NCBI RefSeq assembly: GCF_000003815.2
Contig: NC_049980.1
Span: forward strand, 15,929,576 to 15,993,575
Length of the DNA stretch: 64,000 nucleotides
Direction of reading: 5' to 3'
From: Branchiostoma floridae
Lineage: Eukaryota > Chordata > Leptocardii > Amphioxiformes > Branchiostomatidae
Shown one piece after another: positions 1-64,000 of this stretch. A program made the position numbers and the translations under genes. Position 1 is the first letter of the stretch; each line of letters begins with the position of its first letter. The notes beneath the pieces are model-generated. The model worked only from the letters and a program-made list of their open reading frames with translations. It was not told where the DNA came from and made no database searches.

Positions 1-34
1 AGCAAAACAAAACAAAACAGAACAAAACAAAATA
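1..34. repeat. (AAAAC)n simple repeat
   Basis: The window opens with about six imperfect units of AAAAC with one G substitution. It is low-complexity sequence and the array may continue outside the window. Confidence 0.8.
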
Positions 35-1152
35 AGAGCCGGAGACCTCATATCTCCATGAAATATCTGATTATGCAAATGACTTCCATCTATACAATCT
101 ATGCTAATTCATGTACTTGAACTAACTTAAATAGGTCAAAATATTGACAGTTCAATTACTTAACACTTAGAAAAATTATGGCACTTTACATTAATTTTGC
201 AAATTAGATTCATTTTCATAATTGGTATCTGTTACTGTTCCACCTTCCACAATTTGAATTTTACATGTATTTGAGTCCTATGATAGAAAACACTGCAAAA
301 AGAGATTTTCCTCATTAGATAGGTAAAAAAGCGCCAATTTACATAATAAGTCAGTTATTATGTTAATCTCTGTCTAAGCTATCTGCATACTAAATATCAT
401 GGGGATCCGTCGTTCCTTTGGTCGTCTATTTTCCTTGGAAGATTTGACAAAGTAGTCCTGCAATTCCAAAGCAAGTTGTTAGGAGGGCCAAACAGACATG
501 ACTTCCTTTACATCACAAGCTATATGCCACCAAAATATCAACACAATAGCACGTCCAGTTCAAAAGATATAAACAAACGGAAGTTCTACAGCAGTACTAA
601 TGTCATATACCAGGGAGCCAGAAATCAGAATTCATTGAGAGGTTCTTGGGTTAGTTATGCTGACTGGAGACACAAGCACGCAAAATACCTAAAGTCATCT
701 GCATAAAGTGATGTGTCTGCAAAAACTGCCCTGCCGAAAAGGATACGTGATCACTTGATATCCTCTCTAGGCCCACTGCACAGACTAATTTCCTAATGGA
801 CGCAGGGATTGTCTGCGTTTTCTTGTGTCTCAAAAAAAGGTCAAAAGAACAACTATGTTGGCAACATAGGACTTTTTAATTGTCTGAGGTTTTCTGTGTT
901 TTACAGGACCAGAAACCATGTTCTAGGCCTACTTATACTCGTAAATTGTCTGCGTTTTGTTGTGTCTGAAAAATAGGTCTGTTAAAGAAACAACGCGGTG
1001 CGCAAAATAGGTCTGAAGTTTACAAGCCAATAGGCAAAGTTCTAGACCTACTTATAAACGAAGCGAAGGCAGAAAAATACCATTTGCAGCCGTTTCTCGA
1101 TCGGGGTAGAAAAGAAGTAAAAATTTCCAGTGGGTCTTGCAGGGTTGTAGTC
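35..1152. other. 5' flank of the LRR-Ig gene
   Basis: I see no convincing gene here. Between about 806 and 1060 a phrase beginning ATTGTCTGCGTTTT and ending in AGGTCTG-like sequence occurs about three times, spaced 70 to 140 bp, which suggests an old imperfect tandem duplication. The first exon of the LRR-Ig gene lies just downstream, so part of this stretch should be its promoter and 5' UTR, but I could not place a TATA box or a start site. Confidence 0.4.
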
Positions 1153-3916
1153 ATGGTCTGCAAAGTCGTCGTCATCGTTTGGTATGTCTTGCTCCGTCTG
1201 GGTGACAACGCTGTAATATCTGATAACCTAACATGCCCGGCCAGCCCCGCACTGTGCCCGGAGCCACTGATAAAATGGAAGATGTGGGAGTTAGGGCTGG
1301 ACGCTAAAATCAGGGCCAGTGTGATATGCAGAAGGGCAGTTCGGTCGAAGAGAAGACTGTACTGTTCTTCACCGAGTGCACGAGTACTTCTTTCCCCGGA
1401 GGTGATGGACAAGGTTTTGGGACAACATCCATCTCAACAAGTAAGTCTTTCTTATAGCATTTGGTGTGATCGATCCAGTGAAATGGGAGTCGTGTGAGGA
1501 TTGAGTGAAAATATTTGAAACAAATTATGGTAATTATGCAATATGAAATATTAGGATGACAAAGTACCAAAAACATTTTGTCATCAATGATTGTAAAAAT
1601 TACGGATAGGTTGTAGAGACTGACCGTAAAAACTACTTATACAGACCAGGCCTGTCTTTTTTTTCTTATTATGCTGCTTAATCGAAAAAAAACCCTGAAC
1701 CATTGCAATTTGTATGATGACATGAAAATTTAGATACACATCGTAACCGGTTTATTGGCTATGTAAACCGTTAGATATCTACATCATAGCATCTAAATTA
1801 TTCTCTAGTCAGCTATATTTGAACCGCTGACTAAAAATTCCAGGTACAGCTCCTACACTTCGGCATCGGCAATATTGTGGATATAGCGGCGGGGAGTTTC
1901 ATGAACATGTCACGTCTGCACAGCCTGACAATCTCGTCTAACTGCCTCTATTGCATTAAAAAAGAGTGGTTTCAAATGCTGAAGAACTTGAAGCGTCTTG
2001 ATCTATCAAGGAACCAAATATCTATGATCCAACCTGCAGCATTCGAGGGATTGAAGCAACTCAAAAATCTATGCCTCTTGTTGAATAAGCTGCACACAGT
2101 GGATAGATCGTGGTGGCAGGGGATTCATGGGCTTGACATGCTGGAAATCAGTACGGACATCCTGACAACTTCAAATGAAACGGACAAGGCATCTCCTGCT
2201 TTCTCCGGTTTGGAAAAAATCCGAGTTTTGCAATTGAGCTATAGCGAGCTTCGGGTCATCAAAAAGCTGTACTTCGCGGGCTTGGGTACGCTGCAACATT
2301 TGTGGCTCAATGAAAACAGACTGGCCATGATAGAGCCTGGTGCCTTCACGGGCCTGAACATCAAGTACCTTTTCTTACAGGACAACGTTCTCTCGGCGGT
2401 CCGGTGTGGGTGGTTCTCGGGGATGCAGGGGCTGTTGGACATCGATTTGTCGGGAAACCGTATTTCTTTGATCAAGCCTTGCGCCTTCCATGGTGCCCCC
2501 AAACTTCGGAAGATCCAACTCGCGCGGAACCGCTTGTCCTTTGTGGCTTCAGTGTGGTTGGAGGGACTGCAGCAGCTGCAACTCATTGGGCTGAGTCACA
2601 ACAACATCATAGGCTTACAGGACATCAATGTACCCAAGGTAAGATTGGCCAACAACCCGCTTCGATGTAGCTGCACCACAAGCTGGTTGAGGGGAGAACT
2701 CGGCGAGACTCGGAAGATAGTTGACCTTAATCAGGTGACTTGTGACCATCCACCAGGCTTGCGTGGCATTGCTGTCGCGAATGTCTCCAATGGACAAGAC
2801 ATCTGTCCATCTCCAGTCGTTCTGCTAGACCCCATGTACACCATCACAGAAATGTCCACTGAAACATCGTCTGACGACAACGCTACCGAGCCAAGTAGCA
2901 TGGAGGTACTAGTATCTCTGTCTACTACGGGTAACAATTACAATGTTACCAACACAACTGGTATTGGTGCACCGTTGTATCTGTCTTCTATAGGTAACTA
3001 TCACAATGTTACAGAGCCAAGTGACACTGAGGTCCCAGTATCTCTGTCTACACCGGGTAACAATGACAATGTTACCGAGCCAGGTAGCATGGATACATCG
3101 TTCACTCCATCCACTATAGGTTACAACAATGCTACCAAGCCAACCGAGATGAACACCTCTACATCTCCGTCTGCTGTGGGTGACAATAACGCTACCGAAT
3201 CAACGGGAAAAGGCGTCCAGATAACTCTTGGCGTCACGACGGAAACGACGGAAGACGGCAAAGGACAGAGGACCACAATGGCCACACCCACCATTCTCGG
3301 TTCTGAAGGAGAAGATTTCAACATCACATGTATCGTGTACTGGGAACAGCATCCGAAGATCACATGGACCCTACCGAATGGAGCAAGGCTTGCATCTGAG
3401 GAAGGAACGGCAGATTATCCAAACGTGGCTGACAAGATACAGATGGCTGTAGATTACAAGATTAATAAGGAAGGATGGCCGTGTCACAAAATAAGTCATC
3501 GGAAGAGAGACTGCGTCAACATGTTTGGAAAATCCATAGTCCTACTTATGATTAAGGGAGCAAGACCCGGTCTATCCGGTCAGCACAGCTGCACTGCAGA
3601 AACAGAAAATGGAAAGGGCACTGCGGCTATATCTGTTAAGGTCCCCAAAGTGATCTCACCAACAAGGAAAGAGGGGGCAGAAACTCATCCATCTGCAACA
3701 GAAACGAGCTCAAAACCAGATACAGAGTTCCGCACAACAGAGAGCCGGGCAGAGTCGACCGATATCAGTATGGCACCACCGTCAGAAGCACTGATGCCAT
3801 CAGGACTAGTCAGTCCGTTAGTGATAGTCGTGCCGACTAGCGTGTGCTTTGGAGCGGCCTTGATGGTCATCTGTAGCATTATCGGAAGTAAAGTGTCTGC
3901 CAGAATCCGCCATTAA
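1153..3916 (+). CDS. LRR and Ig domain single-pass membrane protein
   Basis: Two coding exons, 1153-1440 and 1844-3916, are joined by a phase 0 intron with donor GTAAGT and acceptor TTCCAG, giving about 786 residues. The ATG at 1153 is chosen because it begins a hydrophobic signal peptide (VVVIVWYVLL); an in-frame ATG at 1084 would put charged residues in front of it. After a Cys-rich N-cap come roughly ten leucine-rich repeats (LxxLxLxxNxL), then an LRR C-terminal cap (NPLRCSC ... CDHPPGLRG). Next is a Ser/Thr/Asn-rich stalk of 20-21 residue repeats, one Ig domain (FNITC ... HSCTAETENG), a second Ser/Thr linker, a membrane segment (VIVVPTSVCFGAALMVI) and a short basic tail ending ARIRH with no signalling motif. 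The architecture matches the LRR-Ig surface receptor and adhesion class; I cannot assign an orthologue. A role in recognition or adhesion is inference. Confidence 0.85.
2882..3230 (+). repeat. Coding tandem repeat, sequon-bearing stalk
   Basis: Five full units start at 2882, 2945, 3008, 3071 and 3131 (63, 63, 63, 60 and 60 bp), with a partial sixth from 3191. Each unit begins at the Ala or Val of an NAT or NVT N-glycosylation sequon and runs through a Ser/Thr/Pro segment. Unit lengths are multiples of three, so gain or loss of units keeps the frame. Confidence 0.8.
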
Positions 3917-4444
3917 ACTCTTGTCACAAGCGTAAAGCTTATTTCATTTTATCACCTGAAGGCCGTCCGGTTTTAGAATCGACGCGTATAGTCTCTATCA
4001 TGCTAAAGGTATCAGTCAGCCTAGGTCGCATATTGTAGTACTCCCAGGCCTCTGGTATGTTTATCTGTCTATTTCATTTTCGAGCAGTGTGACATCGTTT
4101 TAGCGCCAACCAAAACGAAACTGACTTTAAACCTGCATCACGCAGTAGAAAGCGATTAGTGTTATGGGAGAATCTAACAGCCTGCTTCAATGTAAACGCT
4201 ATAGTAGTCTGTATTACGACTAAACACACTACGGCTACGGATTGATCGTCGGGCGAGCATAAACCAACTTGTTGATCATCGGCTGAAAATCGGATGGCGT
4301 ACGCTCGTCAGTCGGGCGAGTTTCGACTGCTGTTTGCTTGTAAATATTGACTTGCGACATTGTGGCTCATGAAGCTGAAGTATTATCAAATGTGTAGAAC
4401 ACGTTTCCAAACAGATTGTGTAATACTAGTGGCGGCAAAGAGAG

Positions 4445-4970
4445 TGACAGACAGACAGAAGGGCGCATACATGCCGCGTGGGTGGCAGATTAGACAGCCT
4501 TGCTGGAATAATGATATGATTATGAATACTGCTCCATATTTTCCCCAATGCAAATGGGGAAAGTGAATTAATGACTCTAAAGGTCGCCTTACTTGTCGTT
4601 TTTTTCATCCACAGCCAAAATTGTACAGACACATTAAATGATGATATACGTACGTACTACTGCCAAACGTAATTTTCCATTGATTTTACCCCTGCGACGC
4701 GTCTTGATCCCGAAGCGGCGTGGGTGGGAGGTGTTAGTACTGCTCTGCCTCCGGCATGTGACAGCTTTCCTGTCTGGAACAATCAGATGGTTATATGTAT
4801 ATATATATATATATACATATGAATATTGCTCCATGTTTATCCCCCAGGCCAAACGGAGAAAGTGATTAATGTCTCTAAAGGTCGCCTTACTTGTCGAAAG
4901 GTTTCTGCTTTTTTCATCCACAGACAAAATTGTGCAGACACATTAAATCATGGAATAAGTACGTACTACA
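4445..4970. repeat. Diverged direct repeat, about 300 bp period
   Basis: Two copies, about 4445-4670 and 4720-4970, share GCTCCAT near the middle, then AAAGGTCGCCTTACTTGTCG (4579 and 4877), TTTTTCATCCACAG, and CAGACACATTAAAT followed by TACGTACTA. A (TA)n tract has grown inside the second copy. It is either a tandem duplication or two insertions of one repeat family. Confidence 0.65.
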
Positions 4971-7209
4971 TATTACTACTTTATATGTACCACTGACCTT
5001 ATCAAATTATTCCGATGATTATATGTGCGTAATCACCGCGGTTTGTCGGCGACATTACATTAATGATCTGAAACTGAACACAGGAAGTTAACTCCCACGT
5101 TCACTAATGCGGTAATCCTACAAGACTGCGCCAAATTGCAGTAAAAATTGCGGCAACTTTGCGAATTTTCCATTTCAGATTCATATTATTATTTAAGTAT
5201 TTGATGTCATGCACGGACGATCATGCTATTAACGCAATATGTAAATATGTCTCCATGTGTTTCAAAAAGAGAGAAGAACATGTTAGATTCGGCCATTAGC
5301 GAGTGTAACACATAGTGCCTTAGTTCCCTTCCATTTAGCCTAGTTTAAAATCAGTGTATAAGTTTAGTCTTTTCCTCTACATCCATAAGACCACTTGTGG
5401 TCCTTTTGTGCATTTAGCCCTCGGGCATGAATATGCAATAAAGATTATTATTATTATATGATAGGATCCAGTAATTGCAACTGAAACACCCTGCAGTCTC
5501 AAAGAAAGCTGCTAGAGGGTTAAAACCTTCCTGTGCGTGACACAAGAGCTAGTATATAACAGCCCCAAACCCTTGATTGTGACATGTCATGAACACGATT
5601 TATCAAAACCAGAACTTCCGCTGCAGTACCAAAGCAAGCCTCTAGGGGGCCTAAAAGCTAATCATTTATTTCAAAGGACCTAACCAAATACCAAGTTTAA
5701 AAAAATTCATTCATAGCATACACAATGCAAACATATGTACGAACGCTAACAAAAAAATAGCGCTGATAAATGTCCTTGTGGCCGTGGACAGTCAGTGTTG
5801 GCCATATTGGGAACGTGCTGCGCTTAATCCAATCCATCCAGACGTTAGTCTACAACAAAGAAGTCGGATTCCACATGAATAATTTACATGAAACCTCCTT
5901 TCGTTATAAACCTATTAATGGGTATCCTTGTAAATACCTGGCGAAGACGTGGAGACAGTAATACCTAATGAAGTTAGCCCTGTCGAAATAAGACTTACAT
6001 AAAACTGATATAACAGTTAACATTTGAGTAACACCAGTGTTCTTTGTGTATCTGGTGAGCAGAGTAAGGCTTTGTATGTCCATGACATCATAAAGTCGCT
6101 CTTCAGACAACAGATCGAAGACACATCCGTGCAAACACATAACCTGGTACGACATTCGTTCGTTCGCTCGTTCGTCCCATAGCCTTTTTTTAATCAGCCG
6201 TAGGACAGCACAACAACAACTGTCATGCTGACTCAACAAGCTTTCAGTCCCCTGGCGGCGCCTATCTCCTCTCCGGGGCAGCCTAGCGACATACTAGCTT
6301 ACAAATCATGATAAAGGTGGGCCCAGATTTACATAAGATTCGGCGGAAATGGTGCCCTCGGCGGACGCCGCTCGCCGGGCGGGTGTATCTTCGCGCTAGT
6401 CACACTCTAACTCAACATCGGTGACTTATCTTTAAAAGAAATTCAGTACACAAAGAGATAAGATACTGATTGGAAAGCACAAGAAACTTGGTGATTGTGA
6501 CTTGTATCCTTTTTGCATTGCCGCGCCAGCGGCAATGCCTTATGCCAGCTTTCTTCCATGGTTGGATCAATGGACGGACCTTTTAACCCAGCCCTTCCAA
6601 AGCCCCTTCCAAAGGCCCTTCCTTTTGCTGGAAGGTGACAGTTCAAAATTAGTAATGACCATTCGATACAATGACCATACTCATATGTAGTTGACCCCTA
6701 AGGGTACACAAACATTAGGGAGGCAAGCCAATCCACTGGACCACGCTCGCTCGCGGCTAATCGCTCGCTCGCTCACTCGCGGCTAATCGCGGCCGAGTTT
6801 CATGGCTTAGTTACACAATGGTACATTCCAGGCGAGTATTCAAACGCTCTTCTAGACGCATGTTACTGTATGTGGTCCAGCGTAATAAATCTACGCTTTA
6901 ACTCACCATGTTTATATAAAGATATATCACAAATTGCATCAGAAGGAACTTATTTTGTAATGAAAAATAATGCATATTCATTGTGGGTCAAAAAGTTTTA
7001 CAAAACCTGTTTAATGTGCCAATAATTCATGTGACATAAATTATGATAATGAGGTAAATTTCCAATATCCCCTTTTGCTGCATTTCCTACTGAAGAAGCT
7101 AGGTGTCGCTCTCAGCAGTTCAGTCATAGAATACGCGGCAATGCACAGCTTTTCTTAAAAGATTTCTTGTTTTCTATAATTTGTTTTAGTTGGTCAAATG
7201 AGTTGGCCC

Positions 7210-7241
7210 GTAACGCGTGGGAGTCATGTTTCACGCGTTAC
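7210..7241. repeat. Perfect 10-bp inverted repeat
   Basis: GTAACGCGTG at 7210-7219 and its exact reverse complement CACGCGTTAC at 7232-7241 are separated by 12 bp, in DNA that is otherwise CpG-poor. This could be a binding site or part of a foldback repeat; no function can be assigned. Confidence 0.5.
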
Positions 7242-7693
7242 CAAAGGGGGTAATTGCGCTAGCTGCATTAATCCTGCTGATATACGAGGATCCAAACGTG
7301 GTAAATGGCTCTTTGTCATGACATCTATAGCCATCCCCCGAACAATATCAACAATAATGTTTGTCAAGATCGGCTGGATTGACCTTTCGCAAAAGAAGGT
7401 CAACAGCAATATATACTTCGAAAGTTCTCGAATTGTCAATAAAAATGACAATGCCGGGTAGGAATATTTTTACAATGAGATTTGATATTAAATACCTGCT
7501 TAAACATTTCGGCTTATTGCATAGTGTCCACTTTTTTCAGTGTACTCACAGGTAGTTCATATCTACTCTCTTACCAGTGCCACCTTCAATAGGGTTACGT
7601 AAACGTTCATGTTACCGTTGCAGCATTTTCAATATTGATAATGTCACTAGATAAGAGAATTGATGACTTGACGGGAGTAATGTACTGCTGACG

Positions 7694-9669
7694 CTATCTG
7701 TTAGTAGGAAAGTGCCGCCCAACAGCACAAGTCTTCGCATGCTTGCCTAATTTTCTACAACATGTCCAGGTCTGCTTTTTCGTGTCGAAGTAGCCCCGAT
7801 GAAATTGACAGGCTTTACCGGTGTTTTCACGTTTTTTGAATGTCTTCTTGCAGAAAATACAGGACAATGAATCCTTCTTTGCGTTTGTATTATCCCTTTG
7901 GGGGATGGCCGTCGAGCTTTTGGTGACATTGACTCCACGATGTCTTGCTATTTTTGCAAAGGTGTTCGGGCTCATTGTATACAGTGCTCGCTGTGCATTT
8001 GTGACCTGCAGACGGTCCATCTTATCGTCTTCCATGCGCGTAGGTAAGATGTTCTCTTCGTCTGTCCGTGTTACAGGGCTTACCGGTCTGTCCCAGGGGA
8101 ACTGTGGGTGCCGTACCCTTCTGTTGTCTGGCTCTGCTATAGTACAGATGTTTGGCATAGGATCCTCAGTGGAGTCTGGAGAACTAACCACTGTTTTCAA
8201 GTCTTCTATTTGAGCCAGACCAAGGCCATTTTCTTTAGGGTCTCCAACTTTGAAAGAAGCTTGACTCTCAGGAGTGCTATTCCTTGTAGAACCCTCACTA
8301 CTTTCCTCCATAATCGGAGTGCCGAAATCCAGATTGAAGGACAATTTTGTGAAAGTCTGCGTCTTTCTCAGCCTTTGTCTGTAGTTCGGTGGATAAGACT
8401 GAGTACTTTGGAATCTTGGTGCTTGTCTAAAGAAGTTCTTACTTGGGGAAGTCGGGCGTTTACTCTTGTTTCTCAGATCTGTCAGCTCCGCCAATATTTC
8501 GCCTTTTGTTATAGAGCTAGCGTCCAAAGATCTCGACAGAGACCTTTGCTCTAACTTTAAAGTGTTTATTTCGCTCAATACTTTTCTCAGAGCGCCATCC
8601 GTTTCTTGCACTCTGGTCTGCAGTTTCTCCGCCCCGGCCTTGATGAGACGAATGTCATCGCAGACATCACGGGCCGTGAGCTGGAACTCTGACAGCATCG
8701 TCTGGACGGCACACACGCTTTCTGTCAGGTCTGACATCTCCTTGGCTGTCATTTGATGTATCTTTGAGGCGTCCGTTTCCAAATCACCCCGGTTTAGTTT
8801 ATCCACCTTGGCCTGAACTACCTCACTCTGCTTCGTTAGGTTGTCTACTTCAAACACCATTCTGTTCAGCACGCGTTGGAAATCAGGGACTTCATCGACG
8901 TAATGTTGGCTACAACTTGCCAACGAACCACCTGTAAGGTCCAACATGGACTTAATTTTTTTATCTGATCTCGGCGATGTCAGTGCTCTCAAAGACAGGC
9001 CGATACTGGTGCAACTGTTGTCATGACTACCCGATACCATAGCCACACTGGAGTCCTTTTGTGTTACTGGCAGTGGAATGTCCTGATGGGTCGTGAGTGT
9101 TGAACTATGTGCCATCTGTGGAAATGGACGCTGTGGTGCTGCTATTCCTTCGGTATTTCCCAGCGCTTTCCACCTGATAACACAGAACATTACAAACTGA
9201 TGATAATTGAATGCCTTCTACGTAATGTTGCCGGACAGAACAGAAATTCCATGAACTGACGTCTGATGCTACAAATATTTTTTTTTTAAATCACCTATTT
9301 ACAAATCAACGTCTTGAAATGAAGAATGTAAACAAGATCAATCAGATTTACCGATTTACAAATAACCCACCTGAAAGACCTGTCTTCTTAGGGTATACTA
9401 GTAACAACGAATATATGACAACAATTTTTCTCGGGTGCGGAAGGTGATTAGATTATCAATGTTTCCCTGTGTGTATGGGTATAACACTTGCTTGGCTCGT
9501 ACGCATACGTTAACATTTTAGCGGTACTCTACCTCATGAAATGAGCTCTTTTCTCGTCTTCTGCAGAAGGCTCGACATACAATGGTGGAGAATTATCAGC
9601 CAGCATTGATGTAAGTAGCTCCCTGTCGCCGGTCCACGTATTCTCCGTCTGTATTTCGAGTGGTTTCAT
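7694..9669 (-). CDS. Coiled-coil protein with CHORD-like Cys/His C-terminus
   Basis: Exon 1 (9669-9533) begins at ATG and ends in phase 2 at donor ATGAG|GTAGAG. Exon 2 (9173-7694) follows acceptor TTATCAG and completes an Arg codon, giving 538 residues. The N-terminal half is polar and Ser/Thr-rich. A helical, heptad-like stretch lies around residues 125 to 250 (for example LNRMVFEVDNLTKQSEVVQ), followed by a low-complexity basic and acidic middle. The last about 55 residues carry a spaced Cys/His array: CIFC, C-x2-H-x-G, W-x-CC, then C-x4-H. This resembles CHORD or related zinc-knuckle modules in spacing (C-x2-C ... CxxHxG ... WxCC ... H), but I do not recognise the protein. Zinc binding is inference. 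The gene lies tail to tail with the LRR-Ig gene. Confidence 0.75.
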
Positions 9670-10870
9670 GATGGGCTACTCAGATCAGAATAACGTGCAG
9701 GTTCTGAGCGGAAGCAATAGACATACAGTACTGTAGGCAGTAACAGCGAGAAGTTGGAGAAATATGGCCTTCAGTCGCACAAATGATAGACGATCTAATC
9801 AATCAAAGTCGCGTGCCATCCGCAGAATCCTTTCACAATCGTTATCAAAACCCTACAACGCTTCCCCATTGTATCCATACAATTTCAATGATTAATTCAT
9901 CCCCATCACAGACCAATCCGATTGTTTTTTAGAATAGAATATGTCCACTCTGAACTAATGCTTGCGACAGCTCTGACGCAACGAATTGCAAATTCACGTC
10001 AGAAACGTCTCTTAAATGGCATCTAAAAAATACATCAGTCTCATTAAGCTAGAAATGGACGAGCAAGTGCGCACGTACAAAGGCATTATCAGCTGCGAGT
10101 AGGATGTTACTTCTTTGGTTGCGGGCAGCAACCGATCAATGTTTATTCAATACTCACCATGCATCCTGTTTACATGTGACCAATGTGATTGCAACGTTAT
10201 CATTTGAAGAAACCTATGATGTCATTTCACTTCTTCATCAAGTCGCAAAGAATTAAGCAAGTACATTCATCATTTGCAATAGCTGAAAAAAATCATTGGA
10301 TAGGTACTGTTGTTTTCTCAAGCAGTGATACGTTCTACATTCAGGTACTGCCGATGAATAAAGTGACCTTTCTAGCCTTGCATGTCACGCACAGAGATTG
10401 CGATTTGCGTGACTATGGTTTGTGGGCGATATTGTGGCGGACTGGCATCTCGTGCGAGCTGTCGACATGTTTACTACGGGGCACACAGGATAAGCGAGAA
10501 ATAGTGTAATGTTTACAACAGTAGTCAGTGGGCAATGTTGATACCGACACCTGTGCAGCGCATAAATATGCACAATGCTCTCGCGAGGAATGTCCCTGTA
10601 GCTCAACTGGTAGCAGCCTGAGCTCCTGGTTCCAGTCATGTTGTATTTCAGCCGATGCCTTTCTGCCTGGGAGAACACGCTACAGACGTTATGTCGCAGC
10701 TGAGAACGACTGCATAGAAACGGTGACTAGCCCGCCAATAATTTATGCGGTCACATCGAAGTATCAATCACGTGGATGTGAATTAATTTTTGCAAGAGCA
10801 TGACGAAGTAACCCATTGACATGTTATGTTTAGTCCCAATTCCCAAACCACTCAAACTAAAAACCATGAC
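9670..10870. other. Intergenic region between coiled-coil gene and thrombospondin 3' end
   Basis: This holds the promoter of the coiled-coil gene on its left and the end of the thrombospondin transcript on its right. Apart from a tRNA-like fragment near 10594-10670 I see no gene. Confidence 0.4.
10594..10670 (+). repeat. Degenerate tRNA-like fragment (possible SINE head)
   Basis: An A-box-like TAGCTCAACTGG (10599-10610) is followed by a B-box-like GGTTCCAGTC (10628-10637). The boxes are 29 bp apart instead of about 45, and the anticodon arm cannot be folded, so this is not a working tRNA gene. A tRNA-derived SINE or tRNA relic is the likeliest reading. Confidence 0.35.
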
Positions 10871-10890
10871 AATCATTTCAAACATTTTCA

Positions 10891-10896
10891 TTTATT
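10891..10896 (-). terminator. Poly(A) signal, thrombospondin gene
   Basis: AATAAA on the minus strand (TTTATT on plus), about 770 bp downstream of the thrombospondin stop codon at 11663. It is the first canonical hexamer I noticed in the 3' flank. The assignment is inference. Confidence 0.5.
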
Positions 10897-11662
10897 ACAT
10901 ATCATTTATGCACACATCACATACTATACAGTTCAAATGATGAAGCCATAGGCCTTGTATAGCAATGTGTCAGAAGTGTTAGACAAAGAGATTATGTTAT
11001 AGATGGTCACTCAATGGCGGTATGATAGTATAGGTTATCTAAGACATCGATGCAAAATGAACTGGTTACAAGCGAAAAATCATAGGTATTGAAGGAATTA
11101 CAGCATTACTAAATTATGATGTGTTACCTCAACAAATAATATGGAATATCATGCCTGTGCCATTGTTATCATTTCATTACTAAAATTGATACTGATGACT
11201 GGAACATAAAATTAAAGATATATCAAAAGCATAAATCTTACAAACGAACAAGTAGTTTTCTAACATTTGGAACTAATAAAGAAAAGTATAAAATGAGTTT
11301 TATCAATGAATCCCATATACCCATAGTATCGGATACCATGGTCATACATCAAATTCTTACATCTATAAAGACTATTACCATAAATAGAACGTATATCCTT
11401 ACGCAATGGTTAGTTTGTTTTCTCGACTAAGAACCATAACCCAATATGAGCTGCCTGTCACGTCAAAATCAATTTCTCGGATGTCCATAGCAGAGTCAGG
11501 ACATCTCCTGCAGCTAAACCTCACCGACACTTACTGACTGTGCTACATCAACCTGTCATGTTACATGAGAAGATCCGTCAGAAACAGAAAACCGAGTCGA
11601 TATTGAAGCCCGTGAAGACGATGGTTGGATCATGTTGTGTTTGGGTCTAGGGATGATGCAGA

Positions 11663-14600
11663 TTAGTAGTAACCTCTGCCATAACTCTGGCCAGTCGTGA
11701 ACGCATCAGGAAGTGTGTCTGTCAAAAGAAAGTTACGTTAGAGAATACAAGCAATTAAACTCTCCCATTCAGTCATTCAGTGGTAGGAAAGAAAAACGAC
11801 AACTTCACAATCAGGGAATATGGCATGAAATGTGTCACAATACATTGTAAGTTGTACTCGTAATAGACGTTTGGAAGTAACATATGTACTACGATTTCAG
11901 ACAGCTCAATAGTGAAAACGGAAAAGCCGAAAATGCAAAATCTACCAAGAAAACGTACTGTGATATACAATTATGAGAGTCTGAATGACAAATGTAGACC
12001 TGCAACGACGAGGCTAACTAGAAAAGAATTAGCAGGTTTTCTGAATACCTCGCTGATCTTGTGGGCAATTTTGACATCATCGCTATAAACGTAGTGAAAG
12101 GGACGTACCGTTACACGTGTAGGTGAGGTCAGACCAAATGATTTGTTCCTGTGAAAAGCAGAAGACACCCAGTCGACCGCCTCTCATCGTTGTGTCAATG
12201 ATCGTTCCCGAGTCAGCCACCAAATTCTGTCCCTCGTACAGTCGAACCCTGATGACAATCATCAACAAGAGGTCATCAAATGTGTCACGCAAGTGTGTTT
12301 ACAATTTGTCCATGAACATTTTCCACATGATCATACAACCTACCGGAATGATGTTAAAGTCCCGGACAACTTTGGCGTCTACATACCTGATGTACCCAAC
12401 GCTGGGCCTGTGTTCAAGTTGCCACCGGTAAGACGCCTTGTCCTTCCATCCAACATTCCTGGGATCCTTCCACAGAAGTTTCACCTGCAGATCCACAGAA
12501 TTCCATTGATGTATCATTTTGCATATTTACAACGTTAAGTCAGCAATGAATAAAAAATCAGGGCTTGCAATCTTGCAGAATACTTAACAACCCTGTCACA
12601 CATGACGGATCATGTCCACTCAACCTTCTCCAGACCATGGTCGGCAGTCAGTCGACAGCAAGGTCATTTGTGGTTGGGGATTGGTCGGCATTCTCGGCTA
12701 CGTCAATTGAATATAAATTTTGATGAATCAAAGTCAGGAAAGTCCTATTCTGCTTGGAACCGGCAATATGAGCTTTGCGATGAAAGGAGACCTGAATCTA
12801 GAAAGGATGGATTCCAGGTCACTCCCTGTTCAACGCCGACCTTAGTTGGGGATGGTCTCCTAAATGTGAGACAGGGGCTTAAGGCACTCACCTGAGACTC
12901 TGTGTCTCCTGTGTTCCACAGCGCGTTTCGCAACATCTCCCCGGGACCGGTGTTGGACTTCACGGCCTGTTATGAAAAGTGAGCAGAGTAAAGTGGAGTA
13001 TAAAATGTTCCATGGAGCTCCCTCCACTTTCCACTAAAGGCTGTGACCGCTGGGCAAGCAAACATCTGACAGGTCACTCAGTAAATTTCATAGATAAAGA
13101 AAGTTTTACTTTTGAATGCTTTGTTGTTTTTTAGATCTTACTTTGACATCGTACATCATATTCAGATTAGAAAATCGATAGTTCAACGATCGCTGTTTTC
13201 AAGAAAGAGGGCCTTAATAGGAACACATTGTGAAGCTGTATAACAATTTGCTTACATGAGATCTGGTGCTTCATGAAGTTGATATGCATCGAAGTTGAGC
13301 GTGCTCTGAATATTTTGAATGAAGTTTTTGGAAGACACCAGTATAACATATAAGGATCTATATAGCAGAGACTTGACAACGTTTGTGACATGAACCTTAA
13401 GCTGCAGCCCGGGTTCCGCCACGGCTCGGAAAGGCGTGGCCTGCCAGTAGGTCTGCTCCTTCTGTTTCCACATGACGACATAGAAACTGCCACTGTCTTG
13501 GTACGAAAAGATGAAGCCTGCGTAGTCGTCATCAGTTTCTGTGTTGACGTAGAAGGTTCCACTGAAATCCACGCCGTTAAACCCTGTGAAGCCTGAAACA
13601 CAGACAAAAAAATGTAAGGTGGATGCTCAACACAAAAGTTGCTCAAGCAACTGGATAAGTATTGAAGACGGCACTATCCGCTGTCTTCTGTCATCAGATG
13701 TCCAACGTAGTAAGGCAGCTGCATCATTTACAATTCCTTTAAACTCACTACAAGAAGTGTATAATTATCTATACAACGGGACCTAAATGATAACGTTATG
13801 GTATACCTTTAGGCATATGGTAATAGTTTGTGATATGGTGAAGCTACTCACCGACGGCGAGACCTGGGTCACTGTTCATTGTCTGCACGATTTCACGTCC
13901 CTGGTAGGCAAGACAATGGCAAATAACATACAGTTGTGAGCACCCAACAATGACAACAGCAGAAAGTAACAACATACGCAAGTACAGATTCTGATACATG
14001 TATGAAAACCAAAGCCAATGGCGTCATCGACCACCTTGTAGGTGTGGATAGATAAGGCGAATGAGACAGTTGATGTTCAAATATGAAGTTGGCGTCTCCA
14101 AGCAGCTGCTGTTGAATGCTTTGCAGTGCTGTACACATCGGGGAACAGCTGCGTTAATCGAGAAGTGTAGACCTCTGTTAACATACAGCAGGCAAGCCTG
14201 TGTCCTCAACATCTCAGTATCACTGCCGACCCTCTGTACCGTGAGTGCCGTCTGGCTGTCGTTCCACGTCACTGTGCTTAATGTAGCATCTTTTGTTCAG
14301 CAGATAACACAGCCAGTGGCTCCTCCTTTGGCATATCTCAAGTCATGACGAGAAATATTTGAGAGCGAATACCAGGAAATGACGTATTGACCCCCGAACT
14401 TAACATAGCAACTTTTTCCAGAGAGAAGATGATGAGAATGACAAAGCCCAGCTCACTCTTGATCGGCCTCCGTATTTCCTCCCAACGACCAACCAATGAC
14501 TGCTGTCACTGTTTGGTTGATGTTAGTGACAGCGCTGTTGTGAGCTTTCAGCCGTTAGATTAACTTATTGCACGTGTGATTGCATAGGTGTTTTTTGTGT

Positions 14601-17600
14601 TGACTTTAAAGGCAATGAGAGCGTCATATTGCATGGGGTTGTACAAAAAAAACGCTGTTACCTCTCTGGAGATGACAGTTGTCCGCTCCTCTCACAGCAT
14701 TTACATAGCCACCCTCTGCGTCGTTTTTCTTTGAAACTTACCGCCTAAATTTACACATGAGTCTAGCAGTACATTCGACCTTTTCAAACTCTGAAAATTT
14801 GGGTGTGAATTTTTTTAAATTTCACTGTTAGCCAGGAAAAGTCTACAACTAAAGGCCTCTGGTTGTATTTGATTTTAACTGTCTCCGTCATGATGGCACT
14901 TATTGCAACGTCGTGTGTCTTACGGCGTTAGCAGTCAACCCCATGATTGTCTCTAAACGAACTTGAATGTCTGATGATTCACAATCATGCGGTCCCCCAA
15001 CGTCATACAAACCTGTAACCATAGAGCAATCTATAACACCAACAGTGATCACATGTCTGATAGTTCTTTTTTGGGGGTGCAATTTACATATTGCCATAGA
15101 CGGCACATAAAAATTAGGGACGGTATTCAATGCAGCAGTTATAGTACTATAATACGAGCAAAAGCAAGCCATGTTACAGTAAGACGCAGACTAACCTCGT
15201 TCAGAACAACCCAGTTGGGGTCTATCTGGGCTTCTCCTTCGGGATCAAGGACAACTGTCTGGAAGGCGCGGAAGTCTGTCTTCTGAATGGCCGCGTTTTC
15301 TGGACAGACGTCAATCCAATTCACCACGTTATCGTTATCGAAATCGTCTTCGCAGGCATCGCCGACCAAGTTGCCTGTAAAGAGAGACTCACGTATTAAC
15401 TAGTGAACCAACTGAACACAACATGACGTTTTACCTCGTTAAGAATGACCCAGTTGGGGTCGATCTGAGCCTCTCCCTCCGGGTCCAGCACTACTGTCTG
15501 GAACTCTCGGAAATCAGTCCGCTGGATGTTGGCGTTCTCAGGACATACGTCTATCCAGTCCACCTGGTCATCGTCATCATAGTCATCCTCGCAGATGTCA
15601 CCTCTTCCATTCCCTAGAAAGCAGCCGGCACAAGTCGCCTACCAACTACACTGGTAAAAGTTATTTAAACTAACTGGTACCTTCCATGCGATGCCTCACT
15701 GTTTGATTACACGACCATTTCACCAGAGGCCATGGGTGAGGAGCGACCACTGAGTGACCGCTGAGCGACAAGAAATTTGACAAATCAAGCTCTTGAAGTC
15801 AGAAACACTTGCATATATGTAAACTCCCTAAAACCTACCGTTGGTGTCGAGCTGTGTCGGGTTCACCACCAGGCGGCAGTTGTCGTTGGTGTCAGTAACG
15901 CCGTCGTTGTCGTCGTCATCGTCACACTGGTCGCCTGGAAAAAAAACACAGCTTGTGTTAAACCAGAGCGGACAAGTACTCAACCAAACCACATTGTTGG
16001 TCAAATTGTTGACATGATACCAGACTTTTGACAAGTTTGCTCTGTGCAAGGCCAGAGGCACCGAGCTACGTACTCAACAGTCGACAAGTTAGTAACAATA
16101 ATATACTAACTTGAATTCAGTGCCACAATGTCCACAACTGCCTCAAAGCAAGTAAGAAAGTTCAGCACGTAGCAAGACCCAAAGGCCACTTCAATGCTAC
16201 ATGAGTAGGCGACAACAGCAGGTTGACACCGCGAGCGTATCAGTTGCTTATCGACATCGCACTGAATCCGTACTTAAGCGATCTAAAAGCTTAGGGGTCT
16301 TCTTATTACCATCGTCTTATAAGCTTACCTATGCCGTCGACATCTGTATCTAGTTGGTCACTGTTGGGAACTGTTGGACAGTTGTCTGAACTGTCCTGGT
16401 AGCCATCACCGTCCCTAGTAGGTGCAAACAAAATTCATAGTCCACATCCAAAGTAACGGCAATACATCCTAAACAAAGCACTGGTTCATTTTTAGATGCG
16501 CTTTCTGTGCATTCCACTACATGCAAGAGGGGCTTTAAAGAATCTTTAAATTACTTGCATTATTTTGAATAAGTCAATATCCAAGTCACAATAGTTCAAA
16601 ATTTAAAAAAAATATCAAAATTGAATAAATTCATATGTCGTTGGAAACATTTTAAAAGTGACTGTAGAGAAATCTGTTTGCTCATAATCATTTTCGAACA
16701 TATATGTGATCAGCCGTCCAGAGTGCTACCGTTTTAGGTTCATAGGCTCTTAAAATTAGCTGGTGCGCCTTATAAAAAAAATCATTGGAGCACAGTGCTC
16801 TTATCAATACTTGTTCGTGCCTAAACCATGGACTGCACAGATCAACAGTCAACTGTATACGATATTTTAACGATTTGATACTTTAAGAATGACCTCAGCT
16901 TTTAGATGCATTCTATCCAAGAGGTAATCTTCCATTCGTCTTGCAAGAAGGAAGGCATGTTAAGTAATTTTGTACTTTTTGCCTTTAAATTTACATCAAC
17001 ATCAAATTTACTAATTTCGTATGTTGCAAGTTGAATTAACGGTCATTTCAACTGTTAACCTTTTCAAAAATACATTTTTAACATTTGACAACAGTCATGT
17101 CTGACTATGGGTTCAGGTACACGGTTTAGGTCTGCGGAATAAAGTAGTAACTGTTGTGAATGTTGTGAATTGCTGGTACGCCCAATTTTGGGGGTTGGGA
17201 GCACAGTGCTTCTAGGTTGAAAATTCCACTTTTTTGAGTAGCAAGTTGCAGCTTACTGGTCTTCATTCGTATCACACGTGTCTCCTACCAAGTCGTCGTC
17301 ACTGTCATTCTGTGAAGAGACGAGAAAAGAATTTTATTGGACATAAAATGTGTAGGCTTAGGGTTGTTGATTAAGGTTCTGGGTTCCAATCCTTGACAGT
17401 GCCCAAAGTTGTACCATTTGGAAAGTCATTACACTCACTTACTCACTTAACTCAGGCGTACATCAGTACCTTCATGTAGCTTCGGTTAGAGACGTCCTCT
17501 GGAATTTGACGTAAAGCTGAATGACTCGTGTTTGAGAAAAGACACTTATCCAAAAGAGTTGGGGCCGATCCCGACTTCACTAGATCAAACATAAGACTCT

Positions 17601-20600
17601 GTTCTTCGGATCGACATCTTGAAAAGGTGATGATAGTCACCTGTTATGTCAATCAGTCCCAAAATGAGATACATGTCCATAAGATAAGCCAACAACTCGC
17701 CTGTGTTGGGTTACTGTTGTCCGGACAGCTATCACACTCGTCACCGACCCCGTCCCCATCCCGGTCCACCTGCCTCTGGTTCGGGATCTTTGGACAGTTG
17801 TCCAACAGGTTGGGAATACCTCAAGAGAAATGAGACATGAAAGCTCAAGCCAATGTCACACGAAGTCGATCATGACCTATTGTCCACACCTAACCACTGC
17901 CGAATGTTTTTAACGTTTTAATTTGAAACGTTCGAATGATACAGCTGACCAGTAGCAAACCTCTCATTGCCCAACATAGCCTCCCAGTCGACTCCCAACC
18001 ATGGTCTGCAAACTGTTGGGGAATGGGGATGGTTCGGAGGCGATGGTCGGTTATGTGTTACAGGGGGTTTAGCTCTGTCTCTGTATTCCATGAACGGCAT
18101 ACTTTCATAATTTCTAGGTCTTTACATCAAGTAGAAAAGTCGATCTCTGATTTGCTGTGAGCAAACGTCTTTTCTGTCCAAGAAACTACAATTCATCTAG
18201 CCGAAGTAACAGTCATCATTCTGGTGCATGAAATATCGACTTACTATCGCCATCAATGTCGTTATCGCAAGCGTCGCCCACGCCATTCCTGTCTGTGTCC
18301 AGCTGGCTGGGGTTAGGGACATTGGGACAGTTATCACAGGCGTCTCCATCTGAGTCCGTGTCCGAGTTCTGCTGCCCAGTATTCGGCTTCAACGGACAGT
18401 TGTCCTGTGAATTTGGAAAATACTGGGTATCAGTTGACTGTATGCGGCTAGAACGACTTGTCTCTGAGACTTCGAATTCTTATTTCAGAAGACGAACCTC
18501 ACATTTACATTTCTTTGACAACCCTTATAATTAACAACACATACCATTTGAGCAAGGTATATTTACCGAATATGTTCATCAATTAGTGCTCACCCATGAT
18601 AATTCGTGGATTGCAGAAGAATTTGTGAAGGCTCTCTATGGACCCGATCACATTCGGTTGTCTTACGTTCCCAAATCAAAAGTATTCTTAGGATAATCGT
18701 GTGTGTGCAGTGCAAATTTAGCCACCTTGTAACAAAAAATGCTGTCTTAGATTCTTATATTGCTGTCACAAACTACTTGAACGTCCCACGACTGCAAAAT
18801 AATAGGACGAATTTGGCCGTATCAATGCACACAACAAAGCCCAATTTCGAGGTACATCTGTCGTGCTGTTTATGGTAAGTCGGGCTGACCTCCATGTTGG
18901 GCACGCCGTCACCATCGGCATCATCGTCACACGCGTCTCCGATCCTGTCTCCATCAGCGTCCTCCTGGCCAGAGTTCGGCACCAGAACACAGTTATCCTG
19001 ACCAACAGAGAACAGACATTGGAGTTGTTACAGAGTTCGGCACCAGAACACAGTTATCCTGACCAACAGAGAACAGACATTAGAGTTGTTAAAGAGTTCG
19101 GCATCAGAACACAGTTATCCTGACCAACAGAGAACAGACATTAGAGTTGTTACAGAGTTCGGCATCAGAACACAGTTATCCTGACCAACAGAGAACAGAC
19201 ATTAGAGTTGTTACAGAGTTCGGCATCAGAACACAGTTATCCTGACCAACAGAGAACAGACATTAGAGTTCGGTACCAGAACTATTTTATTCTGACCAAC
19301 AGAGAACATCTACATTAGAGTTGTTACAGAGTTCGGCATCAGAACACAGTTCTCCTGGCCAACAGAGAGCAGACATTACAGTTGTTACAGAGTTCGGCAC
19401 CAGAACACAGTTATCCTGACCAACAGAGAACAAACATTGGAGTTGTTACAGAGTTCGGCATCAGAACACAGTTATCCTGACCAAACAGAGAACAGGCATT
19501 AGAATTGTTTTAGAGTTTCTTGTTCTATAAGGCGATTTGCATCCATTTCCAACGAAATTGCACGGTTTTGAAAGGAAAAATGATATGAAGGAGGTTTCCT
19601 TCCAGCATAAGGTAAAGTGGGTACATTTAGGGTGTATACATAGAACCTTTAGAACCTTACGTTAAAGTACTTACCGGTCGGCACTTAGGATCAGAACATG
19701 GGAGAGCTTCATCTGGATAGCCGTCAATATCAGTGTCCGGGCCGCACAGGAAGCCGTTTCCGCCCCAGCCCACTTTGCACTTTGATACAATAAATGGAGA
19801 AGGGTAAGTGTTGTTCTCATTTGCCAAATATACTAGTAGTCTGTATGGGCTCTTACAATTGATTCGAAGCGATATCTATGTAGGAACTAGCTAGGTAACC
19901 TTTTCGTTATTGTCACACGGCACATCAACGCGACTCGCACGGCTTGCAGGAGAGGGGATAAAATGTCAACATTTGGACCAAGAGCCATCGAAGCAACCTT
20001 GCAGACCCAGGCCGTGCGCTGAAGAGTCAATGGCGTATTTTCCAATATGTCACAGAGCATGTTAGAACATGTATGTAATATGTGTAGTCAAACCTATACA
20101 ACAGACCACCTCTACATAAAGACCACTGGCCGCTTGTTGGTGGTTTCTTAGGAATTTTCCCCACTGACACCAACATTACGAATCCTGTCCTTTATGAGTA
20201 TCTGTCCACAAAGACCAGATTTTTGCGCTCAGAAGTTCCCTGAGTGGTATTGATTGCATACAATCCTAGGTTATCAAAGTGAAGTTTCAATCAGTAGTTT
20301 TCTAACCTCACACTTGTATTGTCCCGGCTTGGTGACCTTGCAGTTGGCGTTCTCGTCGCACGGGTTCGTACCTCCGTCCGAGCACCGCCTGCCCGGCCGG
20401 CACCCGACCGTCTGGTTCCCCACGTACCCCGTCAAGCACGGCCCGCACCGGAACGAACCCTGGCGGCAAAACATAACATGTAGGAATGATCATGAAAATT
20501 GGACAGGTTTGTATCAGTAACACGTCCTTTGCGCTAGAGGTTTTGAACGATGAGCGATTAATCACATTTTTACATCATGCACCATATCTAAATCATAGAA

Positions 20601-23600
20601 CCAAGGGTCACACAAATCCAAGTGTCACCCCGGCAGCACAAATGACCAGTACAAAGAGAAATGGCCAGCAAAAGTGTATTATGAGTAACAACAAAAACAA
20701 GACAAACAAAAAACGAAAAGGGCCTAGAGAGCCTGCTATGGAGACTAGGTCATCCATGCGGCATAACATGAAAGTAATCAGCTTCTATATGCAGCTACAT
20801 GATAATACATGACAAATTCTATAATCATGGCAATCTACATTGAATTTCTTACGGCACTCTTAGAAATCTTTGCAGATATTTGTCGTGTAGTCTAGAGTGA
20901 CTTCACTAGAGCATATTCAGAGGCAATAACGTTTTGTCGACTAGTTTAAACCAAGTTGTATTTTACCCACCATAGTGTTCGTGCAGACAGAGTTAGGCAC
21001 ACAGCCACCGTTGTTGCCGTCGTTACATTCGTTGAGGTCCCGACACACCTGAAATAGATGGGTTCATTAGAGTTTCTAGAAACAACAGCATAGTTTAAGA
21101 TTTATATATTCACAAATGAACATTCAATAGAAATGCAATAACCGTTGCTCGGTAAAGCGGTTATCACACTGGGCTGCGCCTGATGGTGAAAAATTATTGC
21201 GGTATCTTTGCGATTTTTTCGCCAATTTTCCCCTGCGGTCACACCTACTTGCGACACACGGGTAAAATACGTGACAACGTAAGATCCCTACTAACAGCAA
21301 AAGAAACTGAACAAGAATATCTAGAAAGAAACTCTACAAGTAGAAAGAACGGTTTCAGAAAGATGCAAAAAGAATCTCTACATAGAGAAAGGATATTTTC
21401 ACAAAGATCTGTAAAGAACCTTGACGTGTAAAATGAAGATCTGGAAAGAACCACTACACGTACCTGTCTGTTCCTGAGTGCGAACTCCACACCCACCCCC
21501 TCTACCTTGTTCCCTGTGTACCCCCTAGGACAAGCCCTACAGCGGAACCCTGGGGACAGGTTCTGGCACGTTGTCAGCACGGAACAGGGTGTAGCAAGAC
21601 GACACTGGAACAGGTGGCATGGTTATCATTCTGTCGTAATATTTATGGCAAGTATAAATGACTGCAACTAATCTCATACATCAGTGCTTAGATGTTTACC
21701 TAACTAGCATAATTAGATGTTTAGAATAAGATCATTCTCCTACGCAGAGCTTTGCCCGTTGCAAGATACCTTGGGGAGGCTCTGCTCAACCTAAGATTGT
21801 GGGTGTAGCCTGTAACTAGCTGTCAACCAAACAATAACCAAAAACCAGACAATGACCTAAATGTTTCCTTCAGGTAAGGCAATTCTCTAACTGGGTGAAA
21901 GCTAGTTACCGGCGAACCCACAAAAGTAAAAAGAAAACTCCGTCTGGTTTGTATAGACCATATTCGAGGCTATGTGCATGAAGATGGATAAAAGACAGAC
22001 ATCAAAGAAACAGTCCTCACTTCGTCCACATCCGCACAGTGTGTACCGTTGCCTTGGTAACCCCCGGGACAGTCCCCACACTCGAACCCGGTGGGCGTGT
22101 CTGTACAGGAGACTCCCGCCCAGCACGGGTCGTCATTGCACGTCCGACGGGGCTGGGGAACCCCACCTGGGATATTCATAAATACAATACAATACAATAC
22201 AATACAGTACAGTACAAGACACGGCAACTATCATACATAAAAACGACTACCCATGAGCATTTGTATTCATGACTATGATGATAATATTAATAGTTCAAAA
22301 TAAACCTTCATGAAATATTCATGAGAAAATCAAAGCCGCTAACTTAAAAGGCAAGAAAACAACATAAGCCGTAAAAAGCTCTTATGAAATCCGTTGAGCC
22401 ATCTATCAATTTTTTGTTCGCCCGTCCATCGCTCGTCCGTCGCTCGGTGGTCCCAGCCTTTATTGAAATGGATGTGATAATAAAACAGATGATAAAAAAC
22501 AGATGATAATTAACCAGACCGTTACCTCCGCAGGCGTCACAGTTCTCCATAACAGTCCTCAACCCTGCCGTCTCACGGGCCTGCACATCAAGAGAAACAG
22601 TGCAATTAGATAGTTAGTCCTTTCCGCACCAGATGGTATATAGGGCGGCGCCCATCTGCTTGCCAATAGCCCTTGGACCTCACCTTTGTGCAATCACTTC
22701 AACAAGCGGCTAGTCCACTGGAAGACGCGTGCATACTAAACTACCATGATCTTTCCCAAATGCAGAGAACGTTATATGTACCATCTTCTCACTTCACCAT
22801 TTCACCCGTAGAGTAGTGCAGTACTTTTACGTTTGTGTCTGGTATCAACCCTAGCCTAGCCATAGATAATGGGGCGAGGAGGTTGTTTTCCAGGATGCAT
22901 GGGGTAGAGTATGACGTCAATGAAACTGCAGTTTGCTGAATGACAACGGGAGGCGCTCGTGACTAGTCTACTAGATAATCCTGTCATGCCGTCTAGCTTT
23001 GAACAGGGTGGGTGGGTGTCAAGAAACGTGTTTCCTCGTCCAGTCTTTTAAGTAGAGCTAGAAGGATGAGTTGAAGGGGCAACCCAGTTGTCTTGAGATT
23101 TGGAGAAAAAAAAGATAAGACGTACCTGTGTTCTGACGTCTCTCTGGAGTTGTCTGACAGCCTGTGTCAGCTCTCTCATGGTGGTCACAAACAAATTCAT
23201 CTCACTAGCTCCTGAAAACAAATATTTCTTACGTTGAATTAGCTCTGTTATCCCCATAACATTAGGCAAAAATCAGACTGTTTCGACACTATTAGCATGT
23301 GTTGTTGTTGTTGTTGTCGATGTTCGTATAACATCCCAATAACAATTGCATTGGCACGAAACGAATCGAAAACTAGTATACATTAAAATATCTGCTCTAT
23401 ATACACCATAGTATATATATAATATACACCATAGTAACTTTGCACATCGAACACAATATAGATCTATGCCTTCACTAAAAACAAAGTACTCACCAAACGA
23501 GCCAGGAACTGGAAGAGAATAAATAGAGAATAGATATTAAAGAAAATTTAAGTGCAAATCATGACTACGATTTGTCGCAAGCGTGTTTACAAAAGCATTC

Positions 23601-26600
23601 ACGCAACAAGTAATGTGTACTATTAACCAGAGTCTATAAACCACATGCCTTTTACTAGTATAATGGAACAGAATGTCCCTAGCTATCATTGCATACAACT
23701 TTCAAGCGCCCCCTACCGACATTGCCAATCACATCTCTCTGTGCCGTAGAGCCCCTTCCCTCGTGGTGGTCCCCCTGCATCAGGCAGTCCTGGAACTGGA
23801 GCACGGACAGCAGGTCTGTGTTGAACATCAGCCGCAGGTTCTGCAAGCTACCCTGTCAGGAGCAGATACATCGCAAAGTTCTGTCAAACACGTAAAAGTC
23901 GCAGATAACCATTGATAACCATCTCACACAGTTGGCTTCATAACATGTACTACACTGAAATTGAGTGAATGCCAATGTCCTTTGTACAAATTGTAACTGA
24001 TAACCAGTAGACGTTTTAGTGACCGTCTGTCATCTTCCTTAGAACTAAATGCTTCTACTTCGCACTACAGCTCGTTGCTGCAGTTTGAAGAATGTGGTCC
24101 CAACTATACAAATGACTTTGTTAACGTTATACAGGGATTCGCAAACTTGTTGAAAGTATTCACAGATGTACATTGCCTGTCACAGTTGTACCAGGAGAAA
24201 TACTGAGTTCTAAATTCAAAAAAGATAACAGGCTTTTCATTTGACGTCATCTGCGTCATGTTTACAGCATACGTCTGTAAACCACGTAAACCACGCGAAG
24301 ATGCTACTGCTTAATTAAATTACCTGCCAACATGGTCGTCGGAGGATTCAAATTATGAATAGTATGACGTCAATGAAAAGCCTCAATATCGTGTACATTT
24401 CTGCACATTTCACCGCTGACTTGAGAAGTGTAAGGAAATACGCTGCACAATCAGCAGGGCAAGCTGTACCACGAAAACAAAATCATGTTTCTGTGAAGTA
24501 CACGGAATCTCTATTCGACTAATTGTTGCCTAAGGGTAGAGAGTCCAGAGACCATCGTGTTTGAGTCAGTAGGTTTCAATGTAATGACGTGTTCTGGTCC
24601 TTGTGTCCTCGGGACCACCGGGTAAGAAACGACATCCAATATGCCCGAGCTAACAAAACAACAGGTGGCAATGATTTGGGGAAGTGTGCTTTATGAAAAC
24701 ATGACACGTTTGAGCATTGGCCTTGGCATTGCTCGTTTCATCCCATGACTTTTGTCACACTTGTTTTCAGTTTGGGCATGAAGTCGTGGGAATGCGACGC
24801 AAGCAAAGCGAAGATACATGTCAAGTGAAATGGCTATTATGTAACAACAGCGTGGCAGCTGTGTATTATGGATAATTGCTCTTGTCACTTCTGTGAAGCG
24901 GGACAGGTGCATGGTTGATAGATTAAACGTGGCAACACTGTCTGTCAGTTTCGAATGTTTCATCATAAATCATTTCTTGTCCTCATTGTTAAAGAACACT
25001 TCACCGGAGTTAACCTGTGGCATCCTTAAAAAAAAGGACAAATTGAACAGATAAGCACAGACATGTCTTCTCACCAACCTTAAACTTGAGCTGCCCTTTC
25101 CCAGGTCCCCTCTGCGCCACTCTCAGCTCAGCCACCGTCTCCAAGTAGTCAGCGCCCAGGGACTCCAGCACAGGGGCGCTCGTCCTCACCTGTACAGGGG
25201 TAACACCATTACTCATACAGAGATAGGCACAACTAGACTGGGTACCATCCTATTTCTACATAGGGGCTACACACTCGCTACCATAATTTTTATAAAGTAG
25301 CGAGTGTGAGGAGACCAGGTAGAAAAAGGATGGTACCCAGGCTAAGGCACAACAGGTGTCAGTGGAACATGACAATACGCATGACTCCACCGTTTACATG
25401 GTCTATAGATGGTCTACCCACAGCGATATTAAATTCACCCAGGTCTAAGCAATATCAAATTTACGGAGTACTTTCCTACACGAAGGTGCAATAATGGGCT
25501 GGCTAGCTACCCGTATTAAATGTTAGTGGGTTTTGGTACACCAATCATTTTAAATGCAGGTGTGGAAATTGATTCAATCTACCCTTCTGTCAAATTTCAG
25601 GAATGACGAAGATAAATCGAAAAAGAAGATTTTACAGAAGGAGGAGAAGAAACATCGGGAAAGATATATTTGTATTGTTGAAATATAAAAACTTGAATCC
25701 ATTTGAAGATTTGACAGGAGAAGGAGAAGAAAAGGAAGAAGCTTTAGAAAACGACAAAAAGCAATGTACATATAAAAAGGAAAATTTCCCGTACAATGTA
25801 AATACTGTACGTTACATGATATAGTGTCTTGTCTTGTCTGTCACAAACTGTGGAAGACAGCTCTTCGGTGAGCCAAACTTGATTGACATCACCTCCACAT
25901 GTCTTACCTTGTCGTCCAACATACAGTCCACGTACAGCTCCACAGTGTTGGAGTCGTGCAGGACGTCAGTGATGCGGACCAGGATGGAGTGCCACTTGTT
26001 ATCAGCAATGGGAGTCTTCCCCAGGTGGAGGGACGTCCGCTCCTCCCCACTCAGGAAGTTTACGGTCACTTAGGATAAGAAATGGAACATCTGTTAATAC
26101 TTTCATCAGCGAAGCTGGTAAATGAATGCAAAATGCTTTCCTGATCTTTTGGCTTGGGTACACAAACTTATCTTTCTCTTCGACATCTTCTTCTCCTTCT
26201 CGTGTCATCAGTTCAACCGACTGACTCATTTGGGACGAACGTAAACTCACGAGGATGGTACTCTAGGCTACTCCCACTCCCATCAGACAAAATCAGGCTA
26301 TTTGAAGATAATACCCTCTCAACTAAAACAGGAGTTTTACAGTTTACAGATTGATGACAAACAGGACAAACTATGTTTAGATGTATTTGTGAGAGCGAGT
26401 GTTAACTCAAGGGGAATAGATGGTACCTGGGCAGTTGGATGCCAGACCCACCTCCATGGAAGACCCATGGCCACCTCCATGGAAGTTCGGTCGTTGAAGT
26501 TGGCTCAAATCTCTAAATGTTCTCTTGTGTCAAAAGTTTTTCGGGGTCATGTTCCTATAGTGTAGACCCTAAAATAGTCTGGCAGGCTACTTCCACATTA

Positions 26601-29600
26601 ACATTTTGAACCCATTCAAATAACATAAAACTACAGGAGTAAGAGGAGCAAGCAGGACCGTGTGTTACAAATTATTGAGGAAGAGGTGACACTCTCGACT
26701 CTATTTGAACAGTTTCACTGAAAGCAACTAAACTTTGACATCAAACTCTTAGCGCAAATCACATGAGCATTTTTGTGGAGGAATGTGTCCTTTCGACTGC
26801 TGTTCCTCCCAAGAGCTCAACAATCAAGGCTCGAAAGCTGAGAAAACGTTTAAACAATTTGCCACGCAGCTTCTCTGTCAACGACATGTTCTGAACCTCT
26901 CCTGATCTCTGCACGGCGCGTGGCCCTGGGAGTGCCGGGGAAGGAAGGCGAGGAGACCGTGAAATCTGGAGATGTTCTGCTCTACTTCTGAACACGCAAA
27001 CACGTGCAGACCTGGCGTGGTTCGGATTAGAACCTGCATGGCTTGTACAATTAGTAGGATTAAGGATATGGACACGTAGTAATTAACGATTGAACCCGGT
27101 AATCTTTCTCGAGCTCCATGGCCAGATGACGGCTTATGACTGAGGATGTGAGTATAATGGGCTCAAACACGAGTACATTCATCACATCCATCTATGGTGG
27201 GTGGGTGGAGTCATGTTGTGGGGGCGGGTCAGAATGTGTGATTGCCCGTATGTATTCATGTTACATGTGATTTCTTTCATCAGAGCAGAGCCGGCGACGG
27301 TGTTTGCACATAAAAGTTTTCTGCATCTAAGTTAACCTTCCTACATATATATACTACAGATTTCAGAATCACACCATGTAAGATTGGTCACTCATCACTG
27401 CGGCAGATGGACGTACAGAGTGCACGTATGCGCAATTAATACAGGCTTTATAAGTTAACACTATCTGAGTAGAGAAAGTGATCTTGAACCATCTTCCGAA
27501 AATAATTTCACCAGGTTGGTAGAACATGGGATATTGGGGGTTTCTTTTACACAACCAGGACCGCCCATGAGGAACAGTGTCCCGAGATGACCTGAGATGA
27601 CCTATCTGGTTGTACAGAATTTCTACAAACAGTAGGCTATCTCTGTCCAACATCAGGAACTGATGAGCCGTTAGTACTAACACCTGGCAATCTCCATGAA
27701 AGGGATTCGGATGAGCGAAGAACAAAAAGGTCCTTGTTCAGGACGGTACACCCATAGACAGGCCAAGTTTGCTGAGCATAAATCAGGCTAGGGAGTTCGC
27801 CGGTGTGAGAGCTTTTCTTGTCTGAGAGAGGGAAGGTCATGATATTACGAAAGAAGGGGTTTTCGAACCTGTTTATCTCAAATACACCAGAGAGATTTCG
27901 AACCAGATTTATCAATAGCTCAACTGAACACAATGGCCAGATATAGATGATCTTCCACTAGTTGTGGAGAATATATAGAATATCGGGTTCATCGTACATT
28001 GCACATTGTACATTGTACTAGGAATATTCCCTTGCTCTACAGATCTTTTGAACAATTACCAGTGGTCCTCAGGATTTGTTCTTCTTCAAATTCTTGGCCA
28101 CTGAGGCAGGGTCACACGCTACGCTTGTTTGGGGGAAAATACCATTCTTGTGTCACGCAATCTGGACCGTGAGGGCTTTTCCTAGTGTGGTTTCAACCAC
28201 AAACCGCCCAAAAATATAGGTCTATGTAGAACAACTGTAAATGTCGTCTAGACGAAGCACATCCACAAAGGTTCTTTGCCAACTGGCAGGCTCTGCAGAC
28301 CATGACCAATTCCGCTGACAGGCGGACAGACGGGGAAACTGATCAGATACAGGTAGTTCAACCACCAGGTTGTGCAACTATCTCCTCCTTTTTCTCACAC
28401 CGTCTTGGCACACGAGGTAAGGTTGCGCTGGACGGGGCCTTGGCACTTGTAAGATTTGAAGCGGCTATCGGACAGATTATCATGGTGAATGTCTGCCAGG
28501 CATCGGCTGTCTAATGTAATTTCTCTTCATATACGTTTGCCTTTGCAATATAAAAGTTTTAGTTTTTCTTTATTTTCTTTTATTCCATAAGTATCAATCC
28601 AAACTCGTATGTGTCTGAAGGCCACAGAAGAACACATCTTCATCATAGCAGTTTTGAAACTGTTGCATGACCGTCCGTCAGTCACATTAGTTCAGCATCG
28701 TGCCAAAAAGTGACGTAGGACATGACTTCAGTGTTTGAAGTTCATTGACTTGCAGTTGGATGTATACTCTTCCGCCACACACTGCCTACATTCGGTAATA
28801 CGTTAAATTAAAGGGGCCAATATCGCTCGACGCAAAATGCACCGATTACGCTCTACGTTGAATTCGAACGGTCCCGCTAGGACAGCACGCGCACCAAGCA
28901 GGCATGGAGGGATCATACATCATGCTGTTCATACCTCAATGTCAAATGAGGGCCCCCAAGCACGGTTCTCAGTGGCTGTGGATTCTACGGTGAATTGAAT
29001 CGAATCATGATTATCTTCTATGTACTAGTATCAGGCCACACTGCCTTGATTATATAGATAGAACCCGCACGCAAATCAATTTTCTGTCATATTATAAATC
29101 AAACAAAGAATCTGCGAAAGGAGCTAATACATCCCGTAGATTGCAGATTTATGTCGGAGGATAATACTTCTAATGTTAGATACTAGCACTAATGGATACT
29201 TGTAGTTGTAGGAATAATATTTTCCAATCGTTTTCTTTTTCCATCATCCATGTGTATCACTACAATGCCCTGGGTATCTGACTTGGGTCGTGGAGGTGAA
29301 AGACTACATTTACGTCTGTAAGTTACTAATTTGAGAGCAGTGCCACGTTGCCTTGCATGTCTGCATGAAAAAGCATGCCATGTTCTGCGTGTTCAGTTAT
29401 ATGATCAACCTCTCTAGGTGACTATAATAAACTTTGATAATAAAGGTAAGTTGCTTTTTCTTGCATACTCGTGTAAGTTTCGGAATGCCCAGAGGATGCC
29501 ATATCACAGAATCAAACCGGTATGGCCGTAGTCACAGTAGTGAGATCAACGACATCCCGCCGAGTACACCTCATTGTGCCAAATACAACTCATGGTGAGC

Positions 29601-32600
29601 CCTGCTCAAGATGAACGTACGTAAACTTAATCAGCCAATATTCTACATATGCTTCTTATATCCGGCGGCAAGGGAAACCTTCATGTCTGCGATGACCCAA
29701 CACAGGTAGCAATTTGGGGTCCTTAGCTGATAGGATCTATCCTGCAGCGAGGTCTTGAAGTCATCGTGACAATGGGCATTAGAAACCGTCACAACTTGAG
29801 TAATTCATTTCTGAGTAAGGCGAGCCAATGGCACGAACGATCGATACCTCCCATGTCTAGACATCATATGACCACCTTCATCGGAGTTCAATGCCCGTAA
29901 GACGAATATACATTCTGTAAGCCTCACCTGTTCTTGATAAAAACTGAAACCTATAGTGTGAGCATGCGAACGTGTGTCATGATGTAATTTGCATCTTACA
30001 ATCAATGAATGATGAATTGTATTTCTTAAAGTCTTATCTTGAAACATTTTGGCACATGTATACACGACATTGTTTAGAAAATCCAACAGGGTAAATCGTA
30101 TCTTACCTTTGTTTGTCTTGCCATTTAAGACGACGTCAAAGTACTGTCTTGGACCTTCCATGGCGTACACGCCGAAGAGCACGCCAGTAGTTTTGGTGGC
30201 CATCTTCACATTGGCCATGACGAACACGTCATTTCCGGTGTCTACACCTCTGAGGAGCTGCGTGAAGTACGTCCGGTTTGCCACCAGGCTACAGAGAAGG
30301 GACACATTCAACAGGTGGTTAACTGACATAGAGGGACAACAGTCACGACACGTATTTTTCTAGGAAGCAGTCAGCTGAAAGACGTGAAGGGAGAGAACAT
30401 CTAGCCATTTCCTATCGCTGTGATCGCTGAGCGTCTACAGTTTGACATATCGCACAGTGAATTTCAGAAAGAACGATTCCATTCCGTTTTGTGTGTTTTA
30501 TTGTCTTTCAAACTTTGTCTTACATAATTTTCCAATCCTTAAAGCCCGCGTAAATCCTCACTGGGATGTAAATATAAAGAGCTTACACCATAGGCGGTAG
30601 GCCATCGAGTTTTTGTTGAAATCAGTATTAGTTTGCTGTAATAAAAATCCTACTCTAATGAACTCAAAGTGTGTAGTCGTTCCACCATGGGATTCCCGAG
30701 AATCATAAACTATATTAAACATACACTTTGTACTCGGTCCACTGAAACATTCCCGAGAATCGTCATACACTTACACACACCGTGCACTCGGTCCACGAAA
30801 AGATTCCCGAGAATCGTACACTTACACACACTGTGTACTTGGTCCACGGAAAGATTCCCGAGAATCGTACATTTACACCAAATAACCTCCTTGATTTACA
30901 CACACTGTGTACTTGGTCCACGAAAAGATTCCCGAGAATCGTACACTTACACACACTGTGTACTCGTCCACGGAAAGATTCCCGAGAATCGTACATTTAC
31001 ACACACTGTGTACTTGGTCCACGGATAGATTCCCGAGAATCGTACACTTAGCGGTTACACGAACTGCCGATTCCAAAGAATCGAACAGTTGCCGAAATCA
31101 CCCGAAGTTTGCCGAACACCGACTTCCGAACGCTTTGGTGTTAGGAACAATAATGAATAGGTAGGAAACGCCGTTTCAAAAGCCCTTGTTTTCGGCGAAA
31201 GGCCGCAATGAAATAAAACGCGTCGATACTACTTATTATCTGGGTGTTACTTACTAGCTATGTGAGATTACTTGGGACACAACACCTAATAATAAAGAAG
31301 ATATGCAACATTTTGTAAAGTCCGATTTCCGGGGAACAGCGTTACTAGCAGTACCATATCTGGCCGCTAGAGTCGCTGCTGCACAAGACTATTACATCAT
31401 TGCTAGCCAATCAGAGAGACGCGAGACTCAGATTTCCCGCCAAAGTTTCAGTGAACCAAGTACACACCGCGTGTTTTATAGTGTAATAGTGTAGTGTATG
31501 ATTCTCGGGAATCTTTTAGTGGACTGAGTACACAGTGATGTCAATGATTCTCGGAATTCTTTCAGAGAAAGTGTGTCAATGTATGATTCTGGGGACTATT
31601 TGAGAGGACCGAGTACACTGAGTGCGTGGAAGTCAGTGTATGATTCTCAGGAATCTCTGTGGAAAGAGTACACACTGTTTGAGTTCATAAAGTCTGATTT
31701 TAGTACGACAAAGTACATGTAATACTGATTTCAACAAATACTCGATGGCCTATCGCCTTTGGTCAAACCAGCCACGTTGAAAACTATTCTCATGTAAAAG
31801 CCGAGAAGTCCCAGATCCACCATAGAACCGTGGTTCTAACTCACTTTTCCTGCTGGTCACCCCTATTGGTAACGCTCTTTCCGGGTAGCATTTCCTACCC
31901 AGTCATTTATATGTAGTTAGTGAAGTTAGCCCTCTAGGCGATTCATCGGTTCGAGCAGGGCTTCGCGAACGCGTTCGAGCAAACTGCGAAACTGTTCTAC
32001 TCCCGTCGGCCTTTGCGTGAACTATCCCGTGATCTAAATTTAGAACGACGCAGCAAACGGAGCTCGGCGTACACAGTGCGTCTTTCAAGCTAAGCATCTT
32101 GTTTACTATTTGATTTAATGGACTGAGTACACAGTATGGTATTAATGTATACAGTGTGTGTTGAGTACATACGTACAAAGATAGCAACAGCGATTTCAAC
32201 AAAAACTCGATGGCCTATCGCCCATGCTTACACTTGAGAAGTTGAGCGAAAGAGGTGAGTGTAGATCAGACACAGTACCTGGGTACGCGGTTTCCATCGA
32301 AGCTGTAAGCATATCCAAAGTCGGGGGTGAGCCCCTTTGTGACCGTCACTCCGTGCGGGAGGGAGCCGTGCTTTTGAGGAAGCGTATCCAGCAAGTCGAT
32401 TTCTGTCAACAAGAAAGTCAAGGTCGCAAGTTGTAAAGCGGAATGTCATAATATAAGGTTAATGATATGTAAGTTGTGTAACAATGGCATTGTGAAAGTA
32501 TCCCTAACCGTAGTCATTTCTTCACGAGTCCAAGACCTATTTGATTTCGACTTGTCGTAAGTCACTTATTTGTCTACATAAGATAGTATGAGTACATAGT

Positions 32601-32921
32601 ATGAGAGTATATACAATACTAGAAATTGTGTCTAGACGACAATTCTATTATCATGGGATGAGATACCAAGGGCGACGCCAGGGTCTGGTCGACTGCATCA
32701 AACTCTGCTTGGATCAGTAGCACTGTTGCAGCAACATGGAAAGCTCATTGGGAAAACTGATTGCCCTAAAGGCTAAACGTAAAACTAGTAAAAGTCCATA
32801 GACCCTGGACGTGGGTGGCCCAATCTCAGAAGTACTAGTAGCACAGTTCTTAATCATTGGTTATATCGGATGTATGAATGGTACTATTCCCTTTAGATGA
32901 TTTTCTCTTCATTGACCTGAG

Positions 32922-32966
<45 letters not shown>

Positions 32967-35075
32967 GAGCACGTGCAACAGATCCAGCAGAGATAAGTTA
33001 ACTTTGCCAAAATCAAAACCAGTCACACACATGAGTCACACATGTCAGGCATGCCCGAAAGGTACATGGTTGGATATAAGGTTGACAACAATCAGGCATG
33101 ACAACAATCTAAAGATAATGCCAGAACACCTCATTCACAAACTACAACTGGTCTCCGCAAAATAAAACTGGTCTCGACTTCGTAAGACTAGACCACAAGA
33201 CTAGTCCACCAGACGGCAACCACGTTGTGATTTTGCTGCGACCTGGGTTGGATTTTTGTGCCCCAGACTTTAGAATTATGGGTACATAATGCAAAATATT
33301 AACTGAAAAGACAAAACACAAAAAGCCTAAAAAGATCCATTTTAAGGAATTTGTTGCCAGCCTCTAGTGGAAATAGATGGTTCCAAGACGGATGAGTGAC
33401 CCACGGTAGCAGGGCCTGTGATCGATTGTGTAGAACCTCACATCCGCAGGGGAAGTTGAGTTTCAGTTCCCATGAAACCTTATTCCTCCCAAGGAGAATT
33501 GCGCTTTTGGGGGGGCCAATCAAACCGGGCCTGGCACGTTTGGTCGCGGTGAGCCTGTGTTCTCTTGCCCTTCAAGTAACCCCGTGATTCACGCGATTTT
33601 TCGCAAATGCCAGGCAACGGGGAAGAGTCTTTTTATCACTGTCAAAGTTGCGCACAGATGTCTGTAACTAAAGACCCGAGTTTCTTTCTGATCGTCAAAT
33701 TCAATTGAGCAGTGTTTTTGATCATTGAATATGGACTATGCCCCATCGGTTATGGTGGTAAATATTCTGCCTTTCACTACGATATAAATAGTAGACTTTT
33801 TAATCTTATCTACCGCCTGAAGCTCTAAATGTCATATTTTGTTACGTTCAAGTTCACAAATGTGTTCCACACCCACCCCCTCGTTCGTGGGGACATTTAC
33901 ATGTTCTGAGATGATCGTAGTCGTTCCAGATCACTTTGTTTGATCTGCTTTGGACCTCCGAAGGTCACAGGTCACACATTAGGGTACAGAAGGTGATCTC
34001 CCCCTACACAATTGTTTCCAGATGTACTGCAGCTAACTGTGCTACGTCACGTGACTTCTCCAGTGGACCGTTCACTGATTGAGTACGTCCATGTCCAAGG
34101 CCCAGTGGTGAATGTCACCCTGGGGTCAGCTCGACTCTGTCGTCGCCCGCCGCAGGCTGCCGGTATGGCAGAGCACGGGGTTATGCCCGTTTAATTTTCC
34201 CAGCGGGAAGAAATTGCAGATGGGAAGGGTTCAAGGTTGTTTATAGCCAATAGGATACAATTCCGTCCTTTTCCCATTTAGTAGGTAACATTTGGCAACC
34301 AGACAAGAGACGAGCCTCGGAAAACCAATAGACAAAGGGCGGGAAACGTGGGAAATAGCATCAACATAGTGGGAAAAAGCATGAACATAGTGAGGCATAT
34401 ATTCACGAATTTTCAAACCTCTTTCGGCATGGCAATATTCTTGTCAAATGAGTCTTCCTGCATAATGTTTGAAAGGGTCCCAAACATATCACAAATACTC
34501 TGATAAAGCCCACAATGTACGGTTGTGCGGGACTGGTCTCTTGTTCTATCTATGTGAACATGGAGACTTACTCCACAGGAGGCAGAGTGATGAAGGACTG
34601 ATGTCCTTGGGGAGTTTACCTAGGCTAAACACAAAGAAAAGAATTCTTTCTTCATTCCGTGAGAAGCACCGGTTTGTCGCAGAGGGTTACAGTTTGGCCC
34701 AGATCGCCAGGTACGGACTCTATACCCGCTGATTCGTCTAGACAAGACTTGTGGAGAAAACTACTAAAAAGGTCTTAAAACAGAGAAAGGGGGGCTCATA
34801 ATTTTCTTCATCATCCACATTCTAAACTAGGTATGGTGCTGCGGTTAATGCACATAAAAGTTTCACAAAATGGAGAACGTTCGAACGCTGATGGACAATG
34901 GACTTCCTCACCTAGGCGAATCTCTACCATGTGAACACCAATTCAGTGCTTTTATACACTATGGGTCCCTGTATATAAACACCCCATAGATGCAGTTTAG
35001 CGTTCACTTACCGGTTACTCTGCCGCAGCTCGAGCTGACCAGAGCCACGAGGACGATGGCGAATATAGGAAGCAT
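11663..35075 (-). CDS. Thrombospondin, pentameric (group B) type
   Basis: Secreted calcium-binding matrix glycoprotein. Coding blocks (minus strand): 35075-35012, 32402-32279, 30288-30107, 26068-25908, 25189-25079, 23852-23717, 23508-23494, 23211-23126, 22580-22526, 22166-22021, 21604-21464, 21048-20971, 20459-20307, 19779-19675, 18997-18890, 18404-18245, 17819-17701, about 17309-17257, 16414-16329, 15934-15839, then 15613-15435 or 15374-15196, 13900-13852, 13592-13396, 12966-12892, 12484-12387, 12248-12109, 11718-11663. All phases agree; with one alternative exon the CDS is 991 codons including stop (990 residues; human TSP-3 and TSP-4 are about 960). Order: signal peptide ([15 protein letters not shown]), laminin-G-like N domain (to about residue 215), coiled coil ending ENCDACG (the inter-chain Cys pair), four EGF-like domains, type 3 calcium repeats, C-terminal lectin-like domain. 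The absence of vWC and type 1 repeats places it in group B. One donor is GC (CAG|GCGAGT at 17700). Confidence 0.95.
15196..15374 (-). other. Thrombospondin alternative exon 21b (non-RGD form)
   Basis: 179 bp, acceptor CTCTTTACAG, donor GAG|GTTAGT, with the same phases as exon 21a. It reads [19 protein letters not shown] in place of the RGD-bearing stretch, closer to the version I know from vertebrate TSP-3 and TSP-4. Only 60 bp of intron (15375-15434) separates it from 21a. Confidence 0.88.
15435..15613 (-). other. Thrombospondin alternative exon 21a (RGD form)
   Basis: 179 bp, acceptor CTTTCTAG, donor GAG|GTAAAA, entered in phase 1 and left in phase 0. It encodes the last type 3 repeat and the start of the C-terminal domain (residues 727-786). 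It reads [19 protein letters not shown], so it contains RGD (codons at 15605-15597). It is homologous along its whole length to exon 21b immediately downstream: 48 of 60 residues are identical, with many silent differences. It is very probably a mutually exclusive alternative, because 21a followed by 21b shifts the frame. Confidence 0.88.
18971..19515. repeat. 61-bp minisatellite copying a splice acceptor
   Basis: Nine copies start at AGAGTTCGG 18971, 19032, 19093, 19154, 19215, 19266, 19328, 19389 and 19450 (period 61 bp, one copy 10 bp short), then decay near 19511. The first copy overlaps the true exon 18997-18890 of the thrombospondin gene, so the array has grown from its intron-exon boundary. 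Nearly every copy carries the acceptor context TCTGTTGGTCAG|GATAACTG on the minus strand. Confidence 0.92.
20080..20240. repeat. Dispersed GACCACCT repeat, copy 1
   Basis: This stretch in a thrombospondin intron contains GACCACCTCTACATAAAGACC followed by GGTGGTTTCTTAG. The same phrases recur near 42037, 56695 and 59090, so this is one of at least four copies of a dispersed family in the window. Confidence 0.5.
22186..22216. repeat. (ATACA)n microsatellite
   Basis: About six pentanucleotide units (AATAC, drifting to AGTAC) lie just upstream, in the transcript sense, of the first EGF exon of the thrombospondin gene. Confidence 0.8.
25238..25340. repeat. Foldback (imperfect inverted repeat) of about 100 bp
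   Basis: CTGGGTACCATCC (25238-25250) pairs with GGATGGTACCCAG (25328-25340), and CACACTCGCTA (25270-25280) pairs with TAGCGAGTGTG (25298-25308). A small foldback MITE or its remnant lying in a thrombospondin intron is the simplest reading. Confidence 0.65.
30589..32226. mobile_element. Non-autonomous DNA transposon (hAT-like) in intron 2
   Basis: Terminal inverted repeats begin CATAGGCGGTAGGCCATCG at 30589 and end with the complement of CATGGGCGATAGGCCATCG at 32226. They pair for about 35 bp and are flanked on both sides by CTTACAC, a likely 7 to 8 bp target duplication. Subterminal DNA is packed with a near-palindrome GATTCCCGAGAATC in one orientation at 30690-31045 and in the opposite orientation at 31500-31660. 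A third terminal-repeat copy at 31718-31756 suggests a nested or internally duplicated element. No transposase ORF is visible. The superfamily is inferred from the duplication length and the subterminal repeats. Confidence 0.7.
32921..32969. repeat. (GA)n microsatellite
   Basis: About 49 bp of GA repeats with a few interruptions, in thrombospondin intron 1. Confidence 0.9.
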
Positions 35076-35252
35076 TTTGTCGGCGGGTTTCTGTGGCGGG
35101 TAGAAAAAGAACGGGCGCCAAGTCAGGGAAAATGGAGAAGCATATTTGTGGGAACTCTCATAGATCCTCATAGGGAGAGAAAGATTAACATAGGAAAACA
35201 AACAAAGCTTTGCTAGTCACAACGTATTCCCAAGTCCAGCGATGACACGTAC

Positions 35253-35348
35253 CTGTGATTGGTTCACTTCGCCTGTGGACCGGCCACACTGCGAGGGTGA
35301 AGGCGATGGGTTGAGTGAGAGACTGGTCACGAAGGAGCCTTATAAAAG
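35253..35348 (-). promoter_or_regulatory. Thrombospondin 5' UTR exon and putative core promoter
   Basis: The coding first exon follows acceptor TACCCGCCACAG at 35091, so a non-coding exon must lie upstream. A good donor CACAG|GTACGT sits at 35253/35252. About 85 bp upstream of it is a TATA-like motif (TTTTATAAG on minus, 35347-35339), which would place the start site near 35315. On the plus strand the same bases read TATAAAAG, so the direction of this TATA box is ambiguous; no plus-strand gene is visible nearby. Confidence 0.4.
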
Positions 35349-36704
35349 TGTGCTTATGAGAAGGTGCCAAGTCCTGCGCGGCGTTGGAGCGGTGTGAGAT
35401 GGCAGTGTCAGCTGCTCCGGGGTACGACCGTCAGGGGGCCCGCTGTCAAGCAGAATTGATTAGGGCACCGTCGCCTGGGGACACCGGGGGATGGAGAATC
35501 GGAAAAGGGAATAAGACGGGTTGCCGTACATCTGCTACTTGAACTATACGCACGAATAATAGTATTTGTAAAGGCAACTGTTTTGCATGATAGCTAATGT
35601 AACATTTCAATGACTGCGCTTTCATCAAAGAAAACTGCAAGAATCTATTTTTTCACATCCATCATTACTTGTCACCGCATTTGACATGAGAAGATATCAG
35701 CTGGATTTGTCTCGCTGTTGGAAACACTTCAAACAGAAACATATCAAGGTAGGTTATTACTTGTAGACGGGTTTGTTTAGTATACATGCATACGTGGCAT
35801 ACATGCATATGATCAAATAATTTGCCAAAGTATACCAGCGCCCAATAAAACCTATTATACAGAAGTTCTCGTATGGATAAATAAACGTTACCTTATCAAT
35901 GGATGATATAGGACTGTCGACACGGTTCCGATTTGGTGACTGGAAATATCTAAGGACGGTGCATATCTCACATGAAGTTGAAGTCAGACTACAGGTATGC
36001 GCTCCCGTTGAAACTTAGCTTCAGCGTTGCTAATAACAGGAAAGAGTGGGAGGGCACGGTGCCTTAAGGGACTCCGGCCAGACGAGACAGGATCATTACC
36101 GTGATTAAGGGGAGGAATTTTAAAGGTATATAAGGAAACGATTAGGTAAATCTCAGGATACCCTGAAGCCAAATAGTCTTGTTGAAGGAAATGGGACTCT
36201 CTTGGCAGACTTGAGACCGATACTGGACATCTGGTGTACAAGTTTGCACGGCTGAGAATGTAACTGCCTACAACACGAAATCTGTTGGCTTTGAACCTAA
36301 GATTGTCTGAAGGTTTATTGTAAGAAGCTGAGGTTGGTGACAGTGTCTGGCAATAGTTCATCAGCAACAGTTATCGTCCTGACACTCCAGAAAGACTAAT
36401 CACTTTGACCAACACCTATGAAATTGAAGTTCGCATACACTGAGCCTGGCTCCACAGACAAAAGACGACCTGGGACAGAGGGTGATTAGATGTGACGTCG
36501 TCAGCACCTGGCTCAACACCTGTGTCAACAAACATAAGGAAATCGGGCGTCTTTGAACATGTCAGTTTGGTGGCTTCAACGGGAAGACGATTGTCCTTCT
36601 TGTAAAGGTCTCTCTTTGTAAAATAAAATCGTTTTTGAAAGGGATTGAGAAAATGAGTCGAGTTGAGCATGGAAAAAGGCGACGAATGCTGATATAAGAT
36701 ATTG

Positions 36705-36720
36705 GTAGTGACGTCACTAC
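36705..36720. promoter_or_regulatory. CRE-like perfect palindrome
   Basis: GTAGTGACGTCACTAC is a perfect 16-bp palindrome around the full CREB/ATF site TGACGTCA. It lies about 1.4 kb upstream of the thrombospondin start. A role is inference only. Confidence 0.4.
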
Positions 36721-38041
36721 GACCTCCAGTCCCCTCACCTCCGTATTTGAACGTGTTCTTGTCGATTATTCATGCACCAGCCGTGGTCACGACAATGTAC
36801 GATAAAATGAAAATTGACAGCAGGCGTCACATAGATGAAAGCATTCTGAGAACAGGGGTCGTCCGGTACAAACTGTGTGAGTCAAATGTTTTTGACAGCT
36901 CGAGAGGGTAGTTTTGCCTCCCACATTACACCGCCTCGGCCGCTCGTTGAGCGACCTGGTTGCTCAATGAATTTCATAGATATAGAACGACTATTTTTTT
37001 CGCGTTTTGTTATCTTTCAAATCATACGCTCAAGTCGTGCCTTACATTCTAACTATGAAGCAGGGGTCACATATGAGCGCACAACTGTACAACGGTCGCT
37101 CAGCGATCGCAGGGGGCATAACGGTGATAACCGACTCCATAGTAATTTCACCCAGCCGCTCCCACCTGTGCCCTATGTTACGACAGACCTTTAGTTTGTT
37201 ATCTTAGCACTTACCCAAATAAGAGGGTTTTCCCGTAAAGATTATGTGCTTTGATTTGACCCCGTCTTTCATCAGACAAAGTTGACGGAACCACAACTCG
37301 AATGATTCATCGGTTGTAATCTCGACACTCAAGACTGGTGGGAAGGTTGACAAGCCGAGTAGATCACCGATCAAAGCCAACGAAATAGCTCACTGTCGAG
37401 AGATCGATTCAGACAGGTGTATATAAAGTGTCATCTGTACAGCTTACAGTAAGTACACACACGTATACAGTTACAGTAACACATGTATATACGTGTGTCT
37501 TACAATAAGTTGTACAGATTACAGTCTATGCACACCTGTTTGAATCGACCATGAGAATTATGAAAGCGAACACCCAAAGAAGGGAAATTAAGGGTCATTA
37601 AGTATTTTACCAACTCTCATGATCTTTGCTTTCTTCCTAGAAATCTGACAGCTACCGGCAAGAGGACACAACATGCTGTGTGAGTCACTGCCGCAGGCAG
37701 GTCCTGGTCCCTCCGCTCCGAGGGGGGTTTCAGCCAGCGCACCTCTAGGTACCCGAGGAATGCTAGTAGCAGTATGGCTTCAGGTTGTTACACTCATGGA
37801 GGTAATTTAAAAATGAGGGCAATAGTAACTCAACAAGGCTATAGAAAAACCAATTACCGACATGGATCCAAGACAGTACAAGGCAGCTGGATATCGTACG
37901 AGATATTCACGACGACACAGCGGGCGTACGACGATCGTACGACAGGCGTGACCTGGTCCATGCGGGAAACTCGGCTGTCGTAACGTTATACCGGGTGCAA
38001 TTAGAAGTAACGTTACTAAGAAGATTATGAGGAAAGTCGTG

Positions 38042-38224
38042 NNNNNNNNNNNNNNNNNNNNNNNNNNNNNNNNNNNNNNNNNNNNNNNNNNNNNNNNNNN
38101 NNNNNNNNNNNNNNNNNNNNNNNNNNNNNNNNNNNNNNNNNNNNNNNNNNNNNNNNNNNNNNNNNNNNNNNNNNNNNNNNNNNNNNNNNNNNNNNNNNNN
38201 NNNNNNNNNNNNNNNNNNNNNNNN
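38042..38224. other. Assembly gap (183 N)
   Basis: A run of N marks a scaffold gap. Its length may be an estimate. ORFs reported across it are artefacts. Confidence 0.99.
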
Positions 38225-38289
38225 TCATTGTTCAGACATTGATTAGTCATTGTTGAACAAGCAAATGACAGCAAAGCACCACTACACTA

Positions 38290-38368
38290 GTTAAAAATTA
38301 GCGTAGTGGCCCTTATTTTAGCGTAGGGGTCACAAATTTTAGCGTAGGGGCCCACTACGCTAAAATGC
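38290..38368. repeat. TTAGCGTAG repeat cluster
   Basis: TTAGCGTAG followed by GGG or TGG occurs three times in direct orientation (about 38298, 38320 and 38339) and once inverted (CTACGCTAAAA about 38353), next to the assembly gap. It may be the end of a repeat truncated by the gap. Confidence 0.55.
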
Positions 38369-39171
38369 ACTGGCTAGAACCCTGGTATGGTGTCAGGACT
38401 CAACAACATTAATCTGTAGAGACCAGATGATGACTCTCTCTGTCCTTTTCCATCCTGATCGATCTGGAGTTGAGTCAGACGTCAGGCGTATTTTGGACTG
38501 CTGTACGTCCGGGAGTTTTAGATGAGCGTGCGCTTTGCCTCAACTTCAGCGTTCGGGAGACTTTATACCGTTGATACGTTTGACGTCCAAGTTCAGATCG
38601 TGGCCAGGTATTCAACATGCAAAGCATAACATGCCCTAAATGCCAATGATGTATAATCAACCCCGACTCGAGATATTGTAGAAACCTTGCCATCTTCGTA
38701 TTGGTTGAAAGTTGAAAGACCGGATGACTTTTCTTCGCACGTTTGCGTTGGAAATGGATGCCTTTGAGTATGACTTATGAAGTTTTCGGTGTACCTGGGC
38801 GGTATCTATTACAGAAGGGTTGACCTTTTAGGATCCATAGTTTCAGATGTCCCCTTCACTTGTCACAAAGAAGGCCCCCTCCCCCTCCTTCGAAATCGTT
38901 AGCGATGAACATTGTCAAGGTCATCCCGGGTTACCAGTACCTTAGATCTGCGACCTATTAAAGCCTCAGTGTCCTCGACTGACCCCAACAATCGATTCTG
39001 ACAGTCATCACAGTTGGTGACTCAAACAAGCAAATGTGATTCAGCAGAATTCACACAAGTTCTAAATTCTAAACTAGGGTGGTAGATGAGGTATTAGAAT
39101 TTCTTTTCTTAACCTGGAACTGCTGTTCACTTTCCCAATTATCCATAATGTCTCATACTGTAGTTTCCTGC

Positions 39172-39250
39172 TTTAGTGTACATCTCTGAAGCTTCGAAGA
39201 TATACTAGTTTCCTGTAGTATACCTTTCGATTGAAGAGATGTACACTAAA
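39172..39250. other. Long imperfect hairpin, 79 nt
   Basis: TTTAGTGTACATCTCT (39172-39187) pairs perfectly with AGAGATGTACACTAAA (39235-39250). The stem continues imperfectly to TATACTA / TAGTATA around a loop of about 8 nt. The size and the interrupted stem resemble a microRNA precursor, but a tiny palindromic MITE would look the same. It is intergenic. Confidence 0.45.
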
Positions 39251-40517
39251 ACATTTTGTCACATAAGCAGATGCTAACCATGTTTCCATGGTTCCTGATC
39301 ATAGTCTTGAATGGCAGTAGTAATTTAGCCACAGAGATGATCTGCTTGGAAATCATAAGTCTCAAGTCCTCGTCATAAATATCTCTTGGTGCTTGTCTGT
39401 GTAATCAATCATTCCCAACCACATGCATGCACCTTACCACTGGTTTATTTTTGTCATACGACCATGGCTGGTATAGTGGAAACAAGTGACTGACGTACCC
39501 ACCAGAGCTGTCTCCGGAACCCATTCCTCCGTCCTGGGATGGAAACTTTCTTGTTAATTTTTCCCTTTCCGTCCCCAGAATCTGAACTCATTACATGAAA
39601 TAGATGAGAATGTGTTTAAAATGACAGATTCAGCAAATAGAATGAACATCATGAGCTCCCAAACAATTGGAGGGACGGAGAAACATTTAAAGCTGGAGAC
39701 AGCCCTGATACCCACAGTCAGTTGGGTTTAAAGTCATCTATACCTTATAGAACATACTGTAACAGTAATGAAATCAGATTACCATTTTGAAGCAGAAAGC
39801 ACCATTTTAATGACAGAATGATCTACCCTCATCTAACTCCATACGGCATACGCTACTCTTTCAGACAATTTTCTCATTATGTATCTAAGAGTAGGACTTT
39901 CAAGTACATTTTCACAGGACATTCCCACCTGCCTACTGCATCTCCTTAAAGAGCTGAGCTGCTTTCCCAAAATGTTTGGTCTTCAATTCTTATTGCAAGG
40001 CCCTTTGACTTAAATAAACAAGTAGTTCTATAAATTGTGTCAAGCTGAGGGAAGAGTTCATGTCATATATAGTTGTTGAATGAGTTGAGAATGGTTAAAA
40101 ACATTATAAAACATAGTGGCAGCAGATATGATTTAATATGTAGTAAGAAATACAAGGAAAATGGAGGACAACCGAACCTGATGCAACAGTTGGCTGACTG
40201 TCACGTGGTGTTTAACACCAGTTCCTATAAATGCAAACTTGCATTGGAAACTGTTAGTGGTCATTGCACATCCCTGTTCTTTTTGAGAAGTTTGATACAA
40301 GTAACACTTGTTCCACCTATCTGGATGACATCTTTCACATGAATAGTTCTCAGCAACAAAAATTCTAGTGGCAGTATAACTGATCATTTTGGAGTAAACA
40401 TGTTGTTACCCTGTTTCCCAATAAAGCAAAAGAAAGTAACTGATGAAATAATATTTTCTCTCATTTATGATAAACATATTTTCCAATGATTATCTACAAC
40501 AAGCAGTTCTAGTAACA

Positions 40518-43500
40518 TCATTGTGCTCCCTTGAATTGGGAATATAGTAACCCTGTTGCTGATATTGCATCACCCAAGCCAACAGTCCTGATTGGATTCT
40601 TACATACTAACACTGGACTAAATGCAAATTCTACCTTTTCCCTCATCCAGCTTGTGACAGGATGATAAGGATCATACTTGACTACTCTCCTCCTCAGTGG
40701 AGGGTGTTGCACAGATAGTGGGAATGCCAGTGGAATCTTTAAGTCGGTATCTGCAGGTGTGATGATGTCATCCACTCCACAAGCCTGCTGGGGCGCCACC
40801 ATGCATCCTGCTGCAGTGGCTGATGGGAGGTTCCCCCATAGGTTGGGGAGGGCAGCGGTGACGTGGAATGTCAGCGAATGGAAGTGGATCCGGGAGAAGC
40901 GGGAAGTGGGGTTCTCTTCTGAATTGCCATAAGTGTCGAGAAGCCAGAAGAGGATATCGTTTACTGCTGGGATTTCCGGCTGGCCCCCTTCCAGAACTTC
41001 TGCATGGAGTGGCCCATCCACAGACTTGCACAGGAAGGTCAGCTCTTGTTCATTGAGTCCAATGGAATGAACCACAGGGAAAACCTGCAATCAGGGTACA
41101 AACCATTCTTCAATACACAACTAGTGGTGATCAATTATAGGTAGATAATTGACTATTGATAGGGCAAAGGATGAAGCTTAGAAAGAATTAAGGAATTGAA
41201 GACACAAGAAAGTCTTGAAAACAGATATTCCAATCCTTGCAATTTTCTGCACCTACAATCCTTTGGTAGGTGTATTTGCAAAATTGAGATTAATGCAACC
41301 TGAGTGTCACCCTAGTTAATTGGTTATGGGAGACTATAAAAGACCCGATAAACTCACTAGAGTGACACTCAGGCCAAGATGAAAAAAAGTTTGAGATTGA
41401 CATGTTTTGAACTTTTGAAGAAAGAACATGCTTAATCCTATAACAATCTCTATCCCCACAGAGAACCCACCCACCTCAGCTGCAACTTTTTTCAGGAACG
41501 CCATGTCGACCATGCTGGCCAGCTCCAGGTGGACAGCGATGCCTGCAGGAATGTTCCTCAGCATGTGGACGATCCTCTCCAGCCGTGTCTGTCTGAAACT
41601 CTCCTTCTCCTTCTCTAACAGGTGCAGCCCGGACAGGACCACCAAGTCTGGGCGGAACTGCTCAAGCTGTCCGAAGAACGCCTCCAGCGGTTCCATCCTC
41701 GCGTTGGAGATGTCGTTGGAAAAGATGAAGCGGGTGGCGACGGCGGCCTCCACGTCCCCCCAGGTCTCCCCGCGCCCAAACTCCAGGATGAGGTGAACTT
41801 CGTCCTGTGCCCTGATGCAGTCCCTCGGGACCTGAATGTCGGAGCTCAGCAGCTTCATGGCCTGTGGACCCATTGGTCCACCTAACAATACCTGAGGATA
41901 GTAGAAATATGGAGGATGTGTAGACGATTTACAGGAACGTCCCAAGAAGACCAGTCAGGGTACCAATAATATCTTGTCTATATGGATAGGTGTTTATCAT
42001 GCACAGAATTCTTAATACTTGTATCAATGGGAAAAACTATCAAAGGGACCACCAAAAAGTGGTTACATTGGCCAGGTGGTCTTAATGTAGAGGTGAGGTG
42101 GTCACTTGTACAGGTTAGACTGTGTATCAAGTGTTTATCTTCATGCAAAGTGATAGGATATGCTGAACTCTTGAATCTTAACCCAAACCCGGATATATCC
42201 GGCACACCTATACATGCCCTGTGTGCCGCTCCCGGTTATATACGGGATAGCATATTCCTGTAAAGTAGCAGCTTTGCACGCATGTAGCGTACGAACCCTG
42301 GAAGTTCTGGACTAAGGCTTGTTCTGGGGTTTCTTTTTGGAGGTCAGCGGCCAACCCTGGCGCTGATAGCATTTTATAGGGCTGAAACTCTGGCAGTTTA
42401 AGGGTTAAAGAAAACAGCAATATGACTGAACAAGCTCCTTTCAGCTCAATGTTGAGCTAACACTGCCTTTTTGAATACTATTGGCAACTTTAAAATCAGA
42501 ATAAAAACTTTTTTATGAAACTGTGAGTAAAATTCTAAAAGATAAGGTTGATGTATATCTACCTGAACACCCATGGCTGTCATTCTCTCACCCATCAGTG
42601 CTGCATTACCACCAATGAAGAACTAATGGTGATAAAAAGGACACTTTTGTCATCTGAAAAAAGATACTGTTGTCATCTGTACAGACCAAAGCTTTCAAAA
42701 AAGGTATCAAGAATAAAAATTTTTCGTTCAACCTAACAAGCTAAATGACATTCAACTACAATTGTACAAGCTCACTGACAATGTAGTCTACCAAAAGCAT
42801 ATTTTGATGAATTCAAGGCGGTCCTTGATTAAAAAAAACCTGAGCACATTGTAGAAGACATCTAACAGATCAAAGAAGTACTGCAATTGTAAATTCTGAA
42901 GGACAGTTGACTGTAAACCGCAAGTAGGTTATCGGGGACGAAGTTCCAGTGGGATCTGCTGGAAAAGATCTGAATGCGTAAATTTCTTGCAATGGCAGGC
43001 TGTCACAATTTGCCCCTATGATCTGCTTGGAGATTAGTTGACTGCAAAATACATATTAGGCCACAGCAAGTAAATTTTATGGATTACATCAGCGCGCGCA
43101 TTAATTTTCGCCTGATTTCAGAAAAAAAAAAACATGAATTTTTTTCTTCTGCAGGGATGGTCAACATAATGATAAAGTACCAAAATGAGACAATATGTTG
43201 TGTTGTAGCCTAATAGTTGTACTTGTAGAAGTGACACTTGCAAGGTACCCGAGACTGTAGTTATAGAAACGAAACTTATTGGATAGTTGTGACACAAATA
43301 TTGAAGCTATGAGTGTGGTTACGAACTTTGTTGGTGATGTCAGTCTACCACACTAATGCCACTTTTACCACACCAGTACATGTCTTGAATACAGGAATGA
43401 ATGCCTTGTTGGCTCTGATACCATGTTTTGTCCCTTTAGTTTTTTTACAACAGTCATCACAACGTTACGGTGCCTATTTTTGAAGATGTAGCCATCTTGT

Positions 43501-46076
43501 TTTTTTTACCCATCTTGTTTTTTTCCCGCCCTATCGCACTATTTTTGCAATCTGCAGAGGATGTCATCCATAAAATTTACTTGCTGTGGCCTTATACATG
43601 TAACATCCATTGGCATAACACCGGTCGGTTTACTGCAATTTCTCAAGCAATGCTAATTTGGCAAATGATCAACGCATCATTTTCTCCAGTTACATGTTGC
43701 TGTTACAGCTTACCTTTGCCACTTCTTCTGTGTAAATTATTTTGTCTCTCTGGTCCTGCTAAAAACATAATATCGTAATTGGAACACACCGCGGAATTGC
43801 ACGGAGAACGGGCGCGTGGTTGGAAGGGGGTGCACTATACCGGTCGAACGAAACACGGCACAATTAACTGCCGCTATGTACCTTTATTCATCCTCTGTTG
43901 TTCCTTTCTTTCCTGTTAGTAGTTGCACAAAACAAAAATCTGCATGAGCATACAAAAAGTCATGAGAAAATGGGCGTATACTGACAAGAATTTTCATTTA
44001 ATTTTGGTCCGTCACAACCGCTATGACGTAAAACTTTACTGCTGGCCGTAGCATTAAAAATGGCGGGAAAATGGCGGCGTACGTTCAATTTGACCCATTC
44101 AGCCGTAGATCCGGGCTATTATGCAACGGTTCCTCACACTTTTACATGAGTTGTAGGTCACCAAAAGAAATTCAAGATTACTGTTGAATCATGCTCGTCT
44201 TGTGCCGTGAGAATATGTGATTATTATCTACAAATCTGGCGATGAACGTGACAGTGTGTTTGTCCCACGACGAGCTCGCCTGCCCCGAAAATGACCTGAA
44301 AACTTTTGGCCTTGTTGTCTTCGAATGCATTGTTATCGATGCTTTGTAAATTATGTATTGGACACCTAGATGTCTGAAGTGTGCATACCTCAGAAATAAC
44401 TATTGTTGCATGTGTAGATCTCTTTAAGTTCCACTATTTTTAATCGACCGGTATAAGGCTTATGACCGGTATTATGCCAATGCATGTTACACATGCAGTT
44501 TACTAGTCTTACTAATTAGTATGGTAGCTCCTACCTTTCTGTCTGGAAGGTTCCTGGCCACCCCCACTATCTGCTGGAACAGTGCCCCGTCCCCCATGTA
44601 GCGCTCCCCTGCCGCGCCCTTCTCCATGTAGTACCCCACAGCCTCCTCCAGCTGCTGCAGACTGTCCAGGTGCAGGTGGTCAGTCCTGGTCTGACTAGGG
44701 GTCATCCCCAGACTCTTCAGCAGCTCTGTGGCAGACACGATCAGGTCCACTCCAGCATTCACTCTGGAACAGGTATGTAGCATCATTAGACAACTGACCC
44801 AACTCAAAATACATTACATGCTATTTTCATCTCCATGAAAATGGAGATATAGGTTTGGGTGTGTCCGTTCGGAGTCTGCATACTACTACTAGTATCTGTT
44901 TGTGTTTCTTGATTTTTGTAGTCAGCACAGGGCTCGAAATTCATTTTTGGGATTAGGTGCACTGGTGCACCCAGCTTAAGAAATTGGGTGCACCAAAAAT
45001 GTTTTGGGTGCACCACTTAAATTTAAGTAGAATGTCAGAAAATCCTAATAATAAAACTTAGTTACAAGCTATCAAATTCTGAAACAAGTAACATGACAGA
45101 CATTTTTATTATCTTTCTAACACTTAGATGTCAAGAATATGATGTATACTAGTATACTTGATATCTTTCCATACATAAACCTAAGAAAATATTTGGGTGC
45201 ATCCTGTGCACCCACTGAAAAAAATTGGGTGCACAGTTCCAATTTTGGGTGCACCTGGGTGCACATGCACCCAGTATTTCGAGCCCTGCAGCATAACTCA
45301 AGAACTTCTTAATGGATTACAATATTTGATGTGTGTGGGTATGTGTTGGGAAGACGAAGGTCAAGGTTGGTTTTGGGTCCCCTAGTATGTGATGTCGGTA
45401 CTGCAGCAGAACTTTTAGTATCTTTTGACCTGGACATACTTTGTCTTGATTTTTTTGGTGGCAGGTAGCTTGGGATTAAATCTGATTTTATGAATAAAGA
45501 TTAAAAAAAAACCCCACAACTTTGAATCTAGGTCACTAGATCAAGGATGATAAGTAACCTGTATTGTTATGTCTAAAGTTACTTTCTGGCATTTTTCTCT
45601 CAACATCACACAAATCAAAATGATTGACAACAGTCTCATTGACTCCCAAAGTTGTCTCTACACCTTATTTTACCACTGTGAGCAGCTGGATTTCTGGTTA
45701 ATAACGTGGTCCCATTCGTTGTGACAAAGTGCACAATATTGACACGCCCACAAGAAGAAGACCAGAGGATTTATGATATGACCAAGGAGGTATGACATGG
45801 TGGAGTACATAACTAACGTCTCTACCTCTTCTCTGCTATATACCAAAATAAATGCATTCCATTTCCATCAAAGTGCATCTCTTCAAACATTACAAGTCAA
45901 AATAGGTGTCCCAAAAATTATGCTCACCCAACTGCAACTCGGTGAAAGCGGACCACCGGTAGTTGGATCTGAGCCTGCCATGATTGCAGGGTCCTCTCCA
46001 CGGGTCCATGGGGCGAGTAGTACATGTAGGCTGCAATAAATACGCAGAAGGCAATAACAAATCGTCCCGAAACCAT
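40518..46076 (-). CDS. ADPGK: ADP-dependent glucokinase
   Basis: It phosphorylates glucose using ADP as donor. Exons (minus): 46076-45928, 44763-44535, 42622-42563, 41891-41475, 41084-40518. The phases close (1422 bp, 473 residues; human is 497). The N-terminus has a hydrophobic anchor-like stretch (FVIAFCVFIAAYMYY) consistent with the ER location of the animal enzyme. Family landmarks in order: RVAVGVNAGVDLI, FFIGGNAALMGERM, PDLVVLSGLHLLE, VHLELASM, GLNEQEL, RIHFHSLTFH, and VCKNPIRTVGLGDAISATG, where GLGD holds the catalytic Asp. Introns 3 and 2 hold one MITE each (43059 and 44928), and the intron at 41892-42562 holds a dispersed repeat. The start faces metaxin across 321 bp. Confidence 0.96.
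42037..42117. repeat. Dispersed GACCACCT repeat, copy 2
   Basis: GACCACCAAAAAGTGGTTAC and the stretch up to GAGGTGGTCACTTGTACAGG match, as reverse complement, the copies near 56695 and 59090. It lies in an ADPGK intron. Confidence 0.55.
43059..43591. mobile_element. Harbinger-like MITE, copy 1 (ADPGK intron)
   Basis: 533 bp with terminal inverted repeats GGCCACAGCAAGTAAATTTT at both ends and a TTA target duplication at 43056-43058 and 43592-43594. A second copy in opposite orientation lies at 46824-47362 with TAA duplications. A TWA duplication with GG-starting termini is typical of the PIF/Harbinger superfamily. No transposase is encoded. Confidence 0.8.
44928..45288. mobile_element. hAT-like MITE with 5-bp duplication, copy 1 (ADPGK intron)
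   Basis: 361 bp with termini CAGGGCTCGAAAT and its complement, flanked by CAGCA at 44923-44927 and 45289-45293. Subterminal regions repeat GGTGCAC many times in both orientations. It matches the element at 49615 in reverse orientation. CAGGG termini suggest hAT; the 5-bp duplication, seen in both copies, is unlike the usual 8 bp. Confidence 0.78.
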
Positions 46077-46397
46077 AGTTAAAGCTTCTACTATCAGTAT
46101 CACGGCTCAAGCGTAGGGCAAAAGTCTCAGGCGAATGGATTCAACTTTCTTCAAGGGGTCGACCATGGAACAACCTTCATTCTAGATATACAAGCGCACC
46201 ATACAAAATAGTCCAACCAAATTTGCAGTGAAAATATTTCTTATGATTAATTAGACAAAATATTTCTAGTATCAAAAATATCTTAAAGACTGTGATACTT
46301 CTTTGATGTAAATCTAAATCGGTTAGATGGGACCAAGGAGATGGGACAAAAATGAGCGCATTGATTTGACCACGTAAGCATACCGCCGTGACCCAAG
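46077..46397. promoter_or_regulatory. Shared ADPGK / metaxin bidirectional promoter
   Basis: Only 321 bp separate the divergent start codons. The metaxin ATG lies inside AAGATGGCGGC (46395-46405), a strong YY1-type motif often found at housekeeping starts. I see no TATA box for either gene. Shared use is inferred from the spacing. Confidence 0.6.
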
Positions 46398-49300
46398 ATG
46401 GCGGCGCCCATGGAGCTGTGGTGCTGGAAGGGGGATTGGGGCCTGCCGTCGATTGATGTAGACTGTTTGACCGTCATTGTAAGTGTGAAAACAATCTTAA
46501 GCATTGACAAGACTATACCACATATGCTTGAAAGATTTTTGTGTGTTTCATACCTTTATATGGTTCATAAATCATATAAATGCATAATTTGATGGGTGGG
46601 CCGGATGGCCGATGGGTGGGTACTCGTCTGACATATCGTCTGACATCCGATACAAATATCAACCCCAGCTTCTTAGGAGTCGGAGTATGAGGACCAGACT
46701 TGTGTCGTTCTTTCGTGCTCTAACATTTAGCATTGCCTCATTGCTGGCATACCCTAAACTTTTACCATATACTTTTACTTTAAAGTATAATTCATGACTG
46801 GACCAAACTGTCAAGCCCAGTAAGGCCACAGCAAGTAAATTTTATGGATAACATCCTCCGCAGACTGCAAAAATAGTGCGATAGGGCGAAAAAAAACAAG
46901 ATGGGTGAAAAAAAACAAGATGGCTACATTTTCAAAAATAGGCACCATAAAGTTGTGATGAATGTTGTATACACAAGAATTCAAGGGGCAAAACATGGTA
47001 TCAGAGCCAATAAGGCATTCATTCCTGTATTCAAGACATGTAATAATGTGGTAAAAGTGCCACTGGTGTGGTAGACTGGCATCACCAACAAAGTTGGTAA
47101 CCACACTCATGGCTTCCATATTGGTGTCACTTTTACAACTATCCAATAAGTTTCATTTCTACAACTACAGTCCTGGGTACCTCGCAAGTGTAACTTCTAC
47201 AGTACAATTATTAGGCTACAGCACAACATATTTGCCCATTGTGGTACTTCATTGTCATGTTGACCATCGCTGTAGAAGAAAAAAATCTTTTTTTTCTTTC
47301 TGAAATCAGGCGAAAATTAATGCGCGCGCTGATGTCATCCAGAAAATTTACTTGCTGTGGCCTAAATTATGATATTGCATTCCCCAGAAATCCTAAACCA
47401 TAGTGCTTATTTACACATCTGGCGCGATAAAAGACATCTATCACATGTTGTTCCCTCCTTTTCAATCCATAGGCTTATGCAAAGTTTGCAGGTGCCCCAC
47501 TGAAGCTGAAGAAAATCAACAACCCATGGAAGTCTCCATCAGGTAGTATTTTAATACACATGTCCCTCTCAACCCTTTGTAACAGTTATGTTCTGCCTGC
47601 TTGTTAAAGTTTGTACCCTTGATGCTATTTCAGGCATGAAAATTTTGTGTTTTTACACATCACTGTGCTTTCTTGATACAGGCTCCCTACCAGTGTTCAA
47701 GAATGGTGAGGACTTGGTCTTTACATCTCCTGGAAGGATACTTGACTACCTTAGGCAAGAGGTATATGCTATCTTCATGTATGATATATTTTTATATGTT
47801 TTAATAACCATGGACAGGTTAGCAAACAAAAAGATTGAGCCAGTGATTACTACGGAGGATGGCATCCAGGCTAAGAGATGTGGATATATGTAAAGATATA
47901 TGATATATGAAAGATATATGTAAGATAACATACGTATTATAACACTACTAGTATCAAGTCTACCTGTTCATGGTTATCAACCCACAAGAATGAGCCAATG
48001 GTTACTATTAATGATTGCACCCAGGTAAAATACATACCTAGACTTTCACAAGAGAATCCACAAGTCAGAAACATTATCTGCTTTTCAGTATATGTGTACC
48101 TAGTGGTATGGGGTAAAATGAGTAAGGCTACTATGCAATGTTTCTCAGTGATGTTAGTCTATAGTCAGTGGATATTGCAGTTGTGCAGTGGTACATGTGT
48201 ATAGTGTGACTATGGTAATGTGGAGCCCCATGCACATGTTTTTGTAACCCTTAAAATTATGTTACAGAAATTTAATGCTGACTATGAACTCACAGCAAAG
48301 CAGAGCTCTGATGTGGTGGCGTTCACATCACTTTTGGAGGAAAAATTTATACCAGCAATGGTAAGGTTTTTGTAATTTAGATTGTTTGAATTACATTTGT
48401 TTTGTTGCTAAACAACTTCATTCCATGATCGAGCATTCCTAGATATATCAAGAATGGAGAGGACTTGGTCTTTTTATCTTCTAGATGGACATTTGACATC
48501 ATGATTTGTCATCATATCTTTTGGTCATCATTTTTTTCAGCTTCACTCCTTCTGGATGGACGCTAGAAATTACGTAGATTTCTCGCGCCCATGGTATGCA
48601 CGGGCACTGCCATTTCCGCTGAACTTCTTTGTCCCTGGCCGGATGCAACAAGCAGCAGAGGGGAGGCTACAGTACACACGTGGTGGGGACCACCTCATAG
48701 ATGGGGAGATGGAGTCTCAGGTATATCAAACATACAGATCCAGCTTGTTAGAATACTTATTTGCATTTTGTTTGTTTTAGCCTTTGTTTATTCATGTAAA
48801 AATCAAATCGACCTGCTGGCTGCTTTTCATTGAGGTTATGAGTGAAGAGGTAAGGGTCAGATGAAAAATAAAAAGGACATAGCTTACATGATTTAAGTGC
48901 TTATAAACCTATCAACACATAGTCTTGATAAACCCATAAACAAATGTCTTTATATACATGGTACTACAAATGTATTAGTGTTCTACCATGTCATATACAT
49001 GTATCTCAATGGTTAACTATGCTTTTCTCTGGTACGAACTTGAATGACTGTTGCCCACTTCTTATTCTCAGATCTACAGAGATGCTAAAGAGTGTTTAAA
49101 CCTTTTATCTGGACGATTGGGGGAACAGGATTTCTTCTTCGGCCAAAGGTACACGTTGTTTATATTCCTTTTACACATTCATAAGACAATCCCTTTCCCA
49201 TCTGCGTGTTTTATATAATTCATCGATGGTATATCTGGCATAAGGTGTACGCTGTCATGGTGTTAGTATAAGCAGTATGCTTGAGCATTTCACCAAAATG

Positions 49301-50725
49301 TATCATACATGTAAGTATGTTTGTGTCTTGAAATAAAAAAGGTATGCTATACGTCAATAAAGGTAAGACATCCTGGTAATAAGATATGCCAAATAGCCAT
49401 TACTCAAGCAACTGGATAATATGCATAGGTATTTTTTGTGCCCAGTAATTAACAGTGTATACTCAGTATATTTTGACTATCATCACTCATCAGGGAGGTT
49501 TAATACTTGCAACATTGTTATCAATTGTGGAAATGCATTATTAGGAGATGAAATATATAGGAATGTTCAAGGCAAGAAAAATCATGTACAAAATACGTGT
49601 TTATGATTAGGAATCAGGGCTCGAAATACTGGGTGCATGTGCACCTTGGTGCACCCAAAATTGGAGCTGTGCACCCATTATTTTCTGTGGGTGCACAGGT
49701 GCGCCCAAATATTTTCTTAGGTTTATGTATATTAAGATGTCAAAGTATACTAGTATACATCATATTCTTGACATCTAAGTGTTAGGAAGGTAATAAAAAT
49801 GTCTGTCATGGTACTTGTTTAAGAATTTGATAACTTGAAAAGAGCCGAAGAGACTTAAATTTAAGTAGTGCACCCAAAATTTTTTTTGTGCACCCAATTT
49901 TTTTAAGGAGGGTGCACTAGTGCACCTAATCCCCAAAATGAATTTCGAGCCCTGGGAATATACAAGACTTTCAAAATCTCTTAAGTCTAGATGATTTCCA
50001 TTACCTTGCACTTAATGAATCCCCTTTGCTGTGTCGTCCCTAGCCCCACCACCCTGGATGCTATAGTGTTTGCCCACATTGCCCCGGTACTGAAGGCTCC
50101 CCTCCCCAGCAACCAGCTCCAGAACCACCTGAAGAACTGTAACAACCTCGTCAACTTCTGTGCTCGTGTAACCAGCAGATACTTCCCATCAGACTCAGAA
50201 GGTACTGGTTTTTTATATTTGCCACATTACATTATCAAACATCCATTAAGCATTGTCCAGGGCAGGATATTTTCCAGAGTATTCAGACAGAGACATATTG
50301 ACTCCTGTATACATTTGAAATAGAGTAGTTCATGTACATTATAATATTTATGTGGACATCAAAGCCTGAATTAATTGCATGTTTGATGCACCTTTTCTAT
50401 AATTTGTCAGTATATTGACCATTGACATAAGTAATTTTTAAAATTTTACTTCTTAGGTTCTTAGACTTTATTACATGTATTATTTTTCCCTCCAGATGCA
50501 GACCATTCAACATTCACACCAAGTACTGTTGATGATCGGCAGTACAGCACAACCAACAAGATCCTGTCAGCAGGCGTGGCCATTGCTGCCATGGTCGCTT
50601 ATGCCCTCCTTAGTGGACTAGTCCAAATTGACATGAGTGGGGATGATGATGTTCCAGCAGTTCCTGAGTCAGATATCAATGTTGAAAATTTCAGGTTTCA
50701 GGAAGAAGAACAAGAGGATGATTAA
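46398..50725 (+). CDS. MTX1: Metaxin (MTX1/MTX3-like)
   Basis: Mitochondrial outer-membrane protein of the import and SAM/MICOS machinery, with a GST-like fold. Exons: 46398-46478, 47473-47542, 47682-47761, 48268-48360, 48541-48720, 49072-49148, 50044-50201, 50496-50725. The phases close (969 bp, 322 residues; human MTX1 is 317 in its short form and MTX3 about 326). Landmarks: MELWCWKGDWGLPSID at the N-terminus, NNPWKSPSGSLPVFKNG, SFWMDARNYVDFSRPWYA, and QDFFFGQSPTTLDA. A C-terminal tail anchor follows (ILSAGVAIAAMVAYALL) with an acidic end EEEQEDD. Metaxin-1 versus metaxin-3 is not resolved here; the symbol stands for the family. The gene is convergent with LIN7. One intron holds a Harbinger-like MITE, another a hAT-like MITE, and another a decayed copy of exon 3. 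Confidence 0.94.
46824..47362. mobile_element. Harbinger-like MITE, copy 2 (metaxin intron 1)
   Basis: 539 bp with the same termini as the copy at 43059 but inverted relative to it. It is flanked by TAA at 46821-46823 and 47363-47365. Internal similarity runs through the whole element, including CGCGCGC and AACAAGATGG stretches. Confidence 0.8.
48448..48501 (+). pseudogene. Decayed duplicate of metaxin exon 3
   Basis: TCAAGAATGGAGAGGACTTG and the following bases match metaxin exon 3 (from 47696) over about 54 bp with roughly ten changes. The frame KNGEDLVF is kept, but the 5' third, the acceptor alignment and the donor are missing. It lies in the intron before exon 5, so it reads as a relic of exon duplication. 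Confidence 0.7.
49615..49954. mobile_element. hAT-like MITE with 5-bp duplication, copy 2 (metaxin intron)
   Basis: 340 bp, termini CAGGGCTCGAAAT and complement, flanked by GGAAT at 49610-49614 and 49955-49959. It is in reverse orientation relative to the copy at 44928. Confidence 0.78.
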
Positions 50726-53062
50726 TTTTGGGACCTGTGAATTAAAGATATGTAAGCTTGTCTGGCAGCTTTGATCTGTAATCAATGAATGCGTACAAGA
50801 AATGACCAGTAGATAGACTTTGAATGTTGATTGGCAAGCTTTGTATTAGGGAAGCTTACACATGTAATTGTATGATATGTATTTTTTTTGTTTTAAAACT
50901 GTGTAAGACATTGAAAAAAATGTTTGTTATGACAAAGATGTCATTTTTTGTAATCTTTAAGAATGTACATATTAGTTGGTCCTTGAACAGTGAATTTATG
51001 ATTTATTGCATTTGCAATTGCATTAGTGTTGCTTGAAATTGTTAGTCATATTTCTTTTCAGGGCAGTGACTTGTTCAGTAAGAACAATAGCAAAGCTTTG
51101 CTAGTAAACATCAATGTATGTGTAATTGCTGTATTGACGGAGGGACAAGGGTACTGCTGTAGGGTAGTGCTGTTCTGACTGCATGTAGCTCACCTGTTAT
51201 GTCAAGTTGAACATGATGGTACAGGAATGAAGACATTGAGATGCCTCATTAAAAAAGAGGAAGATGACCACTTGTGTACACTTTTGTGTTCCTTTATGTC
51301 TTTTGTTTGCTACATTGAACACAATCAAGAAATCAGTTCCTTTTTGTCACTATGGAAAGGCAGGCTAAAAGTGTTATTACTGCCCTCTACTTTTAGAGTA
51401 TGGTACTGCAGTAATCCATAGGGTAGGATACATTGTACTTCAAATTTGTGATTTGATTTTGCAGCAAGGAGAAAATTAAGTGTTCACAGTCAAGATAGTG
51501 GTGTAGCCACCACCGCAAAAAGCAGGTAGCTTTAAATTTAAATTAAATATCAATTCCTATTTCAAAAATTGGCAACCTGAAAATTGTCACTTTGATTCAC
51601 TCCCCAGCAGAATGTTTGCTGCTCAAACATAAAAGTGCCTTGCTTTCAAATTACAGCAAGTTCTTTGCTTTGAATGCAAGTTTTCAAAAACTTGCCTTCT
51701 CCAAAGAAACTATGAGAACAAACCAAATTTACTGCCTTTCTTGGGTTGATATTACTTTTTTTCCACAAACACTAGAGAAAGACCATACAACACTTTTTAG
51801 CCACACATCCTCATTTTAATACCATGGTGTATTCATTAGTGATAGTGTAACACAATCTTGAAGCAGGAGCAAGCAGTGACAATAAGTCTTACCAAAAATA
51901 GCTAAGCATTTGACATACATTCTGGTACCATGAATGAATTTTAACTACTGTGTCATGATTTTTAGGAAGAGGTGTTGCTTAAGCACACTTGGATGGTTAT
52001 GTTGCCCCTTAGTTGGTTTCATTGGCCGTTGTACCTACAAAATACTAACCATCAAATGAGCCAAACATCAGCTAAAAGATCATGCTAGTAAGGTACTGAT
52101 CATTCGGATCAACTCTTCACTTTAATGGCTATGCAAGGCGCCCTGTGTCTAACCAGCATCTACATAATCATCAGAGGCAATCTAATGAATACAAACAACC
52201 TCACTGCCTAAATGCTTCAAACACTTTTTGTTGATGATAGGTAACCAATTCTTAAAAATCATTAACATATGTGATGCAATTGAATTCAAACACACAAAAA
52301 GTCCTGTACTGTATACATAAGTAAAGAATTCTTGGGATAAAAACATTTCAGTATTTTGTTGTTTCTCACAGCAATTTTTATAGTGTGGTCCAACAGGTCG
52401 AGTGGTCCTGAGCTGAAACAATGTGTAATTTGTGGGGCACAGTTGTCTGCGACATTTTTTACTGCTGGGTAATTGTAACTCATGCTATTACCTCATCTCA
52501 AGGAGGTTCTGATATAACCTCCTTGCTCATCTCTACCCAGAGAAGAGGTTAGTACTCGTAAATGTGCACAGTATTTGAATTAAGAAAAGCAACATTCCAT
52601 TGTTTCAATTTCATTAGATTTCACATGGAGGTTAAAGAACCTCTTAGTTTTTCCACTAGCCGAGGAATCAAATGGTTTGATAACGGAGCAAAGTGGACCA
52701 TTACTACTAAATTGCTGTAAGAAACATTCTGATGATTGACATTTTATTCCTTCTCTCCTCGCACTTACGCCAGTAGTGCACCAATTCTGACTAATACCAT
52801 TCATCTAATTCACAGGACAACCTCAAATTTCAAAATAGGAATGATTCTAAGTCTGATAGCCATATTCCTCAATTATTAATAACACTCTAATTTATGTGTA
52901 CTACACAAAATGTGACACTGTAATATAATGTTGATGATACCACTTGTTTTGTGACGATAGTAAGGTATTCCAGACTTGCATCAACTCTTTAACATTAAAT
53001 GTGACAAAATTCTAGAAGTCCTTTCTAAAAGTCCTCATAGAAAATTCAGCATGCATGATGAT
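50726..53062. other. Convergent 3' region between metaxin and LIN7
   Basis: This contains the two 3' UTRs. An ATTAAA-type poly(A) signal occurs soon after the metaxin stop (about 50743). I see no further gene; the ORFs here are short and low in complexity. Confidence 0.45.
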
Positions 53063-53665
53063 CTAACATTCCATTGGCCTACGTCCACGGCGGTTGTTTC
53101 GCATCTTCTCGAAGCGGGCCTCCATCTCCTCCAGGACTTTAGGAGTGTAGCGGACGACCAGCTTGACGGTGCCGGTGGCGGCCTTTAACAGCTCGACGGC
53201 CTTTTCGTGATTCTCCCCCTCCACACTGACGCCGTTCACGGACAGGAGCTGATCGCCTCTCTTCAGCCCCCCGTGCCTGTCTGCCACACCGCTGGGGATG
53301 ACTCGGGAGATGTAGATCGGGGAATTTTGCTCCTTTCCACCCATAACATTGAAGCCCAGCCCTTCCTCCGTCTTCGGCAGCTCCACAACACGGGGGTGTG
53401 CGTGGCCCTCGCTGGCAGCGAAGGCGGCAACTGTCGCTTTCGCGGTCGCGTTGGCTCGTATCTCTGGACTGCCGGTCAGGTCCACCGTTTCGTAGACATG
53501 CTCGTAGACCTCCCTGATTGCGTTGCAGAAATCGGACTGGAGAACCTTCTGCAGAGCCTGTAGCTTCTGAGGAGGGACTTCTCCTGTCTTCTGCAGGTTA
53601 TCCAGCAGCTCAATGGCCCGCCTTACATCTCTCTCCAGAGTCAACGCTTCACCTGTAGACGCCAT
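53063..53665 (-). CDS. LIN7: LIN7 (Veli/MALS) scaffold protein, single exon
   Basis: 200 residues in one uninterrupted reading frame. An L27 domain covers about residues 10-65 ([20 protein letters not shown]), followed by a linker and a PDZ domain of about 85 residues from residue 93 with the carboxylate-binding loop [10 protein letters not shown] and the [18 protein letters not shown] helix region. It then ends in a basic tail ([11 protein letters not shown]). The protein pairs with CASK/LIN-2 and Mint/LIN-10 through L27 and holds receptors or channels at epithelial and synaptic membranes through PDZ. Length matches human LIN7C (197). Vertebrate LIN7 genes are split by several introns, so an intact single exon here is unusual. 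The symbol denotes the family; the A, B and C paralogues arose in vertebrates. It is head to head with PIG-B. Confidence 0.95.
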
Positions 53666-54294
53666 TTTGGATGTCTCAGAGTCTAGCTTGCCTTTGTGAT
53701 TTTGTGTCCCGCCGCGACGTCCAGAAAGTAGTCCCTACGTATTTCAAAGAGCCATGTCTGCGATAGACCGCTTTGAAATAAATACTTCTCTATATAGTAT
53801 GATGATAGATATATGTATTAAACATGGACGTCAAAATCACCCATATTTCCTAAACACAATGTTTATCTCAGTCCACCCTTCCCGCCCCTTCGACCTGATT
53901 ACAGCTCCCTATTACTATACAGTGGCGTAGTGATCTACAATAAACAGCTAATTATAATATCAACATTTGGTATCGGCACACAGTTCAGTTGCAAAATGCT
54001 ATTGTATCGTATTACAACTCTGACAACGCTTTGAATTAGCAGCCTTTGATATATTCAAGAATAAATGCATTTAAAGTCGACTCTACTCTGACTGTAGGCT
54101 ACTAAAGGGTCAGAGTTCTCGTTTGCTTTGCAGAGCTTTGCAGCAATCATTCAAACTGTAGAGTGAGACCAACTCACTCGAGGTCAAAGTTGAGGCGCCT
54201 AATTTGTTTTCACTTTCTGCAGTGTCTTGGAGAAGCGTTTCATTTTGGGGGTCATTCTCTCACATCAACTGCTAAACAAACAGAGACAAGAGTA
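53666..54294. promoter_or_regulatory. LIN7 / PIG-B divergent promoter region
   Basis: 629 bp separate the start codons of two divergent genes. The LIN7 start lies in AAAATGGCGTC (minus), a YY1-like context. I see no clear TATA box. Shared control is inference. Confidence 0.45.
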
Positions 54295-57200
54295 ATGTCT
54301 CAGTACAACCTTCGTTCCCGTGGACCTTTGAAGGTGGAACTTGGACATGGACCAGGAGCCCTGACGGCTGCGGGCGAACTAAAGCCCCCGTTGGGGAGGG
54401 GTGCTTCTACAGGACCGGTGGTGGAAACAGCATCAAACGAAAGGGAAAGTTCTAGCACGTTACTGTCATTAGGTAAGTTGTAAGAAATGAGTTGAATTAG
54501 ATATTGAGTCCTCTTAATTCCCCCTTCTCAATTTTATTTCAACAGCCTATTTCCTTTATATTTGCCATTGATATTTCTGTACTGTAAAATTCATTGCAAC
54601 ATACGCCGTTACACATGTAACGTTACATGACTCTGTCTTGAAAATTATGGCGAATACTAATAGTTAACAGAGTTTATTTTTTTCAACTGTAAAATCAAAA
54701 CACAGTGAAAGCCCTCCAACCATCGCAGATATTAATGATTTACAGTAGGTTACAAATGTGAAATGTGCTGGATGTTGGATGCATCGCACCTGTTACGAAC
54801 TTCAATCTGACCAACTCGGACCAACATCCAGGTTGAGTCATAATCCAATTCATAACCCTAATCCTAACCCAACACTGAGGTTGAGTCCTAAACTTACACC
54901 TATCCCCCAAAAAATGTTTTTCTGATTTGACCATAGGCTGTAGGGTAGTACTACTAGTAGAGTGTTTGTCTGTGGACGAATGCTCTGGATGGATCAAAAA
55001 GATAGCGGGCGAAAAGATCGGTGACAGCTGATCCCAAAAGCTGGTGTCAGAACCCCGTGAGTTGACTTGTCCAAGTTGGTAATGATCCAAATCGCTCTGA
55101 TCCTAAATTGTGATGACATGAAGTTTTCTGCTGCAGGAGACGGACAGTTGTTCGTGGTGCTGCTGACTGTGCGGTTGCTGAATGCAGCAGTGGTACAGAC
55201 AGCACATGTGCCTGATGAGTACTGGCAGTCTATGGAGGTGGCACACCATATGGTCTTTGGATATCCTTCATAATAATTTTTAGAGAAATTGATTGTTAAC
55301 CCCCCTCTTTATTCCCAACACTTACACAAGTTACAGAGTTTCCAATTTTCTTATATGTATAAACACAGCTCAAAAAGCTCAGAAACTTGAATTTGATCAA
55401 TCATATCTCTGTGAATACTTTATGATTTTATCAGTTGCATTTATTATACAGTAATTGGAAAGCCTATTCATTGTCCTTTAAAATGATACAATGTTTATTA
55501 AGACATATGATTGTTCATGAAAGTTGTATATTCTCCTTTAGAATGGTACCTTGTATGTAGCTCATTTGTTATGGTCATGATTTTGTGAAACAAGTGCCAT
55601 GACTGACGTTACCCAGAAAACATCAGCCATTCTGTTGGCAGGGAAGTTTTGGCACTTTCGCTCTGTGCTGCACTCTAATACTTTGTAATAGACAACTCTA
55701 GTGTTTGAATAGGATCATGACAAATTTGTATAAATTCTCCATTCCTGTACTATGGTAGTAGTAGTACCAGTACTTGTAAAGTTGTATGTTTTCCTTAACC
55801 AGTGAAACCTATGGTTACCTAACATGGGAGTGGCAGGCAGGGCTGCGAGGGTTCACTTACCCACTGGTGTTTGCTGCCCTTTACAAGGGTCTGGCTGTCT
55901 TCAGGCTGGACAGTGTCACCTTATTGGTAAGTTAATGTGATGATGGTATGTTGTCACATCTACTGGTATGAATTGCAATCTGTCAAAATTGGCAACTTTA
56001 CACCTGTGGAGGTCATGATCTGAGCCAATGTCAACAGAGATCCAAATTGCGGTTTCAGTCAGTTTGCATGCAATTGCTGAATGTACATGTACTGATACAA
56101 TCAGTTAATCCACTAGTGCAGTTGGTGCAATTCAACATGAAATATTATTACCCCTAATTTACAGGTTCTTCTCCCAAGACTACTCCAGGGATTCTTTACA
56201 GCACTATGTGACCTTTACCTATTTAAGGTCACCAGGAAGTTACATGGCGAAGGTGTAGCACAGTGGACTGTATCCTTTTGCATGTGCCAATTCAAAATCA
56301 AATAGAAGTAAAGTATGTTCACAATAGAGGGGAAAACAGTAAGTAATCAATTTGCATGAATTGTGGTTGGCAAGTACATGTACTAGGATATATAATTCTT
56401 GTTTACAAGGTACAATGTATGAAAGCCCATGCCTTACAATAGAAAATGTGTTGTACGGTTTGTACCAGTGTGTGATGATTCCATAACAAATTTGCCAGCT
56501 ATTGTGCCAGATTCTGTCTTGGTTTATGTTTTATTGTGGACCCAGAACTCTGACCAACTCCATGGAAACAGTCCTCACTACAGCTGCTCTGTACTACTAT
56601 CCCTGGCCACAGGAAGCTTCAACAACAGGGTCAAGGTTTGTTTTTGATAACTGAGTCTGGAGTGTTGTTTTTCATTGTTGATGTCAAATGCAGCCACATT
56701 TCCTGTACAAGTGACCACCTCTACATAGGGATCACCTAGGGATTGCCAATGTGGTCCCCTAGACAATATATCCCGTCAACACAATCCTGTCTGCAGTACT
56801 GGTAACCACCTGTCCACGTTGACCAGATTTTGTTGGTTCCCTGAGTAGTCTTCTTAGGCAGTTTTGACCGCATGGGTGCATGTATATTTGAAATTATTAT
56901 ATTTACATGTAACAGTTATTGTCCTGAAGGTAGCAATTTCAGAATTTACTTTGTTAGTTACCCATATAGATTAACAATCCGAGTGAGTTACTCAGTCTTT
57001 CCTGTTCCCACAGTAAACAGGTGGTGATGTATCTGAGTCTCGCTGCTCTGTCCTGTGTGGTGAGACCCACAGCAGCCATCATGTGGATTCCATTGTGCAT
57101 GCTACATTTAGTCAACAGTGGGAGCAAGCTGCATACAGTCACTCTGCACTTTATACCAGTTGGGTATGTGTAAATTGCTTTTTTAATACCCGGATCTTGG

Positions 57201-60200
57201 ATTCTGTAACAATGATATTTTGAATTGAAGAGTACCATAGTGACTCATTAAAGTTACTTGGCTGATAGTCTGAAATATTTTGCGTCTTTCATCTGTTGCA
57301 GATTAGGGGCTCTCACATGGTCTGCTGTTATCGACAGGATTTTCTATGGGAAGGTCTGTACAGTAGCATATACAGAATGTAGAGCAACTTTCAAGACCTT
57401 GAAATACTATTAGATGTTTTGCCAGTAGTGTTTGATTCTGACAGCATTTATATTGTATACTTGTAATACATTTATCATTCCAATCTGAAAGTGTAATATG
57501 TTTGTTTTAATCAAGATGAAGAAAAGCTTGAAAAAGTCTAGAATTTGCCAGTTTCTTGCACTCAGAATCAGATCTTGTTAGTCATCTTGTTTCTTTGTGT
57601 CTATTTTACAAGTGTTGTGTTTTGTTCTTGAAGTGGGTGCTGGTTCAGTACAACTTCCTGGAGTTCAACGTCCTGAGTAACATGGGCTCATTCTACGGCA
57701 GCCACCCCTGGCACTGGTACATCAGCCAGGGCTTCCCTGTTACCATGGCAACACAACTTATTCCCTTCATCTTCGGTTCTGTGAAGTTCTGGAGGAAGCA
57801 AATGCTGGCTTTGCTGGTCATTCTATGGACAGTAGTGGTGTACAGGTTAGCGTCCTTATGTTTGATAGGGCTGTTCAGAATTAAGTATGGATCAACCAAC
57901 AGCCAGCTCAGGAGGATGATCCCATACATAAGTGTGTGTAAAGCTTTTTGGGGTTATTAGTGGTGGCAGATATGACTGCTAATGTACATTTGTAGTTGGA
58001 GTCAATCAAATATCAGACAAAAGTTAATGATAGAGCTCATTACAGCAAATACAACAAAATACAGTAGATACAGTATTCTTTGATTTTACCTTAAATTTTA
58101 TAACCTTTTCAACAAAAGCTACACAGAAAATGTGATAAAACCTTTGATGTGGATATTATATTAGTGGTAACATCAGTTACATGATCACTTTGTACAAATC
58201 AATTATGAATATTTCCAGTGCTAATGAATCACCACTGTTTCTCCAGCTTCCTTGGTCACAAGGAGTTTCGTTTCATCATGCCAGTAGTGCCTCTAGCCAT
58301 GATGTCTTGTGGTAAGTTGATTCCATTTCTTGTCATTAAAAGTTTGTTTTTCTTCAGAACTATCATAGAATGGGACTCATCACCAAGTTCTGTAGGCTGA
58401 GCCTCCTTAGGTATAAACAACACTTACAGCTAGATGTGCAAAGGTTACATGTGACAGGTTGTTAGTGTGATATGACCAGCTGCTGTAGCACTGAGTGCCT
58501 GTGGAGCTGGTGTGTCATGCTGAAGGGTGGTTATACCAGCTACTAGTATACTGATAAATATTGTGAGGTGAAAAATGATTACATCCTTACTCAGGATGCT
58601 TTAATGAATATTACGCTACAGGACTGTTTCTCAGTTTTATCAACTGCCAATTCACTTCGCATCGTGTGAAGCCTAAAATACCACTCTTGCCTGGATGGCA
58701 CTAAACTTAGTCTAAAGCCAGTAAGGCAGGGAAATATGCCAGCATGTAGCTGAATATGCAAATGCCAAACATTTGTTACCACTATTCTTGGAAGGGCAGT
58801 GACCAGAAGACTGGCCTAAAGTTAGGGAGTGCAAGAGGCTACATGTTTATGATTTTACTGCAAAAAAAATTAAAATATGTCTCAATCCAGAGTACAAAAT
58901 GTACCTTACACAAGTTACAGGAAAACAAATCTTCTGCCTAGAATGGTACAGTATGTACAGTCCCAATGTACCATGGGAATTCCCTTTCCTCTTGATAAGT
59001 ACAAGGAAAAATAGGCTTTAGGGTAACAACCCAAACACAGGGTTGATAGCCTCTGCACCACATGTGCTGTCTATAAATTTACAGTCAAACTTGACTGTGG
59101 ACGCATGCGCACCTCTTCGTATGGACGTCCCGGCCAATTTAACCACTTTTTGGCGGGCCCGTAGATAATTTTCCCCTTATCACAAGCAATTCTGTCTAAA
59201 GTGACAATGTACCTGTTTATATAGACAGTACTTTATTGGTCCAATGTGCTTATTTGGTCCATCTTTAGGCAGTTTTGCTGTATCAGTGTGGTGTTTTCTC
59301 CCAGGCCTGTGGTTACACTGGCTGACTCCATGGCTGCGGGTCACCACAGTGGTGTTCCTTCTGGTGACTAACCTCCCCCTGGCCCTGTACACCAGCCTGG
59401 TGCACCAGAGAGGCACTGTGGACGTCATGTCATTCCTGAGCCAGGAAGCAGACAGACATGGGCAGGACATGTCTGTGTTGTTCCTTATGCCTTGCCATTC
59501 AACTCCCTTTTACAGGTGCGTTGGATAGTCTTGTTTGATTGATGTATTTTCTCAACAAGATAAGTAAGTAAGACTCAGTAAGACTCATGAGTCAGGTTAG
59601 TCACAGATAAGAGCTGCATGTTTTTAGGGAGGCACTGTCCTACTCTGTGCAGAAAGAAGAAAATCCATAACAGGGGTCAGGGGATGTAAAAAAGTCTGAA
59701 GGTGAACTTGTCCCTGATGATAATTTGGGTTGATTTTTTTTTTCAAATCTACAAAATGTAACTCTTCAAAGTTGAGTTTGGTAGAATGGATAAGGATGAT
59801 TTCTTAACATACATTTTTGTACATATAGCACCAATATTGTTTAGTGTATAGAATACACATTTGCTCTTCTCCACTGGAAATCTTAGTCATGTTCACCACA
59901 ACATCAACATGAGGTTTTTGGAATGTCCCCCTGACTTGGAGAGAAGACCAGACTACATGGATGAAGCTGACATATTTTACCAGGACCCCTCGGCATGGTT
60001 GAAAAACAACCATGGGCCAGATGTCCCACTCCCAACACATCTTGTCATGTTCAACACTCTACATTTGGTAAGAGGCCTATGTTACTATGGCCTTTAGCAA
60101 GGTTCAGATCTAGTCTTTCCTACTCCTTTGATGCCCCCATAACCTAAACTGTTGCACCAGTATAGTGGTAACTAAGTGTATAGTCTAAAAACTAAAAGGG

Positions 60201-61027
60201 ATTTCACAGCAACAGGTAGTACATCTACCCTCTGCACCCTCTAATAATACTAGTACAGTATCACACATCTTGAACCTTTTTAGTTTAGTTATCGAAAATA
60301 CATGTAGATAGGATTATATCCAATGTGATGCCTCCAAATTAACAATGTTGTGGTGCTGAAAAGCATTTCATCTAACAGGTTAGTATTAACTATAGTATGA
60401 ACTATATACCTTTGTACTACTACAGGACATAGAAGACTTCCTCACAGAGAAACAATTTTCCAAGGTATGTTCTGTACTCTTTTCATTTTCCTTATCCTTT
60501 CAAAGCATACTCTGTTGCATTACTAAAAGTAATTCTAATCTTCTTACTTGAATGTGTATTTTGATTAAGTACTAGTATTGTCATGTAGAATGGAGTTTTA
60601 AACTGGAAATCATACTTTTTTTAAAAACAGTAGCGTAAACATTAAATCAGAAACACTATCAACCATCATTGAGGTACTTTATTCTCTTCCACACCATAAC
60701 ATGAACTCTGTAGCAGCTAGCACCTCCTAAGGTAGCCTGAGAACAAGATTACTCGGTGTGATTCACTTTTCAAGTGTTGCTGGAGTATCACAGCACTCTA
60801 AAAATTAACATGTAGTGTTGTTCCTGTTTAGTTTTTTTTTCACAATCAGTAGTCATACATGTAGTAGCTTTTTCTTGTTTACAATTTTTTCACTGATACC
60901 ATTGCCAGTGTAAGTTATGTTTGATTTAAATTCCTTTCAGTGTGCAGAATACTTCCACACCCACATCACATTGGAAAGAAGAATTGGCAACTATGTGCAA
61001 GTCTACTGTCAACAGCAGGCCACATAA
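54295..61027 (+). CDS. PIGB: GPI mannosyltransferase 3 (PIG-B)
   Basis: ER multi-pass GT22-family enzyme that adds the third mannose to the GPI anchor from dolichol-phosphate mannose. Exons: 54295-54472, 55137-55260, 55809-55926, 56165-56269, 56499-56635, 57014-57163, 57302-57353, 57634-57845, 58247-58311, 59305-59515, 59887-60067, 60426-60464, 60941-61027. The phases close (1659 bp, 552 residues; human is 554). Landmarks: [108 protein letters not shown] and PCHSTPFY. Two introns carry U12-type signals (listed separately). The human-like reading [11 protein letters not shown] is only restored by the AT-AC junction. Confidence 0.95.
55261..55808 (+). other. U12-type AT-AC intron in PIGB
   Basis: The donor is ATATCCTTC (55261-55269), a match to the U12 AT-AC donor. 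The branch motif TTCCTTAAC (55791-55799) is an exact consensus match, with the branch A 10 nt before the terminal AC at 55807-55808. No GT donor is usable here: a GT-AG junction at the nearby AG (55801-55802) would break the conserved protein, whereas the AT-AC junction gives [10 protein letters not shown]. Confidence 0.9.
56270..56498 (+). other. U12-type GT-AG intron in PIGB
   Basis: The donor GTATCCTTT (56270-56278) is an exact U12 consensus. The branch motif TTCCATAAC (56479-56487) has one mismatch, with the branch A 12 nt before the AG at 56498. The junction gives [13 protein letters not shown], which aligns with the human protein as I remember it. Confidence 0.85.
56690..56880. repeat. 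Dispersed GACCACCT repeat, copy 3 (PIGB intron)
   Basis: CCTGTACAAGTGACCACCTC followed by TACATAGGGATCACC matches the family seen at 42037 (reverse complement) and 20080. Confidence 0.5.
59085..59275. repeat. Dispersed GACCACCT repeat, copy 4 (PIGB intron)
   Basis: GGCCAATTTAACCACTTTTT matches the reverse complement of 42055-42074, followed by an ATAATTTTCCCC stretch similar to the copy at 20080. Confidence 0.5.
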
Positions 61028-61349
61028 CTTATACAACAGAGAGCTCCATAACATATTCCTAAAGATGTCATGATGACAAATCATAACATATTAATATCTT
61101 AACTTCTTACTCATGCATACTCAAAAGTACTTTAGATTGATACTTTTTAAAACCTATTCTTTTAAATAACAAAATGAAAGGGGGATCTTTTAAATAACAG
61201 AATGAAAACGAACAGAAAAAAACCTCAACACATTATTTCCTGTATCAATTCCAGAGCTGCATAATGATTGATTTCAGCTGTTTGTATTTCAGAATTTTGG
61301 TTGTTGTAATTGAAACATTGTCACACCCCCTGTATGCTATTTTAGATTA

Positions 61350-61355
61350 AATAAA
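61350..61355 (+). terminator. Poly(A) signal, PIGB
   Basis: AATAAA lies 323 bp after the PIGB stop codon and is the first canonical hexamer I noticed on this strand. Confidence 0.55.
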
Positions 61356-62092
61356 AATATTTTAAAGAGTAAGAAAGAGAGAGCGTCTTTAGATATGAAA
61401 TATCAAAAGTCTAGAATTCTGGTTTATGTAGCATACATGAATGCTACAGCACAGCTTCTTATTGATTTGTCAGTACCTGTGTTCATTCCGATCTATTATC
61501 TTTAAAATGTACATGTTTATCACTGCATTAAATGCTATTGATAGATTGGGAAACACCAAATAATATGGTACAAACAAACAAATTAAAGTACATTTGAATA
61601 ACTGCTTTTTTAATCTTTGAAGCATACAAAGCAGTGTTAGAAAACGAAATAAAATCCTACTTTTTCAAAGTGATTCAGTCTATGTCTACATGCACAACCA
61701 TGTGTATGATTTTTGTACTTAGTAAAAATACGCAAAATGCTTGAACATCAATGTTCATTTTGAGACTTACCATAATTTGACTGTCATACCACGTAAAGAC
61801 AATGATATGTTACATTTGGGTTTTTGAGTGATGGTGATTTTGTAACTCATAGCACTTAACAACTGAGTTAAAGGGAACAATAATTTGTAATATGATTCCA
61901 ACATAACATGTTTTGTAGCATTAAAAATGTACATTTACAAAATCAAATATAGATTATGCCACACAAAAACACAAATCAAATCTTGTCTAGCAGAAATTTG
62001 TCACACTTTGCAGTTGCTTGTATGAACTGGCCATGTGGTCATTTTTAAAATTCTAGTCTTTGTCAGCTCTTTTCATATGAACGTATTTTAAC
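61356..62092. other. Convergent spacer between PIGB and the CCPG1-like gene
   Basis: AT-rich sequence that should hold the 3' UTR of the minus-strand gene; I see no ORF or repeat that I can name. Confidence 0.4.
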
Positions 62093-64000
62093 TTAACCCT
62101 TTGTCCTCTGTTTTTCCCTTGCTTGTGCTCTCTTGGCGAGGTTGTCGTACAGAGGGAATGTTGTTTTACCGTATCGTTCCTCTTCACGACCAGTAGCTCG
62201 ATGCAGGAACCAGTTGTCTGGTTTGCCCCTCTCGCGCTGTCGTTGCTCAGCTCGCTTGAAGACCCAGTCTGCGTGGTCGCCCTGGCACTTCTGACCTTTA
62301 CACTTCTTACCAGGCTTCTTACTGCTGCCTTTCTTTCCTCCTTTGTGCTTGGGGCTGTGCTCTGTATGTGCCTGTGGTCTGTCCTGGCTGCCTGTCTTTC
62401 CTCTGGCTTTCTCTAGTTTTCGGTGATGTTTCATCTGACTGCGGATCCTTTCAAACTCCTTGATCACATCACGATCGACATGATCCCAGTCATCATCTTT
62501 GTCCCAATCGCCATCTTCGTAGTCGTCCAAGAAGTCGGCCCAACACTCCTTTTTTTCGTCATCATGCTGACAGATCTTTGCTAGGATGCCACGAAGCCTC
62601 AATCGGTACTTGTCGAAGTTATCAATGTCGTCATCATCGTCATCATCCTCACCATGTCCTCTGGATTTTCTTCCCTATGATAACAAGTCAGGAGGTTGTA
62701 GTGAGAAACTTAAAAAATAGCTACACTACATTGCTATCCTCTATCTTATTGAAAAATAGGAATGCATGAAACAAGAAGATATTCTTCAAATTCATACAGG
62801 AGCAAGGGTCCAACTTTTCATCATCTACCATTTTGAGAAAAACCTATTCATTAAATAGCATAATCTACTATCTTCAGAACTCACTTTTTTGTCATCATCG
62901 TCATCATCATCACGCCGTCTTCCCACACGTGGCCCGGCACGGTGACGACCCTCGATGTCCACCTCTACGCCTGAGTCATCGCCATCACCATCCGGATCCC
63001 CCCGGCCATGTCGCCTGGGGCCGGCGGAGGCACTGTCGTCTTCCTCATCTCTCCTGCGTCGGAATCGGCGAGGTCTGTTGTTGCCACCATCATCCTCAGG
63101 ATCCCCATCTACAGACAGATAGAGTACTGAGTATCCATGTACCTGCAAAAAGCTCTATACCCCGGGCTCAAAATTCATTTTGGGGAATAGATTCCTAAAA
63201 TGAAGAATGTTAGCAAATCTAATCTCAAACCTTACTGTCTCTCTGCAGGGATGTAGTCTGAAATTCCATAAACCAATCAAATAAAAACTTAAGAATTTTT
63301 TCTGACATAAATGTTAAAACATGCTATATGCCAGTGTACAATTTTTAGGAACACAAGATTTACGAATATGTTCCTGACAAACCTGGTTCATCCTTGCGCC
63401 GCCTCCTGCCATGACGTGCAGGCTCCCCTTCACGCCGGTCAGCATCCTCAGCTTTTCTTCGAGGAAGGTGTGGGCCCGTCTTCTCTGCAACTTTTCCTTT
63501 CTTTTCTTCTTCCTCTTCTTTCTTCTGCACTGTTGCCTACATAGGTTACAGATAAGCCTTTTCATGCCGTTCTAAAATACTGAGGTGTTTAAGCAAGGAG
63601 CTTTAGAAAGAAATTCTATTTTGTACTTCAATATGAAATGACTTAAATTCTCAGGATATGAGTTAACTAAGCCAACTAACCTGTCGTCCTTTTGAAGATT
63701 CAAGTTCCTCTTCAGGCGCCTGTTTTGTTGTTGTCACTTTTACTGGTTTAACCTCAGAGATAGTGGCGGGAGGGGTGATCTTGGCTTCCATTTTTCTTGC
63801 CGTCTCCTGCTCTAGAACCTCATCGACCCGTGAATGTGCAGGCCGTTTCCCATAGCTGCAGGATGGTTCTGGTTCTGGTGACTCTGGCTGGACTGGGGGA
63901 GGGGCTCGTACCTCTTCATCTTGTCCACGGTGATCCTCCTGCTGTCGCTGCTTGTTCTTTTGTCGCCACCATCCTCTAGTTTCCTTGACTCCCTTGTCGA
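62093..64000 (-). CDS. Charged protein, CCPG1-like, 3' part (partial)
   Basis: Exons (minus): from beyond the window edge to 63681, then 63536-63383, 63108-62885 and 62674-62093 with stop; the phases agree throughout and the 5' end lies outside the window. The protein is dominated by acidic (DDDDDDD) and basic (KKEEEEEKKGK) runs. Near the C-terminus are DYEDGDWDKDDDWDHV and two motifs of the form W-x2-(H/K)RAxxRxxxR (DWVFKRAEQRQRERG and NWFLHRATGREEER). I associate such W-RA-R motifs with the C-terminal region of CCPG1 and its relative PBXIP1, from memory. The gene is convergent with PIGB, as human CCPG1 is. CCPG1 is an ER-membrane ER-phagy receptor; the role here is inference and the assignment is tentative. 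Confidence 0.55.
63163..63190. repeat. Truncated terminus of the CAGGGCTCG MITE family
   Basis: CGGGCTCAAAATTCATTTTG followed by GGGAAT resembles the left end of the element at 44928. Only this end is seen, in an intron of the CCPG1-like gene. Confidence 0.45.

Follow-up and report, generated by a model that had tools for sequence, protein, structure and literature searches.

A tandem exon pair of an amphioxus thrombospondin gene, probably spliced mutually exclusively, carries RGD in one copy and VGD in the other

Exons 4a and 4b of OGDH and exons IIIb and IIIc of FGFR are known systems of mutually exclusive splicing, in which adjacent homologous exons have equal length and phase and in which the reading frame is lost if both copies or neither copy is included. 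For human mutually exclusive exons, the pertinent passage of a published account treats steric interference as indicated by a donor-to-branch-point distance of <50 bp, a class to which it assigns 57 clusters (9%) (PMC5740500), and a passage on OGDH exons 4a and 4b places the branch points 25-41 nt from the donor (PMC7969005). The amphioxus Branchiostoma lanceolatum is described, in an excerpt, as using mutually exclusive Fgfr exons (PMC5703972). With regard to the thrombospondins (TSPs), our searches of parts of the open-licence literature showed no report of a mutually exclusive exon pair.

In vertebrate subgroup A TSPs (TSP-1 and TSP-2), the last type 3 repeat carries an RGD motif, which in TSP-1 coordinates calcium and is able to bind integrins, according to a passage that also links VGD to beta-1 integrin binding (PMC6526912); part of a second study reports that the TSP-1 RGD is more exposed once calcium is removed or disulfides are reduced (PMC8044760). 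The first of these passages describes RGD at this site as conserved in chordate subgroup A TSPs and as occurring in a shrimp TSP and in a mega-TSP, and it does not report RGD at this place for subgroup B (PMC6526912). COMP, the subgroup B member with which we compared sequences (TSP-3 and TSP-4 were compared through the literature), has VGD at this place and carries its own RGD in an earlier type 3 repeat.

Here we describe a TSP gene of Branchiostoma floridae in which the exon for this segment occurs twice. The best explanation overall is probably that a single exon of one subgroup-B thrombospondin gene was duplicated in tandem and that its copies are spliced mutually exclusively. As in OGDH and FGFR, the two exons are adjacent, homologous and of equal length and phase, and a transcript that includes both, or lacks both, loses the frame; the intervening intron further resembles that of OGDH in having a branch point, here a candidate one, close to its donor. 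The amphioxus pair differs from both systems in that the gene encodes an extracellular matrix protein, that the swapped segment comes with or without an integrin motif, and that its exclusive use is here a prediction from sequence. It differs from subgroup A, with which it has an RGD at the identical place in common, in that the gene groups with subgroup B and has the RGD in only one of two exons.

Gene architecture and the logic of the exon pair

The window, that is, the whole 64,000-nucleotide stretch of DNA analysed, holds a gene on its minus strand whose joined model matches TSP_C (1.6e-100) and TSP_3 (2.9e-59) in Pfam; its type 3 repeats and TSP C-terminal domain place it in the thrombospondin family. 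The C-terminal domain is encoded by exons 23-27 (13592-13396, 12966-12892, 12484-12387, 12248-12109 and 11718-11663), which end in the stop codon TAA, and five earlier type 3 repeat exons lie at 18997-18890, 18404-18245, 17819-17701, 17309-17257 and 16414-16329. Further upstream on the same strand are open frames that contain EGF-like exons (frames within 20280..22227), of which four were recognised by reading and two gave weak Pfam EGF-type matches under the cut-off; open frames with coiled-coil exons (22350..23272; coil by reading, COMP domain at E 0.00098, under the cut-off); and a probable part of a laminin-G-like N-terminal domain (25818..26069; Laminin_G_2 at E 0.00031, its 21.6 bits falling short of the cut-off of 22.9). 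The exon at 17819-17701 has an apparent GC donor (CAG|gcgagt, 17695-17701), which would give a GC-AG intron. A 61-bp tandem array of 9.1 copies (18970-19517) runs into the type 3 repeat exon at 18997-18890; most of its units contain a copy of that exon's 3' splice site together with about 27 nt from the start of the exon (DNCVL(M/V)PNS, in frame), with gtaaca following in six of the eight units that precede the real exon (counted by eye), and these units may act as serial decoy acceptors or as in-frame microexons of 9 residues.

The duplicated exon encodes the last type 3 repeat and the start of the C-terminal region. One copy, 21a (15435..15613, minus strand), was defined by its splice borders, phases, reading frame and alignment with the COMP, TSP-2 and TSP-1 sequences in the PDB; the other, 21b (15196..15374, minus strand), was defined by the same borders, phases and frame and by the 48 of its 60 residues that it has in common with 21a. 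Each is 179 nt long with AG/GT borders, entered in phase 1 and left in phase 0, and at the same place 21a reads NGRGDICED and 21b reads NLVGDACED. Their upstream neighbour, exon 20 (15839..15934), encodes the preceding type 3 repeat and ends in phase 1, and their downstream neighbour, exon 22 (13852..13900), starts in phase 0, both also on the minus strand; the exon numbers follow an earlier sequence-only reading. In the spliced model, the frame is kept across the junctions from 15839 to either 15613 or 15374 and from either 15435 or 15196 to 13900. On one side, a repeat family (D2) stops at the exon edge, and a search of the window at E 1 found no third copy of the exon. The coordinates, 179-bp lengths, identical phases and splice sites that the sequence-only reading had given for both exons were re-derived as it had them, and recomputing its 48/60 identity and its two motif versions returned the same residues.

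Reading frame alone separates the possible products. The 471-residue C-terminal spliced model stays open with 21a or with 21b, whereas joining both exons brings a first stop codon at position 285 of that model and omitting both brings one at position 210; if the 60-nt intron between them (15375..15434, minus strand) is retained, a stop follows 13 codons downstream of 21a. The C-terminal domain can thus be encoded only by transcripts that include a single copy. A motif search of the 60-nt intron found yTnAy at nt 31, 39 and 57. The match at nt 57 lies 3 nt from the intron end and is unusable as a branch point; the other two, situated 29 and 21 nt before the end, are candidates by motif only, and their distances from the donor (31 and 39 nt) fall below the <50-bp criterion and inside the 25-41 nt range of OGDH.

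To place this intron among its relatives, 138 introns from 12 TSP loci were surveyed with 30 nt as the preset lower limit of intron length, a thirteenth locus (L021, a poor fragment) being excluded; 124 of the 138 lie at junctions common to at least six loci, and the 14 others were dropped. Among the 124, only one is shorter than 60 nt (38 nt, L014), the next measures 82 nt and the median is 304.5 nt; the dropped introns include one of 35 nt (L015) and one of 65 nt (L014). The 35- and 38-nt introns, which as modelled weigh against a steric limit at 60 nt, fall in or beside the stretch around model residues 328-349, which aligns badly in divergent paralogues, and are probably model errors. Within those 124 junctions, and with a scoring matrix that includes the window gene's own other sites, the acceptors of 21a and 21b rank at the 18th and 81st percentiles and the donors at the 65th and 33rd; the splice sites of both exons are thus ordinary in score and inside the range of the set.

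Mutually exclusive use of 21a and 21b is very probable. Under the steric limit taken from vertebrate work, a spacer of 60 nt would not leave the spliceosome enough room to splice 21a on to 21b, so that exon 20 would be joined to either 21a or 21b and thence to exon 22, and double, skipped or intron-retaining products would meet early stops and be lost. The gene would then be predicted to yield two kinds of secreted multimer, distinguished by their last type 3 repeat: a 21a form with RGD, three more acidic residues and the usual glycine at the preceding site, and a 21b form with VGD and with leucine where 21a has that glycine. Such a pair would most likely serve to adjust both cell (integrin) binding and calcium-dependent conformation according to tissue or stage.

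Divergence and constraint of the two copies

The 60 codons of 21a and 21b comprise 21 identical pairs and 39 differing ones, of which 27 are silent and 12 are replacements. At the nucleotide level, 50 of 180 positions differ, 32 of them third positions. The NG86 method gave a dN of 0.141 and a dS that was not computable, which we read as silent sites that look saturated, and maximum likelihood estimated a dN of 0.145 and a dS of 4.7. When 50 changes were placed randomly in a neutral simulation of 10,000 runs, a mean of 31.4 amino-acid changes resulted, with a minimum of 23 against the 12 observed, and 1,807 of the 10,000 outcomes were free of stops. Both copies are old and constrained as protein, since silent sites look saturated, dN is 0.14 and the replacements fall below the simulated minimum. 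This bears out the proposal, made from the letters of the DNA, that both copies have been under protein-level selection, and a codon count likewise returned the split proposed there for the last 18 codons (9 silent, 1 replacement, 8 identical). Eleven of the 12 replacements cluster in the first 37 codons (Fisher p 0.02, with the cut chosen post hoc).

Outside the exons, the resemblance fades. When the 50 intron bases beside each border were compared without gaps, 20 of 50 matched, against shuffle means of 13.7 and 14.2, and 63 and 82 of 2,000 shuffles reached this value; splice signals in common to 21a and 21b may produce this slight similarity. When 861 bases of the region were used as a DNA query against the whole assembly, with scoring limited to the best candidates, the matches were the region itself and two short ones (70 and 77%) on other contigs.

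Taken together, divergence, simulation, flanks and assembly search leave very little likelihood that one copy is unused or that the pair is a recent or an allelic duplication. The view that one exon is in use while the other is retained as an unused copy could appeal to the weakish acceptor of 21a (18th percentile), but such high silent divergence with few replacements and zero stops is not expected unless both are translated; we regard this view as very improbable, and a pseudo-exon was rejected on the neutral simulation, in which every run gave at least 23 replacements. Amphioxus genomes have high heterozygosity, which could let an assembly artefact or an allelic (haplotype) duplicate pass for a second exon. 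A duplicate of this kind is nevertheless highly improbable and was rejected: the nucleotide differences are concentrated at third positions, the flanks are almost unrelated, and the assembly search, within its best-scored candidates, found only the region itself and the two short, weak matches. The misassembled haplotype duplicate that the sequence-only reading had named as a check is thereby ruled out by silent-site divergence, with no second copy of the region found in the assembly.

Subgroup identity and ancestry of the RGD site

By its sequence, its architecture and a nearby metaxin-type gene, the window gene is assigned to subgroup B (COMP-like). COMP is the closest PDB sequence to both exons (E 1.4e-35 for 21a and 1.1e-36 for 21b), followed by TSP-2 and TSP-1, and over the 60 residues, with one position unscored, COMP is identical to 21b at 45 and to 21a at 42. 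In a tree of 16 rows, whose supports are moderate as it rests on 60 residues only, 21a and 21b pair with each other (83/83) and then with COMP (85/84), while a paralogue on contig C1 (approximately 23.16-23.17 Mb) groups with TSP-1 and TSP-2 (83/81). This C1 gene has TSP_1 in three frames (Pfam) and VWC under the cut-off; in the window gene, VWC and three type 1 repeats, the subgroup A architecture, were not seen, and a regular expression that catches two of the three type 1 repeats in the subgroup-A gene found none on the minus strand of the window. Subgroup A identity was rejected on the tree, this search and the TSP_1 repeats of the C1 gene. The coil end and the first EGF-like frame lie approximately 0.4 kb apart, and the coil is followed, by reading, by CDAC; paired cysteines after the coiled coil are given, in part of one study, as a mark of subgroup B (PMC1464143). 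Subgroup B is further characterised by an additional EGF domain, in regard to which the window gene shows the four EGF-like frames described above, and by assembly as pentamers. A coiled-coil family search of the genome gave no match anywhere, controls included, and is therefore uninformative. The gene thus resembles vertebrate subgroup B in that no type 1 repeats were found, cysteines follow the coil and a metaxin-type gene lies nearby.

With regard to the neighbourhood, exons with Tom37/GST_C_6 domain matches lie on the plus strand at 48.2-49.2 kb and are presumably those of a metaxin-type gene; an NCBIfam scan of the two metaxin-type frames and two others gave no matches. An exon of an ADP-dependent glucokinase gene (44.5-44.8 kb, minus strand) lies between the thrombospondin and metaxin-type genes. 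The metaxin-type gene is therefore near the thrombospondin gene without being adjacent to it, and the neighbourhood is similar, though not identical, to the vertebrate one. The glucokinase and metaxin-type exons (44490-49215), upstream of the thrombospondin gene, echo the vertebrate TSP-3/TSP-4-metaxin neighbourhood. Exons of an Alg9-like mannosyltransferase gene were also observed at 55061-55932 on the plus strand.

In 13 stretches of 10 kb searched by tblastn, the exon was found once in 11, twice in the window gene (L009) and not at all in L021. Its 5' junction is common to all 12 modelled loci and its 3' junction to 11 of the 12; in the C1 subgroup-A gene (L010 4935-4708), exons 21 and 22 are fused (228 = 179 + 49 nt). 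At the motif site, the C1 gene has RGD in its one exon copy, without an alternative, and ten more divergent loci have VGD (7) or IGD (3). These ten (L011-L020, on C1, C4, C10, C19 and C180), with type 3 repeats and TSP C-terminal exons, make up a sizeable expansion beside one subgroup A and one subgroup B gene.

It is unexpected to see RGD at this place in subgroup B, and there in just one exon of an alternative pair, as the motif is described as conserved at this site for chordate subgroup A (PMC6526912). At the 12 sites at which 21a and 21b differ, COMP matches 21b at five and 21a at two; the C1 subgroup-A gene agrees with 21a alone at five (3, 4, 19, 32 and 57) and with 21b alone at two; TSP-1 agrees with 21a at three and 21b at four, and TSP-2 at five and four, respectively. 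Since these allegiances are split, the arginine of 21a may have arisen within subgroup B, or it may be older than the A/B split and have been kept by 21a. Transfer of the RGD segment from a subgroup-A gene would also account for the five sites that the C1 gene has in common with 21a alone, but is not supported: in the tree, drawn from 60 residues only, 21a pairs first with 21b and then with COMP, and the arginine codons differ (AGA versus CGT).

Integrin binding and calcium as roles of the switch

The RGD of 21a aligns with those of TSP-1 and TSP-2 (PDB chains) at the identical place, so the position in the last type 3 repeat that the sequence-only reading had named for TSP-1 holds. In the modelled type 3 and C-terminal parts, RGD occurs once in the 21a isoform and is absent from the 21b isoform; VGD occurs three further times in the type 3 repeats of both. 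In addition to R/V, 11 residues differ, including three D/N swaps and a G/L change just before the R/V site; the first 25 residues hold 10 aspartates and glutamates in 21a and 7 in 21b, and aspartates 10, 11, 13, 15 and 22 of the exon are retained in both copies. In 21a, NGRGD (15597-15611) also contains an NGR motif that overlaps the RGD; NGR is an isoDGR precursor elsewhere.

By analogy with TSP-1, the 21a form plausibly has a calcium- and redox-gated integrin site. The sequence-only reading went further and proposed that splicing of one gene gives an integrin-binding and a non-binding thrombospondin. Its two constrained, frame-exclusive exons stand; 'non-binding' is too strong a label for the 21b form, since VGD has been linked to beta-1 integrins and occurs three times elsewhere in both isoforms, and the 11 other changes and the conditional exposure of RGD also tell against so simple a contrast. 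That RGD-dependent integrin binding is the main purpose of the exon pair is a reading we hold tentatively, at somewhat less than even chances. The G/L change, the three D/N swaps and the difference in acidic residues make a serious rival of the proposal that the choice of exon adjusts how the last type 3 repeat folds or binds calcium, with effects on stability, secretion or matrix assembly, and that RGD/VGD is incidental. This proposal, which we consider possible at perhaps a third of the weight of belief, draws on all 12 residue changes, on the calcium ion that the TSP-1 RGD at this place is described as coordinating (PMC6526912) and on the precedent of OGDH, in which, according to the passage cited above, mutually exclusive splicing of 4a/4b switches calcium sensitivity (PMC7969005). 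It does not readily explain why 21a reproduces the subgroup A RGD exactly, in a subgroup for which the published passage reports no such motif (PMC6526912), and the five aspartates kept in both exons also speak against it.

A broader evolutionary reading, in which, before the vertebrate TSP genes multiplied, alternative splicing at the RGD site let a single chordate subgroup-B gene supply multimers that bind integrins and multimers that do not, is doubtful; if true, it would mean that a cell-type-controlled adhesive on/off state existed in one matrix protein and that vertebrates divide it among separate genes. In a bolder form, RGD may predate the split between subgroups A and B, with 21a as the surviving copy in subgroup B. 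If transcripts confirm the exclusive use of 21a and 21b, the gene would amount to a natural experiment, since a single matrix gene would produce a pair of proteins distinguished at the TSP-1 RGD site and otherwise identical; the role of a conditionally exposed RGD could then be tested without comparing different genes, and amphioxus would offer a splice-based alternative to the vertebrate division of the RGD choice among genes.
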